A stretch of DNA of 42,126 nucleotides from Ferrovibrio sp. Lineage in GTDB: Bacteria; Pseudomonadota; Alphaproteobacteria; Ferrovibrionales; Ferrovibrionaceae. Made by a program: the position numbers and the translations under genes. The stretch is from NCBI RefSeq assembly GCF_029255545.1, contig NZ_JANLJJ010000053.1:2126-44251 (forward strand). Reading direction: 5' to 3'. Position 1 is the stretch's first letter. Each line of letters opens with the position of its first letter. Shown in pieces: positions 1 through 42,126 of this stretch. The notes beneath the pieces are model-generated. The model was not told the origin of the DNA. It worked only from the letters and a program-made list of their open reading frames with translations, and ran no database searches.

Positions 1-650
1 TCATCGAGGAACAGCGACGAGCTGTCGCCGATCACCGCCTCGCAATCCTCCAGGCCGATCGGCGTGGTGTCATCGCCCTTGTACAGCAGCAGCTTGGCGA
101 TCTCGCCGCGCGTGACCATGCGGTCGGTGCCCAGGTTGTCGAGCAGGTATCCCATCGCTTCCGGCGCGATCTTCTTGCCGGCCTCGCGCGCCATGTCTTC
201 GATCAGGCCCTGCAGCGCGCGCTGGTCATCAGCATAGCAGCCGATGGCGACCGCCAGGTCGGATTCCTCGAAGGCGCCACGCAGCGATGAGCGTGCTGCC
301 AGCTCACCGGCCTCGACGACAACCAGCGTGTCGCCGACCATGGACTCCAGAAACGACTCGAACAGCTTGGCGTTGCGGTCTCCGGCGCCTGACACCATGA
401 CGACGCGGCGCCCACCGGTCAGCGCGATCGCGGCGGCTTCATCGGCCAGTCGCGCGGGATCATCCTGCAATTGCGCGCCAGTCAGGCTGGTCACAAGGAA
501 GGGATCATTCAAATCCGCCACCACGCTTCTTGCAATCGCCTTGGCGCGTTCGCGGATCATGCCGGCATCGCTGCCGAACAGCAGAACCGCGCGGATATCG
601 GGGCGCGGGCGCCTGACGAAGCCCTCGACCTCGCGCGTGGCCAGTTTCAT
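1..650 (-). CDS. holA: DNA polymerase III delta subunit, partial
   Basis: HolA opens the sliding clamp as part of the DNA polymerase III clamp loader. The reading frame starts at the ATG at 648-650 on the minus strand and stays open to the left edge, so about 216 N-terminal residues are present and the C-terminus is missing. The N-terminal half has the family pattern: a basic start, a nucleotide-fold strand reading VLLFGSDAGMIRERA, and later VVMVSGAGDRNAKLFE. These suit the AAA+-like fold of delta, which lacks a working P-loop. The start overlaps the lptE stop as ATGA, so the genes are translationally coupled. The order leuS-lptE-holA is usual in alphaproteobacteria and supports the call. Only the truncated length limits confidence. 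Confidence 0.88.
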   Translation of the reverse strand, partial: MKLATREVEGFVRRPRPDIRAVLLFGSDAGMIRERAKAIARSVVADLNDPFLVTSLTGAQLQDDPARLADEAAAIALTGGRRVVMVSGAGDRNAKLFESFLESMVGDTLVVVEAGELAARSSLRGAFEESDLAVAIGCYADDQRALQGLIEDMAREAGKKIAPEAMGYLLDNLGTDRMVTRGEIAKLLLYKGDDTTPIGLEDCEAVIGDSSSLFLD

Positions 651-1177
651 GGCTGGCGTGGTTGTGGCTTTGGTTTGAACTGGTCGCGGCCGAAATAATT
701 GGCCAGGCGGATGCGGATCTGCTCGGCGGCATCGCGCAGGGCGCGTTCGCGGGCATTCTTCTCGCTGATCAGATTGGAATAATCGGCAACCGTGAGATTG
801 TAGGAAGCCTGGCTGCTGATTGAAAAGGATGCCAGGGGGGAGCCGGTCTGGTAATCCCGCAGGAAGGTGGAAACGGATATTTGCAGGTTGTTTCGAGTGA
901 TCTCGTCGCTGCGCGTGACGAAAACCGAGCCGACGGATTCGGTGATCCGGTAGTCAAGGATGTAAAGCGGGCGCTCCGGGCTGCCCTGCGGCGTCACCAT
1001 GTCCAGCAGGTGATTGCGCAATTGCTGGCTGATGCGGTCCTCAGGCTGGGCGATGCTGATCTGGGTGAATTGCGGCACGGCCTCGCCGGGACCGTTCTGG
1101 CGATACAGCGGCTTGAAGCCGCAGCCCGCAAGGGCAGCGGCCACCAGCAGAATACAGAATGGCCTAGACCACGACAT
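647..1177 (-). CDS. lptE: LPS-assembly lipoprotein LptE
   Basis: LptE is the outer-membrane lipoprotein that plugs LptD and helps insert lipopolysaccharide into the outer leaflet. The 176-residue product has a short hydrophobic signal and a lipobox L16-A17-G18-C19, so Cys19 should be lipidated. It is followed by GFKPLY, typical of LptE proteins just after the lipid-anchored Cys. The middle holds the LptE pattern ([24 protein letters not shown]) and a basic, proline-rich tail. Its start lies inside the last 14 bases of leuS and its stop overlaps the start of holA, so all three are probably one transcript. Length and position fit LptE; the family is poorly conserved, so the call rests on lipobox, motif and context together. 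Confidence 0.9.
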
Positions 1178-3731
1178 TGACGATCCGGTTCGGCACGATC
1201 ACCACCTTGCGCACGGGCTTGCCGTCGATGGCACGCTGCACATTGTCGTTGGCCAGCGCCAGTTTTTCCAGCGCCGTCTTGTCCATATCGCGTTCCACCT
1301 CGATGGTGGCCCGCAGCTTGCCGGCAACCTGCACCGCCACTGTCACGGTATCGTCGCGCACCAGCTCGGCCTCGGCCACCGGCCAGGGCTGCTCCAGCAG
1401 CAGGCGATCATGCCCCAAAGCCTGCCAGATTTCCTCGGCCAGATGCGGCACCATCGGTCCGATCAGCTTGGCCAGGGTCTCCAGCGCCTCGCGCCGCGCC
1501 CAGGCGGTGGCGGCATCCTCGCCCTTGGCCGCTTCCAGCAGGTTGGCAAATTCATGCACCCGCGCCACGGCCTTGTTGAAATGGAACTGCTCCAGGTCGC
1601 CGGTCATGGCCGCGATGCTCTTGTGCAGGGCGCGGCGAAGTTCCAGCGCGGCGCCAGTGAATTCGGCGGGCTTGGGCGCGGCCTTGTCGGCGATGGGGCC
1701 TTTTGGTTCGGACACCAGGCGCCACAGACGCTGGGTGAAACGCCAGGCGCCCTCGACGCCGGATTCGCTCCATTCCAGGTCGCGTTCCGGCGGCGAGTCC
1801 GACAACATGAACCAGCGCGCGGTATCGGCGCCATACGTGTCGATGATCAGGCCCGGGTCGATGACGTTCTTTTTCGATTTCGACATCTTCTCGGTGCGGC
1901 CGACGCTAACGGGTTCGTTGGTGCGGATATGCACCACCTTGCCGCCATCCTTCTTCACATCGGTCGGCATCAGCCAAGCGCCGGAGGCATCCTTGTAGGT
2001 CTCGTGACAGACCATGCCCTGGGTGAACAGGCCGGCAAACGGCTCGCCGCTGGGCAACGATACATGGCCGGTATCGCGCAGGGCACGGGTGAAGAAACGC
2101 GAATAGAGCAGGTGCAGGATGGCATGCTCAATGCCGCCGATATACTGGTCGACCGGCAGCCAGTAATCGACTTCCGCCTTCACCATCGGATCGTCGGCGC
2201 GCGGGCTGCAGAAGCGGGCGAAGTACCACGAGCTGTCGACGAAGGTGTCGCAGGTGTCGGTCTCGCGCCGCGCTGCCTTGCCGCAGGTCGGGCAGTTCAC
2301 ATGTTTCCAGGTCGGGTGATGGTCCAGCGGGTTGCCCGGCCGGTCGAAGGTGACATCGTCCGGTAATTGCACCGGCAGGTCTGCTTCCGGCACCGGCACG
2401 ATGCCGCAGGATTCGCAGTGGATCACCGGGATCGGGCAGCCCCAGTAGCGCTGGCGCGACACGCCCCAGTCGCGCAGGCGGAAGGTGACGGTGCCTTCGC
2501 CGGACTGCAGCTCTTCCAGCCTGGCAATCGCGGCGCGCTTGGCCGCCGTGACATCCAGGCCGTTGAGGAAACCGGAGTTGATCGCCACCGTGCCATCGGT
2601 ATCGGTGAAGGCCTCGGTGCCGATCTCCAGCGACGCTTGGCCTTTGGGGGCGACGACCGCTTTGACCGGCAGATCGTATTTGCGGGCGAAATCCAGGTCG
2701 CGCTGGTCGTGGCCGGGGCAGCCAAAGATGGCGCCGGTGCCGTATTCCATCAGCACGAAATTCGCCACATAAACCGGCAGGGTCCAGGCCGGATCGAAGG
2801 GATGGATGGCCTCCAGCGGAATGCGGTAGCCCTTCTTCTCGGCCTTTTCCAGCTCGGCTTCCGCCGTGCCGGTCTGGCGGCATTCCTCGATGAAGGCGGC
2901 CAGCTTCGGGTCGGTCTTCGCGGCCTCGGCGGCGAGCGGATGATCGGCCGAGATGGCGACGAAGCTGGCGCCGAACAGGGTGTCGGGCCGGGTGGAATAG
3001 ACCTCGATCTTGTCGCCTCGGTTTTTCAGCGCGAAGGAGAAGCGTGCGCCTTCCGACTTGCCGATCCAGTTCTGCTGCATCAGCCGCACGCGTTCGGGCC
3101 AGCGGTCAAGGCTGCCCAGGGCCTGCAGCAGGTCGTCGGCATAGGCGGTGATCTTGAGGAACCATTGCGACAGCTTGCGGCGTTCGACCACGGCACCCGA
3201 GCGCCAGCCGCGGCCATCGATGACCTGCTCGTTGGCCAGCACCGTCTGGTCGACCGGGTCCCAGTTGACGAAGCTTTCGCGGCGGTAGATCAGGCCGGCT
3301 TTCAGGAAATCGAGGAACAGCTTCTGCTGGTGCTTGTAATAACCCGGATGGCAGGTGGCGAGTTCGCGGCTCCAGTCCAGCGACAGGCCCATGCGCTGCA
3401 GCTCGGCGCGCATGTTGGCAATGTTGTCGTAGGTCCAGGCAGCCGGATGCACCTTCTTTTCCTGAGCGGCATTTTCCGCCGGCAGGCCGAAGGCATCCCA
3501 GCCCATGGGATGCAGCACGTTGAAGCCGCGGGCGCGCTTGTAGCGCGCCACCACGTCGCCCAGCGTGTAGTTGCGCACATGGCCCATATGGATGCGTCCC
3601 GAGGGGTAGGGAAACATCTCGAGCACATAGTATTTCGGCCGGGCCAGATCAGCCTGGGCACGGAAAGCCTGGCGTTCATCCCAGATGGCCTGCCACTTGG
3701 TTTCGACCACCTTGGCATTATAGCGGGACAT
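1164..3731 (-). CDS. leuS: Leucyl-tRNA synthetase
   Basis: LeuS charges tRNA-Leu with leucine in the cytoplasm. The 855-residue product has the usual bacterial length. The class I signature HMGH (HIGH variant) is at residues 48-51 in [11 protein letters not shown], and KMSKS is at 615-619. The CP1 editing domain is present, with the threonine-rich [10 protein letters not shown] at about 246-255 and GCPGHDQRD at about 337-345, whose Asp positions the misacylated amino acid. Zinc-like Cys pairs (CESC, CPTC) lie at about 439-483. The ATG at 3731 is followed by the normal N-terminus [10 protein letters not shown]. The gene is downstream of the DUF3576 lipoprotein (89-base gap) and overlaps lptE. 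No missing residue was seen. Confidence 0.98.
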
Positions 3732-3820
3732 CGTTCATCCACTCGACTTGCGGGCAATCGGATGCGGGCGCCCGGTTGCCGGAGACAGTTTTATATGGGG
3801 AAGGCGATGGCTGGCGCGGA

Positions 3821-4402
3821 TCAGCGCCGGGCCTCGGCCTCCATGCGGAATTCGCGGGCGCGCTGCAGGATGGCGTTTTCCATGGTGGTCGCCGTATTCG
3901 CCGCCGCCGCCTGGTCGACCCAGCTGTCGCCCTGGCGCACCTGGCGGAACACGCCTACCCGCAGACCATCAGCCCGCAGCGAACGATCCAGAATATAAAC
4001 GGTGACCTTGAAACGCTCGCCAGGCGTCTGCGGCGGCACATACCAGTCGGTGATGATCACGCCGCCAAAGGGATCCGCCGAGGTCAGCGGCATGAAGGAC
4101 ACGGTATCCAGGCTGGCCCGCCACAGATAGCTGTTCACGCCGATACCGGAGCCGGCTCCTGATTCAGGCTTCTTGTTGCCATCACCAAGGAGATTGAGGC
4201 CGCCAGGGCCAAATACGCTTTGTCTCCCGCTTGTGGGCGCCGGATCGTAGGTGCCATATTGATTTTTTTCAGGGAAATAGGTTTGAGTCTGACCGTCACC
4301 CGGTGCGGAGCAGCCGCCGAGACCGAGCAAGAGGACTGCTGCAGCGCAAATATGCGCAGCTAAATAGAAAATACGAAGTGAAATCGGACGCAGAGCAGCC
4401 AT
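3821..4402 (-). CDS. DUF3576 lipoprotein
   Basis: This 193-residue protein matches the DUF3576 family, common in alphaproteobacteria and of unknown function. The N-terminus has a hydrophobic segment (about 11-28) and a lipobox L28-G29-G30-C31, so it should be a lipoprotein. A low-complexity, Gly/Pro-rich linker follows. The conserved core starts near GVNSYLWRASLDTVSFMPL and continues with ADPFGGVIITDWY and RFKVTVYILDR. The ATG at 4402 is preceded by GAGGAGG at good spacing. It is first in the run leading to leuS, lptE and holA; the conserved linkage with lptE fits a cell-envelope role, but that is inference. The upstream region is shared with a divergent methyltransferase gene. Confidence 0.88.
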   Translation of the reverse strand: MAALRPISLRIFYLAAHICAAAVLLLGLGGCSAPGDGQTQTYFPEKNQYGTYDPAPTSGRQSVFGPGGLNLLGDGNKKPESGAGSGIGVNSYLWRASLDTVSFMPLTSADPFGGVIITDWYVPPQTPGERFKVTVYILDRSLRADGLRVGVFRQVRQGDSWVDQAAAANTATTMENAILQRAREFRMEAEARR

Positions 4403-4542
4403 TATGGCCTCCTCAAACTCTCTAATCAGGTCTGATGCGGTTCAGGTTAGTTTGAGATATCATAATTCATTGTAGGGTCCAATCGTCGGGTATTGGATCA
4501 AAGCATTGTCCAACATCCCGAAAAGCCTTAGCCCATCTATTA
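4403..4542. promoter_or_regulatory. Divergent intergenic region, AT-rich
   Basis: This 140-base stretch lies between two divergent genes and is clearly richer in A and T than the flanking leuS operon. It must hold promoters for both directions. On the minus strand a TTGGAC hexamer near 4480 followed by TATCTC about 17 bases on is a plausible but weak sigma-70 match for the lipoprotein gene. No clear plus-strand promoter could be fixed. Confidence 0.35.
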
Positions 4543-5439
4543 ATGTTGCCGCCTCCGTCTGCCATTGACACCCTTTTCCAACAAGCTTGGGCAGCCCAAA
4601 CCGCTGGCCGTGCCGAAGAAGCCGCGGCGATTTACTGCCGTATTCTGGCTAACAGTGAGCATGCCTCGGCTTGGTTAGGGTTGGGGCAATGTTATCTTGA
4701 CCTGAAGCAGACGACAGAGGCCTTGGCCGCCTTTCGCCAAGCGGCTGTCCATATGCCGGATTCCGGGGCGATTCGCCACATGGTCGATATGTTGGCCGGC
4801 ACCCGGGTGCCTGATAGGGCACCAGATGATTATGTACTATGGGTGTTTAATGGCCATGCTGAAAGCTTCGACGCTCACCTCACTGCGCTGAATTATCGGG
4901 GACCGGAGATGATTGCCACCTTGGCCGGCCGGGCTTGGCCACGCCGGCCTGATCGGGCAATTCTGGATCTTGGTTGCGGGACGGGCTTAAACGGGCCAAT
5001 CTTTCGCGAATGGGCAAGTCGGCTTGATGGAGTGGATTTGGCGCCGCGCATGCTACAGCAGGCGGCCCGGCGGGAAGTTTATGATCAATTATACAAGGCA
5101 GAAGTGCACACTTTTCTGCGGCACCATCCATATCGTTACGATGCGATCCTATCGACCGATGTATTTATCTATATTGGGCGGCTGGAAGAATTTTTTGATC
5201 TTTCTTATCAAATGCTTAATGAGAATGGAGAAATTCTGTGTACAATTGAACTAAATAATAATGATCAACCTGTTCAATTGATGTCAACTGGACGATTTCG
5301 GCAGAGTGACTCCTATATTTGTAAGGCTGCCACAGCGGCCGGCTTCGCGATTGTGGGGATTGTTGATAATACACTGCGGATCGAACAAGGACAGCCTGAG
5401 CGTGGGCGGGCTTACCATTTTGTTCGACAGACGAAATAA
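4543..5439 (+). CDS. TPR-containing SAM-dependent methyltransferase
   Basis: The 298-residue product joins N-terminal TPR-like helices (about 7-75, with AWLGLGQCYLDL and EALAAFRQA) to a class I methyltransferase domain. SAM-binding motif I is ILDLGCGTG (about 140-148), followed by an acidic LDGVDLAPRML strand and DAILSTDVFIYIG as the post-II region. This layout is known from NNMT/UbiE-like 'TPR domain-containing methyltransferases' (Methyltransf_11/12 type). The substrate cannot be read from sequence. Base use is unlike its neighbours: the 3' half (about 5080-5300) is AT-rich, with many A/T-ending codons (for example ELNNNDQ around 5248). This suggests transfer or relaxed selection. The ATG at 4543 has no good ribosome site, so an internal start is possible. 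Confidence 0.8.
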   Translation: MLPPPSAIDTLFQQAWAAQTAGRAEEAAAIYCRILANSEHASAWLGLGQCYLDLKQTTEALAAFRQAAVHMPDSGAIRHMVDMLAGTRVPDRAPDDYVLWVFNGHAESFDAHLTALNYRGPEMIATLAGRAWPRRPDRAILDLGCGTGLNGPIFREWASRLDGVDLAPRMLQQAARREVYDQLYKAEVHTFLRHHPYRYDAILSTDVFIYIGRLEEFFDLSYQMLNENGEILCTIELNNNDQPVQLMSTGRFRQSDSYICKAATAAGFAIVGIVDNTLRIEQGQPERGRAYHFVRQTK

Positions 5440-5758
5440 CGACTTTTGATGGCATTTAATAGCTGTTGTTAAGTTATTGTTTATGAAGTGTTATTTGAGA
5501 TATGGCTTTTCTGGGGCGGAATTTCTAAATCGCTGATAAATAATAAAAAATCCAGAATCCAGCGGTACTGTGGCGACAATGCAACACGCGCGGCAAAAGC
5601 GCAGTGAGAAATGCCACTTTTATTGACACTTGTAGGGCGGTAATGGCTTCATCCTAAATGATCATTCGGCTCTGCAAGGCTGATTGTTCTGCCGGTCGTC
5701 GGCGTTGTTGGCGGCGAGGCATTGCAACCCAAATCCCGGTGGGAGAGGAAAGAGGAAC
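5440..5758 (+). other. AT-rich intergenic region before porin 1
   Basis: These 319 bases hold no convincing gene. The first half is very AT-rich, with runs such as AAATAATAAAAAA near 5540. The second half is closer to genome composition and contains a TTGACA hexamer (5623-5628). Just upstream is an imperfect CRP-like pair, AGTGA-N6-CCACT (5603-5618). The last bases, GGAAAGAGGAAC, form the ribosome site of porin 1. I read it as the porin 1 promoter and leader. Confidence 0.5.
5623..5651 (+). promoter_or_regulatory. Possible sigma-70 promoter of porin 1
   Basis: A perfect -35 hexamer TTGACA (5623-5628) lies about 130 bases before the porin 1 start. No strong -10 box sits 16-18 bases on; GCTTCA or CTTCAT is the best available. 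A weak -10 would suit an activator-dependent promoter, and the CRP-like half-match at 5603-5618 sits directly upstream of the -35. Confidence 0.35.
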
Positions 5759-6943
5759 ATGAAGAAGACGCTGCTTCTGCAAACCGCGCTCGTTGCGGCT
5801 GCTGGCCTGTTCGTGGCCGACGTTGCTTCGGCGCAAACCAAGGCCACGCCGATCGGCGTGACCGTCGGTGGTTACTACACCTCGTTCTATAAGGTGCAGG
5901 ATCGCGATAAGGCCGCGAATAACGCGGGCAACACCGACCAGTCGACCCAGGCTCTCGGCCAGGACGCCGAAATCTGGTTCAACATCCGTGGCGTGCTCGA
6001 CAACGGCACCGTCATCGGTGGCCGCGTCGAGTTGGAAGGCACCACTTATGCTGACCAGATCGATGAAACCTATCTCTTCGTCGAGAAAGCCGATATCGGC
6101 CGTATGGAAATCGGTGCTACCGATCGCGTGACTGGCAAGATGCTGTATTTTGCCCCGAACGCGCTTCCTGGCCACTCGACTACGGTCAACTCCGAGTATT
6201 CGGCTGCTAATGTTCAGCCTCTGATGTGGTTCTCCAATTCGGGCCACGACAATGAAGGTATTAACCTCTATACCGCTTCGAACCGCTACTTTGGCTCGAA
6301 GACTGGTAAGGGCCTGCAGCTCGGCGTGTCGTATGTTCCGAACGGCTGCCAGGACTTTAGCGGCTGCGCCGGCGGCTTCTCGTCGACTGCCGATGCCGGT
6401 CAGTTGTCGCAGCAGTTTGCGGCGGCCGCCAACTATATCGAATCGTTCGGTTCGGTTGATGCAGCTCTGTATGCCGGTTACACCACTGCCCACATCGAAG
6501 GCACGCTGGGTACCGGTGTGACCGATCCGCGTCAGGATGGCTGGCAGGTTGGCGCGCAGTTCACCTACAACGTAGGCGATGGTTCGACTGTGCAGTTGGG
6601 CGGTGGTTACAGCGCCGAAGATGTGGGTCGTGATGCTGACTCGACTGCTTCGGGTGGCGTGATCAAGGATCGCAAGGCTTACTCGGTTGGCCTGCGCTAT
6701 CTGACCAACGGTGCCGCGCCCGGATCGGTTGGTATCGGTGCTGAGTATTACAATCGTAAGGACGATCTGACCACTGCGGGTACTGAAGACAAGCTGAACT
6801 ACTACACCCTCGGCGTTACCTACCAGATCGCTGCTGGTATGCTGACCTTTGCGGGTGTTGGCGTTTCGGATGCCAAGTATGCGGCCGCTACGAACGACCC
6901 GAAGCAGACCTTCGGCGTCGTTGGTCTTGCTCTGAACTTCTAA
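5759..6943 (+). CDS. Outer-membrane porin (copy 1 of 3)
   Basis: A 394-residue trimeric-type porin that lets small solutes cross the outer membrane. It has a Sec signal (MKKTLLLQ, hydrophobic core, cleavage likely after ASA25 before Q26) and alternating aromatic/small beta-strand patterns through the mature chain. It ends in VVGLALNF, with the C-terminal Phe read by the BAM complex. The core PIGVTVGGYY, the AEIWFNIRGVLDNGT strand and the GINLYTASNRYFGSK strand are shared with two paralogues downstream. Cys197 and Cys203 (CQDFSGC) could form a disulfide in a loop. The ATG at 5759 is chosen over an upstream in-frame ATG because it follows GGAAAGAGGAAC and begins the signal peptide. A strong terminator follows, so it is probably monocistronic. 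Confidence 0.93.
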   Translation: MKKTLLLQTALVAAAGLFVADVASAQTKATPIGVTVGGYYTSFYKVQDRDKAANNAGNTDQSTQALGQDAEIWFNIRGVLDNGTVIGGRVELEGTTYADQIDETYLFVEKADIGRMEIGATDRVTGKMLYFAPNALPGHSTTVNSEYSAANVQPLMWFSNSGHDNEGINLYTASNRYFGSKTGKGLQLGVSYVPNGCQDFSGCAGGFSSTADAGQLSQQFAAAANYIESFGSVDAALYAGYTTAHIEGTLGTGVTDPRQDGWQVGAQFTYNVGDGSTVQLGGGYSAEDVGRDADSTASGGVIKDRKAYSVGLRYLTNGAAPGSVGIGAEYYNRKDDLTTAGTEDKLNYYTLGVTYQIAAGMLTFAGVGVSDAKYAAATNDPKQTFGVVGLALNF

Positions 6944-6964
6944 TTCGACCTATTTGGTTGGAGG

Positions 6965-6997
6965 GAAAGGGGCGGGGAAACCTGCCCCTTTCTTTTT
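6965..6997 (+). terminator. Rho-independent terminator of porin 1
   Basis: A 12-base-pair stem, GAAAGGGGCGGG pairing with CCTGCCCCTTTC (one G-U pair), is closed by a GAAA tetraloop at 6977-6980 and followed by five T. It begins 21 bases after the porin 1 stop. Two very similar hairpins follow the other porins. Confidence 0.92.
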
Positions 6998-7021
6998 ATA
7001 TGATTGTCCCCACTGCTGATT

Positions 7022-7037
7022 TGTGATTGCCATCACA
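7022..7037. promoter_or_regulatory. Perfect CRP/FNR-type palindrome before porin 2
   Basis: TGTGATTGCCATCACA is an exact TGTGA-N6-TCACA site; its arms extend to TGTGAT/ATCACA and it is flanked by T and T. This is the established binding consensus of the cAMP receptor protein. Its centre is 184 bases before the porin 2 start. A possible -10 (CATATT, 7084-7089) would put the site near -66, a class I activator position. That a CRP-family protein binds here is inference. Confidence 0.7.
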
Positions 7038-7213
7038 TTGTCTTGTGCTTCTGCGGCCACAGCGCCGCATGAACTACAGGCCGCATATTTTTCCTATGTT
7101 TCCCGTGATTGCCGTATGGGTTCGGCTTCCGCATGATGCCGCCACAAAATGGGGTGCGAAGAGGTTCGTCCTTCGACGCTGACAAGCTCCAACATAGTGG
7201 AAGGACATTCCAG

Positions 7214-8386
7214 ATGAAAAAGACTTTGCTGCTCCAGACCGCGCTTGTTGCGGCTGTCGGTTTGTTCGTGGCCGACATTGCTTCAGCGCAGACCAAAGCC
7301 ACGCCGATTGGTGTGACTGTCGGTGGTTACTATCAGTCATTCTATAAAGTACAGGATCGTGATAAAGCGGCCCAGACTGATCAGTCGAGTCAGGCGCTCG
7401 GCCAGGACGCAGAAATCTGGTTCAACATCCGTGGCGTGCTCGATAATGGCACCATCATTGGCGGCCGCGTGGAGTTGGAAGGCACCACTTATGGTGACCA
7501 GATCGATGAAACCTATCTCTTCGTCGAAAGGGCTGATATCGGCCGTATGGAACTCGGCGCTACCGATCGCGTCAATGCTAAAATGAATTACTTCGCGCCA
7601 GATGCCTTCCCGGGCCATGGCACGACTTCTCAGTCGGAATACGCCGCATCGGTCATCCAGCCGCAGATGTGGACAGTAAATCACGGCAACGACAGCGAAG
7701 GCATCAATCTCTACACCGCCTCGAATCGCTACTTCGGTTCGAAAGCTGGGAAGGGTCTGCAACTCGGTGTGTCTTATGTCCCGAATGGTTGTCAGGATTT
7801 TGGCGGCACCTCAGCCTGCGCCGGCGGATTCTCGTCGACCGCCAATGATGGCCAACTGTCGCAGCAGTATGCGGTCGCAGCGAACTACATCGAGTCGTTC
7901 GGTCCGGTCGATGCGGCGCTGTACGCCGGTTATAATAGCGTGCATATCGAAGGCACGCTGGGCGCCGGCGCCACCGATCCGCGCCAGGATGCCTGGCAGG
8001 TTGGCACTCAGCTGACCTACAATGTCGGCGATGGTTCGAGCGTCACTCTGGGTGGCGGTTACAACAACGAGGATGTCGGTCGTGCTGCCGGCTTCTCCAG
8101 CGCCACCGTCACCAAGGAGCGCGAATCCTATACCGTCGGCCTGCGCTACCTGACCAACGGTGCCAATCCGGGTTCGGTTGGTATCGGTGTCAACTACTAC
8201 ACCGGTGAAGACAAGAACTTCAACGGCACCAAGGACGAGCTCGATTACTACGCGCTCGGCGTGACCTATCAGGTTGCCAAGGGCGTGCTGAGCTTCGCCG
8301 GTGCCGGCGTCACCGATGCCGAACTGTCGGCTGCCGAGGATCCGAAACAGACTTTTGGCGTCGTCGGCCTGCGTCTCGACTTCTGA
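7214..8386 (+). CDS. Outer-membrane porin (copy 2 of 3)
   Basis: A 390-residue porin very like copy 1. The signal peptide is nearly identical (MKKTLLLQTALVAAVG, cleavage after ASA25). The mature chain has the same beta-barrel strands and ends in VVGLRLDF with the C-terminal Phe. The Cys pair is kept as C193 and C202 but the loop is longer (CQDFGGTSAC). Loop regions near 130-165 and 275-300 differ most from copy 1, as expected for surface loops that set solute choice or meet phage. The ATG at 7214 follows GGAAGGACATTCCAG; a longer in-frame start at 7109 would precede the signal peptide and is rejected. It has its own upstream region with a CRP-type site and its own terminator, so it can be regulated separately. 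Confidence 0.93.
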   Translation: MKKTLLLQTALVAAVGLFVADIASAQTKATPIGVTVGGYYQSFYKVQDRDKAAQTDQSSQALGQDAEIWFNIRGVLDNGTIIGGRVELEGTTYGDQIDETYLFVERADIGRMELGATDRVNAKMNYFAPDAFPGHGTTSQSEYAASVIQPQMWTVNHGNDSEGINLYTASNRYFGSKAGKGLQLGVSYVPNGCQDFGGTSACAGGFSSTANDGQLSQQYAVAANYIESFGPVDAALYAGYNSVHIEGTLGAGATDPRQDAWQVGTQLTYNVGDGSSVTLGGGYNNEDVGRAAGFSSATVTKERESYTVGLRYLTNGANPGSVGIGVNYYTGEDKNFNGTKDELDYYALGVTYQVAKGVLSFAGAGVTDAELSAAEDPKQTFGVVGLRLDF

Positions 8387-8409
8387 TCCGGATTGGATTC
8401 TGAAACGGG

Positions 8410-8438
8410 AAGGGGGCGGGGCAACCTGCCCCCTTTTC
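8410..8438 (+). terminator. Rho-independent terminator of porin 2
   Basis: An 11-base-pair stem, AAGGGGGCGGG with CCTGCCCCCTT, is capped by GCAA at 8421-8424 and followed by a short T tract. Sequence and loop type closely match the terminator of porin 1. Confidence 0.9.
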
Positions 8439-8480
8439 GTTGCCGGCCCGTCTCTTGCAGCCTTGTGTTCATTCCCGGCG

Positions 8481-8508
8481 TTGACTTGTGGGGCTGGCGC
8501 TCCATAGT
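8481..8508 (+). promoter_or_regulatory. Likely sigma-70 promoter of porin 3
   Basis: TTGACT (8481-8486), a 16-base spacer and CATAGT (8503-8508) make a fair sigma-70 promoter. The start point would be near 8515, giving a leader of about 60 bases before the ATG at 8577. No CRP-type palindrome was seen here, unlike porin 2. Confidence 0.45.
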
Positions 8509-8576
8509 CGGGTGTAGGCCGGACCACAAGGTCATTCTTCGGCACAGATCAGGCACCTTCAGGAAGGAGCTACGGC

Positions 8577-9830
8577 ATGAAAAACGCTTTCCTGCTCCAG
8601 ACCGCACTCGTGGCAGCGGCTGGCCTGCTGGTTGCCGGTGTCGCAAATGCCCAGACCAGGGACGTGCCGATCGGCGTCGCGGTCGGCGGCTACATGACCC
8701 ATGTCTTCAAGATGCAGGATCGCGACGACCGCCCGACGCAGCGCGATGCCGGTTCGATCGCCTTCGGGTCGCCCGATGCCGAGATCTGGTTCAGCATCCG
8801 CGGCGTATTGGACAACGGCACCGTCGTCGGCGGGCGTATCGAGCTGGAGGGCCAGACCGAGAGCGACCAGATCGACGAGACCTATATGTTCGTCGAACGC
8901 AGCGACATCGGCCGCATCGAGCTGGGATCGACGGATCGGGCCGCGTCCAAGATGGTCTATGGCGCGCCGATTGCCATTCCCGGTTACGGTACAATCGATC
9001 CGACTGGTGCGATTTCGGTTACTAACACCCCGGCCGGCGCCCGCACCAGCGGCAATCTGACCAAATTCATCAGTGTCGACGACAATCAGGGCGTCAACCT
9101 GTATACTTCGGCGAACCGCTATTTCGGCTCCAAGGCAGGCAAGGGTCTGCAGTTCGGCCTATCCTATACGCCCGACGGCTGCCAGGATTTCTCCGGTTGT
9201 GGCGGCGGTTTCGGGTCGACCGCCAACGCCGGCCAGATCTCGAAGGCCTACACCGCTGCCGCAAACTATCTCGAGTCGTTTGGTCCGGTCGATGTAGCTG
9301 TTTTCGGTGCCTACAACCGCTTCTCGGTTGAGGCCGACAGTGCCGGCAGCGCCACCAACGGTTCCGCCACCGTGTTCAAGTCGAGTGGTCTCGACGGTTA
9401 TGCCGCCGGCACCACGCTGACCTACAACATCGGCGACGGCTCGTCGGTCCAGCTCGGCGGCGCCTACAAGCGCGAAGAGATGGGCGTCACCCGCAGCGGC
9501 GACGACAAGCGCAACGTCTACACCGCCGGCCTGCGCTACCTGACGGCCGGCACCACGCCGGGTTCGATCGGTCTGGGCGTCGATTTCGCCAAGACCAAGG
9601 CCGACCAGGGTAACATCGCCGGCACTGCCGTCGGCGGTGAAGACGAATACACCTGGTATTCGGCTGGCCTGACCTACCAGGTCGCGACCGGCATCCTGCT
9701 GTTTGGTGGTCTCGGCTATTACGAGTATGACGACGCGATCAGCGCCGGCACCGTGGTCGCCGCCACGACCCAGGCCGATAACGATTCCAAGGCGACCTTC
9801 GGCGTCGTCGGCATGCGCCTCGACTTCTGA
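8577..9830 (+). CDS. Outer-membrane porin (copy 3 of 3)
   Basis: A 417-residue porin, the most divergent of the three. The signal peptide ends in GVANA25 before Q26. It keeps the core strands (PIGVAVGGYM, AEIWFSIRGVLDNGT, VNLYTSANRYFGSK) and the terminal VVGMRLDF. It has a longer segment at about 130-170 (TIDPTGAISVTNTPAG region) and extra residues near the C-terminal strands, so its surface loops are larger. The Cys pair is C202 and C208 (CQDFSGC). Codon use is more strongly GC-ending than in copies 1 and 2. The ATG at 8577 follows AGGAAGGAGC. Own promoter and terminator suggest a separate unit. Substrate cannot be predicted. Confidence 0.93.
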   Translation: MKNAFLLQTALVAAAGLLVAGVANAQTRDVPIGVAVGGYMTHVFKMQDRDDRPTQRDAGSIAFGSPDAEIWFSIRGVLDNGTVVGGRIELEGQTESDQIDETYMFVERSDIGRIELGSTDRAASKMVYGAPIAIPGYGTIDPTGAISVTNTPAGARTSGNLTKFISVDDNQGVNLYTSANRYFGSKAGKGLQFGLSYTPDGCQDFSGCGGGFGSTANAGQISKAYTAAANYLESFGPVDVAVFGAYNRFSVEADSAGSATNGSATVFKSSGLDGYAAGTTLTYNIGDGSSVQLGGAYKREEMGVTRSGDDKRNVYTAGLRYLTAGTTPGSIGLGVDFAKTKADQGNIAGTAVGGEDEYTWYSAGLTYQVATGILLFGGLGYYEYDDAISAGTVVAATTQADNDSKATFGVVGMRLDF

Positions 9831-9864
9831 TCCTGCGATCAGGATCGGAATGCATCGTTTTGGG

Positions 9865-9895
9865 AAGGGGCCGGGCAACCGGCCCCTTTTCTCTT
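9865..9895 (+). terminator. Rho-independent terminator of porin 3
   Basis: A perfect 10-base-pair stem, AAGGGGCCGG with CCGGCCCCTT, carries a GCAA loop at 9875-9878. It is followed by a long pyrimidine run (TTTTCTCTTCTCTTTTCTC) up to about 9912. It separates porin 3 from the convergent ubiB gene. The T-rich tail is on the plus side only, so it serves the porin. Confidence 0.92.
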
Positions 9896-9946
9896 CTCTT
9901 TTCTCTTTTTTGTTTTCCGTTTGGTTTGGGCCAGTCCGCCAGCGGT

Positions 9947-11521
9947 TCAGTCCGCCAGCAGCAGCGCTGCGGCCAGCAGGGCGGCGATGCCGGCCCAGAT
10001 GCTCCACAGCAGTGGCCGCTGACGTTTCGCCGCCGCCGTCGCCTGGGCTTCGGCCAGCAGCGCCAGGCTGTCGCGGCTCAGCCGCAATCCGCCTTCCGCA
10101 TTGGCCGCCGCCAGCGCGTCCAGCCCGTCGAGGATCGTCGGCAATCGGCGCAGCGCATCACCCAGCGCATCACCCGCCTCGCGCAGGCGCGCCGCCGGCC
10201 CAAGATTGTCGCGCGCCCAGTCCTCGATCACCGGCCGCGCCACCTCCCAGAAATTGATCTCCGGATCGAGGCTGCGCGCCACGCCCTCCACCGTCACCAT
10301 CGTTTTCTGCAGCAGCAGCAGATGCGTCTGCGTGCGCATGCCAAAGGTCTCGGTGATCTGGAACAGCTGCGCCAGCAGCCGGCCGATCGAAATCTCGGTC
10401 ACCGGCCGGTCGAGGATCGGCTCGCCGATCGAGCGACAGGCCTGAGCAAACGCGTTTACGTCGCGGTCGCCCGGCACATAACCGGCCTCGAAATGCACTT
10501 CCGCCGCGCGCCGCCAGTTGCCGGTCAGGAAAGCGCCCAGCATTTCGGCCATGAAGCGCCGTGTCTTCATGTCGAGCCGGCCCATGATGCCGAAATCCAC
10601 CAGCTCCAGCCGGCCACCCTGCCCGGGCGAGACAAACAGGTTGCCGTGATGCATGTCGGCATGGAAATAGCCGTCGCGCAGAGCCTGCTTGAGGAAGACG
10701 CGGATCACCCGCGCGGCAATGTCGTGCAGCTCCAGGCCGGCATCCTGCAGGGCCGCGCGATCCTCGATCGGGATGCCGGCAATGCGCTGCACCGTCATCA
10801 CCCGGCGCGCCGTGCGCTGCCAGTCGATCGCCGGCACCAGGACGTCGGCGTCGTCGCGGAAATTGTCGCGCAGCTCGCCGGCGGCGGCGGCTTCCAGCCG
10901 CAGGTCCAGCTCGATCGCCACCCAGTCGCGCAAGGACGCCACCACGTCGCGAGGGCGCAGCCGGTCCAGGCCGGCCACATGCCGCTCGGCGGCCTCGGCC
11001 AGCCAGGCAAACAGCGCCAGGTCTTCGGCAAAGGCGGCCTCCACGCCGGGTCGCAGCACCTTCACCGCCACGGCTTTGCCATCGCTGGTCTCGGCCAGGT
11101 GCACCTGCGCCACGCTGGCCGCCGCCACCGGCTCAGTCTCAATATGGGCAAACAGGGTTTCGGTCGGCGCGCCCAGCTCGGCTTCGATCACGGCTTTGGC
11201 TTCGGCCCAGGGAAACGGCGGCAGCTTGTCGCGCAGCCGGCCGAGATCCCCGGCCAGGGTGGCGCCGACCAGATCGGGTCGCACCGAGAGCACCTGGCCC
11301 AGCTTGATGAAACTCGGGCCCAGATCGCTTAAGGCCGCGGCCAGCCGCTCGCCTTCGCGCAGATCCGGCCTCCGACGGCCGAACAGCGTCTGGAACAGGC
11401 CCAGCATGCTGCGGGCGCCGGCACCGACTGGTGCCTCGCGCAGCAGGAACAGCGCATCCTGGCGGGCGAAGCAACGGCCGATGGCAAACAGGCGGAGCAG
11501 GTGGCGCAGGTCGGTCAGCAC
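9947..11521 (-). CDS. ubiB: UbiB, atypical kinase for ubiquinone biosynthesis
   Basis: UbiB belongs to the ABC1/ADCK/COQ8 family of membrane-linked atypical kinases/ATPases needed for ubiquinone synthesis. The 524-residue product has the family KxGQ motif (KLGQ, 73-76), the alanine-rich loop AAAS (133-136) that replaces the usual P-loop, and the lysine of VAVKV (about 154). It also has HADMHHGN (287-294, usually HADPHPGN) and the metal-binding DFG (309-311). A hydrophobic C-terminal segment (about 502-522) should anchor it in the inner membrane. The start is a GTG at 11519-11521, 13 bases after the ubiE stop, so the two are one operon. No frameshift was seen. Confidence 0.95.
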   Translation of the reverse strand: MLTDLRHLLRLFAIGRCFARQDALFLLREAPVGAGARSMLGLFQTLFGRRRPDLREGERLAAALSDLGPSFIKLGQVLSVRPDLVGATLAGDLGRLRDKLPPFPWAEAKAVIEAELGAPTETLFAHIETEPVAAASVAQVHLAETSDGKAVAVKVLRPGVEAAFAEDLALFAWLAEAAERHVAGLDRLRPRDVVASLRDWVAIELDLRLEAAAAGELRDNFRDDADVLVPAIDWQRTARRVMTVQRIAGIPIEDRAALQDAGLELHDIAARVIRVFLKQALRDGYFHADMHHGNLFVSPGQGGRLELVDFGIMGRLDMKTRRFMAEMLGAFLTGNWRRAAEVHFEAGYVPGDRDVNAFAQACRSIGEPILDRPVTEISIGRLLAQLFQITETFGMRTQTHLLLLQKTMVTVEGVARSLDPEINFWEVARPVIEDWARDNLGPAARLREAGDALGDALRRLPTILDGLDALAAANAEGGLRLSRDSLALLAEAQATAAAKRQRPLLWSIWAGIAALLAAALLLAD

Positions 11522-11534
11522 GGTTGGGTCAGTC

Positions 11535-12323
11535 TCAGATGCGGCGGGCCGAATGCAAAGCAGCGATGCCGCCGGTCAGATCGCGCACCATCACATTGCC
11601 GAAGCCGGCTTCCAGGATCATGGCGGCGAAAGCCTCCTGGTCGGGGAAACGCCGGATGCTTTCCACCAGATAGCGGTAAGACTCTTCGTCCTTCGCGATC
11701 AGGCCGCCCAGCTTGGGCAGCAGATTGAAGCTGTAGGCATCATAAAGCTTCGCCAGCGCCGGATTGCGCACGGCCGAGAATTCCAGGCACAGGAAACGAC
11801 CGCCGGGTTTCAGTACGCGATACGCCTCGCGCAAAGCGGCATCGATATGGGTCACGTTGCGGATGCCAAACGCGATGGTATAGGCGTCCACGCTGCGGTC
11901 CGGCAGGGCCAGTTTTTCGGCATCCATGCAGGCCCAGGCCAGATTGCGCAGGCGGGCGGGATGCTGCGCGCCGGTATCGATGGCGCGGTTGCGACCCTGC
12001 TCCAGCATGGCGGCGTTGATGTCGGCCACCACCACGCGGGCCCTGGGCGCCCGCTCGACGATGCGGAAGGCGATGTCGCCGGTACCGCCGGCCAGGTCCA
12101 GAACGGTCATCTCGCCGCGGGGGGCGAGCCAGTCGATCATGGCCGCTTTCCACAGGCGGTGGACGCCGCCTGACATCACGTCGTTCATCAGGTCGTAATT
12201 GCCGGCCACCGAATCGAACACGCCGCGCACCAGTTTCGCCTTCTCCTGTTCCGGCACGGTCTGGAAGCCGAAATGGGTCTGATTTCCCGAAGCGTTTTCA
12301 GTCGGTTGAGTCTGATCGGTCAT
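11535..12323 (-). CDS. ubiE: UbiE, demethylmenaquinone/ubiquinone C-methyltransferase
   Basis: UbiE adds the C-methyl group to the benzoquinol ring in ubiquinone (and menaquinone) synthesis using SAM. The family signatures are clear: [17 protein letters not shown] near the N-terminus, [17 protein letters not shown], motif [29 protein letters not shown], then FGIRNVTH and [15 protein letters not shown]. From the ATG at 12323 the product is 262 residues, close to the usual length. An alternative ATG at 12338 adds five residues (MVGPA); MTDQ is preferred because it matches the short leader of known UbiE. It is followed closely by ubiB. It is divergent from mutM, with about 65 bases for both promoters. 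Confidence 0.96.
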
Positions 12324-12388
12324 GGCGGGGCCGACCATAGCCGAAATGGAGCCGTCACGGTATAGAGACAGCCCAGAGGATCCACGCC

Positions 12389-13213
12389 ATGCCCGAATTG
12401 CCCGAAGTGGAAACCACGCGCCGCGGGCTGGCGCTCAAGCTGGAAGGCCGGCGCATCGCCCGCATCGAGGCCCGCCGGCCCGACCTGCGTTTCCCCCTGC
12501 CGAAGCATTTCGCGAAAACCATCCAGGGCCGCCGGGTCGAGGCGCTGGAGCGCCGGGCCAAATACATCCTGATCCGCCTGGAAGGCGGCCTGGTCTGGAT
12601 CATCCATCTGGGCATGTCGGGCCGCATGGTGCTGCGGGCCGGCTGGCCGAACGATATCGGCCCGCATGACCACGTGATCTTCGCCACCGACGAGGGCTGG
12701 GCTGCCACCTTCAACGATGCCCGCCGTTTCGGCATGATGGACCTGGTGCCGGCCGGGAAACTGGCCGAGCACCGCCTGCTGGCGGGTCTGGGGCCTGAGC
12801 CGCTGGACGATGCCTTCACCCCCGCCGTGCTGGCCGCCGCCCTGAAGGGCAAAAAAACCCCGATGAAGGCGGCCCTGCTGGACCAGACCGTGGTGGCCGG
12901 CCTGGGCAACATCTATGTCTGCGAGGCGTTGTTCCGCGCCGGCATCGACCCGAAACGGCTGGCCGGCACGGTCAAACCCGAGCGGCTGGCCAAGCTGGTG
13001 CCGGCGATCAAGGCGGTGCTGCGCGAGGCGATCAAGGCCGGCGGTTCCAGCCTGCGGGATTACGTGCAGTCCGACGGCGAACTGGGCTATTTCCAGACCC
13101 GGTTCAAGGTCTACGACCACGAAGGCGACCCCTGCCAGGTTTGCGGCGCCCCGATCCTGCGCATCGTGCAGGCCGGCCGCTCCACCTTCTACTGCCGCCG
13201 CTGCCAGAAATAG
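12389..13213 (+). CDS. mutM: Formamidopyrimidine-DNA glycosylase
   Basis: MutM (Fpg) removes 8-oxoguanine and ring-opened purines from DNA and cuts the strand by beta/delta elimination. The 274-residue product begins MPELPEVET, with the catalytic Pro2 and Glu3. The beta-hairpin lysine is present in RRAKYIL (about 58). The helix-two-turn-helix region contains [20 protein letters not shown]. The C-terminal zinc finger has C249, C252, C269 and C272. Every key residue is intact. It is divergent from ubiE, and a small anchored protein and an enoyl-CoA hydratase follow on the same strand, an arrangement seen in other alphaproteobacteria. Confidence 0.98.
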
Positions 13214-13284
13214 GGCTTTTCCGGGCTGATTCGGGTCCGTCCCGGCACTTCCAAAACCCGCCCCGACCTGCCAAATTCCCGGCC

Positions 13285-13716
13285 ATGTTCCGCCCCGGCT
13301 GGAGACGTCGCCCGGTCCCGGCGCTAGCTGCACTTGTCGTCATCGGCTTAAGCCTTGGCGGTCTGTCGCTGGCGGGGATTCGTGCAAGCATCTCAGGGGC
13401 CTGGGCTGCTGATCCACGGCCCACCGCCGGTTTCCTGTCGATCGCTGAAGACGTGCCGCTGATGCCGGGCCTGGCGGAAAGCCCGGATGCCGCCACGGTG
13501 TTCGACAAACCCGCCGGCCGCATCGCCAATACCGAAGCCAGGGGTGCCGTCGCCGCTGCCGCCGTGCGCCAGTTCTATGCCGCCACCCTGCCGCAGCTTG
13601 GCTGGGAAACCCTGGCGCCGGAACGGTACCGGCGCGAGGCCGAGCAACTGCGGCTCAGTTTCACCGGCCGCGACGGGGCGCTCACCGTGCGCTTCGAGTT
13701 GCTGCCCAACCAATAA
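13285..13716 (+). CDS. Conserved small membrane-anchored or secreted protein
   Basis: I do not know a function for this 143-residue protein. From the ATG at 13285 (MFRPGWRRR) it has a basic N-terminus and a hydrophobic segment at about 12-32, followed by SGAWAADP. This could be a signal peptide cut after WAA or a membrane anchor. The rest is a compact soluble domain with [21 protein letters not shown], a [14 protein letters not shown] segment and [18 protein letters not shown]. It resembles small proteins often found between mutM and an enoyl-CoA hydratase in alphaproteobacteria, from general familiarity rather than a search. It should act in the periplasm. Gaps of 71 and 35 bases to its neighbours allow co-transcription. 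Confidence 0.75.
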
Positions 13717-13751
13717 ACCGTCCGCTACATCACGCTCCAGAGGAAACAGTC

Positions 13752-14528
13752 ATGGCGTATGAAAACATCCTGGTGGAAACCCGTGGCCAGGTCGGCCTGA
13801 TCACGCTGAACCGGCCGCAGGCGCTGAATGCCCTGAATGCCGCGCTGGTCAGCGAAATGGCCCAGGCCCTGGATGCTTTCGAGGCCAATGACGGGATCGG
13901 CTGTGTCATCATCACCGGTTCGGAGAAGGCTTTCGCCGCCGGCGCCGATATCAAGGAGATGCAGTCCAAGACCTATATGGACGTCTACAAGGAAGACTTC
14001 ATCACCAAGAACTGGGAACGTGTCACCACCTGCCGCAAGCCGGTGATCGCGGCGGTGGCCGGCTTTGCGCTGGGCGGCGGCTGCGAGCTGGCGATGATGT
14101 GCGATTTCATCATCGCTGCCGACACCGCCAAATTCGGCCAGCCGGAAATCAACCTCGGCACCATTCCCGGCGCCGGCGGCACCCAGCGCCTGACCCGTTT
14201 CGTCGGCAAGTCCAAGGCGATGGAAATGTGCCTCACCGCCCGCATGATGGATGCGACGGAAGCCGAGCGTTCCGGCCTGGTCAGTCGCGTCGTGCCGGCC
14301 GCCGAGCTGCTGAATGAAGCCTTCAAGGCCGCCGAGAAGATCTGCTCGCTGTCGCGTCCAGTGGTGATGATCGCCAAGGAAGCGGTGAATCGTGCTTATG
14401 AAACCACGCTGGCCGAAGGCGTGCGTTTCGAACGCCGGATTTTCCACTCGACCTTTGCCACCGAAGACCAGAAGGAAGGCATGAGCGCATTCGCCGAGAA
14501 GCGCAAGGCCGTCTTCAAGCACAAGTAA
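13752..14528 (+). CDS. Enoyl-CoA hydratase, crotonase family
   Basis: The 258-residue product fits a short-chain enoyl-CoA hydratase, which adds water to trans-2-enoyl-CoA in fatty-acid beta-oxidation. The crotonase fold motifs are all visible: [10 protein letters not shown] (oxyanion hole region), [14 protein letters not shown] with catalytic Glu112, and the second Glu132 in [20 protein letters not shown]. Both glutamates used by hydratases are kept, which argues against an isomerase or decarboxylase role. The C-terminus ([13 protein letters not shown]) is typical of the EchA/FadB1x group. It is preceded by AGAGGAAACAGTC as ribosome site. The next gene, hisZ, starts 15 bases later, so transcription may continue. 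Confidence 0.93.
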
Positions 14529-14543
14529 CGGAAGCGACCGATC

Positions 14544-15716
14544 ATGGCACCGCGCGGACGCAGTCCTGCAAGCGAAGGAGAAACCAGTGCGGCCGCCGGC
14601 CTGCTGCCGGCGGGTCTGCGCGACGTTCTGCCGCCGCGCGCCGAATGGGAGGCCCAGGCCAGCGAAAGCCTGCTGGCCGCCTTCGCCGCCCAGGGCTATG
14701 CCCGCGTCAAGCCGCCGCTGATCGAATTCGAGGAAACCCTGCTGGCCGGATCGGGCGCCGACCTGGCCGGCCAGATGTTCCGCGTCATGGACCCGGTATC
14801 GCAGCGCATGATGGGACTGCGCACCGACATCACCATGCAGGTGGCGCGCATCGCCGCCACGCGGCTGAAGGATTCCGCCCGTCCGCTGCGTTTCGCCTAT
14901 GCTGGCCAGGTGCTGCGCGTGCGCGGCACCCAGCTTCGCCCCGAGCGCCAGTTCGCCCAGGCCGGCGTGGAGCTGATCGGCTCCGCGGCGCTGGGCTCCG
15001 ACGTGGAAGTCGCCGTGCTGGCGGCGGAAGCCGTCGCCTCGCTGGGCGTCAGCGGCCTGTCGCTCGATATCACCCAGCCTCTGCTGGCGCCGGCGATCAT
15101 GGAAGCCCATGGCCTGGAACCGAAACAGGCGCGCGCCGCCCGCCGTGCGCTGGATCGCAAGGATGCCGCCGAGCTGAAAGAGGCGGGCGGTGCCGCCGCG
15201 CCCACTTTGCTGAAGCTGCTGCCGCTGGCCGGTCCGGCCCGCGCTGCTCTGGATGGCCTGCAGAAACTGAAACTGCCACCGGCGGCCGCCAGGATCGTCG
15301 CCGATCTCGATGCCCTGGTGCGCGAGGTGTCGGCTGCGGCGCCCGAACTGCTGGTCACGCTGGACCCTGGCGAATTCCGCGGCTTCGAATATCACACCGG
15401 CATCGCCTTCACCCTGTTTGCCCGCAACGTGCGTGGCGAACTGGGCCGTGGCGGCCGCTACAACACGCCGGCCGGCGAACCGGCCACGGGTTTCACGCTG
15501 TATCTCGACAGCGTGATGCGCGCCCTGCCGGCGCGCCCGGCGCTGCAGATGGTCTATCTGCCGTTCGGCACGCCGCGGTCGGCTGCCGCGAAACTGCGTG
15601 GCCAGGGCCATGCCACCTGGGCAGCGCTGGAGCCGGAAGCCGGCGATACGAAAAAAGCGGCCAAAGCGGCGGGCTGCAGCCATTGGTGGGACGGCAAGGC
15701 CGTCCAGCCTGTCTGA
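14544..15716 (+). CDS. hisZ: ATP phosphoribosyltransferase regulatory subunit
   Basis: HisZ is a paralogue of histidyl-tRNA synthetase that lacks tRNA charging and acts with the short HisG in the first step of histidine synthesis. The 390-residue product opens with LLPAGLRDVLPPRAEWE, then shows class II synthetase-like motif 2 (MMGLRTDITMQVAR, LRFAYAGQVLRV) and GGRYNTP near the C-terminus. The anticodon-binding domain of true HisRS is missing or reduced, as expected. The close pairing with purA downstream (25-base gap) is common in alphaproteobacteria. A short hisG should exist elsewhere in the genome; it is not in this window. Confidence 0.93.
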   Translation: MAPRGRSPASEGETSAAAGLLPAGLRDVLPPRAEWEAQASESLLAAFAAQGYARVKPPLIEFEETLLAGSGADLAGQMFRVMDPVSQRMMGLRTDITMQVARIAATRLKDSARPLRFAYAGQVLRVRGTQLRPERQFAQAGVELIGSAALGSDVEVAVLAAEAVASLGVSGLSLDITQPLLAPAIMEAHGLEPKQARAARRALDRKDAAELKEAGGAAAPTLLKLLPLAGPARAALDGLQKLKLPPAAARIVADLDALVREVSAAAPELLVTLDPGEFRGFEYHTGIAFTLFARNVRGELGRGGRYNTPAGEPATGFTLYLDSVMRALPARPALQMVYLPFGTPRSAAAKLRGQGHATWAALEPEAGDTKKAAKAAGCSHWWDGKAVQPV

Positions 15717-15741
15717 ATTTTTTGTCTGAAGGGTTCCTGAG

Positions 15742-17037
<1,296 letters not shown>

Positions 17038-17075
17038 GAACTGGGGATTATTGCTGTATTCAGTTGCCGTTTCAG

Positions 17076-17113
17076 GTTATCGATTCTTAACCCTGCCGTT
17101 ATCGACCCTTAAC
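17076..17113 (+). repeat. Two 16-bp direct repeats before the GAF gene
   Basis: GTTATCGATTCTTAAC (17076-17091) and GTTATCGACCCTTAAC (17098-17113) match at 14 of 16 positions. Their starts are 22 bases apart, about two helical turns. They lie in the 137-base gap between purA and the GAF gene, whose ATG is 61 bases after the second copy. The spacing suits two protein molecules bound to one face of the DNA. The binding protein is unknown. Confidence 0.65.
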
Positions 17114-17174
17114 TATCGCCAGCGCGGCTCTCTGGACAAAAGTGGTGCCAACACATCACACCCGGAGAGTAGCC

Positions 17175-17858
17175 ATGCTGAGGACCCAGGAAGCCGCCTT
17201 ATACGGCATCGGCGAGAACGCAATGTCGGTTCTGTGCGAGGCGATCTGCCTCGACGCCGTCGAAGTGGCGGCGGTCGGTCGGGTCAGCATCTGGTTCTTC
17301 GACGAAACCGGCAATCTGGTCTGCCAGCGCCTGCTTGATGCCCGCGAAGGCAGGTTCCATGAGGGCGCGGTGATCCCGCGCTCGGCCACGGCGGCCTATG
17401 TCAAGGCGGCCTCGGCCGGCCTTGCCGCGCTGACCACCGAGGACGCCCCGGTGCTGGAGCATGACAATGCCATGCCGGCGGACGTGACGGCACGGCTGGA
17501 TCTGCTGCTGGTCGACAACAAGAATCAGCCCGCCGCGATTTTCCGCTGCGAACGCTATGATGCCGCCGGCGAGTGGCGCGAGCGCGATATCATCATCCTG
17601 CGCAAGCTGGCCCAGACCCTGGCCACGGCGATCCGCCATGAATGCGAACGCTATGTGGCGTGCCAGACCGTGCCGGCCGTGCCATCCGTTCTGCTGGCGC
17701 CGACCGGTTCGGCCAGGCAGAATCTCGACTGGCTGCGCAAGGGCAAGGAGCCGTCGATCTGGCTACAATCCCTGCCGGCCGCGTCGGTCTATGATGCGCT
17801 GGATTTCGATCTGCCGCCGGTCCTGTCGGGCGATGACGAGCCGGACTGGGATAACTGA
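17175..17858 (+). CDS. Stand-alone GAF domain protein
   Basis: The 227-residue product looks like a single GAF sensor domain (about 15-160). Typical blocks are RVSIWFFDETGNLVCQRLLD, a central AAYVKAASAG helix, LDLLLVDNKNQPAAIFRCE and a closing WRERDIIILRKLAQTLATAI. In multi-domain kinases this type of GAF binds small ligands or signals oxidation; here no output domain follows. The last 65 residues are proline-rich and acidic (DLPPVLSGDDEPDWDN) with no known motif. The ATG at 17175 follows CCCGGAGAGTAGCC. It faces rpoH tail to tail with 19 bases between, and its upstream region holds a paired direct repeat. Ligand and partner are unknown. Confidence 0.75.
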   Translation: MLRTQEAALYGIGENAMSVLCEAICLDAVEVAAVGRVSIWFFDETGNLVCQRLLDAREGRFHEGAVIPRSATAAYVKAASAGLAALTTEDAPVLEHDNAMPADVTARLDLLLVDNKNQPAAIFRCERYDAAGEWRERDIIILRKLAQTLATAIRHECERYVACQTVPAVPSVLLAPTGSARQNLDWLRKGKEPSIWLQSLPAASVYDALDFDLPPVLSGDDEPDWDN

Positions 17859-17877
17859 AGGATTCCGTTAGGCGGCC

Positions 17878-18804
17878 TTACGCGGGGGCGGAAAAACCTT
17901 CGCTGGCCGGCCCGCCGGTCATGCCTTGTTCGGCGGCGGCCTGACGCACCGCTTTCTGCAGCTTCTCGAAGGCCCGCACCTCGATCTGGCGCACGCGTTC
18001 GCGGCTGATGCCGTAACGGGCCGACAGGTCTTCCAGCGTGGTCGGTTCTTCGGTGAGGCGGCGCTGCACCAGAATGTCGCGTTCGCGCTCGTTCAGGTCG
18101 GCCATCGCCGCCGCCAGCAGCTTGTGCCGGCTGTCGAATTCATCACCCTCGACCAGGCGGGCTTCCTGGTTCGGCGTCTCGTCGACCAGCCAGTCCTGCC
18201 ATTCGCTGCTGCCTTCCTCGTCACCGCGCAGCGGCGCGTTCAGCGAACTGTCGGCGCCGGCCAGGCGGCGGTCCATGGTGATGACTTCGTCCTGCGGCAC
18301 GTTGAGCTGGGTGGCGATCTTCTCCACCTGGTCGGGGGTCAACTGGCCGCCCTCGATCGCCTTCATCTGGCCGCGCAGGCGGCGCAGGTTGAAGAACAGC
18401 TTCTTCTGCGCGGCGGTCGTGCCGATCTTCACCAGCGACCACGAACGCAGGATGTATTCCTGGATCGAGGCACGGATCCACCACATGGCATAGGTGGAAA
18501 GCCGGAAGCCCTTGTCGGGGTCGAAGCGCTTCACCGCCTGCATCATGCCGACATTGCCTTCGGCGATCAGTTCGCCCACCGGCAAGCCATAGCCGCGATA
18601 GCCCATGGCGATCTTGGCCACCAGACGCAGATGGCTGGTTACCAGCTTATGCGCCGCTTCCACGTCGCCGCGATCGCGCCAGGCCTTGGCCAGCATGAAT
18701 TCCTCCTGCGGCTCCAGCATGGGGAAGCGGCGGATTTCGGCCAGGTAGCGGGCAAGGCCGCCCTCGGCAGAGGACAATGCGGGTAGGCTGGCGGCGGTAC
18801 TCAT
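17878..18804 (-). CDS. rpoH: RNA polymerase heat-shock sigma factor
   Basis: RpoH (sigma-32) directs RNA polymerase to heat-shock promoters. From the ATG at 18804 the product is 308 residues. Region 2 contains GELIAEGNVGMMQAVKRFD and STYAMWWIRASIQEYILRSW. The RpoH box QKKLFFNLR, diagnostic for this subgroup, follows directly. Region 4.2 has LEDLSARYGISRERVRQIE. A longer in-frame start (18891) would add 29 residues unlike RpoH; the start at 18804 is preceded by a GGAGG-rich stretch and begins MSTAASLPALS as in relatives. It is divergent from the secreted hydrolase, and the 198 bases between hold a perfect CRP-type palindrome and a possible heat-shock promoter. Confidence 0.96.
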   Translation of the reverse strand: MSTAASLPALSSAEGGLARYLAEIRRFPMLEPQEEFMLAKAWRDRGDVEAAHKLVTSHLRLVAKIAMGYRGYGLPVGELIAEGNVGMMQAVKRFDPDKGFRLSTYAMWWIRASIQEYILRSWSLVKIGTTAAQKKLFFNLRRLRGQMKAIEGGQLTPDQVEKIATQLNVPQDEVITMDRRLAGADSSLNAPLRGDEEGSSEWQDWLVDETPNQEARLVEGDEFDSRHKLLAAAMADLNERERDILVQRRLTEEPTTLEDLSARYGISRERVRQIEVRAFEKLQKAVRQAAAEQGMTGGPASEGFSAPA

Positions 18805-18863
18805 GGATCTGGAAACTCCCCCCTCCGGGGCTGGTCTTCGACTCTCGCCCGGTTCGGTATCAG

Positions 18864-18893
18864 AAATGGGTGCCCTGTCTTTCATTTGCAATG
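18864..18893 (-). promoter_or_regulatory. Possible heat-shock type promoter of rpoH
   Basis: On the minus strand ATTGCAAA (near 18893-18886) and CACCCATTT (18872-18864) sit 12-14 bases apart. They loosely resemble the RpoH consensus CTTGAAA and CCCCATNT. If real, rpoH would feed back on itself, as in some alphaproteobacteria. The match is imperfect and the call is weak. Confidence 0.22.
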
Positions 18894-18961
18894 AGGGAAG
18901 CGGGGGATTGCGGCGGAAGTGCGGCAGTTTCGCCGTCCATATTGCCCGAATTCTCCCCCGG

Positions 18962-18977
18962 TGTGATAGTTGTCACA
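18962..18977. promoter_or_regulatory. Perfect CRP/FNR-type palindrome between rpoH and hydrolase
   Basis: TGTGATAGTTGTCACA is an exact TGTGA-N6-TCACA site. Its centre is 33 bases before the hydrolase ATG, so binding there would more likely block than help that gene, unless transcription starts within a few bases of the ATG. It is 165 bases before rpoH. Its right half overlaps a second inverted repeat, GTTGTCA-N7-TGACAAC (18969-18989), which could be a hairpin or another operator. Confidence 0.65.
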
Positions 18978-19002
18978 GGGCCTGACAACCTGTGGGGGAG
19001 CC

Positions 19003-19962
19003 ATGCGCGGGGCTGTTTTCACTCTTTCCGGGCTTCTGCTGGCCGCCCTTCCGGTCATGGCGGAGGTGAAAAAGGAAATCCTCGAATTCAGCGGTCCGTC
19101 GCGGGGTGGGCCGGTCACGGTCAGGGCCGAACTGTTCCTGCCCGATGCGCTGGCGGGCACCCGGCTGCCGGCCATGCTGATCCACCATGGCAGCGGTGGG
19201 GTCAGCAACGAGCGTGAATATGCCTATGCGCGGGAATTCACCGCCATGGGCGTTGCCGCGATCATCCCGGATTCCTTCACCCCACGCGGGGTGAAAAGCA
19301 CCGTGGCGGACCAGAGCGCGGTGACCAATAACGACATGCTGGCGGATGCCTTCGGCGCCCTGAAGGCGGCGGCCGGCCACCCGCGGCTCGATCCGGCCCG
19401 CATCGGCATCACCGGCTTTTCCAAGGGCGGCACGGTGGCACTACAGAGCGCGCTGGTATCCGTTGCCGAGCGGTTCGCGCCGGGCGGGCCGCGCTTTGCG
19501 CTGCATGTGCCATTCTATGCTAGCTGCGGCACCCAGTATCTTAACCCGAAAACCACTGGTGCGCCGATGCTGGTCCTGATCGGCGGTGCCGACACCTATG
19601 TCGGCAGTCAGCCCTGCCTGGATTACGCCGCGAAGATCGGGGCAACCGGCGGCAGGGTTGAGGCCGTTGTCTATCCCAATGCCCAGCATGGCTGGGATGG
19701 CGCCGGCGCGGCATACCGGATCGCCAATGGCGAGAACTACAGCAAATGCGTTTACGTCGAACAGCCCGACCGCAGCTGGATCGAGCAGACTTCCGGCGTC
19801 ATGACCAACGGGCCGGGCGGCCGCGCCATCGAAGGCGCCAATCAGAAAGCCCTGGCCGCCTGCCGCACGCTTGGGGTCAGCGGCGGTCCGGATGCGGATG
19901 CCAGAACGAAGTCCATGGCGGCGCTGAAAGCCACCATGCGCGCGGCTTTCGGGCTGAACTGA
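19003..19962 (+). CDS. Secreted dienelactone hydrolase-family protein
   Basis: A 319-residue alpha/beta hydrolase. The first 20 residues form a Sec signal with likely cleavage after VMA20, so it should act in the periplasm. The catalytic triad can be read: nucleophile Ser140 in GFSKGG, Asp197 in GGADTYVG and His229 in NAQHGWDG. The oxyanion region is HHGSGG (61-66). Classical dienelactone hydrolases use Cys as nucleophile; here it is Ser, as in the broader DLH-like group. The substrate is unknown, probably an ester or lactone. The ATG at 19003 follows GTGGGGGAGCC. A CRP-type palindrome lies just upstream. Its stop is one base from the rluD stop on the other strand. Confidence 0.85.
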   Translation: MRGAVFTLSGLLLAALPVMAEVKKEILEFSGPSRGGPVTVRAELFLPDALAGTRLPAMLIHHGSGGVSNEREYAYAREFTAMGVAAIIPDSFTPRGVKSTVADQSAVTNNDMLADAFGALKAAAGHPRLDPARIGITGFSKGGTVALQSALVSVAERFAPGGPRFALHVPFYASCGTQYLNPKTTGAPMLVLIGGADTYVGSQPCLDYAAKIGATGGRVEAVVYPNAQHGWDGAGAAYRIANGENYSKCVYVEQPDRSWIEQTSGVMTNGPGGRAIEGANQKALAACRTLGVSGGPDADARTKSMAALKATMRAAFGLN

Positions 19963-19963
19963 C

Positions 19964-20995
19964 TCAGCGCGGCGTGTTGCGCTGGCTGGACAGCACCTTC
20001 AGCAAGGCGGCGAAATCGGCGGGCAGCGGGCTTTCGAACCGCAGCAATTTGCCGCTCACCGGATGGCGGAAACCCAGCGTGGCCGCATGCAGCGCCTGGC
20101 GCTTGAAGCCGAGCAGGGCGGCCCGGGCGGCATCGCCGAGCTGGAAGCGCTGCAGGCTGCGGGCCCGACCATAGGTCTGGTCGCCGATCAGGGCATTGCC
20201 CCGGGCCGTCATGTGCACGCGGATCTGGTGGGTGCGGCCGGTTTCCAGCGTGCAGCGCACCAGGGCGCAGACCGGTTGGCCCTTGCCGTCATAGATCATC
20301 TGCCGCGTCTCGTAATGGGTTACTGCCGGCTTGCCGCCGCGGGTGACGATCGCCATGCGCTTGCGGTCCTTCGGGTCACGGCCAATGGCGCCCTCGATGC
20401 TGCCCTGCAGCGGATTGGGATGGCCCCAGACCAGCGCGTCGTAGCTGCGCTCGATGTCGTGGTCGGCGAACAAAGCCGCCAGCGCATGATGGGCGCGGTC
20501 GGTCTTCGCCGCCACGACCAGGCCCGACGTGTCCTTGTCGATCCGGTGCACGATGCCCGGCCGCTTCACCCCGCCGATGCCCGACAGGCTGTCGCCGCAA
20601 TGATGCAGCAGGGCGTTCACCAGCGTGGATTCCGGATTGCCCGGCGCCGGGTGCACCACCAGCCCGGCCGGCTTGTCGACCACGATCAGCTGGTCGTCCT
20701 CGTAGACGATGGTGAGCGGGATATCCTGGGCCTGCGGCTCGGCCGCCACGAGTGCCGGCTGGGTCACCGCATAAATCTCGCCCGGTTTGATCTTGCGCGA
20801 GGGGTCGGTTATCGTCGCGCCGCCCGGTCCATCGCCCAGCTGCACATGGCCGTCGAGGATCAGGGCTTTCAGGCGCGAGCGTGAGAAATCGGCTTCGCCG
20901 CCCGCCAGCGTTGTCGCCAGCCAGCGATCCAGCCGTTCGCCGGCGGCCTCGGGCGGCACGGGCGGCAGGATCTGCGGTGTGGCGGAATCAGGCAT
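19964..20995 (-). CDS. rluD: 23S rRNA pseudouridine synthase, RluD type
   Basis: RluD makes pseudouridines in helix 69 of 23S rRNA. From the ATG at 20995 the product is 343 residues. An S4 RNA-binding domain is at the N-terminus (ERLDRWLATTL, SRSRLKALILDGHV). The catalytic domain has VVDKPAGLVVHPAPGN and the catalytic Asp in HRIDKDTSGL (about 153). Later blocks are RTHQIRVHM and HAATLGFRHP. The longer in-frame start at 21046 overlaps the divergent neighbour and is not preferred. It is divergent from the DUF6476-like gene with only 20 bases between starts, so the two promoters must overlap or lie inside coding sequence. Confidence 0.93.
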   Translation of the reverse strand: MPDSATPQILPPVPPEAAGERLDRWLATTLAGGEADFSRSRLKALILDGHVQLGDGPGGATITDPSRKIKPGEIYAVTQPALVAAEPQAQDIPLTIVYEDDQLIVVDKPAGLVVHPAPGNPESTLVNALLHHCGDSLSGIGGVKRPGIVHRIDKDTSGLVVAAKTDRAHHALAALFADHDIERSYDALVWGHPNPLQGSIEGAIGRDPKDRKRMAIVTRGGKPAVTHYETRQMIYDGKGQPVCALVRCTLETGRTHQIRVHMTARGNALIGDQTYGRARSLQRFQLGDAARAALLGFKRQALHAATLGFRHPVSGKLLRFESPLPADFAALLKVLSSQRNTPR

Positions 20996-21015
20996 TGATA
21001 TCGGGACCGGATGGA

Positions 21016-21360
21016 ATGACGGAGCGAACGGCGGAAGAGGCGACAAGGATACGGTGGCTGAAGGCTGTCGTCATCGGTCTGGGCATCATCTTCGTTGGCC
21101 TGGCCGTGCTGCTGCTGGTGCTGATCATGACCGGCGGACCGAAACGCACTGCTTCCACGGGGAATGTCGCCCCGCATGCCGTCAGCGTGGAAGACCTGAT
21201 CGTCACCCTGCCGAAGAACAGTCGCGTCGCCGATGTGCTGGCCACCGGCAACCGTATTGTGCTGAGGGTGCGACTGGCCGACGGTACCGAGCGGCTCTAC
21301 GCCCTGGATGGCGAGACGCTCAAGCCGCTCGGCAGCATCACGGTGCAAGTCGAGAAGTGA
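21016..21360 (+). CDS. Single-pass membrane protein, DUF6476-like
   Basis: A 114-residue protein with a short basic N-terminus, one transmembrane segment (about 16-38, LKAVVIGLGIIFVGLAVLLL) and a small C-terminal domain. That domain reads LIVTLPKNSRVADVLATGNRIVLRV and ends in LKPLGSITVQVEK. It resembles the alphaproteobacterial DUF6476 family; I am fairly but not fully sure of the number. The small domain should face the periplasm. No function is known. The ATG at 21016 is used; an ATG at 21011 is in another frame and stops at once. Its stop overlaps the start of the JAMM gene as TGATG, so the two are translationally coupled. Confidence 0.8.
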   Translation: MTERTAEEATRIRWLKAVVIGLGIIFVGLAVLLLVLIMTGGPKRTASTGNVAPHAVSVEDLIVTLPKNSRVADVLATGNRIVLRVRLADGTERLYALDGETLKPLGSITVQVEK

Positions 21361-21791
21361 TGCCGCTGCGGCTGACCCGGGTCCAGCTTGCGCAGCTCGC
21401 CGCCCTGGCCGAGGCCGCCTTTCCGCGCGAGGCCTGCGCCCTGCTGCTGGGGCGCGGTGACGGCGAAATGCTGCAGGTCAGCCGCGTCGTGCCGGCAGCC
21501 AACATCGCCGCATCGCCCGACCGTGATTTCGAGCTCGATCCCGCCGTGCATGTCGCCGTGTTACGCCAGTTGCGCGAAACCGCGTCGCCCGATCGTGTTG
21601 TTGGCCACTGGCACAGCCATCCCAATGGCCGCGCCGAACCTTCGGCGCGGGATGCGGCGATGATCTATGATCCAGCCATGCTGTGGTTGATCAGCGCGGT
21701 GGATGCCAGCGGCGCGGCTGCGCCACGCGCCTTCCGCCCGCGTGCCGATGCATCCGGCTTCGATCCCATTCCCCTCCAGACCGAATCATAA
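21360..21791 (+). CDS. JAMM/MPN+ metallopeptidase
   Basis: A 143-residue JAB1/MPN domain protein, a zinc isopeptidase fold. The full catalytic set is present: Glu24 in PREACALLL, then His85-Ser86-His87, Ser95 and Asp98, matching H-x-H-x7-S-x2-D exactly. A single-domain protein of this size resembles Mec+/CysO-type or RadC-like prokaryotic JAMM proteins, which cut the C-terminus of sulfur-carrier or ubiquitin-like proteins. No ThiS, MoaD or E1-like gene is next to it. It starts within the stop of the membrane protein upstream, and a threonine aldolase begins 14 bases after its end. The substrate is unknown. Confidence 0.88.
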   Translation: MPLRLTRVQLAQLAALAEAAFPREACALLLGRGDGEMLQVSRVVPAANIAASPDRDFELDPAVHVAVLRQLRETASPDRVVGHWHSHPNGRAEPSARDAAMIYDPAMLWLISAVDASGAAAPRAFRPRADASGFDPIPLQTES

Positions 21792-21805
21792 AAAAAGGAT
21801 TTCCC

Positions 21806-22840
21806 ATGGCCGCCCCCAGCCTGGATTTCAGAAGCGACAACGTGGCCGGCGCCGCGCCGGAAATCATGGCGGCGTTGCAGGATGCCAATCGCGGCGATGC
21901 CTCGGCCTATGGCGGCGACGATTACAGCACGCGACTGGATGCCGCCTTCTCGCGGCTGTTCGAAACCGAATGCCGCGTTTTCCCGGTCGCCACCGGCACC
22001 GCCGCCAATGTGCTGGCGCTGGCCTGCATCGCGCCACCCTTTGGCGCGGTCTACTGCCACCAGGACAGCCACATCATGGTGGATGAATGCAATGCGCCGG
22101 AATTCTATACCGGCGGGGCCAAGCTGGTCGGCCTGCCCGGTGAACAGGGCAAGATCGCGGCGGCGACGCTGGAAGCCGCGCTGAGCCAGGGCTGGAGCGG
22201 CGTGCAGCATCATCCGCAGCCTGCCGCCGTCAGCCTGACGCAGGCCACCGAATCCGGCACCGTCTATTCGCCCGATGACGTTGCCGGAATCGCCGCCCTG
22301 TGCCGCCAGCACGGCCTGCGCCTGCATATGGATGGCGCGCGCTTCGCCAATGCCGTGGCCGGGCTGAACTGTTCAGCGGCCGATCTCGCCTGGCGCGCCG
22401 GCGTCGAGGTCCTGAGCTTCGGTGCCACCAAGAACGGCGCCATGGCGGCCGAAGCCGTGGTGTTCTTCAAACCTGAACTGGCCGAGAGTTTCCTCTATCG
22501 TCGCAAGCGCGGCGGCCATCTGTTCTCCAAGTCGCGCTTCCTCTCGGTGCAGTTGCTCGCCATGCTGCAGGATGGCCTGTGGCTGAAGTTGGCGCGCGAG
22601 GCCAATGCGCGGGCGCGCGAACTGGCCGAGGGTTTTGTCCGCATTGCGGGTGCCGAGATCGTCTGGCCTGTGCAGGCCAACGAGGTGTTCGCGAAACTGC
22701 CGGCCGACAAGGCGGCGGCGATGCGCAGCAAGGGCGCGTTGTTCCACACCTGGAGCGAAGCCGACAGCCTCTATCGTTTCGTTTGCGCCTTCGACAAGAC
22801 CACCGAAGACATCGCTGCGCTGCTGCGCGCCGCCGGCTGA
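21806..22840 (+). CDS. ltaE: Low-specificity threonine aldolase
   Basis: A PLP enzyme that splits threonine/allo-threonine to glycine and acetaldehyde. From the ATG at 21806 (after AAAAAAGGATTTCCC) the product is 344 residues, the usual length. Family blocks are FRSDNVAGAAPEIM at the N-terminus, ATGTAANVLAL, and LHMDGARFANA with Asp176 that holds the PLP ring nitrogen. The Schiff-base Lys209 is in SFGATKNGAM. The end of the gene runs 70 bases into the end of the LysR gene on the other strand. It probably belongs with the JAMM and DUF6476-like genes in one transcript. Confidence 0.93.
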   Translation: MAAPSLDFRSDNVAGAAPEIMAALQDANRGDASAYGGDDYSTRLDAAFSRLFETECRVFPVATGTAANVLALACIAPPFGAVYCHQDSHIMVDECNAPEFYTGGAKLVGLPGEQGKIAAATLEAALSQGWSGVQHHPQPAAVSLTQATESGTVYSPDDVAGIAALCRQHGLRLHMDGARFANAVAGLNCSAADLAWRAGVEVLSFGATKNGAMAAEAVVFFKPELAESFLYRRKRGGHLFSKSRFLSVQLLAMLQDGLWLKLAREANARARELAEGFVRIAGAEIVWPVQANEVFAKLPADKAAAMRSKGALFHTWSEADSLYRFVCAFDKTTEDIAALLRAAG

Positions 22841-23748
22841 TCCGTCACCCAGGGCGGTTGCGGCGAGAAGCGTTCGACCAGGAAGTCGACGAAGGCACGG
22901 ACTTTCGCGGCCAGATGCTTGCGCGCCGGATAGACGGCATAGATCGGCCAGCTCTGGCGATCGAGATAATCGTCCAGCACGGTGACCAGTTCGCCCGCCG
23001 CGATCTCGCGATAGGCCAGCGAGTCGGCCAGGAAGGCCAATCCCATGCCCTCGCGGCAGAGATGGAACAGCGCGTCGCCGCTGTTGGAATAGATGCGGCC
23101 ACGCACGGGGATGCGCTCGCGCCGCCCGTCCTGCCATCGCATTGGCCAGCGGTTCAGCGCCTCCACGTTGTTGCTGTGGATCGCCGTATGCTGCGCCAGG
23201 TCTTCCGGGCGCCGCGGAATACCATGACGCTCGAAATAGCTCGGCGCGCCGCAGATCATGCGCGTGTAGCTGGCCAGGCGGCGCGCGATCAGGTTCTCGT
23301 CGCGGACCTCGTTCAGGCGGATGCCGAGATCATCGCCCTCAGCCACCAGATCAACAATGTGGTCGGTGAAGGTCAGCCGTACGTCGATCTTCGGATAACG
23401 CGCCGCGAAATCGGGTACCAGCGGCACGATCTGGCTCATGCCAAAGCCATGCGCCACGTTCACGCGCAGCAGGCCGCGTGGCTCGGCCTCGGCGCCGCCG
23501 ATGCTGGCCTCCACCGCGTCGATCTCGGCCAGGATGCCGCGCAGTTCGTCGAAATAGGCGCGGCCCTCGGCGGTCAGGCTGACCCGCCGCGTGGTCCGCT
23601 GCAGCAGCCGGGCGCCCAGCCGGTCCTCCAGCCGCGAGATCAGCTTGCTGACGCCGGAAGGGGTCAGGCGCAGCTTCTTGGCGGCTTCGGTGAATCCGCC
23701 GGATTCCACCACCTGGACAAAGGCTTCCATCTCGCCATAGCGGTTCAT
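22771..23748 (-). CDS. LysR-family transcriptional regulator
   Basis: A 325-residue LysR regulator. The N-terminal winged helix-turn-helix (about 6-65) reads MEAFVQVVESGGFTEAAKKL then SGVSKLISRLEDRLGARLL. The effector-binding domain follows from about 90, with FAARYPKIDVRL, DLGIRL and GMGLAFLADS. It falls in the large group that includes 'CrgA/DsdC-like' regulators with a degenerate effector site; the ligand is unknown. It is divergent from a small ORF and the DODA-type dioxygenase, and LysR proteins usually control the divergent neighbour. Its 3' end overlaps the threonine aldolase by 70 bases, giving the C-terminus AARSSAAMSSVVLSKAQTKR, which may not be conserved. Confidence 0.93.
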   Translation of the reverse strand: MNRYGEMEAFVQVVESGGFTEAAKKLRLTPSGVSKLISRLEDRLGARLLQRTTRRVSLTAEGRAYFDELRGILAEIDAVEASIGGAEAEPRGLLRVNVAHGFGMSQIVPLVPDFAARYPKIDVRLTFTDHIVDLVAEGDDLGIRLNEVRDENLIARRLASYTRMICGAPSYFERHGIPRRPEDLAQHTAIHSNNVEALNRWPMRWQDGRRERIPVRGRIYSNSGDALFHLCREGMGLAFLADSLAYREIAAGELVTVLDDYLDRQSWPIYAVYPARKHLAAKVRAFVDFLVERFSPQPPWVTDQPAARSSAAMSSVVLSKAQTKR

Positions 23749-23861
23749 GGCCGTCTCATTTGTGAATTTCAGTCATCAAATACTGCCATATTTCCATATT
23801 AATGAATACATGGCGTAGGCCTATCGTTCTTTCCAGCCCCCCAGTAGAGGAAGGCCTCCCC
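23749..23861. promoter_or_regulatory. Divergent LysR operator/promoter region
   Basis: The 113 bases between the LysR gene and the small ORF are more AT-rich than their surroundings. They hold short dyads such as CCATATTTCCATATT (23788-23802) and ATTCATTAAT read on the minus strand. LysR proteins usually bind T-N11-A sites in such a gap. No single operator can be fixed by eye. Confidence 0.4.
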
Positions 23862-24053
23862 ATGACGACCAAGCTGACCACCCAGACGACTCTCCCGACC
23901 CGCTATATCACCGCCGAGGAAATGGCATTCCATGCCGATCGCGCCCGCGCCCTGCGCGCCGCGGCCGCCCGGGCCTTTTTCGCCGGCCTGATCGCGCTGT
24001 TCCGCTTCGCGCCCGCGCAGGTTCGCAACGCTGCGCTGGTGACCGTGAAGTAA
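23862..24053 (+). CDS. Small 63-residue alanine-rich protein
   Basis: A short ORF from the ATG at 23862, preceded by GAGGAAGG. The product is 63 residues: a polar N-terminus with TLPTRYITAEEM, then a basic amphipathic helix (ADRARALRAAAARAFFAGL) and a C-terminal IALFRFAPAQ segment. It resembles small 'RSP_7527-like' alphaproteobacterial proteins that follow LysR genes, but I am not certain. It is divergent from the LysR gene, with a GC-rich hairpin between it and the dioxygenase. An upstream in-frame ATG (23802) is possible, but its leader is untypical. Function unknown. Confidence 0.6.
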   Translation: MTTKLTTQTTLPTRYITAEEMAFHADRARALRAAAARAFFAGLIALFRFAPAQVRNAALVTVK

Positions 24054-24057
24054 CGTC

Positions 24058-24074
24058 TTGCGGCCTTGCCGCAA
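24058..24074 (+). repeat. Hairpin between the small ORF and dioxygenase
   Basis: TTGCGGC-CTT-GCCGCAA forms a perfect 7-base-pair stem with a three-base loop, five bases after the small ORF stop. A second dyad (GGCGCGG at 24097-24103 with CCGCGCC at 24117-24123) follows. No T tract follows either, so neither is a standard terminator; they may lower read-through or protect RNA ends. Confidence 0.55.
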
Positions 24075-24136
24075 CCGACTTAGGTGATGCTCCGGCGGCG
24101 CGGTCCTGTCTGTGCGCCGCGCCGAAGGAGAGCCCG

Positions 24137-24919
24137 ATGTCCCGTTTGCCGTCCGTCTTCGTCAGCCACGGTTCGCCCATGCTGACGCTGGAGCCTGACC
24201 GGCCGGCGCATCGTTTCCTGCGGCAGGCATCGCAGCACTGGCGGCAGCCGAAGGCCATTCTTGCCGTCTCGGCCCATTGGGAAACCGAGACGCCGGAAGT
24301 CGGCGCCACGGCGCAGCCAGAGACCATTCACGATTTCTACGGGTTTCCGCCGGCGCTCTACCGCCAGCTTTATCCCGCGCCCGGCGCGCCCGATGTGGCG
24401 GCCAGGATCAAGGCGCTGCTGGAGGCCGCCGGCCTTCCCGCGCAACTCGATGCCACGCGCGGTCTGGATCACGGCGCATGGTCGCCGCTGAAACTGATCT
24501 ATCCCGATGCCGATATTCCGGTGTTGCAGCTCTCGATCCAGTCGCATCGCGATCCGGCCCATCATTTTGCGCTCGGCCGGGTCCTGGCGCCGCTGCGTGA
24601 CGAGGGCGTGCTGGTCTTCGCCACCGGATCGCTTACCCATAACCTGCGCCTGTTGAATCGCGCAGACCGCGGCGAAGTTGCCCCCTGGGCACAGGCCTTC
24701 GCCGACTGGATGGCAGAGAAGCTGCAGGCGCGCGACGATGCCTCTTTGCTGGATTACCGGCGCCTTGCGCCCCATGCGGCGATGAACCATCCCAGCGACG
24801 AGCACCTGCTGCCGCTCTATGTCGCGCTTGGCGCGGCGACGCCCGACATCCCGGCCGAACGCCTGCATGCCAGCTTCACGCTGGGGGCGCTGGCGATGGA
24901 CAGCTATCTGTTTGCGTGA
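24137..24919 (+). CDS. DODA-type extradiol dioxygenase (YgiD-like)
   Basis: A 260-residue member of the LigB/DODA family, which opens catechol-type rings with Fe or Zn bound by histidines. Metal-site residues are likely His11 (FVSHGSPM), His47 (VSAHWET) and His223 (HPSDEHLLP); the conserved DHGAWSPL carries His112 near the active site. The family member YgiD of E. coli acts as a 4,5-DOPA dioxygenase, though its real substrate is unsure. The ATG at 24137 follows GAAGGAGAGCCCG. A LysR regulator lies just upstream on the other strand. Convergent with the membrane protein gene, six bases apart. Confidence 0.92.
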   Translation: MSRLPSVFVSHGSPMLTLEPDRPAHRFLRQASQHWRQPKAILAVSAHWETETPEVGATAQPETIHDFYGFPPALYRQLYPAPGAPDVAARIKALLEAAGLPAQLDATRGLDHGAWSPLKLIYPDADIPVLQLSIQSHRDPAHHFALGRVLAPLRDEGVLVFATGSLTHNLRLLNRADRGEVAPWAQAFADWMAEKLQARDDASLLDYRRLAPHAAMNHPSDEHLLPLYVALGAATPDIPAERLHASFTLGALAMDSYLFA

Positions 24920-24925
24920 ACGGCC

Positions 24926-25504
24926 TTACTGGCCGATGTCGCCGAGCAGGCGGAAGATCACCACGTCCAGCACGACGACGTAGAGCAGCATCACCAGCAG
25001 CATGAAATAGCGGTGGATGTCGCCGCTCAGCTTCGGCTTGCGGCGCAGGGCGCTGCGCGCCAGGTTTGAAAAATCGCCGACCAGATAGGCCATCTTGGCA
25101 TGTTCGTTGGCCTGCCAGGATTGCAGCATGGCGATCACCATGACGCTGACGAAGCCGACGAAAACCAGGAATCCGGCAACGAATCGCGCGACATCGGCGG
25201 CAAAGGGCATGGCGGTGCCGATGGCGACCAGGGCAAGCCCGAGCAGGGTGAAATACTCCACCACGCGCCATTGCTGGCGTTTGGCGAACAGCACATTGCG
25301 TGCCGCCGCATCGTAAAGCAGGCGGAATTCGGCATGGGTGGCGTCGTCCAGCTCGCTGGGGCTGAGCTTTTCCGGCTCCGGCCCGTTATCGGCGGGAGGA
25401 GCGGCCTTGGGTGCCGGCGGACGCGGCGGCGCGCCATGAGGCGGTGCACCAGCCGGCGGGCGGCTGGGCGCTTGTCCGGGAGTCTGTTTCGGTGGCAGAG
25501 CCAT
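24926..25504 (-). CDS. Proline-rich membrane protein with three helices
   Basis: I do not recognise a named family. The 192-residue product begins with a proline/alanine-rich stretch (about 4-45, likely disordered) and then a charged helix (LDDATHAEFRLLYDAAARNV). Three hydrophobic segments follow at about 83-100, 106-127 and 166-185, so it should sit in the inner membrane with its N-terminus in the cytoplasm. The region between the second and third helices carries basic residues (ARSALRRKPKLS), which fits a cytoplasmic loop. It lies 44 bases after the PRMT-like gene and may be in one operon with it. Confidence is high that it is a gene, low on its role. Confidence 0.75.
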   Translation of the reverse strand: MALPPKQTPGQAPSRPPAGAPPHGAPPRPPAPKAAPPADNGPEPEKLSPSELDDATHAEFRLLYDAAARNVLFAKRQQWRVVEYFTLLGLALVAIGTAMPFAADVARFVAGFLVFVGFVSVMVIAMLQSWQANEHAKMAYLVGDFSNLARSALRRKPKLSGDIHRYFMLLVMLLYVVVLDVVIFRLLGDIGQ

Positions 25505-25548
25505 AATATAACCCTAGCCGGGCGACGTTAAAAAAGCTTTGCGCCACA

Positions 25549-27273
25549 TCAAGCCGGGGCGAAGTCGAAATAGGTGTCGGCCAGGGTAACCCGGAACGCC
25601 ATTTGCCCACCGGCCTGAACCGGTCGGTCTTCCGGCAGCCAGCATACCGCCTGGCCCCAATGCCGCATGGCGCCGTCCGGTCCGGTCGAGAGCATGATCT
25701 CGGCATCGAGCCAGAGCTCGAACCAGAAGACTAGCGCCTGCGCCGTACCATCCCGCAGGATCGGCGCCGACCAGGCCATCTGCTGTGGCTGCACCCAGTC
25801 TGGTGGATTGGCGAAATCGACCCGGCAGACCGGCAGCACGGCGCTCAAGGCTTCATAGGGTTCGTGATCCAGTCGCACCACGCCATGGGCCGACTGGTTG
25901 CGGAATTTGTCGAAGGGCGACAGGTCGAAGCCGCAGATTTCGCGCAGGGGGTTCACCGCACGCAGGTTCGGCAGGCGCACCACCTGCGCGACCACCTGTG
26001 CCGCCGCCGGGATCACCGTCGCGCCGGGCCGGGCCAGGCGGCGCAGCGCGTCGCGGATGGTCGGCAGCATACCTTCGCCGGTCAGGCCGGCATCCAGCAC
26101 TTCCGCCACCACCAGGTCGGCCGGTTTCGGCAGGTCGCGCCCGGGCTCCAGTTCGGTCGAGCGTTTGGCAATCACCGCGATGCGGTCGGCATAGCCGTTT
26201 TTCGCCACGATTTCCTGCGCCGTCTCGGCGATCAGCGGATAGGCCTCGCAGGCGATCACGCGCTCGGCGCCGGCGCGGGCCGCCAGCATCGCCAGCAATC
26301 CCGAGCCGGTGCCGATATCGAGCACCGTCAGGCCCGGCTGCACCGCCTTGTCCAAAGCCGCGGCGAAAGCCTCGTTGCGCGCGGTGTCGGCCAGCATGGG
26401 AAAATGCCAGCCGGGAATCTGCGCGCTCAGCAGGCCGGACAGCGCCGCCTTCACCTGCGCATCCTCCGGCGCCAGTTCGGCGGCGCGGCGCAGGGCCGCC
26501 AGTGCCGTGGCGCTGTCGTTCAACTCGCGCGCCGATTGCCCGATCGCCATATGGGCAGCCACCAGCGTGTCGTCCCGTTTCAACGCCTCGCGCAGGGTGG
26601 CGATGGCCTCGCGGAAGCGGTGCAGCTTGTGCAGCGCCAGGCCGGCATTCAAATGCGCCATGGTCAGGTCGGGTCGCAGCGTCGCCGCCGCGCGATAGGC
26701 AGCCAGCGCGGCTTCCAGGTCGCCGGCCAGCTCGCAGACAACGCCGAGATTGACCTGGGCGGCGACATAATCGGGCCGCTGCTGCAGCAGGGCGCGGTAT
26801 TCCGCCTGCGCCACGGCATAGGCGCCACGGTCCTTCAGGATATTGGCCAGGTTGAAGCGCGCTTCGGCGAAATCCGGCCGCAAGGCCAGCGCACGGCGGC
26901 AGGCGGTTTCGGCTTCGTCCAGCCGGCCCAGCATGCCCAGCGCCAGGGCCAGATTATTGGCGGCGTCGGCGTGATCGGGCTGCAGTCGCAGAGCCTGTTC
27001 GGCGGCCTGGATGGCCTGGGCGGCCTGGCCCAGGGCCATATGCATCAGGGCGGCATTGCACCAGCAGGCCGGATCGGGCCGCAGGGCCAGGGCGCGCTGC
27101 AGGTATTTCAACCCCTCGGCCGGATGACCGGCCTGGTAATGCAGCAGGCCGTATTGATGCAGCAGGCCGGGCTGCTGCGGATCGGCGCGCAGCAGAGTCT
27201 GGTAAATCTCGGCCGCCTCGGCCAGGCGGCCGGCTCTTTGATGCTGCAGGGCAGTCTGGACGGGATCGGACAT
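25549..27273 (-). CDS. TPR protein with PRMT-type arginine methyltransferase domain
   Basis: From the ATG at 27273 the product is 574 residues. About eight TPR repeats of 34 residues cover 5-272. A class I methyltransferase domain follows: motif I VLDIGTGSG (317-325), post-I acidic Glu343 in ACEA, and the double-E loop with Glu391 and Glu400 in AEVLDAGLTGEGML. The nine-residue spacing of the two Glu is the same as Glu144/Glu153 of PRMT1. The C-terminal beta-barrel has the HW loop (His538-Trp539 in MRHWGQAVCWLP). This is the layout of PRMT7/PRMT9-like enzymes, which methylate arginine side chains. It is divergent from the flagellar cluster and next to a membrane protein. The target is unknown; a flagellar or envelope protein is inference. 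Confidence 0.85.
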   Translation of the reverse strand: MSDPVQTALQHQRAGRLAEAAEIYQTLLRADPQQPGLLHQYGLLHYQAGHPAEGLKYLQRALALRPDPACWCNAALMHMALGQAAQAIQAAEQALRLQPDHADAANNLALALGMLGRLDEAETACRRALALRPDFAEARFNLANILKDRGAYAVAQAEYRALLQQRPDYVAAQVNLGVVCELAGDLEAALAAYRAAATLRPDLTMAHLNAGLALHKLHRFREAIATLREALKRDDTLVAAHMAIGQSARELNDSATALAALRRAAELAPEDAQVKAALSGLLSAQIPGWHFPMLADTARNEAFAAALDKAVQPGLTVLDIGTGSGLLAMLAARAGAERVIACEAYPLIAETAQEIVAKNGYADRIAVIAKRSTELEPGRDLPKPADLVVAEVLDAGLTGEGMLPTIRDALRRLARPGATVIPAAAQVVAQVVRLPNLRAVNPLREICGFDLSPFDKFRNQSAHGVVRLDHEPYEALSAVLPVCRVDFANPPDWVQPQQMAWSAPILRDGTAQALVFWFELWLDAEIMLSTGPDGAMRHWGQAVCWLPEDRPVQAGGQMAFRVTLADTYFDFAPA

Positions 27274-27444
27274 GGGGCCGGACCATAGCCGCAGATTCGG
27301 GAGAAGGCGACCGCCGGCGATCCGGCAGACCGGACGATTCGCGCACCGGCAGAAATTGCCGCCCGGCAATGCCGGAATGGGGCGTGGACCCAGGGCGTGG
27401 CAGAAATATCATTGTAGAACATGTAGTTATACTTGGCTTTCGAC

Positions 27445-27461
27445 TTGGCCCACCGCTTGCT
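27445..27461 (+). promoter_or_regulatory. Sigma-54 promoter before fliK
   Basis: TTGGCCCACCGCTTGCT matches the RpoN consensus YTGGCACG-N4-TTGCW, with GG at 27447-27448 and GC at 27459-27460, exactly ten bases between. The start of transcription should be near 27472, just before the fliK ATG at 27490. This also rules out the longer fliK start at 27433. The activator is likely FlbD, encoded in the same cluster. Confidence 0.75.
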
Positions 27462-27489
27462 TCTTCCCCGGCGACGAATGAGGCATTCC

Positions 27490-29454
27490 ATGCAGGTCGC
27501 ACCGCTTTCCAATTCCGCCGCCGCCGCTTCCGGCTCCAGCTCCGCCGAGGAGACCGATAGCCGTGCGCGCGATTTCGCCCGCGTTTTGCAGAACGCGTTT
27601 TTCAGCCAGGGCAGCAAGGCGGTGACCCGGTCGTCCGAGCCGACCGGCCCGGAAGCTGCCAGCCGCACCGAAATCCGCTCTGACTCCCGCTCGGAAACCC
27701 GCAGCGAGAGCCGGTCCGACACCCGCACCGAAATCCGCGCCGAACCGCGTCGGGAAAACCGCCCGGCCAGCCAGGTCCGCCCGTCCGAAAGCGCGACGTC
27801 TGAAACCGCCACGCCGCCGCGCGACAACACGGCACCGGCAAAAGACGGCAAAGTAGCCGACAAGCCTGCGGCCGCCGGCAAGGACAAGCCGGCCCCGGCC
27901 CGGGACGCCGCCACCGATGCAGCCCCGGACGCCGATGCGGCCCCACCTGCCGAACAGGCCGATGCAGCCCCCGCGGCCGGCGAAACCGAGCCGGCCCAGG
28001 ATGATGCCAGCAAGCCGGCGGTTGCCCTCGCCCCGGATGCCGCGCTGATCCTTGGCCTGCTGCAGATGCAGACCCAGCCGGCCACGCCCCCGGTGATCGT
28101 GCCCCAGACTGGCCCCCAGACTGGCCCCCAGACTGGCGAGGCCGGCGTGGTGATTGCTGCCGCCATCCCGGCCGCCGCTGCTGCCCAGCCCCAGCTGGTG
28201 GCCGCCGCAGCCGGCAGCACCGTACCGGCCGCCACATCCGCCACGCCTGCGGCCCCCGCCATTCCGCCTGCCGATGCCGCCACGGTGGCCACGCCGGCCG
28301 TGCCTGCGACACCGGCCGCTGCCGCATCCGCCACGGACATGCCGCCTGCGGCCACCACTCCGCTGCCTGCGGCGGCCCAGCCGGCCGAAACGCCGGCGGC
28401 ACCGGCTGCGGCGCAGCCGGTGGTCCTGCCAGCCGAGATTATCGCTGCCGCCAAGAGCAGCACGGATACCAGCGCCGCCGCCCTGTTGGCGCAGCAGCAG
28501 ACGATAACGCCGGAGCAGCTGGCCGCCCTGCAGGAGGCCGTTCAGGCCGAAGGCAAGCTGCAGGTCGAAACCCAGGCTCAGGGCCAACTGCCGCGCCAGC
28601 CGCAGGGCGAGGCGCAGCCGGCCGTCACGGCGAAGCCGGCGACCGAAAAGAGCCTGCTGCTCGATATCCAGCCGGCCACGGCCGCCGCGCCGAAGGCGGT
28701 GGTTGATCAATCCTCGCTGCTGGCCATGCAGGGCGATGCCGATGCCGCCGCCGAGCAAGCTCTGCTGCAGCAGCAGCTCACCACGGCCCAGCATCATCAG
28801 TCGACCGCCGAGGCGAAATTCGCCGCCGCGCTGCAGGCCCAGCAGGGCAGCGATGCGCAGCCGCCGGCCACGCCGACGGTCGCTGCCGCGGCCACCGCCA
28901 ATTCCACCCAGCAGAACCTGCAGCCCGCGCCGATGAGCAATCCCGGCACCAGCATGCCGCAGGCGGTACAGCATGCCGCCACGCAAACCATGGCCCGCCA
29001 GCTCGGTGCCTATATCCCGGCCGGCGAACAGGTCGCGGTGCAGATCAAGAAGGGCGCTGCCGAAGGCGCCGACAAGATTTCGATCAAGCTCGATCCCGGC
29101 AATCTCGGCAAGGTCGAGGTCAAGCTCGAGGTTGGTCATGACGGCAAGCTGATGGCGGTGATCGCGGCGGACAAGCCGGAAACCCTGCAGATGCTGCAGC
29201 GCGATGCGCAGCAGCTCGAACAGTCGCTGCGCGATGCCGGTCTGAAAACCGATGCCGGCTCGCTCAGCTTCACCCTGCGTGAGCAGAACCAGAATGCCGA
29301 GGGCCGCGAAGGCCAGGGCAACGGCGGCCGGCAGCGCGGCCGTGGCCATGAGGAATATGTCGAAACCGGCCTCGTCACCGATCCGGCGGCGCTCGCCGCC
29401 AGCAATGCCCAGCGCGCGGCCGCCGCCCGCGGCGGGCTTGATATCCGCATTTAA
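27490..29454 (+). CDS. fliK: Flagellar hook-length control protein FliK
   Basis: FliK measures hook length and switches the flagellar export gate from rod/hook to filament substrates. The 654-residue product has a long Ala/Pro/Gln-rich middle, as in other FliK proteins whose length varies, and a conserved C-terminal Flg_hook domain (about 513-600) with KISIKLDPGNLGKVEVKLEV and LRDAGLKTDAGSLSF. Before it is QLGAYIPAGEQVAVQI. A 12-base repeat in the middle (28102-28137) encodes PQTG three times. The start at 27490 is chosen because GAGG lies six bases before it and it falls after the expected start of transcription from the sigma-54 promoter. flgD follows by 24 bases. Confidence 0.93.
   Translation: MQVAPLSNSAAAASGSSSAEETDSRARDFARVLQNAFFSQGSKAVTRSSEPTGPEAASRTEIRSDSRSETRSESRSDTRTEIRAEPRRENRPASQVRPSESATSETATPPRDNTAPAKDGKVADKPAAAGKDKPAPARDAATDAAPDADAAPPAEQADAAPAAGETEPAQDDASKPAVALAPDAALILGLLQMQTQPATPPVIVPQTGPQTGPQTGEAGVVIAAAIPAAAAAQPQLVAAAAGSTVPAATSATPAAPAIPPADAATVATPAVPATPAAAASATDMPPAATTPLPAAAQPAETPAAPAAAQPVVLPAEIIAAAKSSTDTSAAALLAQQQTITPEQLAALQEAVQAEGKLQVETQAQGQLPRQPQGEAQPAVTAKPATEKSLLLDIQPATAAAPKAVVDQSSLLAMQGDADAAAEQALLQQQLTTAQHHQSTAEAKFAAALQAQQGSDAQPPATPTVAAAATANSTQQNLQPAPMSNPGTSMPQAVQHAATQTMARQLGAYIPAGEQVAVQIKKGAAEGADKISIKLDPGNLGKVEVKLEVGHDGKLMAVIAADKPETLQMLQRDAQQLEQSLRDAGLKTDAGSLSFTLREQNQNAEGREGQGNGGRQRGRGHEEYVETGLVTDPAALAASNAQRAAAARGGLDIRI
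28102..28137 (+). repeat. Three 12-bp tandem repeats in fliK
   Basis: CCCCAGACTGGC occurs three times without a gap, encoding PQTG repeats in the disordered middle of FliK. The copies are identical, so the array is probably young and may vary in number between strains by slippage, changing the protein by four residues per unit without breaking the frame. Confidence 0.95.
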
Positions 29455-29478
29455 GGCGCGTCGCGCAGGAGCCCCGTC

Positions 29479-30195
29479 ATGGTCAGCAGCGTCACCGATA
29501 CCACCGGCACCACCAATACCGTTTCGAATACCGCAGCCAGCAAGCTGGCCGGCGACTTCGACACCTTCCTCACGCTGCTCACCACGCAGCTGAAGAATCA
29601 GGATCCGACCTCGCCGATGGATCCGAACGAATTCACGCAGCAGCTCGTGCAGTTCAGCCAGGTCGAGCAGCAGATCAACATGAATAAGAATCTCGAGAAG
29701 ATGATCTCGATGCTGCAGGCGGGCCAGAACAGCACCAACCTGAACTTCATCGGCAAGGTCGTCGATGTCGACGACAAACAGGTGAAGCTGGCCGAAGGCG
29801 GCAGCGCCTTCTGGTCTTATGAACTGCCGAAAGGCGTGATGGGCGTGCAGTACAACATCCTCGACTCGTCGGGCAAGGTGGTGCGCACGGTCAACGTCAC
29901 CTCGGACCAGGCCAGCGGTTTCAAGCCTGGCCGCGTCGAAGTCGCCTGGGATGGCAAGGACGGCCAGGGCAATGCGATGGCGGCCGGCACCTACAAGCTG
30001 GAAGTGGTGGGCAAGGATGCCAACGGCAAGTCGGTTGACGGCGTCAAGGTCTATGCGCGCGGCTATGTCGAGGCGCTCGAGACCGTCGACGGCCAGCAAT
30101 ACCTCGTCGTGTCGGGCAGCAAGTATCTGCCGGAGAAGGTGGTCTCGGTCTTTGCGCCGCCGCAGGACAATTCCGGCAGCGGCAGTACGACCTGA
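29479..30195 (+). CDS. flgD: Flagellar hook-capping protein FlgD
   Basis: FlgD forms the cap under which hook subunits assemble. The 238-residue product has the conserved N-terminal export/cap region (FLTLLTTQLKNQDPTSPMDPNEFTQQL, cited in part, about 30-55) and QFSQVEQQINMNKNLEKM. The C-terminal half has Ig-like and Tudor-like domains, with VEVAWDGKDGQGN AMAAGTYKLEV as the FlgD Ig-like signature. The ATG at 29479 follows CAGGAGCCCCGTC. It is the second gene from the sigma-54 promoter. The hook gene flgE, which often follows, is not in this window; sciP comes next instead. Confidence 0.96.
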   Translation: MVSSVTDTTGTTNTVSNTAASKLAGDFDTFLTLLTTQLKNQDPTSPMDPNEFTQQLVQFSQVEQQINMNKNLEKMISMLQAGQNSTNLNFIGKVVDVDDKQVKLAEGGSAFWSYELPKGVMGVQYNILDSSGKVVRTVNVTSDQASGFKPGRVEVAWDGKDGQGNAMAAGTYKLEVVGKDANGKSVDGVKVYARGYVEALETVDGQQYLVVSGSKYLPEKVVSVFAPPQDNSGSGSTT

Positions 30196-30253
30196 CAGCC
30201 GGCCGCACGACAGTCACGCAATAGTACTGCTTTTTTAAAAACGGGTGATTAGC

Positions 30254-30607
30254 ATGGAAAACGTTCAGCCTCTCAATCCGCAGATGCGTCAGCTGCCGTC
30301 GCAGGGCCGGCCAGCCAGTGTGATCGGCCCGGAGGGTCAGCGCATCACCCGCGACACGCTGCCATCACCCAGCACCAAACGCTGGGTGATTCGCCGCAAG
30401 GCCGAAGTGGTGGCCGCCGTGCGTGGCGGCCTGCTCAGCCTGGAAGAGGCCTGCCAGCGCTACGCCCTCACGCTCGAGGAATTCCAGTCCTGGCAGCGCG
30501 CCATCGAGGAACATGGTCTGCCTGGCCTGCGCACCACCCGGCTGCAGGATTACCGCCCGGGCACCCTGCGGGCCCCGGCGGCCCGGATGTCCGGTGTGGC
30601 GGGCTGA
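30254..30607 (+). CDS. sciP: CtrA inhibitor SciP (DUF1153)
   Basis: SciP is a small DNA- and CtrA-binding protein that shuts off CtrA-activated promoters in early G1 of Caulobacter. The 117-residue product carries the whole DUF1153 core: VIGPEGQRITRDTLPSP, TKRWVIRRKAEVVAAVRGGL, LSLEEACQRYALTLEEFQSW and GLRTTRLQDYRP. The KAEVVAAVRGG-LSLEEACQRY part is the helix-turn-helix. The N- and C-terminal tails are longer than in Caulobacter. The ATG at 30254 is used; a GTG nine bases upstream is also in frame. It lies between flgD and fliF, in front of a GTTAAC-rich gap that may be its own target. Confidence 0.95.
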   Translation: MENVQPLNPQMRQLPSQGRPASVIGPEGQRITRDTLPSPSTKRWVIRRKAEVVAAVRGGLLSLEEACQRYALTLEEFQSWQRAIEEHGLPGLRTTRLQDYRPGTLRAPAARMSGVAG

Positions 30608-30647
30608 GGGGGCTCCGCTAAATCACTGATTTTCCTGATTCCGTAAG

Positions 30648-30696
30648 GTTAACAAACCGCTAGGCAAATTTTGCCGGGGTGTTAACCTCTTTTTCA
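30648..30696. promoter_or_regulatory. GTTAAC palindromes and CtrA-like site before fliF
   Basis: The 162-base gap before fliF holds GTTAAC at 30648-30653 and again at 30681-30686 (33 bases apart, about three helical turns), with the palindrome GGCAAATTTTGCC (30663-30675) nearly centred between them. The second begins TTAA-N7-TTCA (30682-30696), one base off the CtrA consensus TTAA-N7-TTAA. A weak sigma-54-like GG-N10-GC (30647-30660) overlaps the first. CtrA/SciP control of fliF is an inference from this pattern and context. Confidence 0.5.
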
Positions 30697-30769
30697 TCCC
30701 GCGTTCCTACCTTGCAAGCGCGGCAGGAGGTGCCTGCCACAACGCGTGCCTGGTGCATGGGGTGAAGCC

Positions 30770-32434
30770 GTGAACGGAATCATGAACATGATGCGGAGCA
30801 TTGGTCCCGCGCGGCTGGCGATGCTGGCGGCGACGGCGGCCGTTCTGCTCGGCTTTTTCGTTTTCCTCGGGATGAAGGTCACGCAGCCCAAGATGGCGCT
30901 GCTGTACGGCAATCTCGACCTGGAAACCTCGGGCGAAATCGTCAACCGGCTCGAGGCCCAGAAGATTCCCTACCAGATCGCCGCCAACGGCGCGCAGGTC
31001 CTGGTGCCGGAAGACCGCGTGCTGCGCGCCCGTATGCAGCTGGCCGAAGGCGGCCTGATGGCCAGCGGCGGCGCCGGCTATGAAATCTTCGACAAGGCCA
31101 ATGCCCTGTCGGCCACCAATTTCATGCAGAACATCAACCACCTGCGTGCCCTGGAAGGCGAACTGGCGCGCACCATCCGCTCGATTGACCAGGTGTCATC
31201 GGCACGCGTGCATCTGGTGCTGCCCAAGCGCGAGGTGTTCAGCCGCGAGCAGCGCGAACCCTCGGCCTCCATCGTGGTCAAGACGCGCGGCGGCCGGCTC
31301 GACCAGCCGCAGGTGCGCGCGATCCAGAATCTCGTTGCCTCCGCCGTGCCCGACCTGAAGCCGACCCGCATTTCCGTGGTCGATGATCGCGGCAACCTGC
31401 TGGCCGGCACGCAGGAGCAAACCGATCCCGCCACCGCCACGGTCAGCCGGCTCTCCGACATGCGGCGCCAGGTGGAGGATCGCCTGCGCAAGAATGTCGA
31501 GGCCCTGATCGAACGCTCGGTCGGTGTTGGCAACGTGCGCGCGGAAATCTCGGTCGACATGGATTTCGACCGCGTCACCACCAACCAGGAACTGTTCAAT
31601 CCCGACCAGGCGGTGGTGCGCTCGACCCAGACCATCACGGAAAACAACCAGAGCCAGGAAGGCCAGCAGAACGTCACGGTGGCCAACAACCTGCCCGAGG
31701 CCCAGGGCCAGGGCGGCACGCAGGCGACCTCGACGGCCAACCGCACCGAGGAAATGGTCAATTACGAGATTTCCAAGACCGTCCGCACCCAGGTGCGCGA
31801 GGCCGGTGTGATGCGCCGTGTTTCGGCCGCCGTGCTGGTCAACAACATCATCCAGGTCGACGGTCAGGGCCAGCGCTCCTATCAGGCCCGTTCGCCGGAA
31901 GAATTGCAGCAACTCAACACCCTCGTCCGCAATGCCATCGGCTTCGACCAGCAGCGTGGCGACACCGTGGAAGTCGTGTCGATGCGCTTCGCCGAGCCTG
32001 GTGACATCCCCGAGGAAATCGACCCGGCCAGTCTGCCGGTGCTGCTCGGCCTGACCAAGGAAGAGCTGTTCCGCATCGGCGAGATCGCCGGCTATGTACT
32101 GCTTGGCCTGCTGGCCATGCTGCTGGTGGTGCGTCCGCTGATCCGCCGCGTGCTGGAAGCCTCGCGCGAAAGCGAGGATATCCCCCCCGGCATGCTGACG
32201 CCGGCCGCGCCGGGCCTGCCGATGGTGGTTGGCGGCGCGCCGCTGGCCGAACTGCCGGCCGCGCCCGATGCCGGCATGGCGCCGCCTACGCCGGGCATCG
32301 AATCGATGATCGACATCGCCCGCATCGAGGGCCAGGTGAAGGCGTCGTCGCTGAAGAAGATCGGCGAGATCGTCGACAAGCATCCCGAGGAAGCCGTGTC
32401 GATCATCCGCAATTGGCTCTATCAGACCACCTGA
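30770..32434 (+). CDS. fliF: Flagellar MS-ring protein FliF
   Basis: FliF builds the MS ring in the inner membrane, the base of the flagellum. From the GTG at 30770 the product is 554 residues. The first transmembrane helix is at about 15-36, then ring-building motifs: ALLYGNLDLETSGEIVNRLE, ALEGELARTI, VSSARVHLVLPKREVFSRE and ASIVVKTRGG. The second helix is at about 434-454. The FliG-binding tail ends in EEAVSIIRNWLYQ, as expected. An earlier GTG (30746) and ATGs at 30782 and 30788 are also in frame; 30770 is the best guess because the relatives begin a few residues before the first helix. fliG follows by 20 bases. Confidence 0.95.
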   Translation: MNGIMNMMRSIGPARLAMLAATAAVLLGFFVFLGMKVTQPKMALLYGNLDLETSGEIVNRLEAQKIPYQIAANGAQVLVPEDRVLRARMQLAEGGLMASGGAGYEIFDKANALSATNFMQNINHLRALEGELARTIRSIDQVSSARVHLVLPKREVFSREQREPSASIVVKTRGGRLDQPQVRAIQNLVASAVPDLKPTRISVVDDRGNLLAGTQEQTDPATATVSRLSDMRRQVEDRLRKNVEALIERSVGVGNVRAEISVDMDFDRVTTNQELFNPDQAVVRSTQTITENNQSQEGQQNVTVANNLPEAQGQGGTQATSTANRTEEMVNYEISKTVRTQVREAGVMRRVSAAVLVNNIIQVDGQGQRSYQARSPEELQQLNTLVRNAIGFDQQRGDTVEVVSMRFAEPGDIPEEIDPASLPVLLGLTKEELFRIGEIAGYVLLGLLAMLLVVRPLIRRVLEASRESEDIPPGMLTPAAPGLPMVVGGAPLAELPAAPDAGMAPPTPGIESMIDIARIEGQVKASSLKKIGEIVDKHPEEAVSIIRNWLYQTT

Positions 32435-32454
32435 GTCGGACGAGGGTTTAACTC

Positions 32455-33471
32455 ATGGCCGGTGAAAAAGACTTCCGTCAGATGAAGGGCCCCGATAAGG
32501 CGGCGGTCCTGATGTTGGCGCTTGGCGAGGAGCATTCATCCAAGATCTGGCCGTTGCTTGACGACGAGGAGATCAAGGAAATCTCCCAGAACATGGCCAA
32601 TCTGGGCGCGGTGAATTCCGACGTCGTCGAGAAGCTGTTCCTCGAATTCGTCAATAACTTCTCCTCCACCGGGTCGCTGACCGGTACGTTTGACAGCACT
32701 GAGCGACTGCTGATGAAGGCGCTGCCATCCGAGCGCGTCAATCAGATCATGGAGGAAATCCGCGGTCCGGCCGGCCGCACCATGTGGGACAAGCTCGCCA
32801 ACGTGAATGAGAACGTGCTGGCGAACTACCTGAAGAACGAATATCCCCAGACCGTCGCGGTGGTGCTCTCCAAGATCCGCCCCGAGCATGCCGCCCGCGT
32901 GCTGGCGGCATTGCCGGAAGAATTCTCGATGGAAGTCGTCATGCGCATGCTGCGCATGGAGGCGGTGCAGAAGGAAGTGCTCGACAAGGTCGAGCAGACC
33001 CTGCGTACCGAATTCATGTCGAACTTGGCGCGCACCAACCGGCGCGACGCGCACGAAATGATGGCGGAAATCTTCAACAGTCTCGACCGCAATACCGAGG
33101 CGCGTTTCCTAGCCGCCCTGGAAGAGCGCAGCCGCGATGCCGCCGAGCGCATCAAGGCCCTGATGTTCACCTTCGAGGATTTGATCAAGCTGGATCCGTC
33201 CGGCGTGCAGACCCTGCTCAAGAGCGTGGAGAAGGAAAAGCTCAGCCTGGCGCTCAAGGGCGCCTCGGAAACCCTGCGCGACCTGTTCTTCTCCAACATG
33301 TCCGAACGCGCGTCCAAGCTGCTGCGCGAGGAAATGGAATCGCTCGGCCCGGTGCGCCTGAAAGATGTCGACGAGGCGCAGATGGCCATGGTCAACACGG
33401 CCAAGGAACTTGCGGCCAAGGGCGAAATCATGTTGGCCGACAACAAGGGCGAAGACGAGCTCATCTACTGA
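32455..33471 (+). CDS. fliG: Flagellar motor switch protein FliG
   Basis: FliG sits on the cytoplasmic face of the MS ring and carries the residues that meet the stator. The 338-residue product has all three domains: the N-terminal FliF-binding part ([21 protein letters not shown]), the middle [26 protein letters not shown] (cited in part; the usual EHPQ is EYPQ here) and the C-terminal torque domain with [26 protein letters not shown] and [21 protein letters not shown]. The charged torque helix is therefore intact. The gene is between fliF and fliH, the normal order. Confidence 0.97.
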
Positions 33472-33494
33472 TGCGGAAAGCGGCGTAACCGATC

Positions 33495-34148
33495 ATGGTC
33501 AGCAAGGCCAAATTCCTGTTCGATCTGCCCTTCGACGGCACCAAGCCGAAGGTCGAGCGTTCTTACGCGCCCAAGCCGCCGCCGGCGAAATTCTCCGCCG
33601 AGGACGTGGAGGCCGTCCGGGCCACCGCCTATGCCGAGGGCGAAGAAGCCGGTCGCGTGGCGGCGCATGGCGAGCATCAGCGCAATCTGGAGCAGGCCAT
33701 GCACGCGCTGGAGGGACGGCTTGCCGCCATTGCCGGCGGCGAGGAACGTTCGCGCCTGGCGGCGCGTGCCGAGGCCACGGAACTGGCGGTGGCGATTGCC
33801 CGCAAGCTGGCGGGCCGGCTGATCGACCGCCAGCCGCTGGAGCAGATCGAGGCGCTGGTGCTGCGCTGCATGGACGACATGCGCGACGAGCCGCGCCTGG
33901 TGATCCGTGCTGCCGAGCCGGTCGTGCAGCTGCTTGACCAGCGCATCGACCAGTTGGTGGCGCAATCGGGTTTCGGCGGCAAGGTGGCCCTGGTGCCTGA
34001 CGAGACGATGGCGCCCACCGATTGCCGCATCAACTGGGCCGATGGCTCGGCCGAACGGCGCCAGGCGGCGCTGGAACAGGAAGTCGACCAGGCGGTCGAA
34101 CGCTATCTTACCGGGCTGCAGGCGCAGCTTGGCGAGCCCGGCGAATAG
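33495..34148 (+). CDS. fliH: Flagellar export regulator FliH
   Basis: FliH holds the export ATPase FliI and links it to the C ring through FliN. The 217-residue product has a short N-terminus with FLFDLPFDG, typical of alphaproteobacterial FliH-like proteins, and a glutamate/alanine-rich coiled coil (about 35-85). The C-terminal part has ARKLAGRLIDRQPLEQIEALV and a FliH/YscL-like fold with DCRINWADGSAERR. Similarity is moderate, so position between fliG and fliN weighs heavily. The ATG at 33495 follows CGGCGTAACCGATC, with only a weak ribosome site. fliI and fliJ are not in this window. Confidence 0.88.
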   Translation: MVSKAKFLFDLPFDGTKPKVERSYAPKPPPAKFSAEDVEAVRATAYAEGEEAGRVAAHGEHQRNLEQAMHALEGRLAAIAGGEERSRLAARAEATELAVAIARKLAGRLIDRQPLEQIEALVLRCMDDMRDEPRLVIRAAEPVVQLLDQRIDQLVAQSGFGGKVALVPDETMAPTDCRINWADGSAERRQAALEQEVDQAVERYLTGLQAQLGEPGE

Positions 34149-34171
34149 CCGCGGCCAGGGAGTGAGCAGGT

Positions 34172-34507
34172 ATGGCTGACAGCGACGATCTCGACCTGAA
34201 GGACCTCGGACAATCTCCCGACATGATGGAGGAAGAGGATCCGAATGCGGCGCGCACGGCGGCGGATCTGCAGGCGGTATTCGATATTCCGGTTCATGTC
34301 TCGGCGGTGCTTGGCAAGGCCAATATGCAGGTCAGTCAGTTGCTGAAACTGGGTCGCGGCGCGGTGGTCGAGCTCGACCGCAAGGTCGGCGAGGCGATCG
34401 ACATTTACGTCAATAACCGGCTGGTGGCGCGCGGCGAGGTGGTGGTGGTGGAAGACCGCCTCGGCGTGACCATGACGGAAATCATCAAGGGTGGCCGTGG
34501 CGGTTGA
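34172..34507 (+). CDS. fliN: Flagellar motor switch protein FliN
   Basis: FliN forms the lower part of the C ring with FliM and helps dock FliH/FliI. The 111-residue product has an acidic N-terminus (DSDDLDLKDLGQ) and the SpoA domain: LQAVFDIPVHVSAVLGKANMQVSQLL, GAVVELDRKVGEAIDIYVNNR and ARGEVVVVEDRLGVTMTEII (each cited in part). Length and domain are normal for FliN, and it is too short to be FliM. The ATG at 34172 follows CAGGGAGTGAGCAGGT, a good ribosome site. The next gene, flbD, starts 39 bases on. Confidence 0.96.
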   Translation: MADSDDLDLKDLGQSPDMMEEEDPNAARTAADLQAVFDIPVHVSAVLGKANMQVSQLLKLGRGAVVELDRKVGEAIDIYVNNRLVARGEVVVVEDRLGVTMTEIIKGGRGG

Positions 34508-34546
34508 GCTGCGGATAACAGGTAAAGCGGGAAGCTGGGGCGGATT

Positions 34547-35917
34547 ATGCGACTGATCATCATCGGCACGCTCAACGGACAGATCGGTGCGGCGACCCGC
34601 ATCGCGCTGCAGCGTGGCGCCAAGGTGTCACAGGTCGAAGATATCGATCAGGCGCTCAACACGCTGCGCGCTGGCCGCGGCGCCGACCTGGCGATGATCG
34701 ATGTCAGCCTCGACGTGAAGCATCTGGTGGAAAGCCTGAAGGCCGAGCGGATCAACCTGCCGGTGGTGGCCTGCGGCATCGGTAATGATGCCCGCGCCGC
34801 CGTGGCCGCGATCCGCGCCGGCGCCAAGGAATACCTGCCGTTGCCGCCCGAGGCCGACCTGATCGCCGCGGTGCTGGAAGCGGTGGCGGAAGAAAGCCAC
34901 CAGCTGCTGTTCCGCGATCCGGCCATGGGCCAGGTGGTCAAGCTGGCCGAGCAGATCGCCCCCAGCGGCGCCTCGGTGATGATCACCGGCGAAAGCGGCA
35001 CTGGCAAGGAAGTGATGGCGCATTTCATCCATGCCCGTTCGCCGCGCGCCGAGCGGCCCTTCGTCTCGGTCAACTGCGCCGCCATTCCCGACACGCTGCT
35101 CGAATCGGAGCTGTTCGGCCATGAAAAGGGCGCCTTCACCGGCGCCGTTGCCCGACGGCTCGGCAAGTTCGAGGAAGCCAATGGCGGCACCCTGCTGCTG
35201 GACGAAATCAGCGAGATGGATATACGCCTGCAGGCCAAGCTGCTGCGCGCCATCCAGGAGCGCGAGATCGACCGCATCGGCGGCTCCAAGCCGGTCAAGG
35301 TTGATATCCGCGTCATCGCCACCTCGAACCGCAATCTCGCCGACGAAGTCGCCAAGGGCAATTTCCGCGAAGACCTGCTGTTCCGCCTCAATGTCGTGAA
35401 CCTGAAGCTGCCGCCCCTGCGCCAGCGCCCGGCCGATATCGAGCTGCTGGCGACGCATTTCGTCAAGAAATACGCCGAGGTCAACGGCGTGCCGGAACGC
35501 CCCTTAAGTCCCGCCACGCTGGAGGCGCTGAAACAGGCGCCGTGGCGCGGCAATGTGCGCGAGCTGGAAAACACCATGCACCGCGCCGTGCTGCTGGCCT
35601 TGGGGCCGCAGATCGAGATCGGCGATATCCGCCTGCCCGACGGCAGCGCGCTGGCCGATGCACTGGGTCGCCCGTCGCCTGACGGCGTTGCCACTGGCGA
35701 CGGCGCCGCTGCCGCGCCCAATCTGGTTGGCCGCACCGTTGCCGATGTCGAGCGCGACCTGATCATCGACACGCTGAAGCATTGCTTAGGGAATCGCACG
35801 CACGCGGCGAATATCCTCGGCATTTCAATTCGCACGTTGCGCAACAAGCTGAAGCAGTATTCCGACGAGGGCCTTGCCGTTCCGGCGGCAAACGAGGGCA
35901 CGCGCGCGACGGCCTGA
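34547..35917 (+). CDS. flbD: Sigma-54-dependent flagellar regulator FlbD
   Basis: FlbD activates late flagellar sigma-54 promoters and represses fliF in Caulobacter. The 456-residue product has a receiver-like N-terminus (1-115) in which Asp52 (AMIDVS) is present, but the acidic pair near strand 1 is missing (IIIGTLNGQ), so phosphorylation is doubtful. The AAA+ domain is complete: Walker A GESGTGKE (148-155), GAFTGA (195-200) for sigma-54 contact, Walker B GGTLLLDE (213-220). The C-terminus has a Fis-type helix-turn-helix (NRTHAANILGISIRTLRNKL). Its position in the fliF-fliN run supports FlbD rather than FleQ. The likely target is the sigma-54 site before fliK. Confidence 0.93.
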   Translation: MRLIIIGTLNGQIGAATRIALQRGAKVSQVEDIDQALNTLRAGRGADLAMIDVSLDVKHLVESLKAERINLPVVACGIGNDARAAVAAIRAGAKEYLPLPPEADLIAAVLEAVAEESHQLLFRDPAMGQVVKLAEQIAPSGASVMITGESGTGKEVMAHFIHARSPRAERPFVSVNCAAIPDTLLESELFGHEKGAFTGAVARRLGKFEEANGGTLLLDEISEMDIRLQAKLLRAIQEREIDRIGGSKPVKVDIRVIATSNRNLADEVAKGNFREDLLFRLNVVNLKLPPLRQRPADIELLATHFVKKYAEVNGVPERPLSPATLEALKQAPWRGNVRELENTMHRAVLLALGPQIEIGDIRLPDGSALADALGRPSPDGVATGDGAAAAPNLVGRTVADVERDLIIDTLKHCLGNRTHAANILGISIRTLRNKLKQYSDEGLAVPAANEGTRATA

Positions 35918-35949
35918 GGCCGCGCCGCGCGGGGTGAGGAGAGGTTAGT

Positions 35950-38085
35950 ATGGCGGAGAATGTGCCGGCCGATACCCAGGCGGGTGCCCCGGACGTCGCC
36001 CTTGGCGGCGGCGGCGCGGGCGGATTCGACCGCCTGAAGAATATCGGCCGCCATGGCGACATCATGCTCGCCATCGGCGTCATGGGCATCCTGTCGGTGC
36101 TCATCCTGCCGATGCCGACCTGGCTGCTCGACGTGGCGCTGGCCCTGTCGATCACCATTTCGGTGCTGGTGATGATGACCTGCCTGTTCATCCAGCGGCC
36201 GCTCGAATTCTCCAGTTTCCCGACCGTGCTGCTGATCACTACCATGCTGCGGCTGTCGCTCAACCTGGCATCGACCCGGTTGATCCTCAGTCGGGGCCAC
36301 GAGGGCACCGACGCCGCCGGCCATGTGATCGAGGCCTTTGGCCAGTTCATCATGAGCGGCAACCTGGTGATCGGCATCATAGTGTTCGCCATCCTGGTGA
36401 TCGTGAACTTCGTCGTCATCACCAAGGGCTCCGGCCGCATCGCCGAAGTGTCGGCGCGCTTCACTTTGGACGCCATGCCCGGCAAGCAGATGGCGATCGA
36501 CGCCGATCTGTCGGCCGGCCTGATCGATGAGGCCACCGCGCGGCTGCGCCGCAAGGAGCTGGAAGACGAATCCGGTTTCTTCGGCTCGATGGACGGTGCC
36601 TCGAAATTCGTGCGCGGTGATGCCGTCGCCGGCCTGCTGATCACTTTCATCAACCTGATCGGCGGCATCCTGATCGGCGTGATCCAGAACGGGCTCACCT
36701 TTGCCCAGGCGCTCAACACCTATTCGATCCTCAGCGTCGGTGACGGCCTGGTGGCGCAGATCCCGGCGCTGATCATTTCGGTCGCCGCCGGTATCATGGT
36801 GTCCAAGGGCGGTGTCGCCGGCTCGACCGACAAGGCGCTGTCGAAACAGCTTTCCTCGGTCAAGGCGCTTGGCATGTCCGCCGTGCTGTCGGCCTGCTTC
36901 GCCATCATCCCGGGTATGCCCTTCCTGCCCTTCCTGCTGCTCGCCCTGGTGTCGGCTGGCCTGGCCTATGCGGCCTGGCAGCAGGAAAAGAAGGCGCGCA
37001 TCGCCGCCTTCGTGCCGCCGCCGCTGCCGCCCGCGCCGGTCAGCCCGCTCGACGAGCCGGTCACCAACGCGCTCAGCATCGACGACCTGCGGCTTGAGCT
37101 CGGCTTCAGCCTGCTGCCCCTGATCAATGACGCGCGCGGCTATCGCCTGACCGACCAGATCAAGGCCCTGCGCCGCCAGATCGCCATCGACATGGGCTTC
37201 ATCATGCCCAGCGTGCGCATTCTCGATAACATGCAGTTGCCCGGCACCACCTATGTGATTCGCGTCAAGGAAGTGGAGGCTGCCCGCGGCACGGTGAAGC
37301 CCAGCGCGTTGCTGGTGATGGACCCGCGCGGCGAGCGCATCGCCCTGGCCGGCGAGGAGACCATCGAGCCAACCTTCGGCCTGCCCGCCATGTGGGTCGA
37401 CGAAAGCCTGCGCGACGAGGCGATGTTCCGCGGCTATACCGTGGTCGATCCCGGCACCGTCATCACCACCCACCTGACTGAGGTGGTCAAGGACAACATG
37501 GCCGATCTGCTCAGCTATGCCGAGACGCAGAAGCTGATCGAGGAACTGAAGAAGGGCAATGAAAAGCTGGTCAACGAGGTGATTCCGGGCCGCATCAGCG
37601 TCAACGGCGTGCAGCGCGTGCTGCAGAACCTGCTGGCCGAGCGCGTTTCGATCCGCGATCTCGCCACCATCCTGGAGGCGGTCGCCGAGGCCACCGGTTA
37701 CACTCAGAGCGTCACCCAGATCACCGAACATGCCCGCACCCGCCTGGCGCGGCAGATTTCCAATGCCCATCTCAGCCCGGACGGCTATATTCCGCTGGTG
37801 ACGCTCTCGCCGCAATGGGAGCAGAATTTCGCCGAGGCGCTGGTCGGCCAGGGCGAGGACCGCCAGCTCAGCATGCAGCCCTCCAGGCTGCAGGATTTCA
37901 TCGCCCAGGTGCGCCAGACCTTCGAGCGGTTGGCGGCGGAAGGCCATATGCCGGTGCTGCTCACCAGCCCGGGCATACGACCCTATGTGCGTTCGATCGT
38001 GGAGCGGTTCCGGCCGGCCACCGTGGTGATGTCGCAGCAGGAAATCCACCCGAAGGCCAAGCTTCGGACGGTGGCGCAGATATAA
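35950..38085 (+). CDS. flhA: Flagellar export gate protein FlhA
   Basis: FlhA is the main inner-membrane gate of the flagellar type III export apparatus. The 711-residue product has about eight transmembrane helices in the first 330 residues, starting with DIMLAIGVMGILSVLILPMP and LALSITISVLVMMTCLFI. The FHIPEP signature is seen in the segments PTVLLITTMLRLSLNLASTR and LDAMPGKQMAIDADLSAGLI. The large cytosolic domain, which binds chaperone-substrate complexes, follows and is full length, ending VRSIVERF and MSQQEIHPKAKLRTV. The ATG at 35950 follows GAGGAGAGGTTAGT. The gene is 32 bases after flbD. Confidence 0.98.
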   Translation: MAENVPADTQAGAPDVALGGGGAGGFDRLKNIGRHGDIMLAIGVMGILSVLILPMPTWLLDVALALSITISVLVMMTCLFIQRPLEFSSFPTVLLITTMLRLSLNLASTRLILSRGHEGTDAAGHVIEAFGQFIMSGNLVIGIIVFAILVIVNFVVITKGSGRIAEVSARFTLDAMPGKQMAIDADLSAGLIDEATARLRRKELEDESGFFGSMDGASKFVRGDAVAGLLITFINLIGGILIGVIQNGLTFAQALNTYSILSVGDGLVAQIPALIISVAAGIMVSKGGVAGSTDKALSKQLSSVKALGMSAVLSACFAIIPGMPFLPFLLLALVSAGLAYAAWQQEKKARIAAFVPPPLPPAPVSPLDEPVTNALSIDDLRLELGFSLLPLINDARGYRLTDQIKALRRQIAIDMGFIMPSVRILDNMQLPGTTYVIRVKEVEAARGTVKPSALLVMDPRGERIALAGEETIEPTFGLPAMWVDESLRDEAMFRGYTVVDPGTVITTHLTEVVKDNMADLLSYAETQKLIEELKKGNEKLVNEVIPGRISVNGVQRVLQNLLAERVSIRDLATILEAVAEATGYTQSVTQITEHARTRLARQISNAHLSPDGYIPLVTLSPQWEQNFAEALVGQGEDRQLSMQPSRLQDFIAQVRQTFERLAAEGHMPVLLTSPGIRPYVRSIVERFRPATVVMSQQEIHPKAKLRTVAQI

Positions 38086-38130
38086 ACAGGGCGCGTATAA
38101 GTACGACGCGGTTCCAGGGGGTAGCGAAGG

Positions 38131-39192
38131 ATGCGGCTGAAGACGTTCCAGGCAGCGACGATGAGCGAGGCGATGGACCTCGTGCGCCGCTCCTTGGGCG
38201 AGGACGCCATCATCGTGTCGACCTATACCCACCGCAATGGCGGCGGGGTCGAGATCACGGCGGCCGTCGAGCAGCATACCGAGGATGATTTCGCCACGCC
38301 GGAAGCCCAGGCTCTGCGCTATGGCCAGGGCAATGGCCGGTTGTTCGTCCCCGACGAGGATTTCACCAGTGCTGCGCCGGAGCAGGTGGCTGAACTGCTT
38401 GCCGGCGCGCTGGGCTGGCATGGCGTGCCGGCGCGGATCGCCGAGCGCCTGACCCAGGCGGCTCAACGCGTTGGTCTCGATGACCCGCTTGGCGCGCTGG
38501 CCGAGGCGCTCGACGAGGTTTATCGCTTTCCGGGCCTGAGCAGCGACAACCGGCCGCTAATTCTGATCGGCCCACCGGGCAGCGGCAAGACCATTGCCAG
38601 CGCCAAGATTGCCGCGCGCTGCGTGATGGATCGTCGTGCCGTGCAGGTGGTGTCCTGCGACGTCAGCCGCGCCGCTGCCGGAGAGCAGCTTGCCGCGCTC
38701 TGCCGCGTCATGACCACGCCCTTCACCGAAGTCGCCGATGCGCGCGAGCTGGGCCAGGCCGTCGATGCCGTGTCGGCTGATACCAAGCTGGTGATTGACA
38801 CGGCCGGCATCAACCTGTTCGATGCTGCCGACCGCAAGGCGATCAAGACGCTGATCGATGCCAGCGGCGCGGAGCCGGTTGCCGTGTTTGCCGCCGGCAC
38901 CGATGCGATGGAAACCGGCGAGCTGGCCGGTCAGGCCGCAGCGCTCGGCGCCCGCCGCTTTATCGCCACCCGCCTCGATACCGCGCGCCGTCTCGGCGCG
39001 CTGGTCACCGCCGCCGATCTCGGCGGCCTTGCTTTTGCCGATGCCGGCGCCTCGCCTTTCGTGGGCCAGGGTTTCCTGCGCCTCGATCCGCTCGGCCTGG
39101 CTCATCGCCTGCTGGCCGACCCCGATGCGGTTGCTGTCGATGCCAGCCAGACTTCCGCCCCGAAACCCGCCGTTTTCAAGGCTGCTGAATGA
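38131..39192 (+). CDS. flhF: Flagellar placement GTPase FlhF, divergent
   Basis: FlhF is an SRP-type GTPase that sets the site and number of polar flagella. The 353-residue product has the FlhF N-terminus (MRLKTFQAATMSEAMDLVRR, then LGEDAIIVST) and a C-terminal GTPase domain. The P-loop reads GPPGSGKTIASAK (147-159) rather than the usual GPTGVGKTTT. G2/G3 parts are SCDVSRAAAGEQL (175-187) and VIDTAG (221-226), and the base-recognition motif is TRLD (280-283) instead of TKLD. It is therefore shorter and more divergent than typical FlhF. Context between flhA and flhG fixes the identity. Whether it still binds GTP well is open. Confidence 0.88.
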   Translation: MRLKTFQAATMSEAMDLVRRSLGEDAIIVSTYTHRNGGGVEITAAVEQHTEDDFATPEAQALRYGQGNGRLFVPDEDFTSAAPEQVAELLAGALGWHGVPARIAERLTQAAQRVGLDDPLGALAEALDEVYRFPGLSSDNRPLILIGPPGSGKTIASAKIAARCVMDRRAVQVVSCDVSRAAAGEQLAALCRVMTTPFTEVADARELGQAVDAVSADTKLVIDTAGINLFDAADRKAIKTLIDASGAEPVAVFAAGTDAMETGELAGQAAALGARRFIATRLDTARRLGALVTAADLGGLAFADAGASPFVGQGFLRLDPLGLAHRLLADPDAVAVDASQTSAPKPAVFKAAE

Positions 39193-40028
39193 CCGTGACA
39201 ACCATGACGCCGACGCCGCCTGTCCCGCCTTCCGCTGCCCGCCCGCCCCGCCATCCGGCCGCGGCCCTGCGTCAGCCCAATATGGTCGCCATCGCCTCGG
39301 GCAAGGGCGGCGTGGGCAAGACCTGGCTCTCGGTCACCCTGGCCCACACCTTCGCCCGCCAGGGCCAGCGCGTATTGCTGTTCGATGGCGATATAGGCCT
39401 TGCCAATGTCGACATCCAGCTTGGCCTGATGCCCGACCGCGACCTGGGCAGCGTGATCGCCGGCCGCTTCAGCCTGGCCGATGCCGTGATGTCTTCCGAG
39501 GCGGGCTTCGACATCATCGCCGGCAAGTCCGGTTCGGCCTCGCTGGCGACGCTGGACCAGGCCGCGCTCACCGCCCTGCGCGACGAACTGGTGCAACTGG
39601 CGAAAAGCTATGACCGCGTGGTGATCGATCTGGGCGCCGGCGTCGACGCGGTGGTGCGCACCTTCTCGGCCGCCGCCGGCATCACCCTGGTGGTGACCAA
39701 CGACGAACCCACCGCGCTCACCGATGCCTATGCCTATATCAAGCTGACCCGCATGGCCGACCGCAACGCCGATGTGCGCGTGGTGATCAATATCGCGCCG
39801 ACCACGCGCGAGGGCGAGCGCACCTATGCCAAGCTGAACAAGGCGGCCGAGAATTTCCTGAAATACTCGCCACCGCTGGCCGGCGTGATCCGCCGCGACG
39901 AGAAGGTGCGTGATGCGATCCGCAACCAGGTGCCCCTGCTGACCCGGCATCCGATGTGCGAAGCCGCCGAGGATGTCGAGGCGCTGATGCACAGCCTGAT
40001 GCGCGCGCCGCAGACGGCGCCGCTCTGA
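39189..40028 (+). CDS. flhG: Flagellar number regulator FlhG (MinD/ParA family)
   Basis: FlhG (FleN, YlxH) is a MinD-like ATPase that limits flagellar number and acts on FlhF. The 279-residue product has a deviant Walker A KGGVGKTW (39-46), a Walker A-prime FDGDIGLANVDIQLG (65-79), and later VVIDLGAGVD. The N-terminus is proline-rich (residues 8-30) and includes AAALRQ, which may stand for the DQAxxLR helix that in other FlhG proteins stimulates FlhF; the match is partial. It starts inside the flhF stop (ATGA), so the two are translationally coupled. Confidence 0.92.
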   Translation: MTVTTMTPTPPVPPSAARPPRHPAAALRQPNMVAIASGKGGVGKTWLSVTLAHTFARQGQRVLLFDGDIGLANVDIQLGLMPDRDLGSVIAGRFSLADAVMSSEAGFDIIAGKSGSASLATLDQAALTALRDELVQLAKSYDRVVIDLGAGVDAVVRTFSAAAGITLVVTNDEPTALTDAYAYIKLTRMADRNADVRVVINIAPTTREGERTYAKLNKAAENFLKYSPPLAGVIRRDEKVRDAIRNQVPLLTRHPMCEAAEDVEALMHSLMRAPQTAPL

Positions 40029-40056
40029 ATCCGTCAGCCGCGGACGGAACTGGCGC

Positions 40057-42126
40057 GTGAGCGATCTCGGTCCGCTGCTGCCCACGCCGCCGGTGCCGCC
40101 GGCCGGCAATAGCGGGACCAGCGCCGCGCCGGCCACCGCGACTCCCGCCAGCACCACGCCTACTGCGGCAGAGGGCGCGGCGGTGCAGACGGCGGCGGCC
40201 GTGATCCAGCCGGGCAGTTCCGCGCCCGCGCAGGCTCAGCCCCAAACAACCCAGCCCCAGACAACCCAGCCCCAAACGCCGCAATCCCAGACGCCGTCAC
40301 CCGCCACGGTGCTGCAGGATGCGGCCGCCGAAATCTCCACCTCGCTGCGCGAACTGGCGCGCGGCGGCCAGGTCGATGCCACGGTGATTGCCCGCGACGG
40401 CAATGCCCTGCTGGTGCGCACCGCCGCCGGCAGCACGCTCAGCCTGCCCAATCTCGCCAGCGTGCTGCAGCAGGCGAACATCACCGTACTGAATGCGGCT
40501 TTGCGGCTGCAACTCAACCCGGAAAATCCGCAGCAGGCGACGCTCACTGCGGCCAATGGCTCGGCCCTGCCGGTGCCCTTGGCCGTGCAGGTGCAGCCGC
40601 CGACCGCCGCCCAGCTTGCGCTCGCCGTGGCGCCGCCGCAGCCGGCCACGACCGGCGCGCCGGTACTGCCGCAACCCGGCCAGACGCTTGCCGCCACGGT
40701 GCAGACGCCGCCGGCGCCCGCCGGTGCCGGAGCAAGCGCTGCGCAAAGCGCCCTGCCGCCAGGCAGCCAGATCCAGGTGGTGGTGCAGGCTGCGATCTTG
40801 CCGGCTGCCACCGCACCACCGCCTGCCGCATCGCCGTCCGTCGCAACGGCGCCAGTGACGACGCCACCAGTCACAACGCCACCCATCGCAGTGCCGCCGA
40901 CCACCGCCCAACCGGGCGGTGCGATGCCGGGGGCTTCGCTTCCGGCTCCTGCTGGCGCAGCGGCGCCGTTGCCTGCCGGCGGCGCGTCGCCGGCGCCGTC
41001 CGTCATCCTGGCCAGTCCGGCCGCGGCACAGCAGGCCGCGCCGCTGGCCTCCGGCCTGTCGCCAGCCATGGTGGCGCAGATGACGGCGCAGGCATCGGCA
41101 CAGCCTGCGATCCAGCCGCCGATGCAGACCGCTGCGCCGCCGCCCGTGTCTCAGCCCGTGTCTCAGTCAGTGCCTCCGCCGCTTCCGGCCCAGACCATGC
41201 CGCCTTTGCCGCCAGGAGCTGCGCCGCTGCTGGCCAATGCGGCGGTCAATCCGGCGACGCTGATTGGTCAGACGCTCACCGGCGTGGTGACCGGTCAGTC
41301 GAATTCCGGCCAGGTACTGGTCAGCACGCCACAGGGCCTGCTGGCGCTCAGCCTGCCGCAGCCCTTGCCGCCTGGCACCCAGCTGTCGCTCGAACTCGCC
41401 GCCATCACCCGGCCGCCGACACCGGCGCCCACGTCGCTCGGTCCAGCGCCGCTGGCCTCGGTACTGACGCGGCTGCAGGGCGAATGGCCGGTGCTGCAAC
41501 AGACCTTGGATGCGATCCGTGCCGCCGATCCCGCCCTGGCCCAGCGTCTGCAGGCAGAATTGCTGCCGCAGCCCAATGCGCGGCTGGCCGCCACGGCCTT
41601 GCAGTTCATGGCCGCTGCGGCTGCCGGCAATGCCCAGGCCTGGCTTGGCTCGGAAGCGGTGCGCCGGCTGGAGCAACAGGGCAAGCGCGAATTGCTGCGC
41701 CGGCTGGATGATGATTTCCGTGAACTCGGCCGGCTCAACCAGCGCGGCGGCGACAACGACTGGCAGGCTTTGGTGATGCCGATGCTGATCGGCGGCAAGG
41801 TCGAGCCGGTTCAGATTTTCATGCGCCGCCGCCGCGACCAGAAGCAGAAACAGCAGCAGACCCGCTTCATCATCGACTTCAACCTGGAAAGCACCGGCCC
41901 GATTCAGTTCGACGGACTGGTCAGCGTCAAGCAGCTCGATCTCATCCTGCGCAGCGAAACCGAATTCGGCCCAGCCTTCCGCGTCGATGTGATGGCGATT
42001 TTCGAAGAGGCGCTGGCGGTCACCGGCATGAGCGGCAGCTTACGCTTCCACGAGCGCGAAGCGCCGCTGGCCTGGCCCAGTCCGGAATTGGAAACCAAAG
42101 GCCCCAGCACCGAGCTGAAGGCCTGA
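40057..42126 (+). CDS. FliK-like protein, second copy in the cluster
   Basis: A 689-residue protein from a GTG at 40057 to a stop at the right edge of the window. Most of it (about 10-460) is low-complexity Pro/Ala/Gln/Thr, with repeats such as QPQTT three times. The C-terminal part (about 560-675) is folded: MPMLIGGKVEPVQIFMRR, TRFIIDFNLESTGPIQFDGL and KQLDLILRSETEFG. This recalls the C-terminal Flg_hook domain of FliK-like proteins, and the whole layout is that of a hook-length ruler. A full FliK is already present at 27490, so this one may have another task or be a diverged duplicate. The start is a GTG 28 bases after flhG. Confidence 0.75.
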   Translation: MSDLGPLLPTPPVPPAGNSGTSAAPATATPASTTPTAAEGAAVQTAAAVIQPGSSAPAQAQPQTTQPQTTQPQTPQSQTPSPATVLQDAAAEISTSLRELARGGQVDATVIARDGNALLVRTAAGSTLSLPNLASVLQQANITVLNAALRLQLNPENPQQATLTAANGSALPVPLAVQVQPPTAAQLALAVAPPQPATTGAPVLPQPGQTLAATVQTPPAPAGAGASAAQSALPPGSQIQVVVQAAILPAATAPPPAASPSVATAPVTTPPVTTPPIAVPPTTAQPGGAMPGASLPAPAGAAAPLPAGGASPAPSVILASPAAAQQAAPLASGLSPAMVAQMTAQASAQPAIQPPMQTAAPPPVSQPVSQSVPPPLPAQTMPPLPPGAAPLLANAAVNPATLIGQTLTGVVTGQSNSGQVLVSTPQGLLALSLPQPLPPGTQLSLELAAITRPPTPAPTSLGPAPLASVLTRLQGEWPVLQQTLDAIRAADPALAQRLQAELLPQPNARLAATALQFMAAAAAGNAQAWLGSEAVRRLEQQGKRELLRRLDDDFRELGRLNQRGGDNDWQALVMPMLIGGKVEPVQIFMRRRRDQKQKQQQTRFIIDFNLESTGPIQFDGLVSVKQLDLILRSETEFGPAFRVDVMAIFEEALAVTGMSGSLRFHEREAPLAWPSPELETKGPSTELKA
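40237..40281 (+). repeat. Three 15-bp tandem repeats in the FliK-like gene
   Basis: CAGCCCCAAACAACC, CAGCCCCAGACAACC and CAGCCCCAAACGCCG follow each other directly and encode QPQTT, QPQTT and QPQTP. They lie in the disordered N-terminal half. The first two differ by one base. In-frame change in copy number would change linker length only. Confidence 0.9.

Follow-up and report, generated by a model that had tools for sequence, protein, structure and literature searches.

The TPR-PRMT locus

The window, a stretch of 42,126 nucleotides from Ferrovibrio sp., carries a gene whose product joins TPRs to a protein arginine methyltransferase (PRMT) module. The gene and the features on either side of it are as follows.

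24926..25504, minus strand: gene for a hydrophobic protein of 192 aa, downstream of the TPR-PRMT gene on the same strand across a 44-base gap
25549..27273, minus strand: TPR-PRMT gene, 574 aa, an open frame from ATG with relatives found by search
27348..27361, no strand: inverted repeat GGCAGAAATTGCCG between the TPR-PRMT gene and fliK, in three sister sequences aligned
27445..27460, plus strand: sigma54-like sequence TTGGCCCACCGCTTGC upstream of fliK, recurring almost unchanged before fliK in four sister species

A second possible frame for the TPR-PRMT gene, of 606 aa, begins at TTG 27369, and fliK probably starts at ATG 27490. An earlier note on this DNA described the two genes as divergent, and they are, with fliK on the plus strand and the TPR-PRMT gene on the minus strand. 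The inverted repeat may have a regulatory role. The sigma54-like sequence is a putative element, its pattern picked by eye. Pfam gave no match at 0.01 for the 192-aa hydrophobic protein.

Domain layout and nearest structural relatives

The protein divides into an N-terminal arm and a C-terminal module.

26422..27273, minus strand: TPR arm, aa 1-284, with eight TPRs (eight stretches matched by each of Pfam TPR_2 and TPR_14)
25549..26421, minus strand: PRMT module, aa 285-574, stop codon included (phmmer and profile searches against the PDB; Pfam PRMT_C)

Results of Pfam, phmmer, profile and alignment agree with the central claim of the earlier note, an intact PRMT active-site signature after eight TPRs. 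The module lies at the C-terminus, as had been said, but it spans about 290 residues (aa 285-574) and not 270. A crude TPR regular expression, which gave 1 for the window protein, was not used. PRMTs aside, the best PDB matches of the arm after an engineered TPR protein were O-GlcNAc transferases, enzymes that select their protein clients through a TPR arm.

When the PRMT module alone was compared with the PDB by phmmer, PRMT7 (4c4a) was matched best (3e-45) and well above chance, followed by 8rbk (3e-39), PRMT9 (2e-37) and then other PRMTs; 8rbk, named 'MGC151858 protein', is nearly identical to PRMT9 in alignment. The family profile A2, built from 12 sequences including that of the window, gave 3e-85 for PRMT7, 6e-78 for 8rbk and 1e-75 for PRMT9. 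With this profile 62 PDB sequences pass 1e-10, and among the best 60 of these 59 bear arginine-methyltransferase names, the remaining one is 8rbk, and no other methyltransferase family occurs. The comparison that the earlier note had proposed places PRMT7 and PRMT9 nearest, with no closer non-PRMT class I family in the matches listed. The beta-barrel on which that note made the assignment depend is recognised at the level of sequence: Pfam PRMT_C (PF22528) scores 46.9 bits at aa 445-565 against a cut-off of 27, and the alignments to PRMT7 and PRMT9 span the Rossmann core and the barrel region. The window protein is homologous to both enzymes over this whole region, and a PRMT beta-barrel with its dimerisation arm is predicted for it.

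Between the window protein and its congeners the PRMT module is 56-59% identical, while the arm is alignable over 75-111 residues only. Across the family the N-terminal arm measures 63-434 aa with a median of 227, all upper bounds taken from the longest frames, and it is at most 95 aa long in 11 of 60 members; the one short-arm member tested had no TPR match. An arm that varies while the module stays is as expected if the arm picks the clients.

Conservation of the active-site motifs

Conservation was read from an alignment of 60 members (the window, 12 loci and 47 further loci, all above 250 bits), whose rows are not independent.

26374..26409, minus strand: WHFPMLADTARN, opening of the PRMT core, aa 289-300 (phmmer alignment; the PRMT9 equivalent is WHFIMLNDTKRN)
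26299..26325, minus strand: SAM motif I, VLDIGTGSG, aa 317-325 (Gly321 and Gly323 in 60/60 members)
26245..26247, minus strand: post-I acidic residue Glu343 (Glu in 59/60, Asp in 1)
26074..26103, minus strand: double-E loop, Glu391 to Glu400 (Glu391 in 59/60, Asp in 1; Glu400 in 50/60)
25924..25932, minus strand: GFD motif, presumed dimerisation arm, aa 448-450 (G in 60, F in 58 and D in 58 of 60)
25657..25662, minus strand: HW of the THW loop, His538-Trp539 (His in 44/60, Trp in 58/60)

Motif I, the acidic post-I residue, the glutamates 391 and 400 and the HW pair were all found at the positions that had been claimed for them; position 537 of the THW loop is Arg in the window protein, not Thr. 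In PRMT structures the GFD arm takes part in the dimer contact. The two glutamates lie nine apart, the double-E spacing of a PRMT; the definition of this motif and the role of the glutamates and His in holding the guanidinium follow the portion of PMC12153873 used here.

Seven residues (His290, Arg299, Asn300, Gly321, Gly323, Pro422 and Gly448) are invariant in all 60 members. The set of Glu391, Glu400, His538 and Trp539 is complete in 36 members, the window protein among them, and at least one of the four is missing in the other 24: the second Glu is absent in 10 of the 60, His538 is replaced in 15, and one row stops before it. After thinning to 51 rows below 80% identity, Glu391 was present in 50, Glu400 in 44, His538 in 38 and Trp539 in 49. 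Among 22 weaker bacterial PRMT-like rows, 19 have Glu391 and 17 have Glu400. Because the second Glu or the His is missing in some members, the family may include inactive or altered enzymes.

Distribution and naming of the family

Within the genus, five of ten genomes (that of the window included) hold a copy matched over nearly the full module; two of the ten are less than 85% complete. An even sample of 385 genomes of the class Alphaproteobacteria gave 63 with a profile match at 1e-10, of which 46 exceed 250 bits, these 46 carriers including one with an internal TAG (G241) and one matched over 249 of 289 positions (G028). A sample of the phylum gave matches at 1e-20 in 30 of 398 genomes, several of them to shorter, more distant PRMTs. 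The family is patchy within Alphaproteobacteria. The statement that such enzymes are rare in bacteria has to be qualified by the 46 class carriers; Pfam PRMT_C was found in 0/14 control genomes, a weak control. The same model was found in 5/21 relatives, all of them carriers within the genus, and since it misses the carriers G011 and G021 it undercounts. In the Tistrella member, too, it gives no match at 0.001; either the barrel has diverged in some members or the PRMT_C model is narrow.

Five genomes (G191, G216, G286, G329 and G384) have two copies above 250 bits, and the pair in G286 lies about 19 kb apart. A single-protein query against genome contigs returned one truncated Magnetococcales locus. 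A mobile or phage origin was among the readings rejected. No relative was found in phage records, and one scan of viral contigs confirmed none. Eight plasmid records have a relative, and Tistrella mobilis plasmid pTM2 carries a family match. Four of these eight relatives are named '50S ribosomal protein L11 methyltransferase' in RefSeq; three of the four score 180-371 bits with the family profile, and the name is taken to be wrong. Since the Pfam PrmA model scores above its gathering score on the window protein and relatives bear PrmA names, the family is easily missed.

Genomic site and neighbouring genes

Four sister species (G001, G002, G005 and G006) are without the TPR-PRMT gene and have the 192-aa gene directly beside fliK. 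In the congeners G003, G004, G007 and G008 the TPR-PRMT gene stands behind metX-metW and in three of them overlaps metW by a few bases. Both names are assigned from sequence and position, and Pfam sees in metX only an alpha/beta hydrolase. The window's species has another methyltransferase-like gene immediately after metW, and its TPR-PRMT gene lies between the 192-aa gene and fliK. As a partner of the whole family metX-metW was rejected: it accompanies the gene in 4/4 congeners outside the window's species, but at 0/55 other loci. The window copy is sister to the copies of four congeners in an 82-row tree (support 99) and of three in a 42-row tree (100/99), despite its different site. The gene therefore seems to be old in the genus, and to have been relocated, or lost and regained, among close kin.

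No partner gene within 5 kb is conserved across the family. The largest clusters of neighbours within this distance comprise eight loci each, one of an aminotransferase (two kin groups) and one of an aldolase/SDR frame; six loci share an AMP-binding protein and five an M81 peptidase. These recurrent neighbours offer no functional clue. At four loci (L131, L134, L136 and L137) the TPR-PRMT gene is near genes for a 281-aa protein and for a small protein of 102 aa, twin-arginine-like at its start and with a stretch rich in Gly, Lys and Pro; neither of the two has a Pfam match at L136 (8218-9416).

Descent

The 82-row tree was made first, without L090, L102, L104-L107, L160-L162 and duplicate loci. 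The 42-row tree takes 28/60 family rows, 7/13 distant bacterial rows and 7/8 eukaryotic rows, with the PRMT7 C-terminal module left out, and was rooted by choice on the type I rows. In it four PRMT7/9 rows group with all 28 rows of the bacterial family (97/94), to the exclusion of the distant bacterial rows and of three type I PRMTs. Forcing all seven eukaryotic rows together cost 57.9 log units (AU p = 0.00014) in a test made after the first tree had been seen. The eukaryotic rows, a thin sampling, come from eight segments of solved structures, some without their ends, with PRMT5 absent; the trees contain long branches, and a third quick tree showed a sign of long branches meeting. The trees give no firm placement of PRMT7 and PRMT9 relative to each other or to particular bacteria. 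These results suggest that PRMT7/9 and the bacterial family would share an ancestor apart from the type I PRMTs. The loci L089-L107 hold more distant PRMT-like proteins of the phylum, mostly short, and the first tree puts most of them on the type I side.

A wider reading can be offered tentatively and with considerable doubt. With such an ancestor, exclusive of type I, the line may have passed from bacteria, perhaps an alphaproteobacterium, to eukaryotes or in the reverse direction; the TPR-plus-PRMT plan may be ancestral; and Alphaproteobacteria may hold a client-directed methylation system partly hidden under the PrmA name.

We found no paper on bacterial TPR-PRMTs in the open literature, most subscription papers lying outside the search. 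Comparative-genomic reviews reportedly mention bacterial PRMTs, and earlier notice of the family is possible. In eukaryotes the methylation of arginine is one of the major regulatory modifications. Few bacterial arginine methyltransferases are characterised; a review (PMC10117894) names one that acts on host histones, and it mentions the mycobacterial Rv1988 and, in Legionella pneumophila, two predicted PRMTs whose function is unknown. Roughly one in eight of the genomes sampled from the class carries the TPR-PRMT gene, several of the records being misnamed. It is of interest because it is intact, recurs, bears a wrong name in part of the records and has PRMT7/9 as its nearest kin. The family would provide a defined enzyme for arginine methylation in bacteria, knockouts that are simple to make and a model of PRMT7/9 with a single module, and it bears on the origin of these two enzymes.

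Proposed function and comparison with known systems

The window protein is probably, though by no means certainly, a TPR-guided, SAM-dependent protein arginine methyltransferase related to PRMT7 and PRMT9. We know of no activity for any family member. The superhelix of eight TPRs would bind a client protein, or a few of them, and present an arginine to the single C-terminal PRMT module, which would probably form a homodimer through its GFD arm. The guanidinium would be held by Glu391, Glu400 and the His538-Trp539 loop, and the methyl group would be transferred from SAM bound at motif I. The analysis shows the gene, the order of its domains, the conservation of its motifs and its homology to PRMT7/9, whereas catalytic activity, dimer, product type and client binding by the arm are inferred. 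As the protein is near PRMT7/9, mono- or symmetric dimethylarginine would be a likelier product than the asymmetric form, a guess from kinship; in the excerpts consulted PRMT7 monomethylates (PMC8399567) and PRMT9 dimethylates SF3B2 symmetrically (PMC10578352).

The earlier note had seen in the protein the plan of PRMT9. This holds for the near kinship and for the TPRs, which in PRMT9 also precede the catalytic module, but not for the number of modules, which is one here and two in tandem in PRMT9. Likeness to PRMT9 (7rbq and 6pdm; 8rbk by alignment) extends from a common WHFxMLxDxxRN start through the barrel, and the double-E loop reads ETVDAGLFGEG in PRMT9 and EVLDAGLTGEG in the window protein, whereas PRMT9 has a CW loop in place of HW. 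PRMT7 is the best match by E-value with both module and profile; 4c4a differs in having two matched modules, while in the Trypanosoma brucei enzyme (4m36) a single module is matched and the loop reads QW. In both PRMT7 and PRMT9 the two tandem modules are folded as a pseudodimer (PMC10578352, as excerpted). The type I PRMTs (PRMT1, 3, 4, 6 and 8) share the single module, and PRMT8 also the HW loop and a GFD-type arm (YGFDM), but they score about 106-144 bits with the profile, compared with 178-199 for single N-terminal modules of PRMT7/9, and fall on a separate branch. O-GlcNAc transferase and SPINDLY resemble the window protein in joining a TPR superhelix, matched by the arm, to a protein-modifying enzyme; their catalytic domain and chemistry are different.

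Alternative explanations

Under the RefSeq name of some relatives, the protein would be the ribosomal protein L11 methyltransferase PrmA, with which it shares a class I SAM core. The Pfam PrmA model does score 47.1 bits against a gathering score of 22, but the match is partial (profile positions 154-237 of 296), the NCBIfam prmA equivalog TIGR00406 reaches 37.9 bits, far from its cut-off of 183.15, and the window protein has PRMT_C. No PrmA structure is in the best 60 of the 72 phmmer matches of the module or the best 60 of the 62 profile matches. Given the Pfam and NCBIfam scores, we rejected this identity as extremely improbable; a 350-aa frame elsewhere in the window's genome (G000:C18), matched over the SAM core only, is a candidate for the true PrmA. 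Loss of activity in a PRMT-fold enzyme, or its redirection to a substrate other than arginine, is quite unlikely here: the incomplete residue sets of 24 members and the PRMT-like domains inside NRPS proteins, which probably methylate the growing product, speak for such changes, but every signature residue examined is kept in the window protein. The leading alternative, somewhat less unlikely yet still doubtful, is an enzyme that methylates the guanidino group of free arginine or of another small guanidine, with the TPR arm serving assembly and not client choice. The model for such an enzyme is SznE of streptozotocin biosynthesis, an arginine-guanidino methyltransferase that supplies SznF with its substrate, N-omega-methyl-L-arginine (PMC11705231). 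SznE/StzE is likewise bacterial and methylates the guanidino group of arginine, a likeness drawn by description and not by sequence, but it acts on free arginine together with SznF. On plasmids of Pantoea dispersa and Methylobacterium indicum, TPR-less relatives stand beside Haem_oxygenas_2 (with sub-threshold Cupin_2), Rieske and ATP-grasp proteins, the last two on the Methylobacterium indicum plasmid as annotated; ada lies within the 7-kb flank on both plasmids, and a gene with an AlkA domain is also near the Methylobacterium indicum relative. These clusters call to mind SznF, which combines a heme-oxygenase-like with a cupin part, and they suggest a pathway that makes a small molecule from methylarginine, with free arginine as the substrate. 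However, two SznF-like, Rieske and ATP-grasp queries (phmmer, 1e-3) found nothing in the 59 other TPR-PRMT neighbourhoods or in the window, and an SznF-like query found nothing in the window's genome, a search without a positive control; eight TPRs would, moreover, be unusual for a small-molecule enzyme.

The earlier note held a flagellar or envelope target possible. The divergent gene order suggests a flagellar enzyme, with FliK, flagellin or another flagellar part as its target. In its favour, the gene shares with fliK an upstream region that holds the inverted repeat conserved in sisters, and FliG_C was found in 39/46 carriers compared with 189/339 non-carriers in the class sample (Fisher p = 1e-4). 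For genomes of at least 3 Mb the figures are 33/37 and 90/130 (p = 0.019), and among the remaining ones, in which genomes without a listed size are counted, 6/9 and 99/209 (p = 0.32), all without correction for kinship. In total 228/385 sample genomes had FliG_C; it was found in 39 of the 45 carriers searched, G241 being counted negative by its absence from the 228. The association is weak and would fit with both genes being kept by larger, free-living genomes, and FliG_C is missing from 7/46 carriers, four of them at least 90% complete. Against a flagellar role, ten flagellar queries gave no match at 1e-6, or up to 1e-3, in the 59 other neighbourhoods (1.08 Mb, with flanks of up to about 9 kb, several ended by contig ends). 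As controls in six congener stretches fliK, flgD and fliF were recovered in 6/6 and fliG in 5/6; six queries had no control, and a distant fliK could be missed. All ten genomes of the genus have flgD and only five the TPR-PRMT gene, four sister species keep the 192-aa gene beside fliK without it, and in four congeners it is linked to metX-metW. Without linkage in relatives the flagellar idea falls by the reasoning of the earlier note itself, and membership in a flagellar operon is not supported by the neighbourhoods. A modest co-occurrence with FliG remains, and we regard a flagellar target as improbable beside the TPR-guided protein arginine methyltransferase.

Additional observations

The plasmid clusters with TPR-less relatives lie at 5265-10483 of L195 (Pantoea dispersa plasmid pAHKW2b.3) and 6923-10980 of L200 (Methylobacterium indicum pVL1_1). 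By analogy they are possible SznE/SznF-like methylarginine or N-nitroso pathways with DNA-alkylation repair close by. PRMT-like domains within NRPS proteins (condensation, AMP-binding, PP-binding) were seen at L160 (3108-9629) and L161 (2048-9496), and in L160 the NRPS further contains a thioesterase and a second methyltransferase. Elsewhere in the window, at 5684-9830, three porin-like genes judged similar by eye stand in tandem, each matching a gene at the edge of L050.
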